From positions 1 to 55,911 of the forward strand of contig WYBR01000095.1 of NCBI GenBank assembly GCA_011525805.1: DNA of 55,911 nt. The letters run 5' to 3'. Shown here one piece after another: positions 1 to 55,911 of the stretch. The stretch is from Vicinamibacteraceae bacterium (GTDB taxonomy: Bacteria > Planctomycetota > Phycisphaerae > Phycisphaerales > UBA5793). Every line of letters begins with the position of its first letter. Position 1 is the first letter of the stretch. The notes beneath the pieces were generated by a model, which saw nothing but the letters and a program-made list of their open reading frames with translations, did not search any database and was not told the DNA's origin. The translations under genes were made by a program, and so were the position numbers.

Positions 1-263
1 GCTGCACCCCCGGCGCCCGCGTGCGCTTCTATTACTCCCAGTTCGGCGGCGGCACGCTCGTTCCCGGCTGTCACCACACCGACGGCGTCACCCTCCAACT
101 GGAAAATCCCATCCTCGCCGGCGCCGCGACGGCCAACCAGAACGGAGTCGCCACGCTCACGCGCTTCATCCCCCCCGCCGCCCAGGGCCGCACCTTCCTC
201 ATTCAGGCGCTTGAACCCGCCGGCTGCAAGATCAGCCAACTGGTGGTGCATGAGTTCGAGTGA
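1..263 (+). CDS. Secreted HAF-type protein, C-terminal fragment (5' end outside window)
   Basis: The frame is open from base 3, before the first ATG at 21, so this is the 3' end of a longer gene. It opens with CTPGARVRFYYS and continues through LVPGC, a GVATLTRFIPP segment and the ending CKISQLVVHEFE. This matches the last ~100 residues of the proteins at 898 and 2771 step by step: an Ig-like beta domain with one Cys after the PG turn and one about ten residues from the end. The propeller part lies upstream of the window. By analogy it is an exported repeat protein, and this domain may be an anchoring or sorting module. It is the first visible member of the array up to 4165. Confidence 0.8.
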   Translation, partial: CTPGARVRFYYSQFGGGTLVPGCHHTDGVTLQLENPILAGAATANQNGVATLTRFIPPAAQGRTFLIQALEPAGCKISQLVVHEFE

Positions 264-306
264 AATCCAACCACTGAGACACGGAGAGCGCACGGAGGAG
301 AGACAG

Positions 307-831
307 ATGTGTGAAACGAGCATCCATGGGCGAGACAACGCGAGCGGAAGCGAATTCGATGCGACGCGCGATGGACGCCGAACCCGGTGCGTTTCGCAGA
401 GCCTCAACACACCCGACGCCCGAACCCACGCTACTCGCTTCTTCCCGGGTGAAGGCAATCCGGCCCAAACCTACGAGGCGTTCGTCGAGACGTGGCTCGA
501 AGATGGACAGGGCCAGTGGGACGGGAACCGGGAGGCGGTGGTTGCCTCCGTCTTCGACGCCTTCGCTGATGCTGAGTTCGTCGGCCTGTGCTGGTCGGCG
601 CTCCAGTGGGATCAGGGGACGTTCGAGGATCCGAGCCACTTCCTCATCGAGGCGTTGCGGGCCGTGGGCGTGCGGTCCAACCTGATGTTCGGTCAGGGAA
701 ATGGAACGAATCGCTTCACGCCGCTCAAGGATGATTACGTCACGGCGGGCACCACCTACAGGATTTCCGACTTCGCACCCCATGCTTTCGGGTGTGATGA
801 AAATGTCGTCTGCCCGGGCTGTGGTCAGTGA
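307..831 (+). CDS. Hypothetical protein with Cys-rich C-terminal tail, array member 1
   Basis: Product of 174 residues, family not recognised. ATG 307 is chosen because GGAGGAG lies 6 bases upstream; the frame stays open back to 211, but that would overlap the preceding gene. The last ~55 residues (from DPSHFLIEALR through NRFTPLKDDYVTAGTTYRI to a tail ending CPGCGQ) align with the end of the small protein at 2358. Differences between the two DNA copies fall mostly at third codon positions, which supports this frame. Residues ~65-120, including a Trp-rich stretch, are absent from the second copy. No clear signal peptide is seen. It lies between two HAF genes. Whether it is a partner protein or a decayed domain is unknown, and the N-terminus is uncertain. 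Confidence 0.45.
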   Translation: MCETSIHGRDNASGSEFDATRDGRRTRCVSQSLNTPDARTHATRFFPGEGNPAQTYEAFVETWLEDGQGQWDGNREAVVASVFDAFADAEFVGLCWSALQWDQGTFEDPSHFLIEALRAVGVRSNLMFGQGNGTNRFTPLKDDYVTAGTTYRISDFAPHAFGCDENVVCPGCGQ

Positions 832-846
832 CCATCGACCCTTGTC

Positions 847-874
847 GGAGGAAGGGGTGAGAACCCCTTCCTCC
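847..874. other. Intercistronic hairpin (perfect 12-bp stem, GAGA loop)
   Basis: GGAGGAAGGGGT (847-858) pairs perfectly with ACCCCTTCCTCC (863-874). It lies between the stop codon at 831 and the Shine-Dalgarno site of the next HAF gene. No T-run follows, so it is not a classical terminator. A hairpin of unrelated sequence occupies the equivalent position at 2723-2751. Confidence 0.75.
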
Positions 875-897
875 AATTCTCAACCTGGAGGTGTGGC

Positions 898-2271
898 ATG
901 AATCACAAATCAATCGCGTCCGTCGCGCTCGGATTGGTTCTCGCACTATGGTCCGCATCCCGTGTCCAAGGTCAGGACTACGGCTATGCCGTGTTCGAGC
1001 TGGCGCGAGTGGACGGACCCGGCTCCACGACTCGTTGCATCAATGAACAGGGGTCCATCTGCGGAACTTCCGACATACAGGGAGGTGCTTTCTATCGGGC
1101 CGTCATCTGGAACACGGAAGGTGCGCCCACGGAGCTTGGTACACTCGGAGGCGACCTGAGTACGGCCAAGGGCATCAACGAGCACGGTGAAGCCGTCGGC
1201 TGGGCGACCTACGAGCCGGGCGGGAGTTTTCGCGAGCAACGCGCCGTTCTATGGCGCGACGGGGAGATCATTGATCTCGGTACACTGGGCGGTGAGACAA
1301 GCGAGGCGCAGGCTATCAACGACCTGACTCAAGTCGTTGGATACTCAGACTACGAAATCAGCAGTGGAGGCGGATTCATCTGGGAGAACGGAGAAATGCG
1401 CGCACTCCCCACACTGGGACGAAGCGGAGGTTCGGCATATGACATTAACAATGCCGGCCAGATTGTCGGAACGTCAGTCAACAATGAAGGCTGGAAGAAG
1501 GCGGTACTGTGGGAAAATGGTGAGGTGTTCGCGCTCCCGTATCTCGGAGTTGATTTGAGTGCCGCCCTCGCCATTAACGAACTCGGCCAGATCGTGGGGC
1601 AATCCAAGGCCACCATCAACAACACTCACGCCGTCGCGTGGGTCAACGGACGCATCTTCGACTTGCACGGCTCAGGTCTTGGACCCGACAGTTCCGCGTG
1701 GGGCATCAATGATGCCGGCCAGGTCGTCGGATGGGTTGGAACTCAGCCCCTTGGCGTCAAGGCGTTCCTGTGGGAGCAGGCCGGCGGCATGCGCACACTC
1801 GACAGCCTCGTGCCGCCGCGACTCCGCACGAACTGGACGCTTTCGATGGCGCACGATGTCAACGAGGCCGGGCAGATTGCCGCCTACGGCTACAAGCAGG
1901 GCCAGCCGCTCACGCTCATCGCATTCCTCGTCAACCCGGTCAATCCGACCATGTCGCTCAGCGCGCCCTCGCCGGGCAGGGCGGGAACATCGAACACCAT
2001 CACGCTGACCGGCGCGACCCCCGGCGCGCGGGTCATGTTCCTCTACTCCCGGTTCGGCGGCGGGATGCGCATCCCCGGCTGCGACCTTCAGCAGAACGCC
2101 CTCCAACTCGACAGCCCGACCGTCATCGGCACGGCGATCGCTGACCAGAGCGGCGTCGCCACGATCACCCGCACCGTCCCGCCGGTCGCGCGGAACCAGA
2201 CCATCCTCTTCCAGGCCCTCGTCCAGAACGAGTGCGCCATCAGTCAACTCGTCGTGCATCAGTTTGAGTGA
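898..2271 (+). CDS. Secreted HAF-repeat beta-propeller protein
   Basis: Protein of 457 residues. ATG 898 has GGAGG 6 bases upstream. Residues 1-26 look like a signal peptide with likely cleavage after VQG. Residues ~30-350 contain repeated units of the HAF extracellular repeat type: an IND.GQ(I/V)VG turn, then a strand containing AVLW.(N/D)GE, then DLGTLGG. About seven units would form a beta-propeller. Residues ~355-457 form a separate Ig-like domain starting PTMSLSAPSPGRAG, with IPGC and NECAISQLV at its end, shared with the proteins at 1, 2771 and 49401. The protein is presumably cell-surface or extracellular; ligand and role are unknown. It is followed by a small array gene and then by a paralogue. 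Confidence 0.85.
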   Translation: MNHKSIASVALGLVLALWSASRVQGQDYGYAVFELARVDGPGSTTRCINEQGSICGTSDIQGGAFYRAVIWNTEGAPTELGTLGGDLSTAKGINEHGEAVGWATYEPGGSFREQRAVLWRDGEIIDLGTLGGETSEAQAINDLTQVVGYSDYEISSGGGFIWENGEMRALPTLGRSGGSAYDINNAGQIVGTSVNNEGWKKAVLWENGEVFALPYLGVDLSAALAINELGQIVGQSKATINNTHAVAWVNGRIFDLHGSGLGPDSSAWGINDAGQVVGWVGTQPLGVKAFLWEQAGGMRTLDSLVPPRLRTNWTLSMAHDVNEAGQIAAYGYKQGQPLTLIAFLVNPVNPTMSLSAPSPGRAGTSNTITLTGATPGARVMFLYSRFGGGMRIPGCDLQQNALQLDSPTVIGTAIADQSGVATITRTVPPVARNQTILFQALVQNECAISQLVVHQFE

Positions 2272-2357
2272 AGTCCAACCACAGAGGCACAGTCTTCGAC
2301 CCTGAGGCTCAGACCCGAAGGGAGAATACAGAGGGCGCACGGAGGGGAGTTTGATGT

Positions 2358-2708
2358 ATGACAGGAGCATCCGGGAGCAAGGCCACGCAGGTGGAAGCGA
2401 ACACGAGGGAGCGCGCCATCGAACGTCCAACCCGGTGGGATGCGCTCCCAGAGCGTCGCTTATCCACACCCTACACCCGAACCCGCGCTACTCGCTGCTA
2501 CAACCATGGGCAACTCGACCCGCCCAACTTCGTCTTCGACATGGCGGCCCTGCGCGCCACGCAGATCTGCGTGACGTACATCGGCAACAACCAGGGCGCC
2601 TCGCGCTACACGCCGATCAAGTATGACTACGAATCGGCGGCTGCGGCTTACAACATCGCCAACTTCGATCCTCACCCGGACGAGTGCGGCGGCTGCCCGC
2701 AGCAGTGA
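2358..2708 (+). CDS. Hypothetical protein with Cys-rich C-terminal tail, array member 2 (shorter)
   Basis: Product of 116 residues. ATG 2358 lies ~9 bases after GGAGGGGA. Its C-terminal part (DPPNFVFDMAALRA, then SRYTPIKYDYESAAAAYNI, tail CGGCPQQ) aligns with the end of the small protein at 307, but ~55 internal residues are missing. The DNA before it is also related to that before 307: both follow a HAF stop codon with a CCAAC-CA, GAG-CAC, GCGCACGGAGG series, and both carry a GAACCC-CGCTACTCGCT block. This identifies a duplicated unit of HAF gene plus small gene. The N-terminal frame does not align with copy 1, so the start is uncertain. Function unknown. Confidence 0.45.
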   Translation: MTGASGSKATQVEANTRERAIERPTRWDALPERRLSTPYTRTRATRCYNHGQLDPPNFVFDMAALRATQICVTYIGNNQGASRYTPIKYDYESAAAAYNIANFDPHPDECGGCPQQ

Positions 2709-2722
2709 TTCCAGGAGCCTCG

Positions 2723-2751
2723 GCCGGGCGCGGGGAACCCCCGCGCCCGGC
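2723..2751. other. Intercistronic hairpin (13-bp stem)
   Basis: GCCGGGCGCGGGG (2723-2735) pairs with CCCCGCGCCCGGC (2739-2751). It sits ~20 bases before the next HAF start codon, like the hairpin at 847-874, but the stem sequence is different. Confidence 0.75.
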
Positions 2752-2770
2752 ACTTGACAGGGAGTGTCCC

Positions 2771-4165
2771 ATGTACCAGAACAAATCAAATCGCGTCTGG
2801 GCGGTCGTCCTCGGCATCCTTACAACACTCATCACTGAGCAAGTGCATGCACAGAGCGAATACCGCTATGCCGTCCTTCCCCTGCCGACGCTGGGCGGCG
2901 AGCACAGTTATGGCTGGTCTCTGAATGAACTCGGGCATGTCGCCGGTTCTGCATCGGTCCCGAACAACGGGGGATTTCACGCGGCGCTGTGGACGGACGT
3001 GACGGCTCCGCCTCTCGACCTCGGGGGCTTCGGTGGGCGCAACAGTGACGCGCGAGGAGTCAACTCATCCGGTGATGTGGTTGGATGGGCGACCTATCCC
3101 GGTGGAGGGTCATTCGACCGGCGCGCATTCCTGTGGCGCAACGGCGAGATGATCGATCTCGGCACCTTCGGAGGCGACTGGGCGGAGGCGTGGGCGATCA
3201 ATGACGTCGGCCAGGTTGTCGGTTACGCTCGGTCACCGGACGACAAGGCCTGGGCATTCATCTGGGAGAACGGTGAAATGCGGCATCTGGAAGGATTGCA
3301 CCCCACCCGCAACCACGAGGCATACGGCATCAACAACAACGGAATCGCCGCGGGTTATGCCTGGGATGCCTCCGAGTTCGGTCTGAAGCATGCTGTTCTC
3401 TGGGATGCGGATGGACGGGTCCGTGACTTGGGCACACTCGCCCCGAACAACGAAGGGCAGAGCGGCGCGAAGGGCATCAACGACGCCGGCTACGTTGTGG
3501 GTGGCTCCGACACCCGGGCGAGTCACAGTGCTTTCCTCTGGGTTGATGGAGTGATGTACGACCTCGGCCGACTGGAGGGCAAGATTGGGGCTTGGGCGGA
3601 GGATATTAATAACCACAATCAAATCGTCGGTTACTCAACGCGCGGCTATCCGAACGATGATGCGTTCATCTGGGAGCAGGGTCGTGGAATGCAGCGACTG
3701 GATGAACTGATCGCCCCCAATGCCCGCTGGCGCTTCAACGTCGCCTGGGACATCAGCGACAGCGGGCAGATCTGCGGTTGGGGGTACCGACTTGGAAGTC
3801 CCGGCACGACTGTGGGCTTCTTTCTGACACCCGTGAATCCGACGATGGAGATGCTCCCGCCATCCCCCGGCCGCGCTGGTGAATCGAACACGCTGACCGT
3901 CTCCAACTGCACGCCGGGCGCCACCGTGCAGTTCCTGTACTCTCGCAACGGCGGCGGCGCCCGCATCCCCGGCTGCGACCTTCAGCAGAACGCCCTTCAA
4001 CTCGACAGCCCGACCGTCATCGGGACGGCCATCGCCGACGGCAATGGCGTCGCCACGATCACTCGCACCGTCCCGCCCATCGCGCGGAACCAGACCATCC
4101 TCTTCCAGGCCCTCGTCCAGAACGAGTGCGCGATCAGTCAGTTGGTGGTGTTCAGATTCGAGTAA
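2771..4165 (+). CDS. Secreted HAF-repeat beta-propeller protein, paralogue
   Basis: Protein of 464 residues. ATG 2771 is preceded by AGGGAG 7 bases upstream; the open frame back to 2684 is not needed. Signal peptide ~1-29, ending VHAQ. Six to seven HAF units follow, for example INDVGQVVGYA and INDAGYVVGG. The Ig-like C-terminal domain starts PTMEMLPPSPGRAG. Its final ~68 residues are almost identical to those of the protein at 898, whereas the propellers differ clearly. This suggests recent exchange limited to the C-terminal domain. It is the last member of the array; the next gene is an unrelated receiver protein. Confidence 0.85.
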   Translation: MYQNKSNRVWAVVLGILTTLITEQVHAQSEYRYAVLPLPTLGGEHSYGWSLNELGHVAGSASVPNNGGFHAALWTDVTAPPLDLGGFGGRNSDARGVNSSGDVVGWATYPGGGSFDRRAFLWRNGEMIDLGTFGGDWAEAWAINDVGQVVGYARSPDDKAWAFIWENGEMRHLEGLHPTRNHEAYGINNNGIAAGYAWDASEFGLKHAVLWDADGRVRDLGTLAPNNEGQSGAKGINDAGYVVGGSDTRASHSAFLWVDGVMYDLGRLEGKIGAWAEDINNHNQIVGYSTRGYPNDDAFIWEQGRGMQRLDELIAPNARWRFNVAWDISDSGQICGWGYRLGSPGTTVGFFLTPVNPTMEMLPPSPGRAGESNTLTVSNCTPGATVQFLYSRNGGGARIPGCDLQQNALQLDSPTVIGTAIADGNGVATITRTVPPIARNQTILFQALVQNECAISQLVVFRFE

Positions 4166-4537
4166 CGAGCCGCGCGTGTGAGCAAGCGGATGGGACTTCG
4201 AGGCGAGAGGACAAAGGCGATAGGCACCAGGCAACAGGCACTTGGCACTGGGGGAGAGGCATCGAGGCATTGAGGATTCGGGGTTGGGATGGCTCAGGCG
4301 GGGCATGGGATCGCTGGGATCGCCCATATCTCTCACCGCGAAGCGGAGAGTGCCGAACGGTCGCCACGGCGCGCCGTCGGGGCCGCGGGCGTTCACGGGT
4401 CGCAAGCGAAACGGTCCCTGCGGCGGTCGGGCGGAGGAGGGGGTTGCTGCGCCGGCGTCGCCCCGGGCTGGGCGGGGGCTTAACATCCGGGGTGAAGCGG
4501 CGGCGTCGGGCGCTTCGACCGCGGGCAGGAGCATTGC
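4166..4537. other. Gene-free gap with degenerate TAGGCAC-type repeats
   Basis: No convincing coding frame. Positions ~4216-4255 contain drifting copies of a GGCAC/GGCAA unit (TAGGCACCAGGCAACAGGCA and following), then GCATCGAGGCATTGAGG. Similar text recurs at 15267-15302 and 13239-13262. No promoter was identified with confidence. Confidence 0.6.
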
Positions 4538-5047
4538 ATGACAGCCGAGACGGCCAGGCCGGGCGAACTCACGGACGATCGCCAGTTCGCTTCGTGCCAC
4601 ATCCTGATCGTCGATGACAACCCGCAGAACGTGGAACTGCTCGAGGCGTATCTCTCGGGCCTGCGGTGTCGGGTCACGAGCGCCTCGGACGGGCTCGAGG
4701 CGATCAGCGCCGTGCAGCAGTCGCCGCCGGACCTGATTCTGCTCGACGTGATGATGCCGCGCCTGTCGGGCTTTGAGGTGTGCCAGCGCCTCAAGTCCGA
4801 TCCGGCGACACGGGAGATTCCCGTGCTCATGGTGACGGCGCTCAACGAGGTCGGCGACGTCGAGCGCGGGGCCGAGGCGGGGACCGACGATTTCCTCTCC
4901 AAGCCCTTCAACAAGATCGAACTGCTCACCCGCGTGCGCACGCTGCTGCGCCTTCGCCTGCTCAAGCGCGAACTGGACCGGCAGGCGGGGCGGGTCGAGG
5001 CGGACCGGCGCAGCGATCTTGATGAGCAGACGAGTCCGGGCCTCTGA
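4538..5047 (+). CDS. Response regulator, receiver domain only
   Basis: Product of 169 residues with one CheY-like receiver domain at ~20-140. Acidic pocket D26/D27, phospho-acceptor D70 in LILLDVMMP, switch T100 in VMVTA and K122 in FLSKPF are all present. The sequence resembles receiver domains of PleD/PatA-like multidomain regulators. After residue ~140 only a charged, probably helical tail follows; there is no DNA-binding or enzymatic output domain. It is expected to act by phosphorylation-dependent protein contact. No histidine kinase is nearby, so the partner is encoded elsewhere. Confidence 0.9.
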   Translation: MTAETARPGELTDDRQFASCHILIVDDNPQNVELLEAYLSGLRCRVTSASDGLEAISAVQQSPPDLILLDVMMPRLSGFEVCQRLKSDPATREIPVLMVTALNEVGDVERGAEAGTDDFLSKPFNKIELLTRVRTLLRLRLLKRELDRQAGRVEADRRSDLDEQTSPGL

Positions 5048-5069
5048 CCGCCGCGTCACTCGCGCCGCG

Positions 5070-6563
5070 TCATTCCCGCCGCGTCACGATGAGTTCGGCG
5101 CTGAGGCCGTGCTGGGCGATCCACATGAGCCAGGTGGAACCGAAGATCGGCGCGTCGATGGGCACGCGCACGTGCAGCACGCGGCCGTCATGCGTCTGCT
5201 CGACGGCCCACTGCGGTGCGCCCGCGGAGACATCGCGGCCGCCGGCGGCGAGGGACTCGATCTCCACGTTCGCGACCTCCTCCCAGCCCTGAGGCAGAGG
5301 GAAGGTGCGGTGGATCTCCATCTTGAGTTCCTTCATCACGTCGGCGGTCGTGACGCTGTAGTAGTCCATCAGCCTGGCCTGCGGGAGCATCGCGTCGGCG
5401 GCGTTCATGGCGCCGCGGATGATGGGCTTGAGTTCGATGGAGCAGCGCATCGATCCGCCGTCGGGGGGTTGCGTTGAGGCGATCATGAGTTTGGCCGAGG
5501 CGCTGCGGAAGGGGGAGAGCGCCGGATCGCCGTAGAGGATCATCCCCGCGCCGTTGCCGAGGCGATTGTTCCGGCCTTCGCCGGTGAAGCGCCGCTCACT
5601 CATGGGCGGATAGTCGATGCGCTCGGGCGCGAAGGCGAGCGCAAGCCGGTCGTGCATGCGCTTGGCTGCTTCGCCGAGGCTCAGGCCGTCATCGACGAGA
5701 AGGAGGAAGACCTGGTTGGCGAGCGGGCCGTGCCACGGGTCGATCCCGCCGAAGTAGCCCGCGACTCCCGAGTCGAGGATGGCGAGGGCGACGGAGTCTT
5801 CCGGCCTGGTCACTCCGCGGTCGATGTAGGCGCCGCCGGGCCCGATCTCCCACCATCGTCCCGGCGCGCCGTTGTAGCAGGAGCAGTTGATGAGGATCGC
5901 TCCGCCGAGATCCACGTTCCACTCGCGCAGGCTCGTCCCCTCGAAGCACGCGACCATCCGGTCGGGATAGCCGTGCGAGAAGAAGAGCAGCAGGTCGCGT
6001 CCGGCGAAGTCGGCGAGCGCCTTTCGGGCGGTTGCGGCGCGGGCCTCGTCACTCTCGCGCACGCCGATGAGGCGCGCGATCATTTCGAGGCCGAGCGCGG
6101 CGGCGGCGCCTCCGTTTCCTTCGACGGTCGGCACGACCGGCCCCTCCCACGAGCCGAAGAACGCGGCCCGCCGGCCGTACTCGCGCTTCCACGCCTGCGC
6201 GATGCGCTCGACGAAGCGGCCAGCCGCGGCGCCGTCGCGCCCGGTGATGAAGCCGTACTCGAAGTCCACGAACGGGTCTTCATCGACCCGCGTCGCGATC
6301 TCGAGCACGCGGTGCGCCAGTTCAACGTCGATGCGCTCGGGCGGCAGCACGAAGGCGACGTGGCGCGGCGCGTGCTCGCGCAGCATCGCCAGCAGCGCTT
6401 CCGTTTCATCCGCGTTGAACTTCACGACCCGGCCGCCGTGAAGCGCCGCGAGGGCCTCGGCGGCGGGGAGGTAGGCCTCGTCGGCGCCCGGCTCGACGAG
6501 GACGAGGTACTCCGGCGGCCCGCCGGCGGCGAGCGCGGCGGCGAGCAACAGCGATGAGAGCAT
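5070..6563 (-). CDS. Exported C25/caspase-fold (clan CD) peptidase-like protein
   Basis: Protein of 497 residues. ATG 6563 has AAAGGAGG 8 bases upstream. A short hydrophobic N-terminus (~1-15) looks like a signal peptide. Clan CD features are visible: strand LLLFFSHGY with H197-G198, strand AILINCSCYNG with C227 and C229 (C229-Y-N-G resembles the C-V-N-G of gingipains), then a GGIDPWHGP loop and ILYGDPALSPFR, typical of the end of C25 domains. Residues ~350-497 are probably a beta-rich domain. The expected activity is cysteine peptidase, or a non-peptidase relative. No Por-type (T9SS) genes are nearby. Family assignment is from motifs only. Confidence 0.6.
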   Translation of the reverse strand: MLSSLLLAAALAAGGPPEYLVLVEPGADEAYLPAAEALAALHGGRVVKFNADETEALLAMLREHAPRHVAFVLPPERIDVELAHRVLEIATRVDEDPFVDFEYGFITGRDGAAAGRFVERIAQAWKREYGRRAAFFGSWEGPVVPTVEGNGGAAAALGLEMIARLIGVRESDEARAATARKALADFAGRDLLLFFSHGYPDRMVACFEGTSLREWNVDLGGAILINCSCYNGAPGRWWEIGPGGAYIDRGVTRPEDSVALAILDSGVAGYFGGIDPWHGPLANQVFLLLVDDGLSLGEAAKRMHDRLALAFAPERIDYPPMSERRFTGEGRNNRLGNGAGMILYGDPALSPFRSASAKLMIASTQPPDGGSMRCSIELKPIIRGAMNAADAMLPQARLMDYYSVTTADVMKELKMEIHRTFPLPQGWEEVANVEIESLAAGGRDVSAGAPQWAVEQTHDGRVLHVRVPIDAPIFGSTWLMWIAQHGLSAELIVTRRE

Positions 6564-6918
6564 GGCTCTGCCTCCTTTCCGGAATCCTCAAACGATATGC
6601 CTGGCCGGAGCGATTCGACTTCAGGTGCGTCGGGTGCCACTGCACGCTCGCTGCTCCGAGCGAGAGTGCAGTGCGAAGGGCAAGGGCGCTCGTGCTCGCT
6701 GGCGCGTCGGCCTGGCAGCGAGACGCAACGGTGCGGCGCCTGCGCGTTCGCACACGGCGCGCCGGCGCGATGCCGTGTGGCGCCCCTTGCAACACCGGCT
6801 CACCTGCACGCTCGCCATCGATCTCTGCCCAAAGCGGCGGCGATCGATGCCACACCGCCGCGGTACGCTTGAAGCGGAGTCGCTCCAACGCGCCGCGCCG
6901 GATCGAGGTGCGGCCGAG
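6564..6918. repeat. Gene-free gap with repeat hairpin (36 nt, 6638-6673)
   Basis: CACTGCAC (6638-6645) pairs with GTGCAGTG (6666-6673) and, inside, CTCGCT (6647-6652) with AGCGAG (6659-6664), giving a 14-bp stem with one mismatch. About 95 bp (6636-6730) recur in inverted orientation near 9530-9620, with changes on both sides of the stem. No gene was found in this gap. Confidence 0.65.
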
Positions 6919-7704
6919 TCAGGGCCGGCCGTAGCGCGCCGCGAGGGGATCGAAGAACCAGCCGGGAAGGCCGGCCGCGATCAGGCGCAGCGGCCAGGTG
7001 AGGCGGCGCGGGAAGTGGACGAGGCGCCGTCCGCGGTCGATGCCGCGCAGGAGGCGCGCTGCGCCTTCGTCGGTCTCCATGAGAAACGGCATGCGCTTCG
7101 GATCGCGCCCCGCGGTCATCTCGCTCTTCACGTAGCCGGGGCAGACGTCGATGATCTTCACGCCGCTGCCGCGCAGGTCGATGCGGATGGATTCGAGCAT
7201 GGTGGAGAGCGCGGCCTTGCTGGCGCTGTAGGGGCCGACGCCGGGAAAGCCGCGCCAGCCGCCGGGGCTGGAAACGGCGGCGATCACGCCGCCGCGCGCC
7301 GCGACCATGTCGGGCACAACCCGGTCGAGCCAGTGGCACACGCCGAAGAAGTTGACGGCGAAGGTCTCGCGGTAGGCGGCCGCGCGAAAGGCGCGGGGAT
7401 CGTCGCTGCCTCCGACGCCGGCGTTGAGGATGGCGAGGTCAAGCCCGCCCCAGCGCTCCCGGATGGCGGCGTGGTGTGCGGCGACGATCGCCGGATCCTC
7501 CACGCCGCCCGGCAGCGCGAGCACATCGGCGGCCCCAGCGTCGCGCAGTTCGCCCGCGACCTCCTCGAGGCGCGCCGCGCGCCGGCCGGTGACGGCGACG
7601 CGATCGCCGCGCTGCGCCAGCAGCCGCGCCGTCGACCGGCCCAGTCCGGAGGTGGCGCCGGTCACGACGCATCGTCGGCAGGCGCGGCGCGCGGGGTCGG
7701 GCAT
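6919..7704 (-). CDS. Short-chain dehydrogenase/reductase (SDR)
   Basis: Product of 261 residues. Classical SDR marks are present: nucleotide motif TGATSGLG (15-22), NAG (94-96), Ser at 145/146, and Y159-S-A-S-K163. It is expected to be an NAD(P)(H)-dependent oxidoreductase; substrate unknown. The C-terminal ~45 residues include a hydrophobic stretch (LTWPLRLIAAGLPGWFF), as in membrane-associated SDRs. ATG 7704 is preceded by TAGACT (7716-7711) with a 6-base gap and no Shine-Dalgarno site, consistent with a leaderless message. It is transcribed away from the inverted-repeat element at 7784-8250. Confidence 0.85.
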   Translation of the reverse strand: MPDPARRACRRCVVTGATSGLGRSTARLLAQRGDRVAVTGRRAARLEEVAGELRDAGAADVLALPGGVEDPAIVAAHHAAIRERWGGLDLAILNAGVGGSDDPRAFRAAAYRETFAVNFFGVCHWLDRVVPDMVAARGGVIAAVSSPGGWRGFPGVGPYSASKAALSTMLESIRIDLRGSGVKIIDVCPGYVKSEMTAGRDPKRMPFLMETDEGAARLLRGIDRGRRLVHFPRRLTWPLRLIAAGLPGWFFDPLAARYGRP

Positions 7705-7783
7705 AGTGGAAGTCTAGAACGGCTTCACTTCAGGCGTGGCGGGCGCCACGGCGCGCCGGCGCTCTGAGCAACAGTGCCGTGGG

Positions 7784-8250
7784 GTGTAGTCCAAGTTTGT
7801 GGCACTTACGATGCACGGTTTGACGGCGCGTCATTCGGGATCATGGTCCGCGAGCAGCCGGCGACAGCCGGTTGCCTTTCGGGCCCCAGCGGGGCCAGCG
7901 AATGGAGCCACAGGTGCAGCGCAGCGAGCGGAACCCGTGGAAGAGAGCGCTCCGATTCCGTCTTTCGCCCCGGGAGGGGCGATGGAAGTGTGCGATGAGC
8001 GAGTGTGCGGTTTGTTCAAGCGTCGCTCGCCGAAGAACGTCGCACACCTCCGCCGACCCTTCGGGGCGATGAAATCTCTGCGCGCCGTTGACCACGGGTT
8101 CCGCTCGCCAGGCTGCGCCTCGGCTCGCTGCACCCGTGGCTCCGCTCGCGCGCCCCGCCGGGGCGAAAGCCGCGCGCGAAGTGGAAGGCACGATCGCCGC
8201 AACTCGTCCGCCGCCTCGGACGTCGCAAGTGCCACAATCCTGGACTACAC
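7784..8250. mobile_element. Non-autonomous inverted-repeat (MITE-like) element with flanking 10-bp direct repeats
   Basis: The ends are perfect 10-bp inverted repeats, GTGTAGTCCA (7784-7793) and TGGACTACAC (8241-8250). Similarity continues inward (TTGTGGCACTT on both arms, then a GGAGCCAC-GGTGCAG to GGAACCCGTGG hairpin at 7904-7940 and, inverted, at 8092-8143). CAGTGCCGTG flanks both sides (7772-7781 and 8251-8260) as a possible target duplication, with two extra bases on the left. All six frames show low-complexity translations and no recognisable gene. The 607-base gap between the SDR gene and bioB is essentially this element. Confidence 0.6.
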
Positions 8251-8311
8251 CAGTGCCGTGCGGTGGGCGCGGGCGACTGTTCGCGGGAGGGGAGCGCACT
8301 ATGCTGTACCC

Positions 8312-9502
8312 ATGCATGCACACCGCGTTGACGTTCAAGCGGCTCTGGATGGCTGGGTGGAGGCGGCCCTCGAGGGCGAATCGATCAGCCGCGAGGATGC
8401 ACTCGCGATCCTCCGTGACGAGTCGATCCCTCTCTTACCCCTCGTTCACGCGGCCGGCCGGGTGCGAGAGCACTTCTTCGGCCGCGACGTTCTGATTCAT
8501 CAGCTGCACAACGTGCAGAGCGGCGCGTGCCCGGAGGACTGCGGCTACTGCGGGCAGAGCCAGTCGAGCACCGCCCCGATCCAGGCTTACCGCCTGCGCC
8601 GCCGCGAGGAGATCATCGCCGAAGCGCAGCGCGCCAAAGAGAACGGAGCCTACCGCTACTGCATGGTCCTCTCGGGGCGCGGGCCCAGCGATGAAGAGAT
8701 CAATCACATGGCCGCGTGCATCCGCGAGGTGAAGGATCGCTTCGGGCTGCGCACGTGCCTCTCAGCGGGTTTGCTCGATGAGGCGAAGGCCAGGCGCCTG
8801 GCCGACGCCGGGCTGGACCGCCTCAACCACAACCTCAACACGAGCGAGTCGCACTATGGGGAAATCTGCACGACGCACACCTTCGCCGACCGTGTGAACA
8901 CGCTCTCGGCCGCGCGCGCCGCGGGACTGGACCTGTGCAGCGGACTGATCGTCGGCATGGGGGAGGGGTTCGAGGATCTGGTCGAGGTGGCGTCGCGGCT
9001 TCGCGGCTTCGAGGTCCCGTCGATCCCCGTCAACTTCCTCGTGCCGATCCCGGGCAACCGCGTACGCGAGTCGGTGGTGGCGGGACGGCCGATCACGCCG
9101 CGACTGGCGCTGCGGGTCCTGTGCATGTTCCGATTCGTCAATCCGAAGGCGGAAATCCGCATCGGCGCCGGGCGCGAAGGGCACCTGCGGTCGATGCAGG
9201 CGCTGGCGCTTCACCCGGCCAACAGTCTCTTTGTGGATGGGTACCTGCTCACGCGCGGCTCGAACACGCGCGACACGATCGCGATGATCGTGGATGCGGG
9301 CTTTGAGGTGCGTCTTGATGGCGACTGGCCTGAGGACCTGGCGCGTTTCGTCGCGGGCCTCAAGGCGGGGGGAAGCGCCGCGTTCGACATCGATCACAGC
9401 GGGGAAGTGATCCGCGACGACCGGAGGCGCGTACGCAACGCACGGGTATCAGGGGAGGACACTCCCGCGGCGCTGAGTGTGAACGGCGTGGCGATGGAGT
9501 GA
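8312..9502 (+). CDS. bioB: Biotin synthase (radical SAM)
   Basis: Product of 396 residues from ATG 8312; the open frame back to 7799 runs through the inverted-repeat element and is not part of the gene. Radical-SAM cluster motif C73-x3-C77-x2-C80 (CPEDCGYCGQ). BioB-type blocks follow: YCMVLSGRGP, NHNLNTSE, SGLIVGMGE, NFLVPIPG and a GREGHLR segment near the end of the barrel. It converts dethiobiotin to biotin by sulfur insertion, using SAM and an auxiliary cluster. The ~55-residue C-terminal extension is poorly conserved. TATGCT ends 6 bases before the start (8300-8305). No other bio genes are in the window. Confidence 0.9.
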   Translation: MHAHRVDVQAALDGWVEAALEGESISREDALAILRDESIPLLPLVHAAGRVREHFFGRDVLIHQLHNVQSGACPEDCGYCGQSQSSTAPIQAYRLRRREEIIAEAQRAKENGAYRYCMVLSGRGPSDEEINHMAACIREVKDRFGLRTCLSAGLLDEAKARRLADAGLDRLNHNLNTSESHYGEICTTHTFADRVNTLSAARAAGLDLCSGLIVGMGEGFEDLVEVASRLRGFEVPSIPVNFLVPIPGNRVRESVVAGRPITPRLALRVLCMFRFVNPKAEIRIGAGREGHLRSMQALALHPANSLFVDGYLLTRGSNTRDTIAMIVDAGFEVRLDGDWPEDLARFVAGLKAGGSAAFDIDHSGEVIRDDRRRVRNARVSGEDTPAALSVNGVAME

Positions 9503-9529
9503 CCGCCCTCCGCCGTCCGGACGCGGCAT

Positions 9530-9625
9530 CGCGTCGCGCCGCCACGCCGACGCGCCCGCGAGGAAGACCGCCCCTGTGCTCCGCACTGCACTCTCGCACC
9601 GAGCCGCGAGCGTGCATCGGCGAGC
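9530..9625 (-). repeat. Inverted copy of the 6636-6730 repeat
   Basis: Read on the minus strand this matches 6636-6730, including a stem made by CACTGCAC (9584-9591) and CTCGC (9593-9597) with GCGAG (9606-9610) and GTGCAT (9612-9617). It lies between bioB and the convergent regulator gene. Confidence 0.55.
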
Positions 9626-9656
9626 GGCACGTCTGGCGTGAAACGGCTCAGAATCT

Positions 9657-9743
9657 GTTTCACAACTGACGTCGAAGTGGTGGAACGGGCCTCTGGCCCG
9701 TTCGATTTGGACGGGCGAGACGCCCGTCCCACCGTTGTGAAAC
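9657..9743. repeat. Triple-palindrome element between convergent genes
   Basis: Outer arms GTTTCACAAC (9657-9666) and GTTGTGAAAC (9734-9743) enclose two perfect hairpins: AACGGGCC/GGCCCGTT (9684-9702) and GGACGGGCG/CGCCCGTCC (9709-9729). It separates the ends of bioB and the regulator gene and could act as a bidirectional terminator or a REP-type element. Confidence 0.8.
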
Positions 9744-9749
9744 ACTCTC

Positions 9750-10835
9750 TCAGTCGTCGCTCTGCTCGCGGTACTCCGTGGGGCTCTGGCCCTGCATGCG
9801 GCGGAAGGTCGAGGTGAAGTGCCCGTGGCTCGCGAAGCCCGTGTCCGAGGCGATGCGGCTGATGGCCATGCGCTTGCTGCGGAGCATCCACTTGGCCATG
9901 TGAATCTGCTTGAGCAGGACGTACTGCTTTGGCGTGGTGCCGACGAGGCGCGAGAAGAGGCGGTGGAAGTGGAAGGGGCTGACGTCCACGAGGTTGGAGA
10001 TGGCCGTGAGGCTGGGCGACTCGTTGTAGCGGTCGTGAATGTAGCCGAGCACCTGTCCGACGCGGTCGTCCTCGACGAGGCCGACGGGGAGCATCTCGCC
10101 GCGCTCGAGGGGGCGCATCTCGAAGTGCCACTGCTCGGCGGCGTCGCTCGAGAGGGCGCGGCGGCGTTCGATGACGATCCAGACCGGCTTGCCGCCGAGG
10201 TTGAAGACGACGTCGTGCATCTGGTTGTCGGCGAAGGAGGGCCAGCGCTGATCCACCACTTCGCGCAGCAGCGACATCATCGACTTGAGATCGACCTGCG
10301 CGGCGTTCAGCCACGCCTCGCCCGACGGGTTGGCGTGGATGATGCGGTCGTTGTTGCCGATGAGGACGCGGCAGAGGTTCAGTTCGCGCGGCTGATTGAA
10401 GCGAGCGACCCACTGCCGCGCCAGCAGGCTCAGCGCGTGGAGGTCGGCGTCGGTGAAGGGATCGGAAGCGCGGGTGGCGACGAGGAGCCAGTGCCGCCGG
10501 TCGGGGTAGCCCTCCGGAAGCGTGATGCAGGCGAGGGGGGCGGAGGCGGGAATGTCCGAGCCCGACCAGTTCGCCTCTCCCGCCGTCCCCGCCGCGGCCC
10601 CGAGGCGCATCGCGCCGCGCAGCAGCGCATCGCCCTTGTGCCCGGATTCGAGCCAGGATTGGATCGCCGCCGCCGGAAAGCGGTCGCAGGCGATGAGTTC
10701 ATCGATGCGCGGGCGCTGAGGCACCACGATGCCGAAGAGCAGCCGATCGCACCGGAGGCGCTTGCGCGCGGCGCCAGTGAGGTCGCGGATGGAGTCAAGC
10801 CAGCCTGCGGAACGGTTGGAATGGGACGGAGCCAT
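9750..10835 (-). CDS. AraC/XylS-family transcriptional regulator with sensor-like N-terminus
   Basis: Product of 361 residues from ATG 10835, which has AAGGAG 8 bases upstream; the frame open to 10967 is not needed. The last ~100 residues form the two helix-turn-helix units of AraC proteins (LTAISNLVDVSPFHFHRLF, then ISRIASDTGFASHGHFTSTF and SPTEYR). The preceding ~250 residues contain a GAF-like segment and a PAS-like segment (CRVLIGNNDRIIHANPSGEAWL). It is presumably a ligand-responsive DNA-binding regulator; effector and targets are unknown. The upstream gap 10836-11087 holds TAGAAT on the minus strand at 10993-10988 and a GGCGGT/ACCGCC hairpin (10937-10951). Confidence 0.85.
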   Translation of the reverse strand: MAPSHSNRSAGWLDSIRDLTGAARKRLRCDRLLFGIVVPQRPRIDELIACDRFPAAAIQSWLESGHKGDALLRGAMRLGAAAGTAGEANWSGSDIPASAPLACITLPEGYPDRRHWLLVATRASDPFTDADLHALSLLARQWVARFNQPRELNLCRVLIGNNDRIIHANPSGEAWLNAAQVDLKSMMSLLREVVDQRWPSFADNQMHDVVFNLGGKPVWIVIERRRALSSDAAEQWHFEMRPLERGEMLPVGLVEDDRVGQVLGYIHDRYNESPSLTAISNLVDVSPFHFHRLFSRLVGTTPKQYVLLKQIHMAKWMLRSKRMAISRIASDTGFASHGHFTSTFRRMQGQSPTEYREQSDD

Positions 10836-11087
10836 GCGGCCGCTCCTTCGAGTTCGATCGGTGGCAGCCGGGACGGTGGAGGTGACGACGGTGTCCAAGG
10901 GAATCCTCCGAGAGCCTTGCTCGGTCTGAGTGTGTTGGCGGTCGCACCGCCCGCATCCCCGCATCAAGGCGGGAACCTCTGGCGCTATTCTAGCGTCCGC
11001 GTGAGATGTGAACCAATGTCAAGGCGGGTCGGTCTTGCAAAATCCCGTGAAATGTCCGCGGATTCATCACCCGCGCGGGTGGGGACA

Positions 11088-11603
11088 TCACCCGCGTCGG
11101 CGATCGCCGCGCAAGGTCTGCTCGTAGCGCCACGCGAGGCGATCGCCCGAGCAGTCAATGTGCACCATGAAGAAGCCGCCGCGATGCTCCAGAAACGCCG
11201 GCCAGATGATCTCTCGATCCGTCTGCGGGATCGACAGGTCCATCACCCGATCGAGCGGATGCCATTCGAGCCGGCCTTCGCTCAGGTGGGTGCGCGCGAC
11301 GCGCACGGGTCGGGTGACTTCATAGCAGAAGATCAGCCAGTGGCCCTGGCCCTCGTAGGAGCGCTCGCTGACGATTCCAGCGAGGTGGAGGTCTTCGGCG
11401 GCGACGTCGATGTCCGCCTCTTCGTGGATCTCGCGGATGGCGCAGGCGGTCGGGCTTTCTCCGGTGTGCTGTTCGAGTTTGCCGCCGATGGGGGAGTAGA
11501 GATCGAGATTGGGCGGCTTGGCGCGATGGAGCAGCAGCACGCGCCCCTGCTCGTCGAACAGGTAGCAGAGCACGGCGATGCGGTAGGGCAGGTTCGCCGA
11601 CAT
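11088..11603 (-). CDS. Nudix hydrolase
   Basis: Product of 171 residues from ATG 11603; an extended start at 11642 is less likely. The N-terminus (YRIAVLCYLFDEQGRVLLLHR) is typical of the fold. The Nudix box runs from GGKLE to REIHEEADI, keeping the REx2EE metal-binding core but with Asp where the terminal Gly is usual. It hydrolyses a nucleoside diphosphate linked to another group, releasing phosphate or a monophosphate; substrate not predictable. It is transcribed divergently from murC 120 bases away, so the promoters may be close. Confidence 0.85.
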   Translation of the reverse strand: MSANLPYRIAVLCYLFDEQGRVLLLHRAKPPNLDLYSPIGGKLEQHTGESPTACAIREIHEEADIDVAAEDLHLAGIVSERSYEGQGHWLIFCYEVTRPVRVARTHLSEGRLEWHPLDRVMDLSIPQTDREIIWPAFLEHRGGFFMVHIDCSGDRLAWRYEQTLRGDRRRG

Positions 11604-11723
11604 GCGGGAGAATGTATCACTCCGCCGGGCGCGCCGCCACACGCGGCGCAGCGCGAACTCTCAATCCCGCCGCCCGGATCGGCCGATAGCCAAGCGGGTA
11701 TCATCGGGAGGCGCGGCGAAATC

Positions 11724-13238
11724 ATGAGCGCAGAAGGCGGCACGAAAGTGGGAAGAGCGGTCAAGCAGTCCGGCCACGTTTCGGGGCCGCGGGCGGCGCG
11801 GGAGCGCGCCGACTTCTCCCGCGCGCCGGCGTGGGATGTTCGCGGCCGCAGCCTCTACTTCGTCGGCATCGGCGGATGCGGGATGAGCGGACTGGCCCGC
11901 ATGCTCCTCGCTCGCGGCGCGCGATGCTCAGGCTCGGATATGACGCGCAGCGACCTCACGGAGTCGCTCGCGCGCGACGGCGTGGCCGTCGCCTTCGACC
12001 AGGAGTCCGGCTCCCTGCCCGACGAGTGCGACCTCGTCATCGCCTCCGCCGCGATCCGCCCCGACCACCCGCAACTGCTCGAAGCGCAGCGCCGCGGCCT
12101 GACGGTCATGCACTACGCCGAGGCGCTCGGCCGCCTCATGCTCGGCCGCACCGGCGTCTCCATCGCCGGAACGCACGGCAAGAGCACGACGACCGCCACC
12201 CTCGCGCACATTCTCATCCAGTGCGGCCTCGATCCCTCCTTCGTCGTCGGCGCCACCTGCAGCCAGATCGGCGGCGGAGCGCGCACCGGCTCGGCCGCGG
12301 TCCCCGGCACGGATCGCCCCGGCATCCTCCTCGGCGAGGCGTGCGAGTTCAACCGCTCGTTCCACCATCACCGCCCGACGCTGGGCGTCATCCTCAACAT
12401 CGAGGAGGACCACCTCGACATCTACGGCTCGCTTGACGCGATCATCGAGGCGTTTCACGAGTTCGCCGCGATCCTCCCGCCGCGCGATCAGGGCGGGTAC
12501 CTGCTCATCGCGCACGAAGGCGCGCATCGCGGCGTCGTCGCGGCCGGGCTTGAGTGCGCCGTCGAGACGATCGGATTCTCGACGCAGGCGGACTGGGTCG
12601 TTCACTTTGATCCCGCTTCGCACCGCGTCACGCTTTCGCGCGGCGGGAGCGAAGCGGCCTCGTGGATCGCGCCGATGCCCGGCGAGCACAACGCCTACAA
12701 CTCCGCCGTCGCCTGCGTCGTGGCGCATCGACTCGGCTGCGCGTGGGATCGCATCACCGCGGCCGTCGAGTCTTTTGCCGGCGTCGATCGGCGCCTTCAG
12801 CGCCTCGGCAGCCGCGCCATTCCCGGCGGTGAGGTGCTCGTTTACGACGACTACGGCCACCACCCCACCGAGATCGACGCCACGCTTCGCGCCCTCCGCG
12901 CGCATGAGAAGCCCCGGCGCCTCGTGTGCGTCTTTCAACCCCACCAGCACAGCCGCACGCGGTTTCTGCTTGAGCAGTTTGCATCGAGTTTCAGTTCGGC
13001 GGACGTGGTGATCGTGCCGCACATCTACTTCGTGCGCGACAGCGAGGCGGAGAAGCAGCGCGTGAGCGCGGCCGACCTCGTCGATCGCCTGCGGCAGCGC
13101 GGCGTGCAGGCGATGCACCTGTATCCCTTCGAGGCGATCGTGGAGCAACTCGAGAACGTCTGCCGCCCCGGCGACCTGCTCGTGGTGATGGGTGCCGGCC
13201 CGGTGTGGAAGGTCGCCAGACAGTTCCTCGGGCGGTAG
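11724..13238 (+). CDS. murC: UDP-N-acetylmuramate--L-alanine ligase
   Basis: Product of 504 residues from ATG 11724, with GGGAGG 12 bases upstream and TATCAT at 11699-11704. The frame is open to 9819, but that stretch is antisense to two other genes. MurC features: Rossmann motif FVGIGGCGMSG (47-56), P-loop AGTHGKST (148-155), YDDYGHHPTEI and FQPHQHSRT in the C-terminal domain. It adds L-Ala to UDP-MurNAc with ATP in the cytoplasm, the first peptide step of peptidoglycan. It opens the cell-wall cluster. The first ~35 residues are an unconserved extension. The muropeptide ligase Mpl is a related alternative, but the cluster context favours MurC. Confidence 0.93.
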   Translation: MSAEGGTKVGRAVKQSGHVSGPRAARERADFSRAPAWDVRGRSLYFVGIGGCGMSGLARMLLARGARCSGSDMTRSDLTESLARDGVAVAFDQESGSLPDECDLVIASAAIRPDHPQLLEAQRRGLTVMHYAEALGRLMLGRTGVSIAGTHGKSTTTATLAHILIQCGLDPSFVVGATCSQIGGGARTGSAAVPGTDRPGILLGEACEFNRSFHHHRPTLGVILNIEEDHLDIYGSLDAIIEAFHEFAAILPPRDQGGYLLIAHEGAHRGVVAAGLECAVETIGFSTQADWVVHFDPASHRVTLSRGGSEAASWIAPMPGEHNAYNSAVACVVAHRLGCAWDRITAAVESFAGVDRRLQRLGSRAIPGGEVLVYDDYGHHPTEIDATLRALRAHEKPRRLVCVFQPHQHSRTRFLLEQFASSFSSADVVIVPHIYFVRDSEAEKQRVSAADLVDRLRQRGVQAMHLYPFEAIVEQLENVCRPGDLLVVMGAGPVWKVARQFLGR

Positions 13239-13281
13239 ACATCAAGGCATCGAGGGAACGACGCAACGAGGCGCGCGTTTG

Positions 13282-13315
13282 GCCGCGACCCGGAGGCTCT
13301 GCGCAGGGGAGCGCG
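13282..13315 (+). repeat. Intergenic repeat R1, copy 1
   Basis: GCCGCGACCCGGAGGC followed by a GCGCAGGGGAGCGCG half, between murC and the lipoprotein gene. Other copies are at 15306-15339, 20096-20130 (inverted) and 45216-45250. All are outside coding sequence. Confidence 0.8.
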
Positions 13316-13415
13316 TCGCGCTGTGGCGCAAATGGACCGCCCCGCGTCCCCCGCGTCGAGTATGATCCCGCGCAGGCGCGCCGGTTGCCAACCCGGCAAC
13401 GCCGGGAGGATGGAC

Positions 13416-14210
13416 ATGACGACTCATCTGCTCGTGTGCGCTGCGCTCGCTGCGATGGTGTGCTCGGGATGCGCGGCCACGTCGGCGGGCGGGACGGGCG
13501 AATCATTCGAAGGCTTCGGCACGCTCACGACCCTCTTTGCATTACCCGAGCGGCAGACCGACTGGCCGGCGGGGACGCTCACCGGCGGGGGCTTCGAGCC
13601 GGATCCCGATGACAAGGGCGCTTCGCCCGGCATGAGAGCGATCCTCCTCGCGGACAACGTGGCCGATCCGGGCGGCATCGCGGCGCGCCTCCAGCCCGGC
13701 CGGCGCGCGTGGGTCAAGGGGGCGATCCTCGACGACGTGATCCGCGTCGATGAGATGGAGGTGATCCCGTATCCGCGGGCCGGCGCGATCCCGGGCAAGG
13801 AGACGAATACGACGGGGCGCTTCGAGTTCGTCGACGTCGGCGCCTGGCACAACCGCATGCCCCCCGACACGAACGTGCGGCACCTCGTGCTCAACTTCAA
13901 GGCGCAGAACCTCGCGGCCGACCGCAAGGAGCGCACGATGAAGATCGAGCGCATCTTCTACTCGTTCGACCGCGACCGCGAAGGCGTCGCGGCGAAGCGG
14001 ATGTCGCTGGTGAACCCCGACACGGGCCTGGCGGGCGGCCGCATGGAACTGATGCTGCGCCACAACGAGACGACGGAGTTCGCGATCCGCGGCGAGGACG
14101 TCTATCCCGACGGGCACGTGAACGAAGACCTGTTCGTGATCGTGATCCTGAGCGTAGGCGAGGAGCGCGTGGTCCTGCGGCAGTATGGGAAGATCATTGA
14201 AGCGTTTTGA
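13416..14210 (+). CDS. Putative lipoprotein of unknown function in the mur cluster
   Basis: Product of 264 residues. ATG 13416 follows GGGAGGA by 5 bases. The signal peptide ends in a lipobox-like VCSGC with Cys19 as likely lipidation site, although Cys at the -3 position is unusual. The mature part is probably beta-rich. It contains a segment resembling secretory assembly proteins (FVDVGAWHNRMPPDTNVRHL, then LNFKAQNL and later IRGEDVYPDG). It separates murC from murB, which are usually adjacent or fused, so a role in envelope biogenesis is inferred from position only. It may be cotranscribed with murB, whose promoter-like TATCCT lies just after this stop. Confidence 0.7.
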   Translation: MTTHLLVCAALAAMVCSGCAATSAGGTGESFEGFGTLTTLFALPERQTDWPAGTLTGGGFEPDPDDKGASPGMRAILLADNVADPGGIAARLQPGRRAWVKGAILDDVIRVDEMEVIPYPRAGAIPGKETNTTGRFEFVDVGAWHNRMPPDTNVRHLVLNFKAQNLAADRKERTMKIERIFYSFDRDREGVAAKRMSLVNPDTGLAGGRMELMLRHNETTEFAIRGEDVYPDGHVNEDLFVIVILSVGEERVVLRQYGKIIEAF

Positions 14211-14290
14211 CCGCGACGATCACGACCGATCGACCCGACGGTGGCCAAATCTCCAGCCTCGCCTCCCGGTCGATCGATATCCTTTCACCG

Positions 14291-15280
14291 GTGACCAGCC
14301 AGACTTCCGGCAGCGTGCGGACGATCGTCGAAGACCTCGAGGCCGAGGTTGAGTTTGATGCGCCCGTTGGCACCGAGATGACCTGGTACCGCGTGGGGGG
14401 GCGGGCGGATGTGCTCGTGCGGCCGCGCTCGGTCGAGGCGCTCTGCACGCTCACGCGCCGCTGCCGCGAGTCCGGCGTCACGGTCCGCGTGCTCGGGTCG
14501 GGGGCGAACCTGCTCGTGGCCGACGAAGGGGTGGACGGCGTGGTCGTGCATCTCGATCAGCCGGCGTTCCGCGAAGTCTCGACCATTCACCGCCACCGCA
14601 TCCATCGCGCCGGGGTCGAGGGACGCGCGGGAGACGCCGTGCGCGTCATGGCGGGCAAGAGCCTCGAGCAACTGGTCATCTCTACGGCGACGCAGGGGCT
14701 CAGCGGCATCGAGTGCATGGCCGGAGTGCCCGCGAGCGTCGGCGGGGCGATCCGCATGAACGCGGGGGGCAAGTACGGCTGCATCGGCGACGCCGTGGCC
14801 GCGGTCGGCTGCATCAACCTCAAGGGCGACCTGGTCGTTCACGAGCGGCACGATCTCGCCTTCGAGTACCGCCGCTGCTCGATCATCGATCCCATCATCC
14901 TCTGGGCGGAACTCGCCTTGACACCCGATGATCCGGAGAAGACGCACGGCCGCGTGAAGGAGATCTTCGCCGAGAAGAAGCGGAGCCAGCCGCTGGCGGC
15001 GAGCAGCGCCGGCTGCGCCTTTCGCAATCCGCTCGCGGCGGACGGCTCGGGTCGGCTTATCAGCGCGGGCGAACTCATCGACCGCGCCGGGCTCAAGGGC
15101 CACTCGATCGGCGGGGCGACAATCAGCGAGCGGCACGCCAACTTCTTCATCGCCGGCGAGGGCGCCACGGCGGGCGATCTCATCGAATTGATGGACCACG
15201 CTGCGGCCGTCGTCGCGGACCGGCTGGGGTATGAACTGGTGCGCGAGGTGGTGGTGTGGAAGAGAGGCAATAGGCATTAG
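14291..15280 (+). CDS. murB: UDP-N-acetylenolpyruvoylglucosamine reductase
   Basis: Product of 329 residues from GTG 14291. This start is chosen because TATCCT (14278-14283) ends 7 bases before it, the spacing seen at other genes here. A TTG at 14207 overlapping the previous stop is an alternative (357 residues). MurB blocks: MTWYRVGGRADVLVRP, GSGANLLV, GIECMAGVPASVGGAIRMNAGG and the active-site loop SSAGCAFRNP, with Cys where E. coli MurB has the proton-donor Ser. It is an FAD enzyme reducing UDP-GlcNAc-enolpyruvate to UDP-MurNAc with NADPH. The last codons and stop lie in a TAGGCAT repeat. Confidence 0.92.
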   Translation: MTSQTSGSVRTIVEDLEAEVEFDAPVGTEMTWYRVGGRADVLVRPRSVEALCTLTRRCRESGVTVRVLGSGANLLVADEGVDGVVVHLDQPAFREVSTIHRHRIHRAGVEGRAGDAVRVMAGKSLEQLVISTATQGLSGIECMAGVPASVGGAIRMNAGGKYGCIGDAVAAVGCINLKGDLVVHERHDLAFEYRRCSIIDPIILWAELALTPDDPEKTHGRVKEIFAEKKRSQPLAASSAGCAFRNPLAADGSGRLISAGELIDRAGLKGHSIGGATISERHANFFIAGEGATAGDLIELMDHAAAVVADRLGYELVREVVVWKRGNRH

Positions 15281-15302
15281 GCACTAGGCATTAGGGATTA
15301 GG
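15267..15302 (+). repeat. Tandem TAGGCATT/TAGGCACT array overlapping the murB stop
   Basis: Units AATAGGCATT, AGGCACTAGGCATT and AGGGATTAGG follow each other with 7-8 base spacing. The first units encode the final Asn-Arg-His and the TAG stop of MurB. Related text occurs at 4216-4255. Confidence 0.7.
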
Positions 15303-15305
15303 TCA

Positions 15306-15339
15306 GCCGCGACCCGGAGGCACTGCGCAGGGGAGCGCG
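15306..15339 (+). repeat. Intergenic repeat R1, copy 2
   Basis: Same 34-base unit as 13282-13315 with two or three substitutions. It lies 26 bases after the murB stop. Confidence 0.8.
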
Positions 15340-15400
15340 GCGCGGGGGCAATTGCGATCGATGTATCAGGACGATCGCGCGGGGTCTGAAGGAATCTATC

Positions 15401-15416
15401 GCGAAGCCGCAAGCGG
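15401..15416 (+). repeat. Repeat R2 variant upstream of ddl
   Basis: GCGAAGCCGCAAGCGG differs by one base from GCGAAGACGCAAGCGG, the 16-mer that bounds the transposase unit at 53621-54310. It contains the short palindrome CCGC-AA-GCGG. Confidence 0.55.
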
Positions 15417-15428
15417 CGGCAGATCTGA

Positions 15429-16364
15429 ATGAACATGCAAGTACACCGCACAAACGTCGCCGTCCTCGCAGGCGGTCCCGACGCAGAGCGCGAAGTGAGC
15501 CTCATGTCCGGGCGCGAGATCGCCGCGGCGATCGACGCTGCCGGCCGCTTCGCCGCGAAACTACACGTGATCGATCGATTGACCGCCGACGATCTCAGTG
15601 CGATCGCGGGCGATGTGATCTTCCCCGCGCTGCACGGGCCGTGGGGCGAAGGCGGGCCGCTGCAGCGCCTGCTCGAAGCGGACGGCCGGCCCTTCGTCGG
15701 CTCCGGCTCGGTCGCGGCCGAGATCGCGATGGACAAGATGCGCACCAAGGAGATCTCGCAGCGCATCGGCGTGGCGACGCCGCCCGCGTGCGTGCTCACG
15801 TCGATCGACGATGCGTGCCCCGTCGAGCCGCCGCTGGTCCTCAAGCCGATCGACGACGGCTCGAGCGTCGACGTGCTCATCTGCCGCAGCGCTGACGAGG
15901 TGCGCCGCGGCCGGGCGCAACTGCATCCGCGCCGCAAGCGCCTCATGGCGGAGAAGTTCATCCCCGGCCGCGAACTGACCGTCGGGCTGGTGGGCGACCG
16001 CGTCGGCTCGCTCATCGAAATCATCCCCAGCGTTGAGTTCTACGACTACGAGGCGAAGTACACGCGCGACGACACGCGCTACACCGTCAATCCCGACCTG
16101 CCCGCCGAACACGCGCGGCGGATCAAGGAGGACTCGCTGCGCCTCTACCGCGCGATCGGATGCCGCGACCTGGCGCGGATCGACTTCCGCTACGACGACG
16201 CGACGGACCCGGCGCGGCCGACGTGGTGGATGCTCGAGGTGAACACGATGCCGGGGTTCACGAGCCACTCGCTCGTGCCGATGGGGGAGGCGGCGGGGGG
16301 CGTACCGATGCCGCTGCTGTGCACGAGGCTGGTGGAGATGGCGCTGGGGCGCGCGGCGAGGTAG
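15429..16364 (+). CDS. ddl: D-alanine--D-alanine ligase
   Basis: Product of 311 residues, the usual Ddl length. N-terminal VAVLAGGPDAEREVSL carries the acidic residue that positions the first D-Ala. FPALHGPWGEGGPLQ and the GSGSVAAEIAMDKMRTK segment follow, then the ATP-grasp end DFRYDD and LEVNTMPGFTSHSLVP with the Mg-binding Glu and Asn. It makes the D-Ala-D-Ala dipeptide for peptidoglycan precursors. ATG 15429 has only a weak ribosome site (GGCGGCAG). It sits between murB and the ftsQ-like gene, the usual dcw order. Confidence 0.93.
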   Translation: MNMQVHRTNVAVLAGGPDAEREVSLMSGREIAAAIDAAGRFAAKLHVIDRLTADDLSAIAGDVIFPALHGPWGEGGPLQRLLEADGRPFVGSGSVAAEIAMDKMRTKEISQRIGVATPPACVLTSIDDACPVEPPLVLKPIDDGSSVDVLICRSADEVRRGRAQLHPRRKRLMAEKFIPGRELTVGLVGDRVGSLIEIIPSVEFYDYEAKYTRDDTRYTVNPDLPAEHARRIKEDSLRLYRAIGCRDLARIDFRYDDATDPARPTWWMLEVNTMPGFTSHSLVPMGEAAGGVPMPLLCTRLVEMALGRAAR

Positions 16365-16390
16365 GCGCGAAACGGCGCACGCAAAGAGAG

Positions 16391-16406
16391 GCGAAGACGC
16401 AAGCGG
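16391..16406 (+). repeat. Repeat R2 (GCGAAGACGCAAGCGG)
   Basis: Exact copy of the 16-mer at 53621-53636, located after the ddl stop. A shorter relative (CAAAGACGCAAGCG) is at 17591-17604. Confidence 0.75.
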
Positions 16407-16552
16407 GTTCGGGCGCTTCAGCACGCTGCAAGTCGCGGCCCCCAGGTCTCAAGCACCGAGTCTCGCGCCGCACGCCCCATGTCTCAAGCCCCTTTCCCCC
16501 AAGTGCCGACATACTCCGTTGAGTCCGCACCCGTCGCCTCCGGGGGAGAGTT

Positions 16553-17572
16553 GTGCGTTTCTGGCCCCGTCGAAACCGCAAGACCCGAACGAAAGCCGCC
16601 CCGCGCGCCAAGGCGTCCGCGGCGAGCAAGCCCGCCGCGCCGGGCGAGCGTTTCGGGTGGCGCGAGGCGGTGCTCTATGTTGGCGCCTTCGCCGTCCTTG
16701 TCGCGCTGGGCGTGGGCGCGTGGGCGTGGTGGCGCTATCAGCCGGTCGAGATGATCCGTTCGCTCGTCGCGGCCGCCCAGCCGCACCGGGCCGACCTCGC
16801 CGAGATCGTCTTCGAGGAGCCTGCGGTTGCGGTGGAGGGGGTGCGCGAGATGCTGCTGGCGCGCGCCTATGCCGCGGCGCGGGCGAGTCCCTTTGACGAC
16901 GAGGGGCTGCGTGAGATTCACGACATGCTCGCCGCGAGCCGGTGGATGGAGGAATCGACGATCCGCGTCCGCCGCGATCTCGCGTCGGGTGTGATTGACG
17001 GACGCCGTGTGCGGATCGACCGCATCACGATCGGCGGGAAGTTCCGCCGCCCCTTCGCGCTCGTGCGTCGCGACGGCAAGGACTACGTGGTGGACGGGTC
17101 GGGGACGCGCCTTCCGGTCCACTATGACGCGGGGCAGGTGACGGCCCTGCCCGCGATCGTCAACGCGGCCGGGCCCCTTCCGGAGATCGGCGGCATGTGG
17201 CGCGGCGGAGACATGACGGCGGGGCTGCTGCTCATCCGCTACCTCCGCGCGCAGAATCGCGAATGGTGGCCGCAGGTGCGCGGCGTCGACGTGCGCAACT
17301 GGGACGGCAACGACCGCAAGCGCCCTCACCTCGAGATCATCACCGACCGCGGCTATCGCATTGCGTGGGGCCGGGCGGTCGGCGAGGAGGCGGGCATCGA
17401 GCACCCCGCGCTGGCCAAGGTGCAGGCGCTGGACGCCTATTACCTCACGCGCGGCAAGGTGATCGGCAGCCCGCAGGGCACGCTCTACATCAACCAGCCC
17501 CTCCTGACGCAGGACCGGCAGGTGCGCCTGGCGAACCCCAGCCCGGGCGAGGAGCCGCTGCCGGGGAGTTGA
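16553..17572 (+). CDS. FtsQ-like bitopic membrane protein
   Basis: Product of 339 residues from GTG 16553, which follows GGGGGAGAG closely. Topology matches FtsQ/DivIB: a basic Lys/Arg/Ala-rich cytoplasmic tail (1-33), one membrane helix (~38-60), then ~275 periplasmic residues. The region ~110-190 resembles a POTRA domain followed by a beta domain (AASRWMEESTIRVRRDL, then FRRPFALV and DYVVDGSGTRLPV). Position directly after murC-murB-ddl is the classical ftsQ locus. In division FtsQ links cytoplasmic and periplasmic divisome parts. Here neither ftsA nor ftsZ follows. Similarity is low, so the call rests on topology and order. Confidence 0.6.
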   Translation: MRFWPRRNRKTRTKAAPRAKASAASKPAAPGERFGWREAVLYVGAFAVLVALGVGAWAWWRYQPVEMIRSLVAAAQPHRADLAEIVFEEPAVAVEGVREMLLARAYAAARASPFDDEGLREIHDMLAASRWMEESTIRVRRDLASGVIDGRRVRIDRITIGGKFRRPFALVRRDGKDYVVDGSGTRLPVHYDAGQVTALPAIVNAAGPLPEIGGMWRGGDMTAGLLLIRYLRAQNREWWPQVRGVDVRNWDGNDRKRPHLEIITDRGYRIAWGRAVGEEAGIEHPALAKVQALDAYYLTRGKVIGSPQGTLYINQPLLTQDRQVRLANPSPGEEPLPGS

Positions 17573-17672
17573 GGGGAAGACGCAATGACGCAAAGACGCA
17601 AGCGAGCGCGGCGCGAGACGTGATCTGCCCATCGCGGCGCGGGCGATGTGCGCGCCCCGACTACACTTGGGC

Positions 17673-18380
17673 GTGATCCGCCCGCGTCAAGTCCGCCTGC
17701 CTCGCGCGCTGCTGCTGTGGTGGTCGCTGTGGCTGCTGGCGTCGTGGTTCCTGGCGTTCGGGTGGCGTTGGTGGATTCAACCCTCGATCGCGACCTACAT
17801 CACCGCCTCGCAGCGGATGATGGTGAGCGTGATGCTCGGCGTCACGGTCGTCTGGCCGCTTTATCGCCTCGTGCTGCGGCCGTCGCACACGCCGCGCCTC
17901 CTGCCGCTGGTGGACTGGCTGGCGATCTTCGCGACGCTCCAGGTGCTCCTGTGGCCGATGCGCGTGCCGACGCAATGGTCGGCGCTGGAGGTGATGCTGA
18001 TCGACCTGACGATCTTCGCGTGGGGCCTGTTCTACGCGGCGCTGATCGGCCTTGGGACGATGGGCGCGGGCCGGCGCCGGCGCTCGATGGTCATGCTGAC
18101 GTGCATTCTCCTGGCCGGGGCGGCGCCGGCGGTTTCGCTGCTCTCCGGGTCGGTCGATAGGACGGGCGAGAGCGGTTGGCTCCACTGGTCGCCCGTGACG
18201 AGCCTGTGGGTCCACATCGGCCGCCACTCGATCGTGATCGAGGCCGCGGCGTGGTGGCGCATCGTCGTGGTGGCGGGCGCGGCGGGTCTGGCGTGGCTGG
18301 GGCTGATGCTCTGGCCGGCCGCTTCGCGGCCGCAGAGGCCGACTCAGCGTCCGCCCGCATCGGCGGGGGCGGCGGCGTAG
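17673..18380 (+). CDS. Polytopic membrane protein of unknown function
   Basis: Product of 235 residues from GTG 17673, with TACACT (17662-17667) ending 5 bases upstream; ATG 17646 in the same frame is an alternative. About six hydrophobic segments are visible: LLLWWSLWLLASWFLAF, MMVSVMLGVTVVWPLY, WLAIFATLQVLLW, LIDLTIFAWGLFYAALIGLG, VMLTCILLAGAAPAV and IVVVAGAAGLAWLGLML. Trp is unusually frequent. No family was recognised. The 3' end overlaps the convergent glycosyltransferase gene by 37 bases. It stands where ftsA would be in a complete dcw cluster, but nothing links it to division. Confidence 0.7.
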   Translation: MIRPRQVRLPRALLLWWSLWLLASWFLAFGWRWWIQPSIATYITASQRMMVSVMLGVTVVWPLYRLVLRPSHTPRLLPLVDWLAIFATLQVLLWPMRVPTQWSALEVMLIDLTIFAWGLFYAALIGLGTMGAGRRRRSMVMLTCILLAGAAPAVSLLSGSVDRTGESGWLHWSPVTSLWVHIGRHSIVIEAAAWWRIVVVAGAAGLAWLGLMLWPAASRPQRPTQRPPASAGAAA

Positions 18381-20026
18381 AGCAGCAGCGTCACGCGCTC
18401 TCCTTTGGAGTAGTTCAACCCGTGAACCGTCCCGATCGGTCGGATCGGGAGATTCAACTCGGCGGCGCGGGTTTCGAACGCCTCGCGCTGCCGCTGCTCG
18501 ACGATCACGCCGGCCACTTCGCCGCGCGCCATCGCTTCAGCGGCACGCGCCGGGCCGAGCAGCCGCGTTGCGGTTCCGAGATGAAAGACCAGGCTGGGCT
18601 CGTGGTAGCCGACAGCCGCCCAGGGGAGCGTGGTCGAGTCAGGCGGCGCCGCAGCCCGCGCCAGCCGCGCGGCGCTGCGCGAGGGCCAGAGCGCTTCGCT
18701 GCGCGGCGGCAGGCGCGTGAGGATCGGCACGCTGAAGAGCGCGCTGCACAGCACGAGCAGCGAGAGCGCGGTCGGCGCCGCATCGAGACGGCGCACGATG
18801 ATGAACCCGGCCGCGCAAGTGAGCAGCGCCACGGCTGCGGGGAGCACGGACCACGCATCGAAGCGCCCGTCGAGGGCCAGCGGCAGGGCTGCCGCGGCCG
18901 CGCCCAGGGCGAGGGTGAGCAGCGCCCACACCAGCCAGCCCAGCGCCACGGCGCGGCGCGGAGGCGCTGGCATGAAGCGCCACCGCTGCGCGACGCGGAC
19001 GGAGTGGACGGCGGTGAGCGCCGCCAGCGCGGGGTAGAGCGGAAGGACATAATGCGGCAGTTTCGTCGGCACAATCTCGAAGGCGATCCAGGCGGGCACA
19101 AGCCACGCCAGAAGGAAGCGCAGCACCGGATCCGCCCGGTCCTGCCACGCGGCCGCGAACGCGAAGCCGGCGAGCAGCGACCCGGGCCAGAACGTCAGCG
19201 TGACGAGCAGGAGGTAGAAACCCGGCGGAAAGCCGTGCGACTCGTGCCCGGAGATGAGTTTGGGAAAGAGGTCGCCGAGCCACGCGTCGCGCAGGAACGA
19301 TCCGCCGGTGGCGCGCGAGACCGCGATCAGCCACGGTGCGATGATCAGCACCAGCGCGGGCAGGCCGAGAGGCCCGTGAAGCAGCGTAAGCGGCCGCACG
19401 CGGTTTCCACCCAGCCGCCAGCCGACGAGCGTGAGGATGGAGACGAGCGGCGCGACCGGCCCCTTGATGAGAATCCCCAGCGCCTGCGCGATCCAGAAGA
19501 GCATCGACCAGGCGCGGGGATGATGCGCGGGGCGGAGCACGCGGTTCATCAGCGCTCCCTGGGCCGCAACGATCGCGGCGAGGAGGAGCGCATCGGAGGT
19601 GGCGAGGTGGGCTTCGACGATCAGCAGGAGCGATGAGGCGAGCAGGGCCGCGGCAAGCAGCCCCGCCGCAACGCCCACGTGCGGCCGCAACAGCGCCAAA
19701 CTCAGCAGCACCGCCAGCGTCGCGCCGAACACGGAGGGAGCGCGATAGGGCCAGATCGCACTCTCCTCGGCGAACGGGGCCGCGAGGCGGGCGCACGCCG
19801 CCTGCGCCCAGTGGATGCCCACGGGCTTCTTGTGCCGCGGCTCATCCTGGAATCGAATGCTGATGTAATCGTCCGACTCGATCATCTGCCGCGTCGCCTG
19901 CGCGAAGCGCGCTTCGTCGCGGTCGGTGACGGGCAGCGCGGCGAGACCCGGAAGGTAGAGCAGGGCGCACAGGGCGAGCAACAGCGCATACGGAGCGAGG
20001 CGATGGGTCGTGGAGGGCGCGCTCAT
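18344..20026 (-). CDS. Glycosyltransferase family 39 (ArnT/PMT-type) integral membrane protein
   Basis: Product of 560 residues from ATG 20026; TACACT (20042-20037) ends 10 bases upstream, so the frame open to 20113 is not used. A first hydrophobic segment is followed by the loop VTDRDEARFAQATRQM, whose Asp-Glu pair is the catalytic signature of GT39/ArnT enzymes. KKPVGIHW comes next, typical of bacterial members, then ~10 further membrane segments and a C-terminal soluble part. It is expected to transfer a sugar from a polyprenyl-phosphate donor to lipid or protein on the outer face of the inner membrane. Donor and acceptor cannot be read from the sequence. Confidence 0.85.
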   Translation of the reverse strand: MSAPSTTHRLAPYALLLALCALLYLPGLAALPVTDRDEARFAQATRQMIESDDYISIRFQDEPRHKKPVGIHWAQAACARLAAPFAEESAIWPYRAPSVFGATLAVLLSLALLRPHVGVAAGLLAAALLASSLLLIVEAHLATSDALLLAAIVAAQGALMNRVLRPAHHPRAWSMLFWIAQALGILIKGPVAPLVSILTLVGWRLGGNRVRPLTLLHGPLGLPALVLIIAPWLIAVSRATGGSFLRDAWLGDLFPKLISGHESHGFPPGFYLLLVTLTFWPGSLLAGFAFAAAWQDRADPVLRFLLAWLVPAWIAFEIVPTKLPHYVLPLYPALAALTAVHSVRVAQRWRFMPAPPRRAVALGWLVWALLTLALGAAAAALPLALDGRFDAWSVLPAAVALLTCAAGFIIVRRLDAAPTALSLLVLCSALFSVPILTRLPPRSEALWPSRSAARLARAAAPPDSTTLPWAAVGYHEPSLVFHLGTATRLLGPARAAEAMARGEVAGVIVEQRQREAFETRAAELNLPIRPIGTVHGLNYSKGERVTLLLYAAAPADAGGR

Positions 20027-20044
20027 GCGGTCGCGCAGTGTACG

Positions 20045-20066
20045 CCGCTTGCGGCTTCGCAAGCGG
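20045..20066. other. Perfect 9-bp hairpin
   Basis: CCGCTTGCG (20045-20053) and CGCAAGCGG (20058-20066) with a GCTT loop. CGCAAGCGG is also the end of repeat R2. It lies in the divergent region between the glycosyltransferase and sulfotransferase genes. Confidence 0.7.
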
Positions 20067-20095
20067 ATCGCCGTCGAACCCGTGCCTACTCTCGA

Positions 20096-20130
20096 CGCGC
20101 TCCCCTGCGCCAAGCCTTCGGGTCGCGGCT
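20096..20130 (-). repeat. Intergenic repeat R1, copy 3 (inverted)
   Basis: On the minus strand it reads AGCCGCGACCCGAAGGC followed by the GCGCAGGGGAGCGCG half. It sits between two divergent genes. Confidence 0.75.
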
Positions 20131-20174
20131 AAACATGTGCGGCGCGATCGACTATCGTGATTCACACGCGCGCC

Positions 20175-21782
20175 ATGAGCGAAACCGATCCCCCTCCATC
20201 TCCCGTCGCGTTCCCGTACCCACACTTCATGGCGCTGGCGCCCCTTGATGCGTGGGCGCGGCTGCTGCTGCGCCCGCCGCTGGCGCCCGCGCCGCGCTAC
20301 TGGCTGCGCCTCGCCGCGGGGCTGGGTTGCTCGATCGTCGGCACCGGCCTCACGCTGCCCGAGCGCCTGCTCCTCGCGCCCTGGCTCGCGTACGCCTACC
20401 AGAGCAGCGGCGGCGCGATCGACCATCCGCCCGGCGCGCTGGTCATCCTCGGCTACTTCCGCACGGGCACGACGCACCTGCACTACCTGCTCAACAGCGA
20501 TCCGCGCTTCATCACGCCGCGCTGGGCGCAGGTGACGGCCCCGCAAGGCTTCCACGCGAGTTGGATGTTTCTGCGCCTCTTTCTCGTGCCGTTCCTCGCC
20601 AGCCGCCGGCCGCAGGACGACGTCGCCTTCGGCCCCGACTGGCCCGCGGAGGACGACTTCGCGTGCCACAACTGGGCGTGCGCTTCGAGCCTGCGCGGCC
20701 GGCTGATCGCGCCGTCGCGCTACGACTCGGACCGGCGATTTCACTTCCTCGACAGCCTGACGGCGCGCGAGATCGAGCGCTGGCGCTACGTGCAGTGGGC
20801 GTTTCTGCGCAAGGTGCTCACGGCCGGCCGCGGGCGGATGCTCCTGCTCAAGAGTCCCAGCCACACCGCGCGCGTGCCCGAACTCCAGCGCCTCCTCGGC
20901 CGCGAGCGCACGCGATTCATTCACATCAGCCGCGAGCCCGCCGACGTCGTGAACTCGAACGTCGCGATGCTCAGACGCCTGCACCTCTACCGCCTCGAGG
21001 ATCCGCCCGATGAGCGTGTGCTGCGCGAGCGCATCATCGAGGAGTACGCGCAGACTGAGCGGGCGTATCTGGAATCGCGGCCGCTTATCGGTCCGGGGCA
21101 GTTGCACGAGATGCGCTACGAAGACCTGCGGGCCGACCCGCTGGGCGAGATGAAGCGGGCGTATGCCGCGCTCGACCTGCCGTGGACGAGCGGCGCGGAG
21201 CGCCGCTCAGCCCGCTACCTGTACTCGGTGCGGGACTATCGCCCGGCGTCGGAGTCGCGCCCGCGCGGACTTGGTTTTGGCGACGAGCGGCTCGGATTCA
21301 TCGACGAGGCGTTCGGGCACGCGCGGCCGGCGGTCGCGGCGCGGCCGGCGCCGCCGCCCGCGGAGGCGGTCGAGTCGCGCACGCGCCGGCGGGCGTGGAT
21401 CGGCGCCGCCGTGGCCGCCGTTGCGCTCGCTCTGCTCTGGCATCTCATCGTTCGACAGACGCTCAACCGGCACGACTGGCTCGCCTGGCCCGCGGGGGTG
21501 CTCATCGGCGCAGCGGCGCTGCGCCTCGCCCGCGCGGGGAGTGCGCGCCTCGGCTGGTGGTGCGCGGCGCTCACCGTGCTCGTCGCGCTGGCCGTGAGCA
21601 TGCCCAACTCGCGCTGGGCCTATTACAAACGCTACGACCCGGCGCGCGAGCAGGTGACGTGGACGGACCTGCTCGCCACCTCGCGCCACGAGTTCTTCAC
21701 GGGCATGAGCCTGTTCTGGCTCTTCATGGGCGCGGCGACGGCCTACCGCTTCGGCTCGCGGCCCCCCATCAGTCCGAACTGA
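20175..21782 (+). CDS. Sulfotransferase-family protein fused to a C-terminal membrane domain
   Basis: Product of 535 residues from ATG 20175; TATCGT (20153-20158) lies 16 bases upstream. The PAPS phosphosulfate loop GYFRTGTTHLHYLL (93-106) and the 3'-phosphate motif ISREPADVVNSN (251-262) identify a Sulfotransfer_3-type domain covering ~60-370. A Pro/Ala linker (~385-400) leads to four hydrophobic segments (~408-426, 436-452, 459-477, 508-525) absent from ordinary sulfotransferases. It would transfer sulfate from PAPS to a hydroxyl group, perhaps on a membrane glycan or lipid. It is divergent from the GT39 gene, so both may act on the same surface material; that is inference. Confidence 0.75.
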   Translation: MSETDPPPSPVAFPYPHFMALAPLDAWARLLLRPPLAPAPRYWLRLAAGLGCSIVGTGLTLPERLLLAPWLAYAYQSSGGAIDHPPGALVILGYFRTGTTHLHYLLNSDPRFITPRWAQVTAPQGFHASWMFLRLFLVPFLASRRPQDDVAFGPDWPAEDDFACHNWACASSLRGRLIAPSRYDSDRRFHFLDSLTAREIERWRYVQWAFLRKVLTAGRGRMLLLKSPSHTARVPELQRLLGRERTRFIHISREPADVVNSNVAMLRRLHLYRLEDPPDERVLRERIIEEYAQTERAYLESRPLIGPGQLHEMRYEDLRADPLGEMKRAYAALDLPWTSGAERRSARYLYSVRDYRPASESRPRGLGFGDERLGFIDEAFGHARPAVAARPAPPPAEAVESRTRRRAWIGAAVAAVALALLWHLIVRQTLNRHDWLAWPAGVLIGAAALRLARAGSARLGWWCAALTVLVALAVSMPNSRWAYYKRYDPAREQVTWTDLLATSRHEFFTGMSLFWLFMGAATAYRFGSRPPISPN

Positions 21783-21876
21783 GGACCGGCGCGACGTCGA
21801 CCTCCCGCGCAGGAAGAACCCCGGCGGCGCGGGCCGTCGGGGTTCGGGAGGCGTGCAGCGATCGAATCGGCGGCGA

Positions 21877-22770
21877 TCAGTTCTCGCGTCCCGGCTCGGG
21901 CTTCTCCGGCTCGCCCTCGTCGGCCGGCTCCTCGGCCTTGCCCTTCTCGACAAGGGCCTTGATCTCGTCGGGCAGGACGAACATCTCGTCCTTGACCGTG
22001 TCGATCTCGATGGTGGTGAACTTCAGGGAGCGGACCATGCCCATCATCTCGATGTCGGTGTGGACGGGGAACTTGACCCCGCCGAACTCCTTGTACTCCT
22101 TGTTGATGCTCTTCATCTCCATCGGCCCCATGCCGGTCTCCTGGACCTGGGTGGTGCCGCGGAGCAGGCCGGACTCGACTTCGAAGAAGTAGGTCGACTC
22201 CTCCTCGCGGTTGCTGACCATCTTGAGGGCGTAGCACTTGACGCCGTCAAACTCCTTCTCGCCCGTCGACTCCATGGACTTGAAGCGCTTGTCGAAGTTG
22301 ACCTCGCCGTAGAAATCGGCCTGGTCGCGGGTGGCGGCGAGTTGCTCATCGTCGAGGATGGAGGGTCCGCTGAAGGGATCGAGGCTCCATGCGACTTCGC
22401 CGTCGAAGCCCTGGCGGAACTGGCCCATGTCGGGGACCTCGACCTCGACGAGCATGCGATTGGGGGCGGCAAAGTAGATGACCAGCGGGGCGGCGCCCAT
22501 GCCTTCCATGGACATCTCGCCCTTCATCATGCGCGACTTCTGGGCGCGGACGGCGCTCTCGCCGCCAATGGCCTTGACGTAGCGGGCGATCACGTCCTTG
22601 GCCTCCGGGGCCGGGGACGCCGGGGCGGCCGGCTCCGCGACGGGCGGAGGAGTATTCTCGCCGTCGCCCTGGGCGAGGCACAGGCTCGACGACGCAAGCA
22701 GAAGCCCAATGCCGGCCGCGGCCGCGCCGCGCCAGATGCTGATGGTCCGAGGAGATCGAAGCGAGGGCAT
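21877..22770 (-). CDS. Secreted LolA-like protein
   Basis: Product of 297 residues. Signal peptide with cleavage near SSLCLAQG (~34), then a Pro/Ala/Glu linker (~38-56). The mature domain opens DVIARYVKAIGGESAVRAQK and continues in beta strands (IYFAAPNRMLVEVEVPDMG, then GFDGEVAWSLDP). This pattern is shared by LolA/LolB-fold proteins and domains found in some M16-associated proteins. It is probably periplasmic and may bind a lipid or hydrophobic ligand. The tail is acidic and Pro/Glu-rich. It is divergent from metH and not obviously connected to it. Function beyond the fold is unknown. Confidence 0.65.
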   Translation of the reverse strand: MPSLRSPRTISIWRGAAAAGIGLLLASSSLCLAQGDGENTPPPVAEPAAPASPAPEAKDVIARYVKAIGGESAVRAQKSRMMKGEMSMEGMGAAPLVIYFAAPNRMLVEVEVPDMGQFRQGFDGEVAWSLDPFSGPSILDDEQLAATRDQADFYGEVNFDKRFKSMESTGEKEFDGVKCYALKMVSNREEESTYFFEVESGLLRGTTQVQETGMGPMEMKSINKEYKEFGGVKFPVHTDIEMMGMVRSLKFTTIEIDTVKDEMFVLPDEIKALVEKGKAEEPADEGEPEKPEPGREN

Positions 22771-22892
22771 GAACCGGTTCCTTTCGGGTGTGCGGGAGTC
22801 AGGGTGAATCGAGGATGGTAGGGGGGCCGGGCGGCGGGGTCAGTCGGCGCGAACGCCTGCCGGACGGCGGCGGCGACCGGGCGGGGATCGTT

Positions 22893-22944
22893 CCATCCTT
22901 TCATCCGGATGAACGGTTGAAATGGCGGCAGGCCGCGCTATCCT
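22893..22944 (+). promoter_or_regulatory. metH promoter with overlapping interrupted palindrome (candidate methionine operator)
   Basis: A sigma-70-like promoter, TTGAAA (22917-22922), 16-bp spacer, TATCCT (22939-22944), precedes metH with a ~62-nt leader. A dyad centred at 22906/22907, half-site GGATGAAnGGnTG, covers 22893-22920 and overlaps the -35 box. The core ATCCGGATGAACGG plus flanking CCATCC and TGAA recurs upstream of metK at 49163-49191. Confidence 0.6.
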
Positions 22945-23012
22945 TCCGGCACGGGTCGATCCGATGGCAGGCGGGGCCGCCACGTTGCCGATCGCCCGCG
23001 GAGTCCCCGATC

Positions 23013-26000
23013 ATGAGTCTCTTCCTCGCTCAGGCTGCGCGGCGCATTCTCGTCTTTGATGGGTCGATGGGCGCCACGATCCAGGGAATGTCGCTGGAGG
23101 TCGAGCGCGACTACCTCGGCCGCGAGAACTGCGTGGATGTGCTCGTCCGCAGCCGGCCCGACATCGTGCAGGGCATCCACGAGTCCTTCCTCGCGGTCGG
23201 CGCCGATGCGGTTGAGACGGACACCTTCGGCGCCAGCCGCCACGTCTTCGCCGAGTTTGACGAGGAACTGGTCGGCTGGACGCGGGCGCTCAACCGAGAG
23301 GCGGCGGAGATCGCCCGCGCCGCGTGCGAGAAGCACCACAGCAAAGACAAGCCGCGATTCGTCGTCGGCTCGATCGGGCCCGGCACGAAACTCATCTCCC
23401 TCAACCAGATCACCTGGCCGCGGATGCTCGAGAGTTATGCCGAGCAGGTTCGCGGCCTGCTCGACGGCGGGGTGGATGCGCTGCTCATCGAGACGTGCCA
23501 GGACCTCCTGCAGGTCAAATGCGCCATCAACGCCTGCCTCAAGGCGCTTGATGAGCGCGGCAAGGGTCCGGGCGATGTGCCGATTATGGTCAGCGTCACC
23601 ATCGAGACGACGGGGACGATGCTGCTGGGCACGGAGATCGCCGCGGCGGTCCATGCGCTCAAGCCGTATCCCATCGCCAGCCTCGGATTGAACTGCGCGA
23701 CGGGCCCGGTGGAGATGGCCGAGCATCTCAAGGCGCTCTCGACGCTGTGGGACCGGCTGATCTCGGTGATGCCCAACGCGGGGCTGCCGATCATGGTTGA
23801 GGGGAAGACGACGTTTCCCCTCCAGCCGCCGGCGCTGCGCGAGTCGCTCGTGAAGTTCGTTGACGAGTACGGCGTGAACATCGTCGGCGGCTGCTGCGGC
23901 ACCGGACCGGAGCACATCCGCCTCGTCGCCGAGGCGATCGGCGTCCGCGCGCCACAGAAGCGGGGGGCGCGTATCAACGCATCCCACGATTCGCTCGAAG
24001 ACTCGCTCATCGTGGGCGTGGAGCGGAACGCGCGAAACGGCGGGGCGTGCGTCACCTCGCTCTACAGCCCCGTCGAGTGCCGGCAGGAGAACTCCTTCCT
24101 CATCATCGGCGAACGGATGAACGCCTCCGGCTCGCGCAAGTTCAAGCGCCTTCTCGAAGAGGAGAACTGGGATGAGATCGTCTCGCTGGCGCGCGAGCAG
24201 AAGCGCGAGGGGGCGAACGTCCTGGACGTGAACGTCGACTACGCCGGCCGGGACAACGCCCGCGACATGGCCGAGATCGTCTCGCGCGTCGTGCGCCAGG
24301 TGGACTGCCCGCTGATGATCGATTCGACGCAGATCGCCACGATCGAGGCGGGCCTGATGCATGCCGGCGGCAAGTGCATCATCAACTCCGCCAACTTCGA
24401 GGATGGGGAGGAGAAGTTCGATGCGATCGCCGCGCTGGCGAAGCGCTACGGGGCCGCGCTGGTCATCGGCACGATCGATGAAGACAAAGAGGCGGCGATG
24501 GCCCGCACCGCCGACCGCAAGTTCGCCATCGCCGAGCGTGCGCTGCGCCGCGCGACAGAGGTACACGGCCTGGCGCCGTGCGACCTCTTCTTCGACCCGC
24601 TCGTGCTGCCGATCTCGACGGGCATGGACAGCGACCGGCGCTCCAGCCTCGAACTGATCGAAGGGACGCGGCGCATCAGCCGGGCTTTTCCCGAGTGCCA
24701 GATCACCTGCGGCCTGTCGAACGCGAGTTTCGGCCTGCGGCCGGCCGCGCGAGTCGTGCTCAATTCGTGCCTGCTGCACGAACTGCTCGAAGCGGGGATG
24801 ACCAGCGCCATCGTCCACGCCTCCAAGATCCTGCCGCGCCACCGCATCAGCGACGAGCAGTGGGCCGCAGCGCTCGATCTCATCTACGACCGCCGTCACG
24901 AGTCGCGCGGCGGAACCGGGCTGCCCGAGGGCGTGAGCGCCGAGTCATTCGACCCCCTCCAGCGATTCATCGAACTCTTCAAGGGCGAAGACGCCGCGGC
25001 CCATGCGCTCGACGAACGCACGCTGACGCTGGAGGAGTCGCTCGCGGCGCACATCGTCGAAGGCGAGAAGCAGGGCCTGACCGCCCGCCTCGATGAAGCG
25101 CTCGAAAGGTACTCTCCGCTGGAGATCATCAACGATCACCTGCTGGGCGGGATGAAGACGGTCGGCGAACTCTTCGGCAGCGGGCAGATGCAGTTGCCCT
25201 TCGTGCTCCAGAGCGCCGAGGTGATGAAGATGGCCGTGGCGTATCTGGAGCCGCACATGGACAAGGTCGCGGGCGGCGGCCGCGGCTCGATCGTCCTCGC
25301 CACCGTCAAGGGCGACGTTCACGACATCGGCAAGAACCTCGTGGACATCATCCTCACGAACAACGGCTACACCGTGCACAACCTCGGCATCAAGCAGCCG
25401 ATCGCGTCGATCGTGCAGGCCCTTCGGGAGACGGGCGCCCTGGCGATCGGGATGAGCGGCCTGCTCGTCAAGTCGGTGGGGGTGATGGAGCAGAATCTGG
25501 CCGAGTTGAACGAGATGGGCATCGAGGCGCCGGTCCTGCTCGGCGGGGCGGCGCTGACGCGCAAGTACGCCGAGGGCCGGCTGCGCGGGCTGTACCGCGG
25601 CTCGCTCTACTACGGCCAGGACGCCTTCGAGGGGTTGCGCATCATGGAGGCGCTCACCTCGGGACGCGCCGAGGAGATCAATCGAGAGATTGAAGCGCGC
25701 CTCGCGCGTTTCGAGTCGAGCGCGAAACCGCAAGCGGCGTGCGGCAGTGAAAGCACGGCGGGCGCGGCGGGCACGTCGGGCGCGGTGGCGACGGCGGTGC
25801 GCGCGGAGACGGTCGAGACGGTGCAGGTTCCCGCCGCGCCCTTCTTCGGCACGCGCGTCGTTCAGTCGATCGACCTCGACGAGATCTACCCCTACATCAA
25901 CACGACTGCCCTCTTCCGCGGGCAGTGGGGCTTCAAGCGCGGCTCGCTCTCCGCCGAGGAACAACAGCGCACGCTCCGCGACACGGTCGAGCCGCTGTTT

Positions 26001-26621
26001 GAGCGGCTCAAGGCGCAGATGCGCGACGAAGGCATCCTCACGCCGCGCGTCGTCTACGGCTACTACCCGGTGCAGTCCGAGGGCGATGACCTCATCGTCT
26101 TCGACCCGGCGGACCATGATCGCGAGATCGAGCGATTCGCCTTCCCGCGCCAGGAGGAGCGCCGGCGTCTTTGCATCTCGGATTTCTTCCGGCCGCGCGG
26201 CGAGGGGATGAAGGATGTGCTCGGGCTGTTCGTATGCACGATGGGAGCGGAGGTCGGCGCCCTGGCGCGGCGGCTCTTCGAGAGCAACGAGTACACGGAG
26301 TACCTCTACGTCCACGGCATCGGCGTCGAGACGGCCGAGGCGCTGGCCGAGATGTGGCACAAGCGGATGCGGCAGGAATTGGGCATCGCCGGGGAGGATG
26401 ATCCGCAGATCCGCCGCCTCTTCAGCCAGCACTACCGCGGCAGCCGGTACTCGTTCGGGTATCCTGCCTGCCCGAACATGGAGGACCAGGAGATTCTCTT
26501 CCGCCTGCTCCAGCCCGAGCGGATCGGCTGCGCCCTGACGGAAAACTTTCAGATCGACCCGGAGCAGTCGGTGAGCGCGATCGTGGTGCATCACCCGGGG
26601 GCGAAGTACTTCAACGTGTGA
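23013..26621 (+). CDS. metH: Cobalamin-dependent methionine synthase, full length
   Basis: Product of 1202 residues from ATG 23013 (GCGGAG 9 bases upstream); E. coli MetH has 1227. Domains in order: homocysteine-binding barrel with Zn ligands in VGGCCGTGPEH; methyltetrahydrofolate-binding domain (FLIIGERMNASGSRKFK, then NVLDVNVDYAGRD); cobalamin cap (ERYSPLEIINDHLLGGMKTVGELFG); B12-binding domain with GDVHDIGKNLV, whose His coordinates cobalt; and the SAM-dependent reactivation domain (ALFRGQWGFKRG, YSFGYPACP). It transfers methyl from methyltetrahydrofolate to homocysteine. The linker before the activation domain is Ala/Thr/Gly-rich and contains an R2-like sequence at 25722-25737. Confidence 0.97.
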   Translation: MSLFLAQAARRILVFDGSMGATIQGMSLEVERDYLGRENCVDVLVRSRPDIVQGIHESFLAVGADAVETDTFGASRHVFAEFDEELVGWTRALNREAAEIARAACEKHHSKDKPRFVVGSIGPGTKLISLNQITWPRMLESYAEQVRGLLDGGVDALLIETCQDLLQVKCAINACLKALDERGKGPGDVPIMVSVTIETTGTMLLGTEIAAAVHALKPYPIASLGLNCATGPVEMAEHLKALSTLWDRLISVMPNAGLPIMVEGKTTFPLQPPALRESLVKFVDEYGVNIVGGCCGTGPEHIRLVAEAIGVRAPQKRGARINASHDSLEDSLIVGVERNARNGGACVTSLYSPVECRQENSFLIIGERMNASGSRKFKRLLEEENWDEIVSLAREQKREGANVLDVNVDYAGRDNARDMAEIVSRVVRQVDCPLMIDSTQIATIEAGLMHAGGKCIINSANFEDGEEKFDAIAALAKRYGAALVIGTIDEDKEAAMARTADRKFAIAERALRRATEVHGLAPCDLFFDPLVLPISTGMDSDRRSSLELIEGTRRISRAFPECQITCGLSNASFGLRPAARVVLNSCLLHELLEAGMTSAIVHASKILPRHRISDEQWAAALDLIYDRRHESRGGTGLPEGVSAESFDPLQRFIELFKGEDAAAHALDERTLTLEESLAAHIVEGEKQGLTARLDEALERYSPLEIINDHLLGGMKTVGELFGSGQMQLPFVLQSAEVMKMAVAYLEPHMDKVAGGGRGSIVLATVKGDVHDIGKNLVDIILTNNGYTVHNLGIKQPIASIVQALRETGALAIGMSGLLVKSVGVMEQNLAELNEMGIEAPVLLGGAALTRKYAEGRLRGLYRGSLYYGQDAFEGLRIMEALTSGRAEEINREIEARLARFESSAKPQAACGSESTAGAAGTSGAVATAVRAETVETVQVPAAPFFGTRVVQSIDLDEIYPYINTTALFRGQWGFKRGSLSAEEQQRTLRDTVEPLFERLKAQMRDEGILTPRVVYGYYPVQSEGDDLIVFDPADHDREIERFAFPRQEERRRLCISDFFRPRGEGMKDVLGLFVCTMGAEVGALARRLFESNEYTEYLYVHGIGVETAEALAEMWHKRMRQELGIAGEDDPQIRRLFSQHYRGSRYSFGYPACPNMEDQEILFRLLQPERIGCALTENFQIDPEQSVSAIVVHHPGAKYFNV

Positions 26622-26627
26622 TGCTTT

Positions 26628-26834
26628 TCAGCCGCTCTTGCGAGGGCGACGGCGCGCAGTTTTGCGACGGATCTCATCAAGCGAGGTCTCTTTCGCCCAG
26701 CGGCGGCGGTCTCGCGCGTAGTCCCCCGAGCCGGTCTCGAACTGCTGGAGGAAGCGCAGCATCCCCGCGCGGCCAAGACGTTCGCGGAGCGCGGCGAGGC
26801 CCTCCCGCCTGATCTCATCCATTGTTTGCTTCAT
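26628..26834 (-). CDS. Small partner of the PIN gene, candidate antitoxin
   Basis: Product of 68 residues. The sequence (MDEIRREGLAALRERLGRAG, then MLRFLQQFETGSGDYARD) resembles a family of small proteins often found beside PIN-domain genes. That recollection is from family knowledge and was not searched. It overlaps the PIN gene by 20 bases (or 8 if ATG 26822 is used), implying translational coupling. As the upstream PIN gene is frameshifted, this antitoxin may be an orphan or translated from a disrupted message. It is convergent with metH, the stop codons lying 6 bases apart. Confidence 0.6.
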   Translation of the reverse strand: MKQTMDEIRREGLAALRERLGRAGMLRFLQQFETGSGDYARDRRRWAKETSLDEIRRKTARRRPRKSG

Positions 26835-27286
26835 CGAAGTGCTCCCGAATCCAGTCCACTGGGTTGGCCACTTCCACCTTGAGCAGCTTCCTGCGCCGAA
26901 TGCACTGCCGTCGCAACTTCTCCTCGCACGTCAACAAGACATCAGCGCCTGCGGCTTCGGCGGCGGCAACGTGAACGGCATCCGCAGCCGCCAGCCCGAG
27001 ACCCTCGACCTGTTCCGCGCGGACGAATACGGCCGGAGTCAGTTCGATTATATCGATCGGATCGGGAAGCAACTCGCCAACACGCTGCCAGCGGAGGGCA
27101 TCGCTCATCGCATCGATCTCGATCTCTGCCATCTCAGACGAGACGCTGCGCAATCGTCCCCGATCGGCCAGTTCGAAGACCAGACGGATCGCTTCAGCCT
27201 CCAGGCGGATCCTCGCTTGCCCTTGATCATCAAAGGGGGCGATTCAGGCAGGACACGTCGAGGTAGACCCTGAACAACTCTGGCAC
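26815..27286 (-). pseudogene. PIN-domain (VapC-like) toxin gene disrupted by a +1 frameshift
   Basis: GTG 27286 has GGAGG 6 bases upstream and starts VPELFRVYLDVSCLNRP, the usual PIN N-terminus with the first catalytic Asp. The frame stops at 27230. One base over, the frame continues FDDQGQARIRLEAEAIRLV and runs on through LAAADAVHVAAAEAAGADV and VLLTCEEKLRR to ANPVDWI, covering the remaining acidic residues. The shift falls at a run of five C (minus strand, 27239-27235); removing one C restores a ~156-residue protein. A cleanly conserved second half suggests a recent mutation, a sequencing error, or slippage at CCCCCTTT. Confidence 0.8.
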
Positions 27287-27303
27287 GCGGACCTCCGACG
27301 CAA

Positions 27304-27354
27304 GTGAACCTGGTCAGGCGGTATCGTACCGCTCTGGGGGTCCGCCTGGTTCAC
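27304..27354. other. Strong stem-loop between the PIN gene and the RRM gene
   Basis: GTGAACC (27304-27310) and AGGCGG (27316-27321) pair with CCGCCT (27342-27347) and GGTTCAC (27348-27354), leaving a 5-base bulge. An alternative inner hairpin GCGGTA/TACCGC (27318-27332) competes. The rest of the gap 27287-27493 has no gene. Confidence 0.6.
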
Positions 27355-27493
27355 CCGGCCTGGCCATCCTCCCTCCGACAAGTCGGGTTCCGGCTTCCCG
27401 CGACGGAGCAAAGCGTGATTCCCCCGAGCCCGCAGCGCGGGATGGCCTGGCAAGAATCTTGACACCCCCTGTAGCCGCGGTGTTTCGAAGCGC

Positions 27494-27623
27494 TATAGTC
27501 TGCCTGCGTCAGTCCAGCCGGGCTGGGGGGTCTTCCCCACGGGCTGGAGGCCAAAGCAGGTGAGAGCCCGGGTATCCGCAGCGGCAACAGTATGACAATC
27601 TTCTCGGGCTGGAAATCTGCATC
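27494..27623 (+). promoter_or_regulatory. Promoter -10 and structured 5' leader of the RRM gene
   Basis: TATAGT at 27494-27499 would start transcription near 27506, leaving a ~118-nt leader. The leader contains a GC-rich stem formed by CCAGCC and GGGCTGG arms around 27513-27546 and a GGGG/CCCC inner stem. It continues with an unpaired AGCAGGTGAGAGCCCGGG segment and a purine-rich stretch before GTG 27624. Long leaders are common for cold-shock RRM genes; no known riboswitch was recognised. Confidence 0.45.
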
Positions 27624-27947
27624 GTGACGAACATCTACGTAGGCAACATCTCATTCCAGACCACCGACGCGGAACTCGAAGCGCTCTTCAGCGAGCATGG
27701 GAAGGTGGACCGCGCCAACGCCGTGATGGACCGGGAGACCGGCCGCTCACGGGGCTTCGGCTTCGTGGAGATGCCGGACGCCAATGAGGCAAAGGCGGCG
27801 ATCGCGGCCCTCAACGGCAAGGAAATCGGCGGCCGCACCCTCACCGTCAACGAGGCTCGCCCCCGCGAGCAGCGCTCCGGTGGCGGCGGCGGCGGCGGCT
27901 ACGGTGGCGGTCGCGGCGGCAGCCGTGGCGGCAACCGCGGGTATTGA
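27624..27947 (+). CDS. RRM-type RNA-binding protein with Gly/Arg-rich tail
   Basis: Product of 107 residues from GTG 27624. One RNA recognition motif spans ~1-82, with RNP2 IYVGNI (4-9) and RNP1 RGFGFVEM (43-50). The remaining residues are Gly/Arg/Ser-rich and end in YGGGRGG-type repeats, as in bacterial and cyanobacterial cold-inducible Rbp proteins. It is expected to bind single-stranded RNA in the cytoplasm, perhaps as a chaperone at low temperature. The long leader upstream is compatible with post-transcriptional control. Confidence 0.93.
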
Positions 27948-28078
27948 CCCACCGCGGCCTCGACATTTCAATGACCGCACTCACGACCACGCCGCAAGGC
28001 GTGGTCGTGGCGCTTTTGGCGCCGTCGCGGGCCGCGCCGCGGCGACGCCGGTTCCGCCGCCCGCGCGCGGCGTCTCTG

Positions 28079-28084
28079 TATAAT
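28079..28084 (+). promoter_or_regulatory. Consensus -10 box giving a leaderless message
   Basis: TATAAT ends 8 bases before ATG 28093, so transcription should start within 1-2 bases of the start codon. There is no Shine-Dalgarno site between. Confidence 0.65.
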
Positions 28085-28092
28085 GCCTCGCC

Positions 28093-29472
<1,380 letters not shown>

Positions 29473-29480
29473 TCGGGGCG

Positions 29481-29993
29481 CTACTGCGCCGTGAGGAATC
29501 CCGTCTCGGCGTCGATGGTGATCTGGCCGCTCGCGCTGCCGCTCGTGACGGTGATGACGGGGTTGACCGCCTGGGTGAGGCGGCCGAAAGCGTCGTAGAC
29601 GATCTGATTGTCGGTGGCGTAGGCGAGGCTGAAGGCGACGTTGATGGCCGTTTCCGCGCGCCCGACACCCATCGTCGTGTCGTAGGGCTCGCCGCTGGTC
29701 ATGGTCAGCGTCGTCTCCGGCGTGGATTCCTTCGTGATCCACCACCGCGAGGCCACGGGGTCGAAGTGGACGACCGTGTTGTCGCTCGGGTCGTTGATCG
29801 CGGCCGTCTGCGCGAAGTCGAGGTCGGCGACGATCAGCCCGACGCCGGCGGAGACGTAACTCGAATCGTTCGACGCGAGCATGGGGACCATCATGGCCGC
29901 GGCGATGGCGATGAGGATGACCGTCACGAGCATTTCGAGCAGGGTGAAACCTCGCGCGGCGGAGACCGGGATGGCGATGGGCGGCCTGTTCAT
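29481..29993 (-). CDS. Pseudopilin-like protein (GspH-like), last gene of operon
   Basis: Product of 170 residues from ATG 29993, 5 bases after the previous stop. The N-terminus has a prepilin peptidase site (ARG|FTLLEMLVTVILIAIAA) with Glu at +5 and the long hydrophobic helix of type IV pilin-like proteins. The globular part (SSYVSAGVGLIVADLDFAQ, then VVHFDPVASRWWI) is typical of GspH/FimT-type minor pseudopilins. It would be processed by a prepilin peptidase and assembled in a pseudopilus; that machinery is not in the window. Confidence 0.8.
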   Translation of the reverse strand: MNRPPIAIPVSAARGFTLLEMLVTVILIAIAAAMMVPMLASNDSSYVSAGVGLIVADLDFAQTAAINDPSDNTVVHFDPVASRWWITKESTPETTLTMTSGEPYDTTMGVGRAETAINVAFSLAYATDNQIVYDAFGRLTQAVNPVITVTSGSASGQITIDAETGFLTAQ

Positions 29994-29998
29994 GGCGA

Positions 29999-31705
29999 TC
30001 ACTCGGCGCTCGCCGTCACGTTGGAGTCGGCGCCGAGTTCGCGCTCGCGCCAGACCTTCAGGCCGTAGTGCCGCCACGCGCGGCTGCGCACGCGGGTCTT
30101 GTCGCGCGGCGTCGCGGCGAAGGGATCGATGATGATGGGCTCGGCGCCGCCGTTGAGCAGCGAGAGGATCGAGGCGATCGTGCCGGGATTCAGATCGGTG
30201 AGCAGGAGGCGGATGTCGTCGCGCAGGTCGAGCGGTCCGGCGTAGAGCCGGCTCTGCGGGTTGGTGTACCCGTTGCCCCGGTCGAGCGCGTGGTCGTAGT
30301 AGACGGCGCTTTCGGTGCCGAAGGTAACCGTCCGGCCGACAACGTTGCCGAAGACGGCTGAGCGGCCGTTGAGCGAAATGTCCGCCTTGGCGTGCCCGTA
30401 GATCCGGGCGCAGACGAAAGCCGCGTTGTTGATCATCCACGACTTGGAGGTCGTGTCGCTCCAGAGCCAGGAGGCGGCGTCATCGAGGTCGAGGAGGTTG
30501 AGGTCGACGGAGTTGATGGAAGTGATGCGGTAGATGATGCAGCGCTGCGGATCGGAGTAGGTTTGCAGTCCGTCGCGCGCGTCGCGGCTGGACTGGCAGA
30601 CGCTCACGGGCAGGCCCACGACGGAGTCGTCGATGGACATCGTGCCGCCGAGAAAGATGCGCAGCGTGGCGCCGGCGCCGAGTTCGATGGTGCTCGAGTT
30701 GAACATGTTGAGCCCGCCCTGAATGACGAGATCGAGTTGCCCGTTCTGGAGGCTCAGGACGCCCCCGTTGTTGAGGGCCAGGTTGCCGGTGATGCCCATC
30801 GTGCGGTGCGCGCCTCCGAGGTCGACGCGCAGCGTGGCGCCGTCGATCGTGAGGCTGCCATAGCGCTTGTCGCCCGTCGAGACGATGCTGGCTGAGGCGC
30901 TGATGGTCGGGTTGCGCGACGCGGCCCACGTCAGCCCGCCGAGCGACGGGGTGGGCGGCGCCGGCAGGAGCACGGTCTCGTTGTTCGAGAAGTTCACCCG
31001 CGGGATGGGGGTGTAGGTGTTCGTGTCGTCAACGATGGTGCCGACCACGGCGCTGGCCATGACGTAGCCGCGCGAGTCGGGCGCGCTGTAGCGATTGTCG
31101 AAGCGCATGCTGCCCGCGCTCGTGCCGTTCGTGCCGACGTTCACCGGCAGGCCGAGATCGGCCATCGGACCCGCTTCCCAGCGGAGGATCCAGCCGTTCA
31201 CGGCGTTCACGCTCGCGGCGCCGAAGACGGCGAACTCGCTCAGGTCAACGGTCACTTCCTCCTGCACGCGCTCGGGGAGGGGCGCGTGGGCCTGGGCGGT
31301 GACGACCTGCTTCATGCCGCCCGACGAGCCGCCGGCGGTGATGACGGGGTACTCACACTTCGAGTCGGGCACGGCGCCGCTCGCGTCGCTCACGCGGATC
31401 GTCACGGTCCCGCCCGCGAGGGGCAGGTTGCTCACGAGCACGCCATTGGTCTGCGCGAGGCGCCAGTCGAAGGTCTCGCACTCCATGATGGCGGTGGCGA
31501 GGTCGGCGCCGGAGTCGGCGAGGTAGCGGGCCTGGGCGCCGCCGTTGGCGTTCCTCACGACCTGGGGCGCGTTGAGGCGGTTGGCGACGTACGCCGAGCC
31601 GATCACCGCGGCCGCGGCGACGGCAACGATGACGAGCAGGATCGCCATGCCCCGGCGCGGTCGGCCACCCGGCGTTTCGATGCTTCGGTTCGTGCGGCTC
31701 ATCAT
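29999..31705 (-). CDS. Large pilin-like protein with GspK/PilX-type N-terminus
   Basis: Product of 568 residues from ATG 31705, which overlaps the preceding stop as ATGA. A short basic tail (GGRPRRGMAILLVIVAVAAA) leads into one hydrophobic helix as in PilX/GspK proteins, but Glu+5 is missing, as in GspK. The extracytoplasmic part is unusually long. It contains a repetitive beta-rich segment (~300-420: SIVSTGDKRYGSLTIDGA, LALNNGGVLSLQNGQLD) suggesting a beta-helix. A minor tip component or displayed protein is plausible. It is the third gene of four in the operon. Confidence 0.7.
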   Translation of the reverse strand: MMSRTNRSIETPGGRPRRGMAILLVIVAVAAAAVIGSAYVANRLNAPQVVRNANGGAQARYLADSGADLATAIMECETFDWRLAQTNGVLVSNLPLAGGTVTIRVSDASGAVPDSKCEYPVITAGGSSGGMKQVVTAQAHAPLPERVQEEVTVDLSEFAVFGAASVNAVNGWILRWEAGPMADLGLPVNVGTNGTSAGSMRFDNRYSAPDSRGYVMASAVVGTIVDDTNTYTPIPRVNFSNNETVLLPAPPTPSLGGLTWAASRNPTISASASIVSTGDKRYGSLTIDGATLRVDLGGAHRTMGITGNLALNNGGVLSLQNGQLDLVIQGGLNMFNSSTIELGAGATLRIFLGGTMSIDDSVVGLPVSVCQSSRDARDGLQTYSDPQRCIIYRITSINSVDLNLLDLDDAASWLWSDTTSKSWMINNAAFVCARIYGHAKADISLNGRSAVFGNVVGRTVTFGTESAVYYDHALDRGNGYTNPQSRLYAGPLDLRDDIRLLLTDLNPGTIASILSLLNGGAEPIIIDPFAATPRDKTRVRSRAWRHYGLKVWRERELGADSNVTASAE

Positions 31706-32352
31706 GAGGTCGGCTCCTTGAACTCTCGGATGCTCGCCACGAGGACGGAGGCTTCGCCGCCGAACTCCGGTTCGAGCGTCATCGTGCAGGTCACGATCTT
31801 CTTGGCCTGAAGCGTGGCGGTGGAGTGCGCCACCTCCAGCGAGGCGACGCCGTCGCACAGGCGCGTCGTCGCCGTGTATCCGAGGGTCTGCATGGCGGCG
31901 AGCGAGGCCCACCAGTCCGCGCCCGCGACGGGCACCTCGACGTCGAGCGTGTCGCGCTCAATCTGCGACATGGTGTCCGGGAACTTCACGTAGTGGACGA
32001 CGACGCTGGAGGTGTCGGCGTCGCGCTCGATCCAGCGGATCTCCGTCAGGTGAACGGTGTCGCTGACGCGGGAGTCCTCGAGCCAGACCACCAGCGACTC
32101 GGGCCGGGCGGTCGCGTTAAGCACACAGAGGCTCGGCGTGATGTAACTGCCGAGGCGCACGTTGAGCGCCTGGCTGCGAACGATCGTCTCGCGGCCGTGC
32201 TTGTCCGCCTCGACGGTTCGCGCGACGGCGCTCATCATCATGCCCATGGTGACGGCGATGAGGGCCGTGATCATGATGGAGAGCATGAACTCGAGGAGCG
32301 TCAGGCCGCGGCGCGGCCGGGCGCGATCAGGATGGCGGCGGCGGCGCTTCAT
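31702..32352 (-). CDS. Pseudopilin-like protein (GspJ-like)
   Basis: Product of 216 residues from ATG 32352, overlapping the previous gene by 4 bases. The prepilin site RRG|LTLLEFMLSIMITALIAV has Glu at +5. The rest is a mixed globular domain with AKKIVTCTMTLEPEFGG near the end, in the size range of GspJ/PilW minor pseudopilins. Tight coupling on both sides implies stoichiometric expression with the neighbours. Confidence 0.75.
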   Translation of the reverse strand: MKRRRRHPDRARPRRGLTLLEFMLSIMITALIAVTMGMMMSAVARTVEADKHGRETIVRSQALNVRLGSYITPSLCVLNATARPESLVVWLEDSRVSDTVHLTEIRWIERDADTSSVVVHYVKFPDTMSQIERDTLDVEVPVAGADWWASLAAMQTLGYTATTRLCDGVASLEVAHSTATLQAKKIVTCTMTLEPEFGGEASVLVASIREFKEPTS

Positions 32353-32825
32353 TGGGCAGGCTCCGGAACGAATCGAGACAGGGTCAGGATCACGCGGCCG
32401 TCCACGTCGTACGCCTCGACCGCGATATCCTGGCCGAGGACCTTGACGCCGAGGTCGGGAATCTCGACGGTGCGCTCGACGACCGCGGCGCGTCGGCCGA
32501 CGCGGTAGAACGATTCGGGATAGGGCTGGTCGTCAAAGGTGAGCATGGCGCCCGGCGCCTCGTCGTGCCCGTCGTAAGACGGGAGGTCCGCGTACTCGGC
32601 GGCGAGGATCTCGGCCATGAGCGCCTCGGCCGCCAACCCGGCCTGCAACTGGTCGCGGGCCTCCATAGCGTGCTGCCGGCCCGACCCGAGGGCCATCGCC
32701 ACCGCGGTGACCGTCAGGGCCATGATCACCGAGGCGATCAGCGCTTCGAGCAGCGTGAAGGCTCGGCTCCCGCCGGCGCGGGTCCGATCATCGCGGCTCG
32801 GTCTGTCGGGCTTGATTCGGAACAT
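32349..32825 (-). CDS. Pseudopilin-like protein (GspI-like), first gene of operon
   Basis: Product of 158 residues from ATG 32825 with CGGAG about 11 bases upstream; the frame open to 32888 is not needed. The prepilin site is SRA|FTLLEALIASVIMALTV, with Ala instead of Gly at -1, which prepilin peptidases sometimes accept. Its order before GspJ-, GspK- and GspH-like genes resembles the minor pseudopilin set of type II secretion. No gspD, E, F or G is seen here. Confidence 0.75.
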   Translation of the reverse strand: MFRIKPDRPSRDDRTRAGGSRAFTLLEALIASVIMALTVTAVAMALGSGRQHAMEARDQLQAGLAAEALMAEILAAEYADLPSYDGHDEAPGAMLTFDDQPYPESFYRVGRRAAVVERTVEIPDLGVKVLGQDIAVEAYDVDGRVILTLSRFVPEPAQ

Positions 32826-33041
32826 GGTCGCGTCTCCGGGGTTGAGTATCGAATATCCGGCCCACCCGCGAAAGCCGCAGGGCCTCACACGGGCACATAG
32901 AGGAGTGAACGAGCGTCACGGTTCCCGCATCTTGGCGCGGGCGGGTCCGGAAACGAAGAGGGCGCCCGCGGGGTCAGCCTCGATCCAAGCCCGGGCTTGG
33001 CGTGCGCGGCGGAAGTTCGCTATCGTGAGAGAGATCGCACC

Positions 33042-34718
33042 ATGCCCCTGCTGCTGTTCTGGTACATCCTGCGCGACCTTCTCAAGGTGCTGGCCCTCTC
33101 GACGGCGGTGCTCGTCACGATCATTTCGTTCGGGGCGGCCATCAAGCCGCTGAGCGACGGGACGCTCGGGCCGCTGGCGCTGCTCAAGTACATCGTCCTG
33201 GCGATGCCTCCGATGCTGCAGTTCGCGCTGCCCTTTTCGGCCGCGTTCAGCGCCACGATGGTCTACCACCGCATGACCTCCGATAACGAGATCGCGGCGT
33301 GCGCGGCCGGCGGGGTCTCTTATCCGCAACTGCTTCTGCCGCCGGCCACGCTCGGGCTGGTGCTCACCATCCTCCTCTCGATGATCAGCAACTACGTGAG
33401 CCCGCGCTTCTGGGAGGCGATGGCGCACGCCAGCAGCCGCAGCGTCGCCGACGTCGTGGTCGGCCGGATCGCGCGCGGCGAGCCGGTGCAGACCGACACC
33501 CTGCTGCTCTACGCCCGCGATGCGCGGCTCATCCCGGTGCCCGAAGGCCGCGACGCGGACGCCGCCATCTTCCTCGACCGCGTCCTCGCCGTCAACACCG
33601 AGCGCGGCGAGGTCGTTTCGACCCACACCGGCAGCCAGGCCGTCATCTACCTCAAGCACGCCGGCAACATGACCATCATCACCCCCGTCATGACCGGCGC
33701 GCGGATGATCCAAGTGGAGCGAGGCGGGCAGCAGACGCACTTGCGCATCGGCGAGGCGATGCTCCCGGACCTCGTCGTCGAGGACGAGATCGAGCAGTCG
33801 CCGCGCTTCATGGACGTCAATCGCCTCAACGAGGTGTACAAGGCCCCGGAGACGTACTCGCGCGTTCAGAGGCGCATCGACGATCTCCGCCGCTGGATGA
33901 CCCAGCGGGAACTCTTCCGCATCATCGACGAGCAGTTGCGCCGCACGGGGATGGCTCGCTTCACCGTCGCGATGCTCGATCGGCGCAACGAACTGGTCTC
34001 GTCGCAGGCGGAACTGCGCGCCGGCGGGCTGGCGGAGGAGCAGGGCGGAGCGTGGCGCGTCCTGCCGGAGGGCGGCGGCCGGCCGCCGCGACTCACCATC
34101 ACCCAGGGCTTCACGCCCACGCTGGCGCTCGAATCGTCGGAGGTGCGCCTGCGGCCGCGCATCCGCCTGCTGCCGGAGGAGCCGACGCTCGACGCCGAGT
34201 TTGCCGACGTGACGCAGATTACGCTCGACGCCGGCCCGGCGCGGTCGCGGCAGTTCGACCGCCAGACGCTGCTGAACCTGCGCATCGAGGCGCCGATCGT
34301 CCGCGACCTCCAGGACCAGCCGGCGCGGCAACTCGTACAGACCGCCCGGGCCTACGGAGACGACGCGACGCTCCGCCGCCTCGACCAGGCCATCGGCGCC
34401 GAGGTCGTCCGCCTCAAGCGCAACGTCGTGGCGCGCATCCACGAGCGGACGGCAATGAGCGTCAGTTGCCTCGTCATGATGCTGCTGGGCTCGATCCTCG
34501 CCATCGCGATGCGCAGCGCCCTGCCGCTGACGGTCTACTTCTGGTCCTTCCTGCCGGCGATCCTGGGGCTGGTCGTGATCAGCAGCGGGGCGGACCTCGT
34601 GAAGGACGTGGACCAGTTCGGGGGGGCGGACGTCGTCGGACTGGCGGTCATGTGGTCGGGCAACCTCGTCATGGCCGTGCTCGCTTTCGGCTTCCTGCGG
34701 AAAGTGAAGCGCAACTGA
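33042..34718 (+). CDS. LptF/LptG-family permease (YjgP/YjgQ), enlarged
   Basis: Product of 558 residues from ATG 33042; TATCGT (33021-33026) is 15 bases upstream. Three N-terminal membrane segments, a long periplasmic region and three C-terminal membrane segments follow the LptF/G plan. The family member is usually ~360 residues; the extra ~190 residues lie in the periplasmic part (~170-440), including a charged segment DDLRRWMTQRELFRIID. In other bacteria LptF and LptG drive lipopolysaccharide transport with LptB and LptC. The stop overlaps the next start by one base (TGATG). Confidence 0.85.
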   Translation: MPLLLFWYILRDLLKVLALSTAVLVTIISFGAAIKPLSDGTLGPLALLKYIVLAMPPMLQFALPFSAAFSATMVYHRMTSDNEIAACAAGGVSYPQLLLPPATLGLVLTILLSMISNYVSPRFWEAMAHASSRSVADVVVGRIARGEPVQTDTLLLYARDARLIPVPEGRDADAAIFLDRVLAVNTERGEVVSTHTGSQAVIYLKHAGNMTIITPVMTGARMIQVERGGQQTHLRIGEAMLPDLVVEDEIEQSPRFMDVNRLNEVYKAPETYSRVQRRIDDLRRWMTQRELFRIIDEQLRRTGMARFTVAMLDRRNELVSSQAELRAGGLAEEQGGAWRVLPEGGGRPPRLTITQGFTPTLALESSEVRLRPRIRLLPEEPTLDAEFADVTQITLDAGPARSRQFDRQTLLNLRIEAPIVRDLQDQPARQLVQTARAYGDDATLRRLDQAIGAEVVRLKRNVVARIHERTAMSVSCLVMMLLGSILAIAMRSALPLTVYFWSFLPAILGLVVISSGADLVKDVDQFGGADVVGLAVMWSGNLVMAVLAFGFLRKVKRN

Positions 34719-35836
34719 TGACGATCATCGACCGCTACATCCTCCGCCAGTTCCTGATGAACTTCATCCTGCTGTTCATGCTGCTGTTCATCTTCACCTG
34801 CATGATCGACCTGTTTCTGAACGTCGATCGCTTTATTGAGGCGGTGGAGGCGACGATCCCGGCGGAGGGGCTCGGCCGCCTCGCGCGGGCGCGGGCGACG
34901 ACGTGGATGGTCTTCGACTTTTACTGGCCGCGCCTCTTCCAGTTCTACTCCTTCCTCCTCGGGATCATCAGCATCGGGGCGGTCGGCTTCACGCTCGTGC
35001 AGATGCACCGCCACCGGGAGATGACGGCGGTGCTGGCGGCGGGAGTCAGCCTGCACCGCATCGCCATGCCCCTCATCCTCGCCATCGTCGGGCTCAACCT
35101 GCTGCAACTGCTCAACCGCGAAGTCGTCCTGCCGAGGCTCGCGCCGCTCCTGCTGCGCAACCACGGGGAGATCGGGCGCACGGCGGTCGAGGGCTTTCGC
35201 GTGAACATGGCCGGGGACGGGCCGCAGCGCGTTCTGCTGGCGAAGTGGTTCTCGCCGGCGGAAGGGCGGCTCGACCGGCCCTTTATCTGGGAGTACGACG
35301 GCAGCGACGAACTGGCGCGCATCATCACCGCCGAGAGCGCGACATGGCGCGGCGACGGCTGGGCCCTGAACGAAGGCCGCGCGACGCGCCTGAGCCGCGA
35401 AGACCTCACCACCGCCCCACCCCCCGAGCCGATCGACTTCATCGCTTCGCAACTCGACCCGAACGGCCTGCTGATGCGCCGCCACCTCGAATTCCGCCAG
35501 ATGCTCAGCCTGCGCCAGATCGGCGATCTCGTCGAGCGCGAGAGCACGGGCGGCATCGAGGACCTCATCCGCATGCGCTTTGGCCGCTTTTCGCAGGTCC
35601 TCATCAACATCCTCTCCCTGCTCATCACGCTGCCGTTCTTTCTCATCCGCGAGCCGAAGAATCTTCTGGTCCAGGCAGTGAACTGCTCGGCGGTAGGGCT
35701 GACGGCGCAGATCGGAGGCGCCGTGGGGGTGACGATCGGCATTCCCATCATCGCCCCGGCGGCTTCGGTCTTCTTCATCCCACTGCTCATCCTCCTGCCG
35801 CTGGCGGTGTGGCGGATGATCGGCGTGGAAACGTGA
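34718..35836 (+). CDS. LptF/LptG-family permease, second subunit
   Basis: Product of 372 residues, usual length. ATG 34718 overlaps the previous stop. It starts IIDRYILRQFLMNFILLFMLLF, typical of LptG, and ends with three hydrophobic segments after FRQMLSLRQIGDLVERES. Together with the upstream gene it should form the membrane heterodimer of an Lpt-type exporter. The ATPase LptB is not in the window. Presence of both subunits implies an outer membrane with lipopolysaccharide or a similar lipid. Confidence 0.88.
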   Translation: MTIIDRYILRQFLMNFILLFMLLFIFTCMIDLFLNVDRFIEAVEATIPAEGLGRLARARATTWMVFDFYWPRLFQFYSFLLGIISIGAVGFTLVQMHRHREMTAVLAAGVSLHRIAMPLILAIVGLNLLQLLNREVVLPRLAPLLLRNHGEIGRTAVEGFRVNMAGDGPQRVLLAKWFSPAEGRLDRPFIWEYDGSDELARIITAESATWRGDGWALNEGRATRLSREDLTTAPPPEPIDFIASQLDPNGLLMRRHLEFRQMLSLRQIGDLVERESTGGIEDLIRMRFGRFSQVLINILSLLITLPFFLIREPKNLLVQAVNCSAVGLTAQIGGAVGVTIGIPIIAPAASVFFIPLLILLPLAVWRMIGVET

Positions 35837-35883
35837 TTCGCCGAATCGCAGCCTCGCCGAATCGCTCACGGGCGCTCCGAGTG

Positions 35884-35898
35884 CGCTTGCGTCTTCGC
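35884..35898 (-). repeat. Repeat R2, inverted copy (15 of 16 bases)
   Basis: CGCTTGCGTCTTCGC lies between the permease and methyltransferase genes. It is the reverse complement of the first 15 bases of GCGAAGACGCAAGCGG. Confidence 0.65.
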
Positions 35899-35936
35899 CT
35901 CGCCCTCGCCGCGGCGCATGAAACCTACGATCGCCC

Positions 35937-36566
35937 GTGAGCGACGACTACCTCGACCCTTACCGTGAGGCGGTGGACCGCTTCGGCGCCACCTTCGACG
36001 CGACGCTGTGGAACAGCCGCGAGTTCCAGCGCCTCCGCTTCGAGGTGCTGCGCGGCATGGTCGATCTCAACGGGCTGACGCTCCTCGACGCGGGCTGCGG
36101 GTTGGGCGACCTGTGCGAGCACCTGCGCGAGCGCAACGTTCAACTCGCGCGGTACGTGGGGGTGGACGGCGTGCCGGAGATCGTGGAGGCGGCGAAGCGG
36201 CGGCAACTGCCACACGCGGAGTTTCACTGCCGCGACTTCGTCGCCGACGCCGAAGCGCTCCGCCTCGGCCGGCCTGATGTCATCTTCTTCTCCGGATCGC
36301 TCAATACGCTGCCGGAGGAGACGGCGCGGCTCGCGGCGCAGCGCGCGTGGGAGGCGGCGGGGCGCGGCATCGCCTTCAACTTTCTCTCCGACCGGCCCTC
36401 GGCCCCCTGGCGCGCGCGCGACACTGGTCCGGCGAGCCGCTTCAACACCCTCGACTGGCTCGACTGGGCGCTGGGCGTGACCAGCCTCGTGCGCTTCCGC
36501 CAGGATTACCTCGCCGGGCACGACGCCACGATTGCGATGCTGCGCCCGCCGACCGCGGAGCGGTGA
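35937..36566 (+). CDS. Class I SAM-dependent methyltransferase
   Basis: Product of 209 residues from GTG 35937, with TACGAT (35926-35931) ending 5 bases upstream. SAM-binding motif I LLDAGCGLGDLCEHL and motif II acidic strand YVGVDGVPEIVEAA are clear. It continues with FHCRDFVADAEAL and DVIFFSGSLNTLPEE. Substrate unknown. It is 61 bases before recO with its own promoter-like box, so operon membership is uncertain. Confidence 0.85.
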   Translation: MSDDYLDPYREAVDRFGATFDATLWNSREFQRLRFEVLRGMVDLNGLTLLDAGCGLGDLCEHLRERNVQLARYVGVDGVPEIVEAAKRRQLPHAEFHCRDFVADAEALRLGRPDVIFFSGSLNTLPEETARLAAQRAWEAAGRGIAFNFLSDRPSAPWRARDTGPASRFNTLDWLDWALGVTSLVRFRQDYLAGHDATIAMLRPPTAER

Positions 36567-36627
36567 TCGCACCGGCGCGCGGGCGCCGCCGCGATCGAAG
36601 TGTTCCGCGGCCGCCTACTGTCAGCCG

Positions 36628-37416
36628 ATGCCCAAGGAGCGCGACGAGGCGGTGTGCATTCGCCGCTGGGACTTCTCCGAGACCAGCCAGACGGTCGCGC
36701 TCTTTACGCGACGCCACGGGCTGGTCCGCGGCCTGGCCAAGGGCGCCAAGCGCGAGCGGGGGCAGTTCGGCGGTGGCATCGAACTTCTCACGCGCGGTGA
36801 AGTGCTCTTCCTGGTCCGCAAGGGCCGCGACCTCGCGGCCATCACCGACTGGAGCCTGCTGGAGATTTTCCCGCACCTGTCGCGCTCCCTCGCGGCGCAC
36901 CGGGCGGGGCTGTACTTCGCCGATCTCGTGGCGCATCTCGTGCACGAGGAGGATCCGCATGAGCGCCTCTACGAAGTGCTCGTCGAGTCCCTGCGCGCCT
37001 TGAGCGACGAGGGCGAGGCGGCGCGCACGGTGCTCGCGTTTCAATGGATGGCGCTCGTCGAGGCGGGCTACCGGCCGATTCTCGATCGCGATGCGCGGAC
37101 GGGCGAAGCGCTCGACCTGTCGGACGGGGCCGCGGCCTTCAGCGCCGCGGAGGGAGGGACGGTGAACGCCGCCCGCGCCGCGGAAGCGTGGCGCGTGCGC
37201 AGCGAGACGATTGCGCTGCTGCGCCGCCTCGATCGCGCCGACGCGGAAGGAGCGCCGGCGGCGGGCGGTTTCGCCGCGAAGGCGATCGCAGCGGGTGATG
37301 ACGTCCTCGGCCGCGCCAATCGCCTGCTCGGCGCGTACATCCGCCACATCCTCGATCGCGATCTTCCCACGATGCGGCAGGTGCTGGGCGAGGTCGCGCC
37401 GGCGCGAAAGCGGTGA
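36628..37416 (+). CDS. recO: DNA repair protein RecO
   Basis: Product of 262 residues from ATG 36628; TACTGT (36616-36621) ends 6 bases upstream. The N-terminal OB-fold part reads CIRRWDFSETSQTVALFTRRHG followed by VRGLAKGAKRERGQFGGGIELLT, close to RecO consensus. A helical middle and C-terminal region follow (YFADLVAHLVHEEDPHERLY, then a YIRHILDRDLPTMR end). RecO loads RecA with RecR by displacing SSB in recombinational repair. The Zn-finger cysteines of many RecO proteins are not visible. Confidence 0.85.
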   Translation: MPKERDEAVCIRRWDFSETSQTVALFTRRHGLVRGLAKGAKRERGQFGGGIELLTRGEVLFLVRKGRDLAAITDWSLLEIFPHLSRSLAAHRAGLYFADLVAHLVHEEDPHERLYEVLVESLRALSDEGEAARTVLAFQWMALVEAGYRPILDRDARTGEALDLSDGAAAFSAAEGGTVNAARAAEAWRVRSETIALLRRLDRADAEGAPAAGGFAAKAIAAGDDVLGRANRLLGAYIRHILDRDLPTMRQVLGEVAPARKR

Positions 37417-37751
37417 TGTCAAGAGGGGGGAACCAGGCGGAACAGCGAAGATGATCGAGGCGCCAACCGTCCAATAACGGTGCACTCGGCACGCTTTGCA
37501 CGTCCCATTTCGACGAAATCAAGGGTTTTTCACGATTCCGGTTGTGCGATCACGGAATTCGAGGTACAGTGATAGCCTCATTGTCGCCTTTTGGAGGCGG
37601 CGTGGCGCGCGTTTCGGGGGCGGTTGCGCGGCGAGTGGCTTCTCTTGAACCTCATCCCCGGTGCGGGGCCACAACGTGGCGTGCTGTCCCATTCAAGAAA
37701 CGGTTTCTTGAGTTTCCAGTCGACGGGAAATTTTTCGGAGGAGAAGAAGTG
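37417..37751. other. Gene-free, comparatively AT-rich upstream region with perfect palindrome
   Basis: No gene seen. TCAAGAAAC (37693-37701) and GTTTCTTGA (37703-37711) form a perfect 9-bp dyad ~40 bases before the start codon at 37752. The region 37480-37600 has A/T runs (AAGGGTTTTTCACGATT) unlike the surroundings and includes TACAGT and TGATAG near 37565-37575 as possible -10 boxes. Confidence 0.55.
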
Positions 37752-38381
37752 ATGAAAAAGGCCTTACTTGCAGGAGCGGCCGTGCTCGCGATGAGCGGTG
37801 CGGCCCTGGGCGATGTGTGGAACGAAGTCGGCGACGCCGGCGAGCTGCTCAACACCGCCCAGATCACCATCGGCACCGGCAGCCTCGATGCGATCAACGG
37901 CGATCATGGCACGAGCGACGTGGACCTCTATTGCATCCGCATCCTCGATCCAGGTCGCTTCATCGCCACGACGACCGGCGGCACTTCGTTCGACACGCAG
38001 TTGTTCCTCTTCGGCGCCGACGGGCGCGGCGTGTCGCACAACGACGACAACCCGAACGGCGGCCTTCAGTCGCGCCTTACGGGCCAGTTCGTCCAGGCCC
38101 CGGGCATCTACTACCTCGCCATCTCGCGCTACAACCGCGACCCGGTCGATGGCGCCGGCGCGCTGATCTGGGCGAACAGCCCCTTCAACGTCGAGCGCGC
38201 TCCGGACGGCCCCGGCGCCGCCAACCCCCTCGCCGGCTGGGTGAACAGCAACACCGCGGGCGGCGCGTACACCATCTTCCTCGAAGGTGCGGGTTTCTGC
38301 GAAGTTCCCGCCCCCGGCGCTCTGGCCCTCCTGGGCCTCGGCGGCCTGACCCTTGCGGGTCGTCGCCGTCGCCGGGCGTGA
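37752..38381 (+). CDS. Exported PEP-CTERM-like (planctomycete variant) protein
   Basis: Product of 209 residues from ATG 37752, with GGAGGAG ~10 bases upstream. Signal peptide 1-20 (MKKALLAGAAVLAMSGAALG). The central domain resembles pre-peptidase C-terminal/DVUA0089-type beta domains (DVDLYCIRILDPGRF, FDTQLFLFGADGRGV, IYYLAISRYNRDP). The C-terminus has the tripartite sorting signal: VPAPGALALLGLGGLTLAG followed by RRRRRA, the variant common in planctomycetes. It is likely cleaved by an exosortase-type enzyme and exported to the surface or matrix. No exosortase gene is nearby. Confidence 0.9.
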   Translation: MKKALLAGAAVLAMSGAALGDVWNEVGDAGELLNTAQITIGTGSLDAINGDHGTSDVDLYCIRILDPGRFIATTTGGTSFDTQLFLFGADGRGVSHNDDNPNGGLQSRLTGQFVQAPGIYYLAISRYNRDPVDGAGALIWANSPFNVERAPDGPGAANPLAGWVNSNTAGGAYTIFLEGAGFCEVPAPGALALLGLGGLTLAGRRRRRA

Positions 38382-38440
38382 GAAGGACTCACACGCCAAG
38401 CGCAGCCTGAGGCTGCGAGCCTTCGTGCACGACAACGCCA

Positions 38441-38480
38441 ACCGCCCGATCCCCCGTGGCTCGGGCGGTTGTCCTTTTCT
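38441..38480 (+). terminator. Intrinsic terminator after the PEP-CTERM-like gene
   Basis: ACCGCCCGA (38441-38449) pairs with TCGGGCGGT (38461-38469) and is followed by a T-rich tract TGTCCTTTTCT. A smaller hairpin CGCAGCC-TGA-GGCTGCG lies at 38401-38417. The convergent gene ends at 38508. Confidence 0.8.
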
Positions 38481-38507
38481 CCGTCGAGCGGAAGGCGGCT
38501 CGCGGCG

Positions 38508-39698
38508 CTACTTCTTCGCCCGCAGGCGATCCGAGCGTTCGGCGTCGCGCGTTTCCTTGGCCTGGTAGAGGCGCTGCGTCCCTTCTTCCATCTCGAGGTG
38601 GCCCACGGAGGTGTAGTAGGTGTGGCCGCGCTGCATGTTCCAGTGTTCGGCCCTGAGTCCGAGGTCGCCCATGTCCGGCGCGACCTGCTTGATGGAGATG
38701 CACTGCGACGTCGGCCGGCGGACGAAGCCCTGACCGGACATGGCGCGGCCCAGCGGCGTCTCGAGTTGCGACCACGCCGCGACCTGGTCGCACTTGAGCC
38801 GCGTCGACTCGTGCAGCGTGAAGTCCAGCAGCAGATCGACGACGTCCTGGCGCCCCGGCACGGTCCACAGGACATCGACGTAGCAGACGCGCACGTCCAG
38901 TTGCGTGACATTGAGCACGAGGTAGCCGACGACTTCGCCGCCCTCGCGGTAGGCGAAGCAGCGGAAGGGCACGGCCTTGTCGGTGAGGAACTTGTAGTTG
39001 AGCCAGTCCGGCTCGCCCCAGCCGAAGATGCGCCCGTTCTCGCCCGGAGCCTTCGCCTGTGACCAGAAGCGCGTGAACTCGGGGCCGAACTCGGTGATGG
39101 GCGAGACGTCGCCGCTCATCGAGCCGGGCACCTTCCACGAGCGCGTCAGCGGGCCGGGGAGAATGGAAGCGAGCGCGGCGGACTTCGTCGCCTTGCTCAC
39201 CATGCCGCGCAGCGAGACCATCTTGACGAGTTTGAGGTCTTCCCAGACGACGGTGTACTTCATGCGCTTGGTGACCAGCGCGCGGAGGTGGGGAGTGGTG
39301 ATGCTGTAGGTCAGTTTCATCGGCGGCCGGCCGAAGGCCTTCTCGACCTCGTCGGTCATGGCGCGCAGGAGGGCGAGGCTGCGGCAGTCTTCGCGGATCG
39401 CGGTGTCCTGGTGCTGGTAGATGAGGGAGAGTTCGCCGTCGATCGCGAAGGGGACGGGGTTGGCGCCGATGAAGGCGACGAGTTGCCCCTCGTGCAGCGC
39501 GACCATGAAGCCCAAGGCCGTTCCGTACGGCCCGCCGAAGAACTTCCACTCGAGGTAGGACGCCTCGACGTTGCGGCCGAGGCACTCCTTGAGAAGGCGC
39601 GGCAACTGGGCCACGTCCTGGCGCGTGAAGGGCCGAATCTCGAGATCCTTGACCCCGAGCCGTCCGACGGCGCTGCTCTCGCTGGATTCGATGGACAC
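38508..39698 (-). CDS. GNAT-family acyltransferase-like protein
   Basis: Product of 396 residues from GTG 39698 with GGAGGAG 5 bases upstream. The N-terminal half carries a GNAT-like pattern (LEIRPFTRQDVAQLPRLLKE, then GFMVALHEGQLVAFIGANPV and REDCRSLALLRAMTDEVEK). The C-terminal half repeats a similar fold (FAYREGGEVVGYLVLNVTQ, VVDLLLDFTLHES). Double-GNAT proteins of this type occur in polysaccharide gene clusters. It probably transfers an acyl group from acyl-CoA; substrate unknown. The 297-base gap to the divergent ketosynthase gene holds no further gene. Confidence 0.7.
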   Translation of the reverse strand: MSIESSESSAVGRLGVKDLEIRPFTRQDVAQLPRLLKECLGRNVEASYLEWKFFGGPYGTALGFMVALHEGQLVAFIGANPVPFAIDGELSLIYQHQDTAIREDCRSLALLRAMTDEVEKAFGRPPMKLTYSITTPHLRALVTKRMKYTVVWEDLKLVKMVSLRGMVSKATKSAALASILPGPLTRSWKVPGSMSGDVSPITEFGPEFTRFWSQAKAPGENGRIFGWGEPDWLNYKFLTDKAVPFRCFAYREGGEVVGYLVLNVTQLDVRVCYVDVLWTVPGRQDVVDLLLDFTLHESTRLKCDQVAAWSQLETPLGRAMSGQGFVRRPTSQCISIKQVAPDMGDLGLRAEHWNMQRGHTYYTSVGHLEMEEGTQRLYQAKETRDAERSDRLRAKK

Positions 39699-39995
39699 GC
39701 TGCTCCTCCCGTGCGGCCCTGTGGCGGATGGGGCGCCATCCCGCGCCGACGGCGACTCCCGACCAGATCATATCGGCCGCGCCGACCGAACCTCGGCGGA
39801 GGAGCGCCTTGAATCGATCGGCAACCAACGGCGAGAGGATTTCTGCGTATAGTTCGACCTCCCGGCGTGATTCGGGCCGGAGAGCGCGCACGGGGCGTCG
39901 ATCCACCGACCAGTCTGGCCGATAATGACGATCGCAGGCGCTCGGCTTGGGGATTCCTGCGGCTGGTTTGCCGAGTCTGACTGGAGAGTGCGCTG

Positions 39996-41333
39996 GTGAC
40001 GGGCGGGAACACTCATCGCAACCGCGTCGTCGTGACGGGCCTGGGCGCCGTCTGCTGCCTCGGCCCGGGCGCCGAGGAGATGTGGCAGGGGCTTCTGGAA
40101 GGGCGGTCGGGCATCCGCAAGATCGCCGCCCCGGACTGCCAGGGCTTCGAGATCACCATCGCGGGGGAAATCCAGAACTTCGACCCGCTGGCTCGGCTGG
40201 GGCCGCAGTGGGCCTACATCGGCGACCGCTTCAGCCAACTCGGACTCGCCGCCGCGCTCGAGGCGATCGAAAGCGCCGGGCTGGACGCGTCGCGCGGCGA
40301 TCTGCGCGAGGCCGGGGTCGTGCTCGCCAACGCGCACAACAACGGCGGGCGCGACGCCTGGTCCGGCCATGCACTGTTCACCTACGAGATGGGGCCGTGG
40401 TGGCCCGACCGCTTCCTCGATCTCTTCCACACGGTGCTCAACGGCTACAACACGCGCTACGCGCCGCATCCCGTCGAGCAGGACATCGTCTACCGCCAGA
40501 GCAGCGACTTTCCGACGCACCTCGTGGCGCGATACCTCCAGACCACCGGGCCGCTCTTCACCGTCAGCAGCGCCTGCGTAAGCGGGGCGAAGACCGTCGA
40601 GCGGGCGGTGCGCTGGCTGCGGCGCGGGCAATGCGAGGTCGCGCTCGCGGGCGGGGCCGAGTCGGTCGTCGATCCGTGGGGCATCTGGTTCCTCAACGCG
40701 ATGAAGGCGCTCACGAACTTCAGCCAGGATCCCGAGCACGCCAGCCGTCCCTTTGACCGCGACCGCACGGGCTTCGTCCTCTCCGAAGGCGCGGGCGTGC
40801 TCGTGCTCGAAACACTCGATCACGCCAGGCGGCGCGGCGCGCCGATTCTCGCCGAGGTCGTCGGCGTGGGCGGGTCGGCGAACGCCAACAGCCTCTACGC
40901 GCCCGAGCCGGTCGGCGACGGCGTCGCCGGCGCCATGCGCGCCGCGCTTCACGACGCCAACCTGGAGCCCGAGAAGATCGACGCCGTTTTCGCGCACGCG
41001 ACCGCGACGGGCATCGGCGACCCCGCCGAGGCGGACGGCATCCGCATCACCCTCGGCGATCACGCGCCGAGCGTGGCGATCACGGCGACGAAGTCGATGA
41101 TCGGGCACGCCATCGCTGCCGCCGGCGCGCTCGGCGCCATCCAATGCGTGCAGGCGATCCGCGACGGCCTGATCCCGCCGATCAAGAACCTCGACGTCAT
41201 CGATGAGGCGTGCGCCGGGCTGCACTATGTCCGCGGACAGGCCGAGGCGCGGCGCGTGGACTACGTGCTCAACAACGCCTTCGGCTTCGGCGGGGCGAAC
41301 GGCTCGAACATTTTCAAGCGATTCACGGGCTGA
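39996..41333 (+). CDS. 3-oxoacyl-ACP synthase, FabF type
   Basis: Product of 445 residues from GTG 39996 (GGAGAG ~11 bases upstream). Thiolase-fold condensing enzyme with active-site C194 in SSACVSGA, H334 in FAHATATG (usual Gly replaced by Ala) and K366/H371 in TKSMIGH, followed by LNNAFGFGGANGS. It condenses malonyl-ACP with an acyl chain. Compared with FabF there is an extra, Trp/Tyr-rich segment of ~30 residues before the nucleophile (~120-175). Standing alone, without acpP or fabD, it may serve a special lipid pathway rather than the main cycle. Confidence 0.88.
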   Translation: MTGGNTHRNRVVVTGLGAVCCLGPGAEEMWQGLLEGRSGIRKIAAPDCQGFEITIAGEIQNFDPLARLGPQWAYIGDRFSQLGLAAALEAIESAGLDASRGDLREAGVVLANAHNNGGRDAWSGHALFTYEMGPWWPDRFLDLFHTVLNGYNTRYAPHPVEQDIVYRQSSDFPTHLVARYLQTTGPLFTVSSACVSGAKTVERAVRWLRRGQCEVALAGGAESVVDPWGIWFLNAMKALTNFSQDPEHASRPFDRDRTGFVLSEGAGVLVLETLDHARRRGAPILAEVVGVGGSANANSLYAPEPVGDGVAGAMRAALHDANLEPEKIDAVFAHATATGIGDPAEADGIRITLGDHAPSVAITATKSMIGHAIAAAGALGAIQCVQAIRDGLIPPIKNLDVIDEACAGLHYVRGQAEARRVDYVLNNAFGFGGANGSNIFKRFTG

Positions 41334-41453
41334 GTGCAATTCGGCTGGGCCGTGCCGGATCGGCCGCAATACCCTCTTTCACGGGGCGTTGAACCGGTAC
41401 AACCCGCGTGGCCGCGTGAGGGGATTGGCGGCCGACGCCGTGGAGGCAAGATC

Positions 41454-42503
41454 ATGCGCCGAACTCTTATCACCGTCGTGCTGACGGGCCTGGTGGGGAC
41501 GCCGGCACTCGCCGCTGCGGGTGCGCCGCCGAGCGCGGCCGATCGCCGGACGGCCGCCCCGCCGGAGGCCGCGCCGCTCAGCGGGCCGCGCGTGCGCCTG
41601 ACCGAGGCGCCCGGAGTGTACATGTCGTTCGGCGGCGAGGGCGGGCCGCGCATGGTCCGCGCCAACCTGCGCCTCTACGCCGGCATCCTGCGGCAGATGG
41701 ACCTCACGGAGGAGCAGCGGTGGCAGGCGGACCTCATCGGCGCGGAGTACGCCCAGGCGATGCGCGAGTTTCAGGAGACGCGGGGCCCCGAGCAGCGCCG
41801 CCTGCAGCAGCGCCTGGCGCGGCTTCAGGGAGCGACCCGGCCGGAGCAGAGCGATGCCGCGCCGACCGTTCGCCCGCGCCGCGACGCCGTCGAGAATGAC
41901 CAGTCCAACGAGCGCGCAGCGCCGAGGCGGACGAACGATCAGCCGCCGCTGGGCGCGAGGGACGCCGGTCCCCCGCCGCGCCGCGGGCGCGATGCGGATT
42001 TGCCGGCCCGGGAGGCGCCGATGCCGCCCGAGGCCGAGGCGGCGATGGGCAGCGCCGAGGCGATCATGGCCCGCCTCGCGGAGATCCGCCGCGCCGTTCC
42101 GCCGCAGGAGCCGTACATGCTGCGCCTGCACGATCTGCTCTCTGAGGAGCAGAAGGCGGAGTTCGAGCAGCGTCTCACCGAGCATCTTCGGGAGCAGGCC
42201 GAAATGCGGATGCAGCAGCGACTCGCCGCCGCCGGCCGCGAGTCGCCGCCCGAAGGCGAGGCCGGCGAGATGATGCCGGGCATGGTCCGCGCTGAGGAGG
42301 GACGCATCGAGATCGACGAGTCGCAACTCGCGCCGCCGATGCGCGAGCGCCTGCGCCGCCTGCGCGAGGAGCGCCGGCGCCTGCTCGAAGACCGCGACCG
42401 CGCCAACCCCCGGCCGCCGTCGCACGAGGAGATCGAGTTCGAAGACGAACCGCCCGCTCCGCGCCCGGCCGAAGTCGAACGATCCGGCGGGGACGAAGGC
42501 TGA
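41454..42503 (+). CDS. Secreted charged helical protein of unknown function
   Basis: Product of 349 residues from ATG 41454 with GGAGG 7 bases upstream. Signal peptide 1-~22. Residues ~60-125 and 190-250 are helical, rich in Arg, Glu and Gln, with segments DLTEEQRWQADLIGAEY and LRLHDLLSEEQKAEFEQRL that resemble the LTxxQ pattern of CpxP/Spy-like periplasmic proteins. Between and after them are disordered Arg/Pro/Asp-rich stretches. The C-terminal helix is strongly charged. A periplasmic chaperone or sensor role is only a possibility. Confidence 0.65.
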   Translation: MRRTLITVVLTGLVGTPALAAAGAPPSAADRRTAAPPEAAPLSGPRVRLTEAPGVYMSFGGEGGPRMVRANLRLYAGILRQMDLTEEQRWQADLIGAEYAQAMREFQETRGPEQRRLQQRLARLQGATRPEQSDAAPTVRPRRDAVENDQSNERAAPRRTNDQPPLGARDAGPPPRRGRDADLPAREAPMPPEAEAAMGSAEAIMARLAEIRRAVPPQEPYMLRLHDLLSEEQKAEFEQRLTEHLREQAEMRMQQRLAAAGRESPPEGEAGEMMPGMVRAEEGRIEIDESQLAPPMRERLRRLREERRRLLEDRDRANPRPPSHEEIEFEDEPPAPRPAEVERSGGDEG

Positions 42504-42511
42504 AGCGGGAA

Positions 42512-42937
42512 TCATTCGCCCGCGGGCGCTTGGATGTCGTCGAGGACCATCTCGCGGTACCGGACGATGGCGCCCTGGCCTTCGGAGGCGGCGCCCTCTT
42601 CGCCGATCGGCTGCGTCACGACGACGTCGTAGAGGCGGATTCGCACCGCCTTGGTCGCTTCATCAACGGCGATGGTGGCTCGCTCGGCGTAGAGGAGCCC
42701 CTTCTTGCCGACGACGCGCACGTTGCGGAGTTCCTGGGCCTGCGCGTCGAAGGTCTCGGCGCTGAGTTGCGAGCCTTGCCGCTTCATTCCCTTGAGCAGC
42801 GATGCGACGACGTCGGCCTTGATTTCCGCAGCCGAGCGCGTCTCACCTCGCCCGCAGCCGGGCAGGCACAGCGACAGAGCCGCGACGATCGTCGCCGCCG
42901 CGACATTCCGCACGAAGCAGGATCGGATGATGCGCAT
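42512..42937 (-). CDS. Putative small lipoprotein
   Basis: Product of 141 residues. Signal sequence with lipobox LPGC, Cys ~28. The mature part starts with a helix (SAAEIKADVVASLLKGMK) and continues in beta strands (ELRNVRVVGKKGLLYAERA, then VRIRLYDVVVTQP). The pattern of alternating strands is reminiscent of LptC/OstA-type jellyroll proteins, and the window also encodes LptF/G homologues. The similarity is weak and not searched. It is convergent with the gene ending at 42503. Confidence 0.6.
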   Translation of the reverse strand: MRIIRSCFVRNVAAATIVAALSLCLPGCGRGETRSAAEIKADVVASLLKGMKRQGSQLSAETFDAQAQELRNVRVVGKKGLLYAERATIAVDEATKAVRIRLYDVVVTQPIGEEGAASEGQGAIVRYREMVLDDIQAPAGE

Positions 42938-43061
42938 GACGGTGGCCTCCGACGCGGCGCGGGGCGCCTCATCGCGTTCTATCGGCCGTTTGCGAGCCCG
43001 AGTTTGGCGAATCCGGCGAGCGGATCGTTCGAGGCCGGGCGACGGCGCGCGGCGGATCGAG

Positions 43062-43091
43062 TTGACGCGGGCGATGCACCGCGCTTATCGT
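43062..43091 (+). promoter_or_regulatory. Promoter of the rpiA leader RNA
   Basis: TTGACG (43062-43067), 18-bp spacer, TATCGT (43086-43091). Transcription is expected to start near 43098. Confidence 0.6.
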
Positions 43092-43097
43092 CATGGC

Positions 43098-43259
43098 ATG
43101 AACGCAGCGGTCGGCCATGTCGCTCCGGACGCCGATCGGAAAGCAATGATCATCAGGGCGCGGCCCGGTTCAGCGAGTGGTTTCATGCTCCGCACACTCG
43201 CCCCGGCCGTGCCTGAAACTAAGGGCGTGTGCGCCGCCGTCGATGGCGCACACGCTTTT
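43098..43259 (+). ncRNA. Candidate structured RNA or attenuator upstream of rpiA
   Basis: About 160 nt between a promoter and an intrinsic terminator, 33 bases before rpiA. Three further helices can be drawn: CGGTCGGC (43108-43115) with GCCGATCG (43131-43138); GGCGCGGCC (43157-43165) with GGCCGTGCC (43205-43213), one G-U pair; and, nested in it, GCGAGTG (43173-43179) with CACTCGC (43195-43201). A frame starting at 43098 runs through the terminator to 43295 and gives an unremarkable 65-residue translation, so RNA is preferred. It could be a cis attenuator for rpiA or an independent sRNA. No known riboswitch core was recognised. Confidence 0.5.
43225..43259 (+). terminator. Strong intrinsic terminator upstream of rpiA
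   Basis: GCGTGTGCGCC (43225-43235) pairs perfectly with GGCGCACACGC (43245-43255), followed by TTTT (43256-43259). Confidence 0.88.
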
Positions 43260-43291
43260 GCATTGGGCGCGGCGCGGCGCGCGAGGCGAGG

Positions 43292-43996
43292 ATGAGCGAC
43301 TCAACGGCCGGAATCGATCGACTCGCCTGTGCCGCCGTCGAGCCGGTGCGAAGCGGAATGACGGTCGGCCTCGGCACCGGCCGCGCCGCGAGCCGGGGCA
43401 TCCACGCCCTGGCGCAGCGCGTGCAGGGCGAACGGCTGCGAATCACCTGCGTCGCCACGAGCCGGCGCAGCGCCGAACTCGCCCTTTCCCTTGGCCTGCA
43501 CGTCGTCCCCATGCGCGACGTGGAGCGAGTCGACGTCCTCTTCGATGGCGCCGATGAAGTCGAGCCCGGCCTGGCCATGACCAAGGGCGCTGGCGGCGCC
43601 ATGACGCGCGAGAAGATCGTTGCCGACGCCGCCGGCCTGCGCCTCTACCTCATGGACGAGAGCAAACTCGTCGGGCGCCTCGGCGAGCGATTCCCGCTGC
43701 CGGTCGAAGTGCTCGAGTTCGGCCTGGCGGCGACGAGCGGCGCGCTGCGGCGACTCGGCCTGACGCCGACGCTCCGCCTTGCGTCTGACAGCCGCGAGCC
43801 GTACCTCACCGACGAGGGCAATCTCGTGCTCGACTGCGCCTACGGAGAGACCTCGCGCGGCGACCTGTTGCAACTGGCCCGCGCGATCGACGGCGTCTGC
43901 GGCGTCGTCGGCCACGGCCTGTTCGTCACCCAGGCGGACATCGTGCTCATCGAGAGCGCCGACGGGCAGCGTGTCGAGCGGCGCGAGCGCCATTGA
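43292..43996 (+). CDS. rpiA: Ribose-5-phosphate isomerase A
   Basis: Product of 234 residues from ATG 43292 (GAGGCGAG just upstream). RpiA motifs: GMTVGLGTGRAA near the N-terminus, DVLFDGADEVEPGLAMTKGAG with the catalytic Asp and the Glu/Lys pair, then GNLVLDC and CGVVGHGLF. It interconverts ribose 5-phosphate and ribulose 5-phosphate in the pentose phosphate pathway. The SNxVxxGTGSTA-type phosphate loop is altered to VGLGTGRAA. A terminator lies 33 bases upstream, so expression may depend on read-through. Confidence 0.92.
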   Translation: MSDSTAGIDRLACAAVEPVRSGMTVGLGTGRAASRGIHALAQRVQGERLRITCVATSRRSAELALSLGLHVVPMRDVERVDVLFDGADEVEPGLAMTKGAGGAMTREKIVADAAGLRLYLMDESKLVGRLGERFPLPVEVLEFGLAATSGALRRLGLTPTLRLASDSREPYLTDEGNLVLDCAYGETSRGDLLQLARAIDGVCGVVGHGLFVTQADIVLIESADGQRVERRERH

Positions 43997-44079
43997 GTGT
44001 GGAGCCGTTGCGCCGCTGTTACGCGCGGTGGACAGCCGGCGCGGTACGCTCGTGCATTCCACCTTTCCCGGAGGTCGCC

Positions 44080-45204
44080 ATGCACCGCTGCACCCTGTCC
44101 CTTGCCGTGTGCCTCTCGCAGGCCGCGCTCGTCTCCGCCGCCCTCGCAGTTCAGCACGACTCGTGGATCGAGGTCGCCCAGAAGGCGAGTTCCACGCTCA
44201 TCAATCCCGCCACGGGAGAGAGCGCGTTCGTTCTCGATTCGCTGCCGCATCCGATGGGCGTCCTCTCGCCCGATGGCAAGCGCATCGCGTTCATCGGCAC
44301 GGAGCCCGGCTCCGATCGTCACACCGATCTCTTCATCGCCGACGTTGACCTGACGCAGCCTTCGGGCAAGGCGAGTATCCGGCGGCTGACGACCGATCAG
44401 CCGCGGCCGACGAATCCGCAGTGGTTGCCGGAGGATCGCGGACTCGTGTTTCTGGCGGGCGAGGGGCCGAAGACTCAGGCGTGGTTCGTTTCGCTCACAC
44501 CCGGCGCCGCGCCGGTCGCGCTCAGTGATGCTCGTTACCGCGCGTACGACCTGTCCGTCACCGCCGCGGGAGACGCCTCCTATCTCGTCCACAAGGGCAG
44601 CAAGCACAAGCAGCAGTTCATCGACCTCGTGATGCTCGCGCCTTCGGAGCGGGCGATGCGCAGCGCCGCGGGCATGCGCCGCCGCACGCCCCTTGTGGAC
44701 CAGCACATCTCCGGCTACGCCGTCAGTCCCGATGGCGCGACGATCGCCTGGAGCGGGCTGGGATCGCTCTTCCTGCACACGATCCGGACCGGCGAGTCGT
44801 GCGAGATTCCGCTGCACGCCATTCATCCGCAACTCGCCAACCACACCGCCCACGATATCGCCTGGCGGCCGGATGGGAAGATCATCGCCCTCCGCTGCGG
44901 CTTCCTCGGCGGCGTGGTGATTGTCCCGGACGAGGACGGCGTGTCGAGGCCGCCGAAGATGTTCGCGCAGGACAAGATCTTCTTTGTGCCCGCGGAGTGG
45001 TCGCCATCGTCGGAGGCGCTCAAGGTCGGCGAAGGCGGGGCCAATCCAACTCCGTTCGCTGAGGAAGATTCACAGAATGCACCGCCCGCGGCCGGCGATC
45101 AGAGACGGCCCTGGTGGGTGCAAAGTCCTTCCGAGCACACCTTCGGCATCAGGTGGATCAGCGCCGAGGAAGCAAAGAAGCGCATCGACTCGTCGGGGCG
45201 GTAA
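44080..45204 (+). CDS. Exported TolB/PD40-like beta-propeller protein
   Basis: Product of 374 residues from ATG 44080 with CGGAGG 6 bases upstream. Signal peptide 1-~23 (ending SAALAVQ). Repeated blades carry the SPDGKRIAF signature (VLSPDGKRIAFIGTEPGS, VSPDGATIAWSGLGS, WRPDGKIIAL) typical of TolB/WD40-like PD40 repeats. The C-terminal ~70 residues are Pro/Glu-rich and end in a short segment HTFGIRWISAEEAKKRID. It is probably a periplasmic scaffold; no partners were identified. It follows rpiA at 83 bases and has its own Shine-Dalgarno site. Confidence 0.75.
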   Translation: MHRCTLSLAVCLSQAALVSAALAVQHDSWIEVAQKASSTLINPATGESAFVLDSLPHPMGVLSPDGKRIAFIGTEPGSDRHTDLFIADVDLTQPSGKASIRRLTTDQPRPTNPQWLPEDRGLVFLAGEGPKTQAWFVSLTPGAAPVALSDARYRAYDLSVTAAGDASYLVHKGSKHKQQFIDLVMLAPSERAMRSAAGMRRRTPLVDQHISGYAVSPDGATIAWSGLGSLFLHTIRTGESCEIPLHAIHPQLANHTAHDIAWRPDGKIIALRCGFLGGVVIVPDEDGVSRPPKMFAQDKIFFVPAEWSPSSEALKVGEGGANPTPFAEEDSQNAPPAAGDQRRPWWVQSPSEHTFGIRWISAEEAKKRIDSSGR

Positions 45205-45215
45205 TCGAGACGCTT

Positions 45216-45250
45216 AGCCGCGACCCGGAGGCTCGGCGCAGGGGAGCGCG
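45216..45250 (+). repeat. Intergenic repeat R1, copy 4
   Basis: AGCCGCGACCCGGAGGC then the GCGCAGGGGAGCGCG half, 11 bases after the stop of the TolB-like gene. Confidence 0.8.
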
Positions 45251-45410
45251 AGCGCACGACGTTCACAACGCGCCGATGTCGTCGGGCGGCATGGCCTGGC
45301 GCTTCGCCGGGCTACTCCGGACGGGCAATCGCGCCCGCTGACTCTTGGCGCGAAGGTACAGCGACGCGTCGCCATGCACCGGCGCGCTCAGAACCTCGCC
45401 CCCACCCCGG

Positions 45411-45436
45411 CCCTCCCCCGCAGAGCCGGGGGAGGG
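45411..45436. other. Perfect 10-bp hairpin in the 45205-45479 gap
   Basis: CCCTCCCCCG (45411-45420) and CGGGGGAGGG (45427-45436), loop CAGAGC. No gene was accepted in this gap. Confidence 0.7.
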
Positions 45437-45479
45437 AGGCAGAGCGGCGCGAAGCGCGACGCCATGCCACACGCGGCAA

Positions 45480-46622
45480 TCACGCGCTTCGCCGCAGAAT
45501 CGCCGGCCGGCCCGTGGCGTCATCAACCGGCCAATCGCTCATTCGTGTAACGACTTCGCAAGGCGCGCTTTCATTCGCTCCGCTCGCGTCGGCCGTCAGG
45601 ATCGTGTCTTCGCTCTTCGTGCCCATGATGGAGGGGTTCCAGCCGACGAGTTGCCGCGGCTGAACGGTCCGCGTTTCGGATGGCGTGGCCTTGAAGTCGC
45701 GCAGGTCGTAGCCCATCGGCCCGCCCTGGTGGTGCTTGCGCCACTCGTCGCCGAAGCCGCACTGCCCGTACATCGCGATTCCGTCGGCGAGGCAGTCGCA
45801 CCAGCGCCGGCCGAGGCGCGTTGCGGCGTGCAGCGCCGCATCGACGCGGCAGACCGCCTCGTGCCGCCGGCGAAGATCTTCCGGCAGCGATGCGGCGAAG
45901 TAAGCCAGCCGCGTGATCGACACCGTCAGCCCGAGACGCTGGGCGCAGAGGGCGACCATGACGGTCTGCCTGACGCGGTTGGCGGTGGGAATCGGGTGGC
46001 GGTAGCGCTGGAGGCGGTCGTCGGCCGCGATGAGCACCACCGGCGCCAGGATGTTGAGCGCGCGAAGATCGCCGGTGAGCCGGCCCGCGATCTCGAGTTC
46101 ACTCACGCCCGGCTGGACGAAGCGCGTGAGAAGGTCCGACATGATGCGCGCCGCGTCGCGGCCGAGCGAGCGGACAGTCTCGACTTCCCGATCTGTGAGC
46201 GGGGTGCGGATGGGCTGGAGGGGGTCGGGCCCGCGATCATCCGAGCAAGATCGTGAGATGTCAGACTTCACGCCCTCCAGCGCAACACAGATCTTCTCAT
46301 CCATCGTGATGTCCTGCGACCACCAGTCCGGCGCGAGGATCTCCCACTGCTGCGGGTCGAAGCGCTCCTCCTGCACGAGTCGATCGCGTTCGATGTTGTC
46401 GGTGAGGAGCACGGGCCTGCGGCCGATGGATTCCGCGAACCAGAGGATGGCGGCGACGCCGAAAGCGCTGCCGAGATCAACGTGGACATCGGCCCCGTCG
46501 GTCAGCCACGCGATATTGGCGCGCTTGCGGAGGAGAACCGCGTCCATGTTCATCCGCCGGCACAGCGAGTTGAGGCGCTCGCGTTTGACGGGATCGATGC
46601 CTGCGGGTCTCACGTCGGTCAT
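45480..46622 (-). CDS. M24-fold (aminopeptidase P-like) protein lacking most metal ligands
   Basis: Product of 380 residues from ATG 46622; TACAAT (46635-46630) ends 7 bases upstream, which argues against ATG 46631. The N-terminal domain (MDAVLLRKRANIAWLTDGAD) is creatinase-like, and the C-terminal ~230 residues follow the pita-bread M24 order. The two Asp ligands are replaced: the usual SD(I/F)TRT block reads SITRLAYF and no DxG precedes it. The HxxGH region reads HHQGGPMGYD, and the first Glu block reads VGWNPSIMG. Only the final KSEDTIL Glu is conserved. It is probably not a metallopeptidase and may be a binding protein. Confidence 0.75.
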   Translation of the reverse strand: MTDVRPAGIDPVKRERLNSLCRRMNMDAVLLRKRANIAWLTDGADVHVDLGSAFGVAAILWFAESIGRRPVLLTDNIERDRLVQEERFDPQQWEILAPDWWSQDITMDEKICVALEGVKSDISRSCSDDRGPDPLQPIRTPLTDREVETVRSLGRDAARIMSDLLTRFVQPGVSELEIAGRLTGDLRALNILAPVVLIAADDRLQRYRHPIPTANRVRQTVMVALCAQRLGLTVSITRLAYFAASLPEDLRRRHEAVCRVDAALHAATRLGRRWCDCLADGIAMYGQCGFGDEWRKHHQGGPMGYDLRDFKATPSETRTVQPRQLVGWNPSIMGTKSEDTILTADASGANESAPCEVVTRMSDWPVDDATGRPAILRRSA

Positions 46623-46646
46623 GGCGAGCATTGTACCGGCGCACCG

Positions 46647-46771
46647 ACCAGCCCGAAGCGCCAGCGAGGACGCGAGGAGCGAAGAGACGAGGAAAGGGAA
46701 CGGGTCAGGCCTCGCCGCGCGCCCACCAGCCCGAAGCGCCAGCGAGGACGCGAGGAGCGAAGCGACGAGGA
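46647..46771 (+). repeat. Two 47-bp direct repeats, period 78
   Basis: ACCAGCCCGAAGCGCCAGCG and the following 27 bases occur at 46647-46693 and 46725-46771 with one or two differences. They lie directly upstream of the M24-like gene. No gene is seen in 46623-46894. Confidence 0.85.
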
Positions 46772-46894
46772 TTCAGCGGCCGCTCATCCGCGCTCGCGCG
46801 TGGGGCTAATCGCGCAGTGCGAGGCGAAGATCCTCGCAGGGCGTCAAGAGGCGCATCGCGCCCGTACCTCGGCGTGATGGCGGCAGGCGCAGAA

Positions 46895-47080
46895 TCAGAA
46901 CGGCGAGACCACGCGCGAGAGGCGGTGCCACCAGCTCTTGCTGCACTGCTCTTGCCAGGCCCGCCGTTCCGCGGCAAGGCGATCCGCCTCCTCGGCGAGC
47001 CGCCGGGACTCCGCGGTTCTCGTCTCGCGCGGCGTCTTCTCGGCATGAGCAGGTTGGGAAGCGGGATTCGTTTCGGCCAT
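46895..47080 (-). CDS. Small charged protein, hypothetical
   Basis: Product of 61 residues from ATG 47080, which has GGAGG 6-7 bases upstream. The N-terminal half is Ala/Glu/Arg-rich and probably helical (ESRRLAEEADRLAAERRAW). It ends in CSKSWWHRLSRVVSPF, a Trp-rich amphipathic tail that could touch a membrane. It starts 13 bases after the membrane protein gene at 47094, so the two form a small operon. Function unknown. Confidence 0.6.
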   Translation of the reverse strand: MAETNPASQPAHAEKTPRETRTAESRRLAEEADRLAAERRAWQEQCSKSWWHRLSRVVSPF

Positions 47081-47093
47081 CGGCGGCCTCCGA

Positions 47094-47753
47094 TCATCTA
47101 ATCGACCAATTGTACATCAGGAACCCCAGAAAGACAGCCACGTAGGCAATCGCAACGAAGAACCCGCCTCGCCCCAGGCGGCTTCGCACCCGCAGGTTGG
47201 CTGCGGCAAGGTGCTCGTACGCGATGCGCAGGCGGTTGATCTGGTCCCGGCGGACGTCGGTTGGATGCTTGATGAAGAGGTCATCGACTTCTTCGCTCGT
47301 CAGTTCGAGCGACGAGATCGCCCGTCCGGTAAACGGCGCAGGGATCGGCTTCTTCAACTCGCGCAGGCGCCCCAGGTCGGCCGGAGTTGAGGCCCGCGCC
47401 CAATACATCGCGTAGCGCACGCGGCGCCGCAATTCCGTCAGCGCGCGTTCGCTCCAGCGCTCCATGATCTGCGCCCGCTCCGTGTACATGAAGTACGCCG
47501 CGAGCAGAAAGCAGACGATCGCGACGGTGAAACACACGCGAATGCCAAGCAGCGCGCCCTCCCCGACAGTCGGCACCGTCGCCTCCGGCGCCCGAAACAA
47601 CTCCATTCGGAAAATGCCGATCCCCACGATCACGAGCAACAGGGAAGACATCGTTCTTCGCCCCTCACGCAACGATTGTGCGTAGGCCACCTGATCATCC
47701 CAGAGCATTCGAATCTGCTCGTAAACGTGCTCGTCAGATCGAGGCTCAGGCAT
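47094..47753 (-). CDS. Membrane protein of unknown function
   Basis: Product of 219 residues from ATG 47753. Three hydrophobic segments: SSLLLVIVGIGIF (~36-48), IRVCFTVAIVCFLLAAYFMY (~70-90) and GFFVAIAYVAVFLGFLMY (~197-215). Between the second and third lies a charged cytoplasmic or periplasmic region with SSLELTSEEVDDLFIKHPTD. The layout resembles SLATT-type or other small effector membrane proteins, but the motif evidence is too weak to assign. It precedes the small gene at 46895. Confidence 0.65.
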   Translation of the reverse strand: MPEPRSDEHVYEQIRMLWDDQVAYAQSLREGRRTMSSLLLVIVGIGIFRMELFRAPEATVPTVGEGALLGIRVCFTVAIVCFLLAAYFMYTERAQIMERWSERALTELRRRVRYAMYWARASTPADLGRLRELKKPIPAPFTGRAISSLELTSEEVDDLFIKHPTDVRRDQINRLRIAYEHLAAANLRVRSRLGRGGFFVAIAYVAVFLGFLMYNWSIR

Positions 47754-47834
47754 GATCGGATTCGATGCGATCGCGTCGTAGTCTCAGGGTCTGAAATCTC
47801 GTCATTCCTGCTTCCCGCGCCGATCGTTCGGGCC

Positions 47835-49094
47835 TCAATCCGCACACGCCTTCCGCAGCGCCTCGGCCATGTCGGTCTTCTCCCAGGTGAAGCCCCCGTC
47901 GGCGTCGGGGGTGCGGCCGAAGTGGCCGTGGGCGGCGGTGCGCTTGTAGATCGGGCGGCGCAACTTGAGGTGGTCGATCAGGCCGCGCGGCGTGAGGGGG
48001 AAGAGTTCGCGCACCGCCTCGGCGATGCGATGCGGCGCCACCTTCGCCGTGCCGAAGGTGTTGACGTGCACGCTCGTCGGCTCGGCGACGCCGATGGCGT
48101 AACTCAACTGCATCTCGCACTTGTCGGCGAGGCCCGCGGCGACGATGTTCTTGGCGATGTACCGGGCCATGTACGCCGCGCTGCGGTCCACCTTCGTCGG
48201 ATCCTTGCCCGAGAAGGCCCCGCCGCCGTGCCGGCCCATCCCGCCGTAGGTGTCCACGATGATCTTCCGCCCCGTCAGCCCCACGTCGCCGTGCGGCCCG
48301 CCGATCTCGAAACGACCCGTCGGGTTGATGTGAACGCGGATGTCCTCGTTCCACCACGTGTCGCCGAGCACCGGCCGAATGATGTGCTCGCGCACGAGTT
48401 GCCGCAGGTCCGCCTGCGTCTTGTCGCTGCTGTACTGCGGACCGTGCTGCGTCGAGAGGACGACCGTGTGGACGCGCACCGGCCGGTCGTGCCGGTCATA
48501 CTCGACCGTCACCTGGCTCTTGGCGTCGGGGCGCAGGCCGGGAATGCCGCCCTGCTGCCGCACCTGCGCGTGGCGGTGCACGAGGCGGTGCGCCAGGTGG
48601 ATCGGCAGAGGCATGAACGTGCCGGGATCGAGTTCCTCCGTCTCGCGGCAGGCGAAGCCGAACATCATTCCCTGGTCGCCCGCGCCCTCGCGGTCGACGC
48701 CCAGGGCGATGTCGGGCGACTGCTTCTTGAGGCTGACGAGCACCGCGCAACTCTTGTCGTCAAAGCAGAGGTCGGCGTCGGTGTAGCCGATGTCGCGGAT
48801 CGTCTCGCGCACGAGGTCGGGCACTTCGACGTAGCCGTCGCACGTGACTTCGCCGGCGACGACCGCCATGCCGGTAGACACCATCGTCTCGCAGGCGACG
48901 CGCGAGCGCGGATCGACGGCGAGCATGGCGTCAAGGACGGCGTCGGAGATCTGGTCGGCGACCTTGTCGGGGTGGCCCATGCTCACCGACTCGGAGGTGA
49001 AGAAGTAGTTGGTGCCGGTGGGGCTGGCGGCAACGGCGGCGGGAGCGGGCTTGGTGCTGGTCATGGTTGAAGTCATGGTACCGGGGCTGGGCAT
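47835..49094 (-). CDS. metK: S-adenosylmethionine synthetase
   Basis: About 419 residues from ATG 49094; ATG 49076 or 49064 are equally possible as there is no clear ribosome site. MetK signatures: [20 protein letters not shown], the hexapeptide-type [12 protein letters not shown], and the P-loop-like [19 protein letters not shown]. It makes SAM from methionine and ATP in the cytoplasm and so closes the methyl cycle with MetH. The N-terminal ~25 residues are Ser/Thr/Ala/Pro-rich and unconserved. The palindrome shared with the metH promoter lies ~70 bases upstream. Confidence 0.95.
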
Positions 49095-49162
49095 GGGAGG
49101 CTGGGCCTTTCTGACAGGGTCTCGATTGGAACGGGGGCGCGGTGGCGTGACGCCGGCCCGCA

Positions 49163-49191
49163 TTCATCCGTTCATCCGGATATTGGGATGG
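49163..49191 (-). promoter_or_regulatory. Palindromic element upstream of metK, matching the metH operator
   Basis: On the minus strand: CCATCC, four variable bases, ATCCGGATGAACGG, one variable base, TGAA. Twenty-four of 29 positions equal the metH element at 22893-22921. A TTGACC (49200-49195) and a TATGAT (49210-49205) lie just upstream, but a well-spaced promoter could not be fixed. Confidence 0.55.
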
Positions 49192-49400
49192 ATTGGTCAA
49201 GGCGATCATAGGCGGCGCGGGGGGCGGGGGACAGGGGCTGGTGCCAAAGGCGGTCCCCCAGCGGATGAGCCTGGCGCGTCGATGAGTACATGGTGCTGAA
49301 TCAACAGATTTCGAAACAAATCATGATAGAATCCAGTTATGTGATGTGTGGCGAGTGATCCTTGGCTCCTCGCGGCCCCATTGAACGAAAGGAGTCTCCA
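49192..49400. other. Divergent region between metK and the repeat-protein gene
   Basis: No gene. TAGAAT (49327-49332) is a possible -10 box for the gene at 49401, leaving a ~60-nt leader that ends with AAAGGAG. The stretch 49280-49350 is AT-rich relative to the window. Confidence 0.45.
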
Positions 49401-51818
49401 ATGATCATGGATACGCGCTTTCTCCCGTCGCGCCCGTCCGGCTGCTATCTGTTCCTGGTCGTCGTCCTCCTCGTCTCACTTTCGGTCACGCGAGCGAGCG
49501 GGCAGTGTGAGGAATGGACGGGCTTCGCCGAAGGCCTGCTTGCCAAAGGCTCAATTCACGCTGCAACTGAGTATCAAGGCGATCTGATCGTCGGTGGCTC
49601 ATTCACTCGCGCCGGCGATGCGGCTGCACTCCGGCTTGCGCGATGGAATGGACAACAGTGGTCAGCACTTGGGGGCGGAGTGTCGGAGGAGTTCTTCACT
49701 GCGGTATATGCGCTCGCTGTCTACAACGGTGACCTGATCGTCGGCGGCAGCTTTCGCGAGATCGACGGTCAGCCAGTCAGCAACATCGCTCGCTGGAATG
49801 GCGAGCGATGGGACGCGATGAATGGCGGCACTGACGACACTGTTGGTGCGCTCTTTGTCCACGAGGGCTCACTTTTTGTAGGAGGGGGTTTTGAACAGGC
49901 CGGTGGCGTATCCGCTTGGGGTATTGCCAGATGGGATGGACTCAACTGGCACTCTGTCGGCCGCGGCCTCATGATTTGGGCTGAAGGGGCTGGGTCGGCG
50001 GCTGACTTTGTGGAGTACGATGGTGAACTCGTCGTGTGCGGGTACTTTGACCACGCCGGAGAGCAGCCAATCCAAAACGTGGCTCGTTGGAACGGTGAGC
50101 GGTGGGCGCCAGTCGGCACCGGCACAAACAACGGCGTTGGCGCGGCATGTATCTATGCGGGAGACCTGATCATCGGGGGAAGTTTCACTCGCGCCGGTGG
50201 CCGGGAGGCCAAACGCGTCGCTCGCTGGGATGGCGTTGAGTGGCATGCCATGAGTGATGGGTTTGAGTCACTGTTCGCGTCGGTCAATGATCTCCTTGTC
50301 TTCGAAGACACGCTCGTCGCCGGAGGGAACTTCGAGCGATCGGGCGCACGGTCCATCAAGAATATCGCGCGATGGGATGGCCAGCGATGGCGGGAGATCG
50401 GAGGCGGTACGGACGGGTCCGTTGACGCGATTACCGACTTTCAGAGTCAGCTGATCATCGGTGGCGGCTTCGCTCGAGCTGGCGAACGCTCAGTGAATTC
50501 AGTGGCGACATGGGATGGCGACGAGTGGGCTCCCCTCGGGCTCGGTGTACGTGACGCAGCCGATGTTTCCGCGGTGGTCGGTTTTCGGGGATCGCTCGTG
50601 GTGGCTGGAAACCTCTCTTCGCTTGGCCCTGCAACCGTTGGCATGTTGGGTCGCTGGGACGGAGAGCGCTGGAACGGCATTCCTAACGACGAGACTGTCA
50701 AAGACGCTTGGGCGCGAGTCCTGACGGTCTATCACGATGAGCTTGTTGTCAGTGGACCTCAGTTCGCAGAAAAAGGAGGCCCAATCATCGCCAACATTGC
50801 ACGATGGGATGGCGCTCGCTGGGCGCTGCTCGGTGATGGAACGGATTCGTCGCCGCACTGCATGATAGTGATGGGGGACGACTTGGTGGTCGGCGGTTCG
50901 TTCATCCGAGCGGGAGGCCAGGTCATGAATCGAATCGCGCGTTGGGATGGCTCACAGTGGCACAGGTATGCCGCAGGCTTCAGCAGCGGCATCGTTTATG
51001 CGCTCGCCGAACACAACGGAGAGTTGATCGCCGCAGGTTCGGTGGTACTCCCAGGGGAGATCGCGCGGTGGGATGGTGAGCAATGGAGAACCATAGGCAA
51101 CGGCATGAATGACCAGGTGCGCGCGCTCGCGGTTTATCAAGGCGACCTCATCGCAGCCGGAAGATTCGACGAAGCAGGCGGCCAGCCCGCCAATCGTATC
51201 GCCCGCTGGGACGGCCAGCAATGGCATCCACTGGGCGAAGGCACCAATGGGCAGATCTTCGCATTGGCGAACTACAACGGCAGTCTGTACGCCACCGGAT
51301 CCTTTACCATGGCCGGTGGCCAACCCGTTCGAGACATCGCGCGATGGGATGGTCAGCAATGGCATGATGTCGGGGGTGGTCTCGATCGCCGGGGCCTCGC
51401 TTTCACGATCTTTGACGATTCGCTCGTAATCGCAGGGACGTTTGCGCAGGCTGGCAACCGCGTCGTCAACAGCATCGCCCAATGGCGCGACTGCAATCTC
51501 GACATTCAACTCGACGTCGCCGCGACCTGCCCCGGTGGCGGACCCGTCGAGGTGTCGTGGAGCGGCGCGACGCCTGATGCCAACGTCGCGATCATCTTTG
51601 CCGCCAATACCGGCAACTTCGCCGTGCCCTACGGCCCCTGCTCCGGCACGAGGCTCGGACTCGGTTCGCAGGCCATCCGCCTCGCCGCGACCGCTCGATC
51701 CGATGCGCAGGGCGGCGGGGCGATACAGGGAACCGCCCCGCCGGCCGCGTGCGGCGGTTACCTGCAACTGCTCGACCTCGCCGCGTGCGAAACCAGCAAC
51801 GTCGCACGCATCGAGTAG
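49401..51818 (+). CDS. Large secreted propeller-repeat protein sharing the HAF C-terminal domain
   Basis: Product of 805 residues from ATG 49401, AAAGGAG 6 bases upstream. Signal peptide to ~36 (ending TRASGQ). Then ~14 units of ~48 residues: GDLIVGGSFTRAGG, a variable stretch, IARWDGQQW, LG.GT, similar to Kelch/delta-60-type repeats. Residues ~697-805 form an Ig-like domain (VSWSGATPDANVAI, PYGPC, ending CETSNVARIE) that parallels the C-terminal domains at 1-263, 898 and 2771, including both Cys positions. It is extracellular or surface exposed; ligand unknown. Codon use looks less GC-biased than the neighbours in the repeat part. Confidence 0.85.
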   Translation: MIMDTRFLPSRPSGCYLFLVVVLLVSLSVTRASGQCEEWTGFAEGLLAKGSIHAATEYQGDLIVGGSFTRAGDAAALRLARWNGQQWSALGGGVSEEFFTAVYALAVYNGDLIVGGSFREIDGQPVSNIARWNGERWDAMNGGTDDTVGALFVHEGSLFVGGGFEQAGGVSAWGIARWDGLNWHSVGRGLMIWAEGAGSAADFVEYDGELVVCGYFDHAGEQPIQNVARWNGERWAPVGTGTNNGVGAACIYAGDLIIGGSFTRAGGREAKRVARWDGVEWHAMSDGFESLFASVNDLLVFEDTLVAGGNFERSGARSIKNIARWDGQRWREIGGGTDGSVDAITDFQSQLIIGGGFARAGERSVNSVATWDGDEWAPLGLGVRDAADVSAVVGFRGSLVVAGNLSSLGPATVGMLGRWDGERWNGIPNDETVKDAWARVLTVYHDELVVSGPQFAEKGGPIIANIARWDGARWALLGDGTDSSPHCMIVMGDDLVVGGSFIRAGGQVMNRIARWDGSQWHRYAAGFSSGIVYALAEHNGELIAAGSVVLPGEIARWDGEQWRTIGNGMNDQVRALAVYQGDLIAAGRFDEAGGQPANRIARWDGQQWHPLGEGTNGQIFALANYNGSLYATGSFTMAGGQPVRDIARWDGQQWHDVGGGLDRRGLAFTIFDDSLVIAGTFAQAGNRVVNSIAQWRDCNLDIQLDVAATCPGGGPVEVSWSGATPDANVAIIFAANTGNFAVPYGPCSGTRLGLGSQAIRLAATARSDAQGGGAIQGTAPPAACGGYLQLLDLAACETSNVARIE

Positions 51819-51911
51819 CCGCCGCTGCGGCTGCATCGCGAGACGGTGTCTACCCGAATCGACGGCCGCGCGCTGGTCCGCGCCGCGATCGCTCGCTACC
51901 GTCCTGCCCTC

Positions 51912-53612
51912 ATGAGTTCCGACTCGAAATCGATCGTCCGCACGCGGTTCGCGCCTTCGCCCTCGGGCCATCTGCACGTTGGGGGCGCCCGCACGGCGCT
52001 GTTCTGCTGGGCCTACGCGCGGCAGCACGGGGGGAAGTTCATCCTTCGCATCGAAGACACCGACCAGAAGCGCAGCAGCGATGCCGCCAGCGTCGGATTC
52101 CTCCGCGACCTCAAGTGGCTGGGCATCGAGTGGGATGAGGGGCCGGAGTTCGTCGATCGCGACGGCTCGCGCTGCGGCGGGGGCGCGTACGGGCCGTATT
52201 TCCAGAGTCAGCGCCTCGATCTCTACACGAAGTACCTCCAGCAACTCGTGCGCGAGGGCAAGGCGTACTACGCCTTCGACACCGCGGCCGAGCTCGACGC
52301 CCAGCGCAAAGCCGCGCGAGAGGCGGGGCGCAACTACCGCTATGACCGCACGGCCGCAACTTCGCTCTCTGCGGAGCAGGTGCAGCGCCGGCGCGATGCC
52401 GGAGAGCCGGCCGTGATCCGCTTCAGACTCCCCGATGAGCCGATCGTGATCCGCGATGAGATTCTCGGCGAGGCGACGATCCCGGCCGAGCAACTTGATG
52501 ACTTCGTGATCTGCAAGGCGGACGGGTTCCCGACGTACCACTTCGCGGTGGTCGTCGATGATGAACTCATGCAGGTGACGCACGTCATCCGCGCGCAGGA
52601 GCACTTCATGAACACGGCCCGGCACCTGCGCCTGCAGGAGGCGCTGGGCTTTCGCCGGCCGGTCTACGCGCACCTGCCGCTGATCTTCAACCCCGACGGG
52701 TCGAAGATGTCCAAGCGCGACAAGGACAAGGCGCTGCGGGCGGCGGTGCGGAGCATGGGCGTCCCGCCCGTCGAACGGGCAGGCGGAGAGGTTGCCAGTA
52801 TCTCGGCGGACACCTTCGCCGCGTGGCTCAAGGACAAGGATCGGCAACTCGAGTTTGACGAGGCGAACGCGCTCTCCGAGGCGCTCGGCGTGCCGCTGCC
52901 CGAGATCAACGTCGACGACTTCCGCCGCAGCGGCTACCTGCCCGAGGTGCTCATCAACTACCTCGCGCTGCTCGGCTGGAACCCGGGCGGGGACGTCGAG
53001 AAGTTCGACAAAGCGTTTCTCGTCGAGCGATTCAGTTTCGACCGCGTCATGAAGGGGCCGGCGAAGTTCGACCGCGCCAAACTGCTCGCGTTCAACCATG
53101 ACGCGATCCAGGCGCTGTCGACGGAGGAGTTCGTGCGCCTGTTCCGGGCGCACTGCGCCGAGTTCCATCCCGAGTTCATCGAGCACCTCACGCCGGAGCA
53201 CTTCGATCTCCTCGCGGCGGCGAACCACAAACGATCCAAGACGCTCGATGACCAGGTGCGATCAAGCCGCTTCTTCATCGATGGCGATGAGTCGATCACA
53301 TACGATGCGGCCGACAAGAACCTGCGCAAAGTGATGTGCGCCGGCGAGCCGACGGGACGGGCGCACCTCGAAGCGCTGCTGCCGATTCTCCAGGGCGTGA
53401 GCGACTGGAGTGTGGCGACTCTGGAGCAGGCGATTAGCGCTTACGTTCAGCAGCACGCAGGGGGCAACCTCGGCAAAGTGGCGCAGCCCCTGCGCATCGC
53501 GATCTCGGGCACGACAATCTCGCCGGCGATCTACGAGACGCTGACCATCCTCGGGTGCGACGCGACGCTTCGTCGCATGAGACGATGCATCGAGGCGTTT
53601 GCATGTGTCTGA
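51912..53612 (+). CDS. gltX: Glutamyl-tRNA synthetase
   Basis: Product of 566 residues from ATG 51912; TACCGT (51897-51902) ends 9 bases upstream. Class I signature RFAPSPSGHLHVGGARTAL (HIGH at 20-23 in variant form HLHV) and GSKMSKRDKDKAL (KMSKR 265-269). The anticodon-binding domain follows. An insertion of ~55 residues (about 277-330, including DTFAAWLKDKDRQLEFD) lies just after KMSKR, longer than in typical GltX. It charges tRNA-Glu; a separate glnS exists downstream, so indirect Gln-tRNA formation is not required. Confidence 0.95.
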   Translation: MSSDSKSIVRTRFAPSPSGHLHVGGARTALFCWAYARQHGGKFILRIEDTDQKRSSDAASVGFLRDLKWLGIEWDEGPEFVDRDGSRCGGGAYGPYFQSQRLDLYTKYLQQLVREGKAYYAFDTAAELDAQRKAAREAGRNYRYDRTAATSLSAEQVQRRRDAGEPAVIRFRLPDEPIVIRDEILGEATIPAEQLDDFVICKADGFPTYHFAVVVDDELMQVTHVIRAQEHFMNTARHLRLQEALGFRRPVYAHLPLIFNPDGSKMSKRDKDKALRAAVRSMGVPPVERAGGEVASISADTFAAWLKDKDRQLEFDEANALSEALGVPLPEINVDDFRRSGYLPEVLINYLALLGWNPGGDVEKFDKAFLVERFSFDRVMKGPAKFDRAKLLAFNHDAIQALSTEEFVRLFRAHCAEFHPEFIEHLTPEHFDLLAAANHKRSKTLDDQVRSSRFFIDGDESITYDAADKNLRKVMCAGEPTGRAHLEALLPILQGVSDWSVATLEQAISAYVQQHAGGNLGKVAQPLRIAISGTTISPAIYETLTILGCDATLRRMRRCIEAFACV

Positions 53613-53646
53613 GGATTGATGCGAAGACGCAAGCGGCATCGGGGGT

Positions 53647-54267
53647 TCAGCGTTTCGTCGGGCGCTTCTTGTGGAAGGGCCAGTCGTTGTAGGCAGTGAC
53701 GAAGTCATAGCGCTGCGCGGGCAACCCTTCGCGCACGGGATTGCGCTGCACATACGCGATGCGCGTGCGCACGTCGTGAGGAGTGTTGAGAAACACGTCG
53801 TAGGGGCGCGCGGAGACGACGGGGTGGTGGGCGCTGATCTCGCGCGGGAAGCGAAGACGCAAGCGTTGCCGGAGACTGTCCGCAAAATACTCCCACATTG
53901 TCACCCCGTCGTCGCGGTGGATGCGAATCACGAGATGCGCGTGATTGCGCAATACCGCGCACGCCCAGCATGTGTACTTCTTGCCGCGCACGACCTCCCC
54001 TAGCGCCTCAGAGGCGGCTTGCCTCTTCGCCTCATCCATCCAGATCAGCGGGAAGTTCAGCAGCGGCTCCGCCCGCGCGTGAAACGCACGCAATTCGCCC
54101 CGCGAGGGCTGCGAGTGCTCGGGTTTGCGCCCGTGATGAATCTCACCAAGGGGTGCAAACTTCTCATCGATGAAGTCGCTCGACCCCGATCCTCGAGGAT
54201 CGTTGGGAAGCCAGTGTCCATAAAGCATGATGATCAGGTGGTGTCCGATGACCCGCCGCGCCGACAT
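53647..54267 (-). CDS. REP-associated tyrosine transposase (RAYT/TnpA-REP-like, Y1/HUH)
   Basis: Product of 206 residues from ATG 54267; TAGAAT (54278-54273) lies 5 bases upstream. The N-terminal block [20 protein letters not shown], the HUH motif H109-A-H111 in [10 protein letters not shown] and candidate nucleophile Y172 in [12 protein letters not shown] match the IS200-like/RAYT layout. Such proteins cut and join single-stranded DNA at REP hairpins; they are usually single-copy and domesticated. It lies between gltX and glnS inside 16-bp inverted repeats. The frame open to 54342 crosses the right repeat and is unlikely to be used. Confidence 0.85.
53851..53865 (+). repeat. Repeat R2 inside the transposase gene
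   Basis: GCGAAGACGCAAGCG, 15 of the 16 bases, on the plus strand; the transposase reads it as RLRLRF. Confidence 0.65.
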
Positions 54268-54350
54268 GTTCCATTCTACCTCGACGCTCGTACCCCGCTT
54301 GCGTCTTCGCCTCACGCGGCGCCCATCGCGCCCCGCTACCATTGCTCCCT

Positions 54351-55911
54351 ATGGAAGCCACCACGAAACCCCTCGACTTCATCCGCGCGATGGTCGCCGA
54401 CGACCTCCGCACCGGACGGCACGGCGGGCGCGTAATCACGCGCTTTCCGCCTGAGCCCAACGGCTACCTCCACATCGGCCACGCCAAGAGCATCTGCCTC
54501 AACTTCGGAATCCCGCGGGAGTTCAAGGATCAGGCCGCGGCCGGCGCCCGCTGCCACCTCCGCTTCGACGACACCAACCCGACCACCGAGGAGCAGGAGT
54601 ACATCGACGCCATCAAGCACGACATCCGCTGGCTCGGCTTCGACTGGGGCGAGCACGAGTACTACGCGAGCGACTACTTCGAGCAGTTGTACGAGTGGGC
54701 GATTCAACTGATCAAGAAAGGCAAGGCGTACGTCTGCGACCTCAGCGCCGAGGAGATCAGCCGCACGCGCGGCACGCTCACCCAACCCGGCACGCCCAGT
54801 CCGCACCGCAACCGCAGCGTGGAGGAGAATCTCGACCTCTTTGCGCGCATGCGAAAGGGCGAGTTTCCCGATGGCTCGCGCGTCCTCCGCGCCAGGATCG
54901 ACATGAACTCGCCCAACCTCAACCTGCGCGACCCGGTCATGTACCGCATCCTCCACGAAGAGCATCCGCGCACCGGCGCCGCCTGGTGCATCTATCCGAT
55001 GTACGACTACGCCCACGGCCAGAGCGACTCGATCGAGAAGATCACCCACTCGCTGTGCACGCTCGAGTTTGAGGATCACCGCCCGCTCTACGACTGGTTC
55101 ATCGAGCAACTGGGCATCTTCCCGAGCCGGCAGACGGAGTTCAACCGCCTCAACCTCACGCACACGATCGTGACAAAGCGCAAGTTGCGCACCCTCGTCG
55201 AGAAGGGGCACGTGCGCGGCTGGGACGATCCGCGCATGCCGACGCTCTCGGCCCTGCGGCGGCGCGGCTATCCGCCGGCTGCGATCCGCGCCTTCTGCGA
55301 CGGCGTCGGCCTGAGCAAGCGCGAGCAGACGATTGAACTCGCCCGCCTCGAGTTCCACGTGCGCGAGGAACTCAACCGCACCGCCGGCCGCGTCATGGCG
55401 GTGCTCGATCCGCTGCGCCTGGTCATCACGAACTATCCCGAGGGCCAGGTCGAGGAGATGGAGGCGGTGAACAACCCCGAGGATGAGTCCGCGGGCAAGC
55501 GCACCGTGCCCTTCTCGAAGGTGCTGTACATCGAGCGCGACGACTTCATGGAGAACCCGCCGGGTAAGTTCTTCCGCCTGGCGCCGGGACGCGAGGTGCG
55601 TCTGCGCTACGGCTACTGGGTGACGTGTACGGATGTGGTGAAGGATGCGCAGGGCCATGTGGTGGAGGTGCACTGCACCTATGACCCGCTCACGCGCGGC
55701 GGGGACAACCCGCCCGACGGCCGCAAGGTCAAGGGCACGATCCACTGGGTGAGCGCGGCCCATGCGATCGACGCGGAGGTGCGCCTCTACGACACGCTCT
55801 TTGCGAAGGAAGATCCGAACGACGTGCCGGAGGGCGGCGACTGGCTCGACAATCTCAACCCCGATTCGCTCAAGGTCGTGCAGGGGGCCAAGGTGGAGCC
55901 GTCGCTGGCCA
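54351..55911 (+). CDS. glnS: Glutaminyl-tRNA synthetase, 3' end outside window
   Basis: Open from ATG 54351 to the window end, ~520 residues seen of the usual ~550-570. TACCAT (54337-54342) ends 8 bases upstream with no Shine-Dalgarno site. Class I signatures: [17 protein letters not shown] (HIGH at 41-44), [26 protein letters not shown], and VTKRKL as the KMSKS equivalent. The anticodon-binding beta barrels follow ([14 protein letters not shown], then [17 protein letters not shown]). It charges tRNA-Gln directly. The gene was probably acquired in bacteria from eukaryotes long ago, as is known for GlnRS generally. Confidence 0.96.

Follow-up and report, generated by a model that had tools for sequence, protein, structure and literature searches.

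We identified a 30-bp palindrome upstream of metH and of metK in a 55,911-nucleotide stretch of Phycisphaerales DNA (the window; contig WYBR01000095.1 of assembly GCA_011525805.1). The palindrome is probably the operator of a SahR-like regulator, here called REG, that would control the genes of the activated methyl cycle and be released from DNA by S-adenosylhomocysteine (SAH), a judgement that covers the claims about operator, REG and effector together. Taken one by one, it is almost certain that the palindrome is a genuine operator belonging to a methyl-cycle regulon, very likely that REG is the regulator acting at it, and quite probable that SAH is the releasing effector.

Copies of the operator in the window and in the source genome

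Both copies in the window lie where the original prediction had placed a dyad shared by metH and metK (Table 1). The dyad at metH holds, and its description can be refined: aligned sites give the consensus TTCATCCnTTCATCCGGATGAACGGATGAA, a 30-bp palindrome with the arms TTCATCCgTTCATCC and GGATGAAcGGATGAA, in which four GGATGAA half-sites are arranged two per arm with an 8-bp period. The half-site GGATGAAnGGnTG proposed originally comprises both GGATGAA units of one arm, and the copy at metK is also a full dyad, with a left arm weaker than that at metH. Within the window, CATCCNNNNATCCGGATGAANGGNTG with up to 3 mismatches matched at the metH and metK places only, each on both strands, and gave 0 matches in 100 shuffles of the window.

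Table 1. Operators, promoter elements and genes in the window and on the ahcY contig of the source genome
Feature	Position	Strand	Support
Operator at metH, 30-bp palindrome	22892..22921	+	E 1.1e-6 genome-wide
24-bp core of metH operator, ATCCTTTCATCCGGATGAACGGTT	22895-22918	+	Sequence match
-35 box TTGAAA, overlaps right end of metH operator	22917..22922	+	
-10 box TATCCT, 16-bp spacer from TTGAAA	22939..22944	+	
metH, cobalamin-dependent methionine synthase, putatively regulated gene	23013..26621	+	Pfam S-methyl_trans, Pterin_bind, B12-binding, Met_synt_B12
Operator at metK	49163..49192	-	E 3.1e-5 genome-wide
24-bp core of metK operator, ATCCCAATATCCGGATGAACGGAT	49166-49189	-	Sequence match
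metK, S-adenosylmethionine synthetase, putatively regulated gene	47835..49094	-	Pfam S-AdoMet_synt N, M, C; start codon inferred
REG (P0001), 317 aa	L005:3255-4208, contig C77		ArsR-type winged helix and SAM/SAH-methyltransferase-like domain
ahcY, S-adenosylhomocysteine hydrolase	L005:5126-6625, contig C77		

In the whole source genome (4,542,082 bases, 138 contigs) we found ATCCGGATGAANGG at three places: metH, metK and C77:49528. The last of these precedes ahcY by about 100 bp, in keeping with the expectation of further matches at genes of the pathway. The 16-mer ATCCG-n6-CGGAT alone was too loose, with 2-25 matches per genome. Since the weight matrix used for the order (see below) had been trained on the upstream regions that it scanned, an independent test was made with R1, a sequence-only motif model from 69 sites in which the source genome and four genus mates were left out, and in which a few training sites from other genera may equal genus sites in sequence. 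In the source genome R1 matched at metH and metK (E values in Table 1) and at ahcY (E 9.1e-5), with no further place up to E 0.5. In 21 genomes scanned whole, R1 found 45 places at E<0.01, all 45 of them upstream of metH (19), ahcY (10), metK (8), REG (7) or metF (1), genes whose upstream windows amount to about 0.04% of the genome length.

Conservation in the order and overlap with promoters

We scanned 400-bp upstream regions in 41 genomes of the order Phycisphaerales, using a weight matrix derived from the operator sites. The conserved position expected in orthologues was seen at metH, where all 39 regions carried the site and the weakest scored 19.6 bits, against a maximum of 17.4 bits in 3,940 regions of the shuffled control. 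The REG-ahcY unit had a site in 40/40 cases, which stood before REG in 24 and before ahcY in the remaining 16; in the source genus there was none before REG itself. Sites were also present upstream of metK (13/39 genomes) and of metF (5/39); the metF region of the source genome scored -14 at best and held none. Neither a random distribution in the genome nor a lack of conservation in relatives, the outcomes that were to count against the original prediction, was seen. In relatives, we also observed strong operator-like sites (30-37 bits) at G026:C16:491455 (L402), G035:C22:9381 (L403) and G035:C17:81609 (L404), with no methyl-cycle gene found downstream of these three; downstream of the L402 site come a promoter-like TTGACG-n17-TACCCT and then a gene with a PEP-CTERM-like end.

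The well-spaced promoter predicted at metH, with a TTGAAA box overlapping the palindrome, was recovered in full (TTGAAA, 16 bp, TATCCT), and the last half-site of the metH operator serves at the same time as the -35 box. Across the order, metH operators ending in the half-site GGTTGA (the -35 box) have TAnnnT 16-18 bp downstream in 13/13 genomes, and those without GGTTGA have it at this distance in 1/26 (Fisher p 1.7e-9, uncorrected for the relatedness of the genomes). Operator and -35 box are here fused, GGAT becoming GGTTGA where the promoter requires it. A TTGnnn-n16..19-TAnnnT promoter was found at ahcY in 13 of 16 genomes and at REG in 12 of 24, the -10 box abutting or replacing the left outer half-site; at ahcY of the source genome it reads TTGCCC-n17-TACACT. 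Both positions of the operator, over the -35 box at metH and at the -10 box for ahcY and REG, would suit repression through a block of RNA polymerase. The original reading as a putative repressor site for methionine/SAM genes is supported by the third place at ahcY, by the conserved position at metH and by a regulator gene near ahcY. At metK, members of the genus conserve a TATGAT/TATCAT hexamer that lies upstream of the operator by about 16-21 bp (window 49205-49210, minus strand), and given this hexamer the metK operator may sit just downstream of the transcription start.

The candidate regulator REG

The original prediction had also expected a linked regulator gene, and we found REG encoded 0.9 kb upstream of ahcY and 1.6 kb from the third operator, on another contig than metH and metK. 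The source genome has seven HTH_5 (ArsR) matches, REG among them, and the six further proteins count against taking it as the sure regulator. A homologue, one strong copy each, is present in 40 of the 41 genomes of the order and usually adjoins ahcY. REG and ahcY are adjacent in most relatives, unlike in the source genome, where a nucleotidyltransferase (NTP_transf_2) and HepT-like gene pair (Pfam; L005:4254-4938, contig C77) lies between them; this pair is likely a MntA/HepT toxin-antitoxin module.

REG joins an N-terminal ArsR-type helix-turn-helix (Pfam HTH_5 and HTH_20, 17-61) to a C-terminal class I methyltransferase-like domain (Methyltransf_11, 160-253). In the class I fold, SAM or SAH is held by residues of motif I and by an acidic residue that follows strand 2, and in 39 REG orthologues the motif-I residues D160, G162 and G164 and the acidic D183 after strand 2 are invariant. 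The cysteines of the ELCVCDL-type ArsR metal site are absent (the aligned motif is ELGVGEL), and no HTH-domain cysteine is conserved across the 39 REG sequences. An AlphaFold model of REG has a mean pLDDT of 90 and a pTM of 0.62, and the latter makes the arrangement of the domains less sure. Its best Foldseek matches in the PDB are structures, with SAH and without it, of the winged-helix methyltransferase Rv2258c. Searching the PDB by sequence gave separate ArsR or methyltransferase matches only, with no solved relative over the full length.

REG and its operator in other phyla

When 84,980 genomes were scanned with the REG alignment, 80 named loci emerged, from Planctomycetota, Gemmatimonadota, Acidobacteriota, Latescibacterota, Myxococcota (Anaeromyxobacter oryzae) and also from some Pseudomonadota MAGs. 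ahcY is present in 67 of the 80, and in 63 of these 67 the operator stands before REG or ahcY, in most loci from other phyla before REG. No site of at least 18 bits was found elsewhere in 728 kb, and none in reversed-sequence controls. Of the 294 genomes sampled from Planctomycetota, 94 carry a homologue of REG at E 1e-40.

In a tree built without the validated Desulfovibrio SahR, the bearers of the GGATGAA operator group together, with support 91 for 119 rows and 97 once two more Planctomycetota are counted in. Five alphaproteobacterial SahR-like proteins (100) and a further twelve planctomycetal proteins (99) stand apart from this group. Two records, L315 (labelled Cyanobacteria) and L303 (labelled Micrococcales), fall among Phycisphaerales in this tree and are probably misbinned or mislabelled MAGs. 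The named alphaproteobacterial sahR-metF loci carry palindromes of the ACATAAAGATATCTTTATGT type. Four loci of other Planctomycetota (L398, L399, L400, L401) have dyads of the TTCATCAnnnnATCATGATnnnn type before REG-ahcY, with the same layout around a ATCATGAT centre, a hint that the half-site switched in a lineage. On a Leptospira interrogans plasmid (L371:5834-12307), an ArsR-methyltransferase gene, ahcY and metH lie in a row with the palindrome ATATCAAGATATCTTGATAT just upstream, a locus that, judged by sequence, may represent SahR-like control in Spirochaetota. The evolution of one operator can be traced in this way, from GGATGAA to the forms that sister clades have, centred on ATCATGAT or on GATATC.

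Proposed mechanism and alternative readings

We propose that REG dimers would bind two GGATGAA half-sites per arm of the 30-bp palindrome, presumably two dimers per site, and that bound REG would cover the -35 box at metH, or the -10/start region at ahcY and REG, and block RNA polymerase. SAH, on accumulating, would bind the methyltransferase-like domain; REG would then leave the DNA and the genes for SAH hydrolysis and for methionine and SAM regeneration would be switched on. The genes under such control would be those of the activated methyl cycle, metH, metK and ahcY, together in relatives with metF and REG's own operon. Against the proposal count the missing site before REG in the source genus, the gene pair that lies between REG and ahcY, the placement of REG in another clade than the alphaproteobacterial SahR-like proteins, and the few strong sites in relatives that no methyl-cycle gene follows.

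The same operator and regulator could instead respond to SAM as a corepressor, in a SamR-like manner, with REG binding at high SAM and shutting metH and metK. We consider this unlikely: metK is a target in the source genus, SAM as well as SAH could fit the methyltransferase-like domain, and the SamR of Xanthomonadales has been proposed as a SAM sensor (PMC4239095), but metK is targeted in only 13 of 39 genomes, ahcY is absent from SamR regulons (PMC4239095), and it is the SAH-consuming ahcY that is the near-universal target and the linked gene, as for SahR. It is less probable still, to a marked degree, that another transcription factor uses the operator and REG just happens to be encoded beside ahcY. 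The binding of REG to the operator is something we infer, and 16 genomes of the order have the site before ahcY and not before REG; against this, 24 genomes of the order, and most loci of other phyla, have the site before REG, and across phyla the operator is found nearly wherever the REG-ahcY pair is (63/67 loci).

An RNA element, for example a new SAM or SAH riboswitch, is very improbable and largely refuted. The consensus can be drawn as a 13-bp stem with a CCGG loop, as a leader hairpin would have, but pairing over the 69 sites (73.4%) does not differ appreciably from that of shuffled ones (73.1%), two-sided changes occur in 6 pairs versus 7.9 when shuffled, and no Rfam match exists in the window. 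Moreover, such an element would be untranscribed at metH because the -35 box overlaps its right end. A dispersed repeat or a chance likeness of two upstream regions has a negligible probability, with nothing found in its favour, and is rejected, as there are three places in 4.54 Mb, all in one pathway, and the site is conserved at metH in 39/39 regions.

Comparison with known systems

If REG is an SAH-released repressor as proposed, its mode of action resembles that of SahR, and REG probably belongs to the SahR family in the wider sense. Novichkov and colleagues (2014) reportedly described the effector domain of SahR as methylase-like, with SAH releasing SahR from DNA. REG likewise fuses an ArsR-type helix to a methyltransferase-like domain. 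SahR is an SAH-responsive ArsR-family regulator of ahcY, metH, metF, metK and sahR in Proteobacteria, which acts at a 20-bp palindrome of lineage-specific sequence; the palindrome of the related SamR spans 24 bp, and ATC-10nt-GAT is common to both (Leyn et al. 2014, PMC4239095). In Ensifer aridi, SahR-like sites precede ahcY, metH, bhmT and metK, and sahR expression peaks in a sahR mutant, which was read as autoregulation (PMC8877191). The core regulon (ahcY, metH, metK, metF and the regulator gene) and the linkage to SAM-cycle genes are shared with REG. The operator is palindromic in both systems, and here ATC-10nt-GAT fits each 16-bp half, so that it is met twice per consensus operator. The two differ in that a 24-30-bp palindrome with four GGATGAA half-sites is found here in place of the 20-bp one, in that the named alphaproteobacterial operators are of another type (ACATAAAGATATCTTTATGT) and REG falls in a separate clade, in that the REG type occurs in Planctomycetota, Gemmatimonadota, Acidobacteriota and others, and in that the source genus has no site before the regulator gene.

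SamR of Xanthomonadales is similar as a SahR-like ArsR protein with a 24-bp palindrome and with metH and metK among its targets, but its regulons lack ahcY, a main target here, and include further genes of methionine biosynthesis, metB, metE, metX2 and hom (PMC4239095). In the 21 genomes scanned with R1, no place at E<0.01 lay outside metH, ahcY, metK, REG and metF, unlike the metB/metX/hom regulon of SamR.

MetJ, MetR and McbR likewise control methionine/SAM genes at the DNA level, but their protein families differ from that of REG. The MetJ operator, AGACGTCT, is unlike GGATGAA. SAH and SAM riboswitches share the pathway and the effectors, whereas here the window had no Rfam match and the sites no RNA covariation. 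From the metal-sensing ArsR/SmtB proteins REG differs by its lack of the conserved cysteine metal-site motif.

A literature search of limited scope found no description of SahR-type control in Planctomycetota, and DNA-level control of methionine/SAM genes appears not to have been described before in Planctomycetota, Gemmatimonadota, Acidobacteriota and neighbouring phyla. The novelty claimed for the operator can be kept for its sequence, its four-half-site layout and the phyla concerned, which appear undescribed, and has to be given up for the type of regulator and the content of the regulon, which are those of SahR (PMC4239095). What emerges is a sequence-defined regulon for SAM/SAH homeostasis in mostly uncultured phyla, for which both a 30-bp operator and a candidate regulator gene can be named. 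The chances are about even that these proteins are a distinct and widespread subfamily of SAH-sensing ArsR-methyltransferase regulators, whose four-half-site operator loads two dimers over the promoter and which govern the methyl cycle across Planctomycetota, Gemmatimonadota, Acidobacteriota and neighbouring phyla. SahR-type control would in this way reach well beyond the Proteobacteria, where existing papers describe it.
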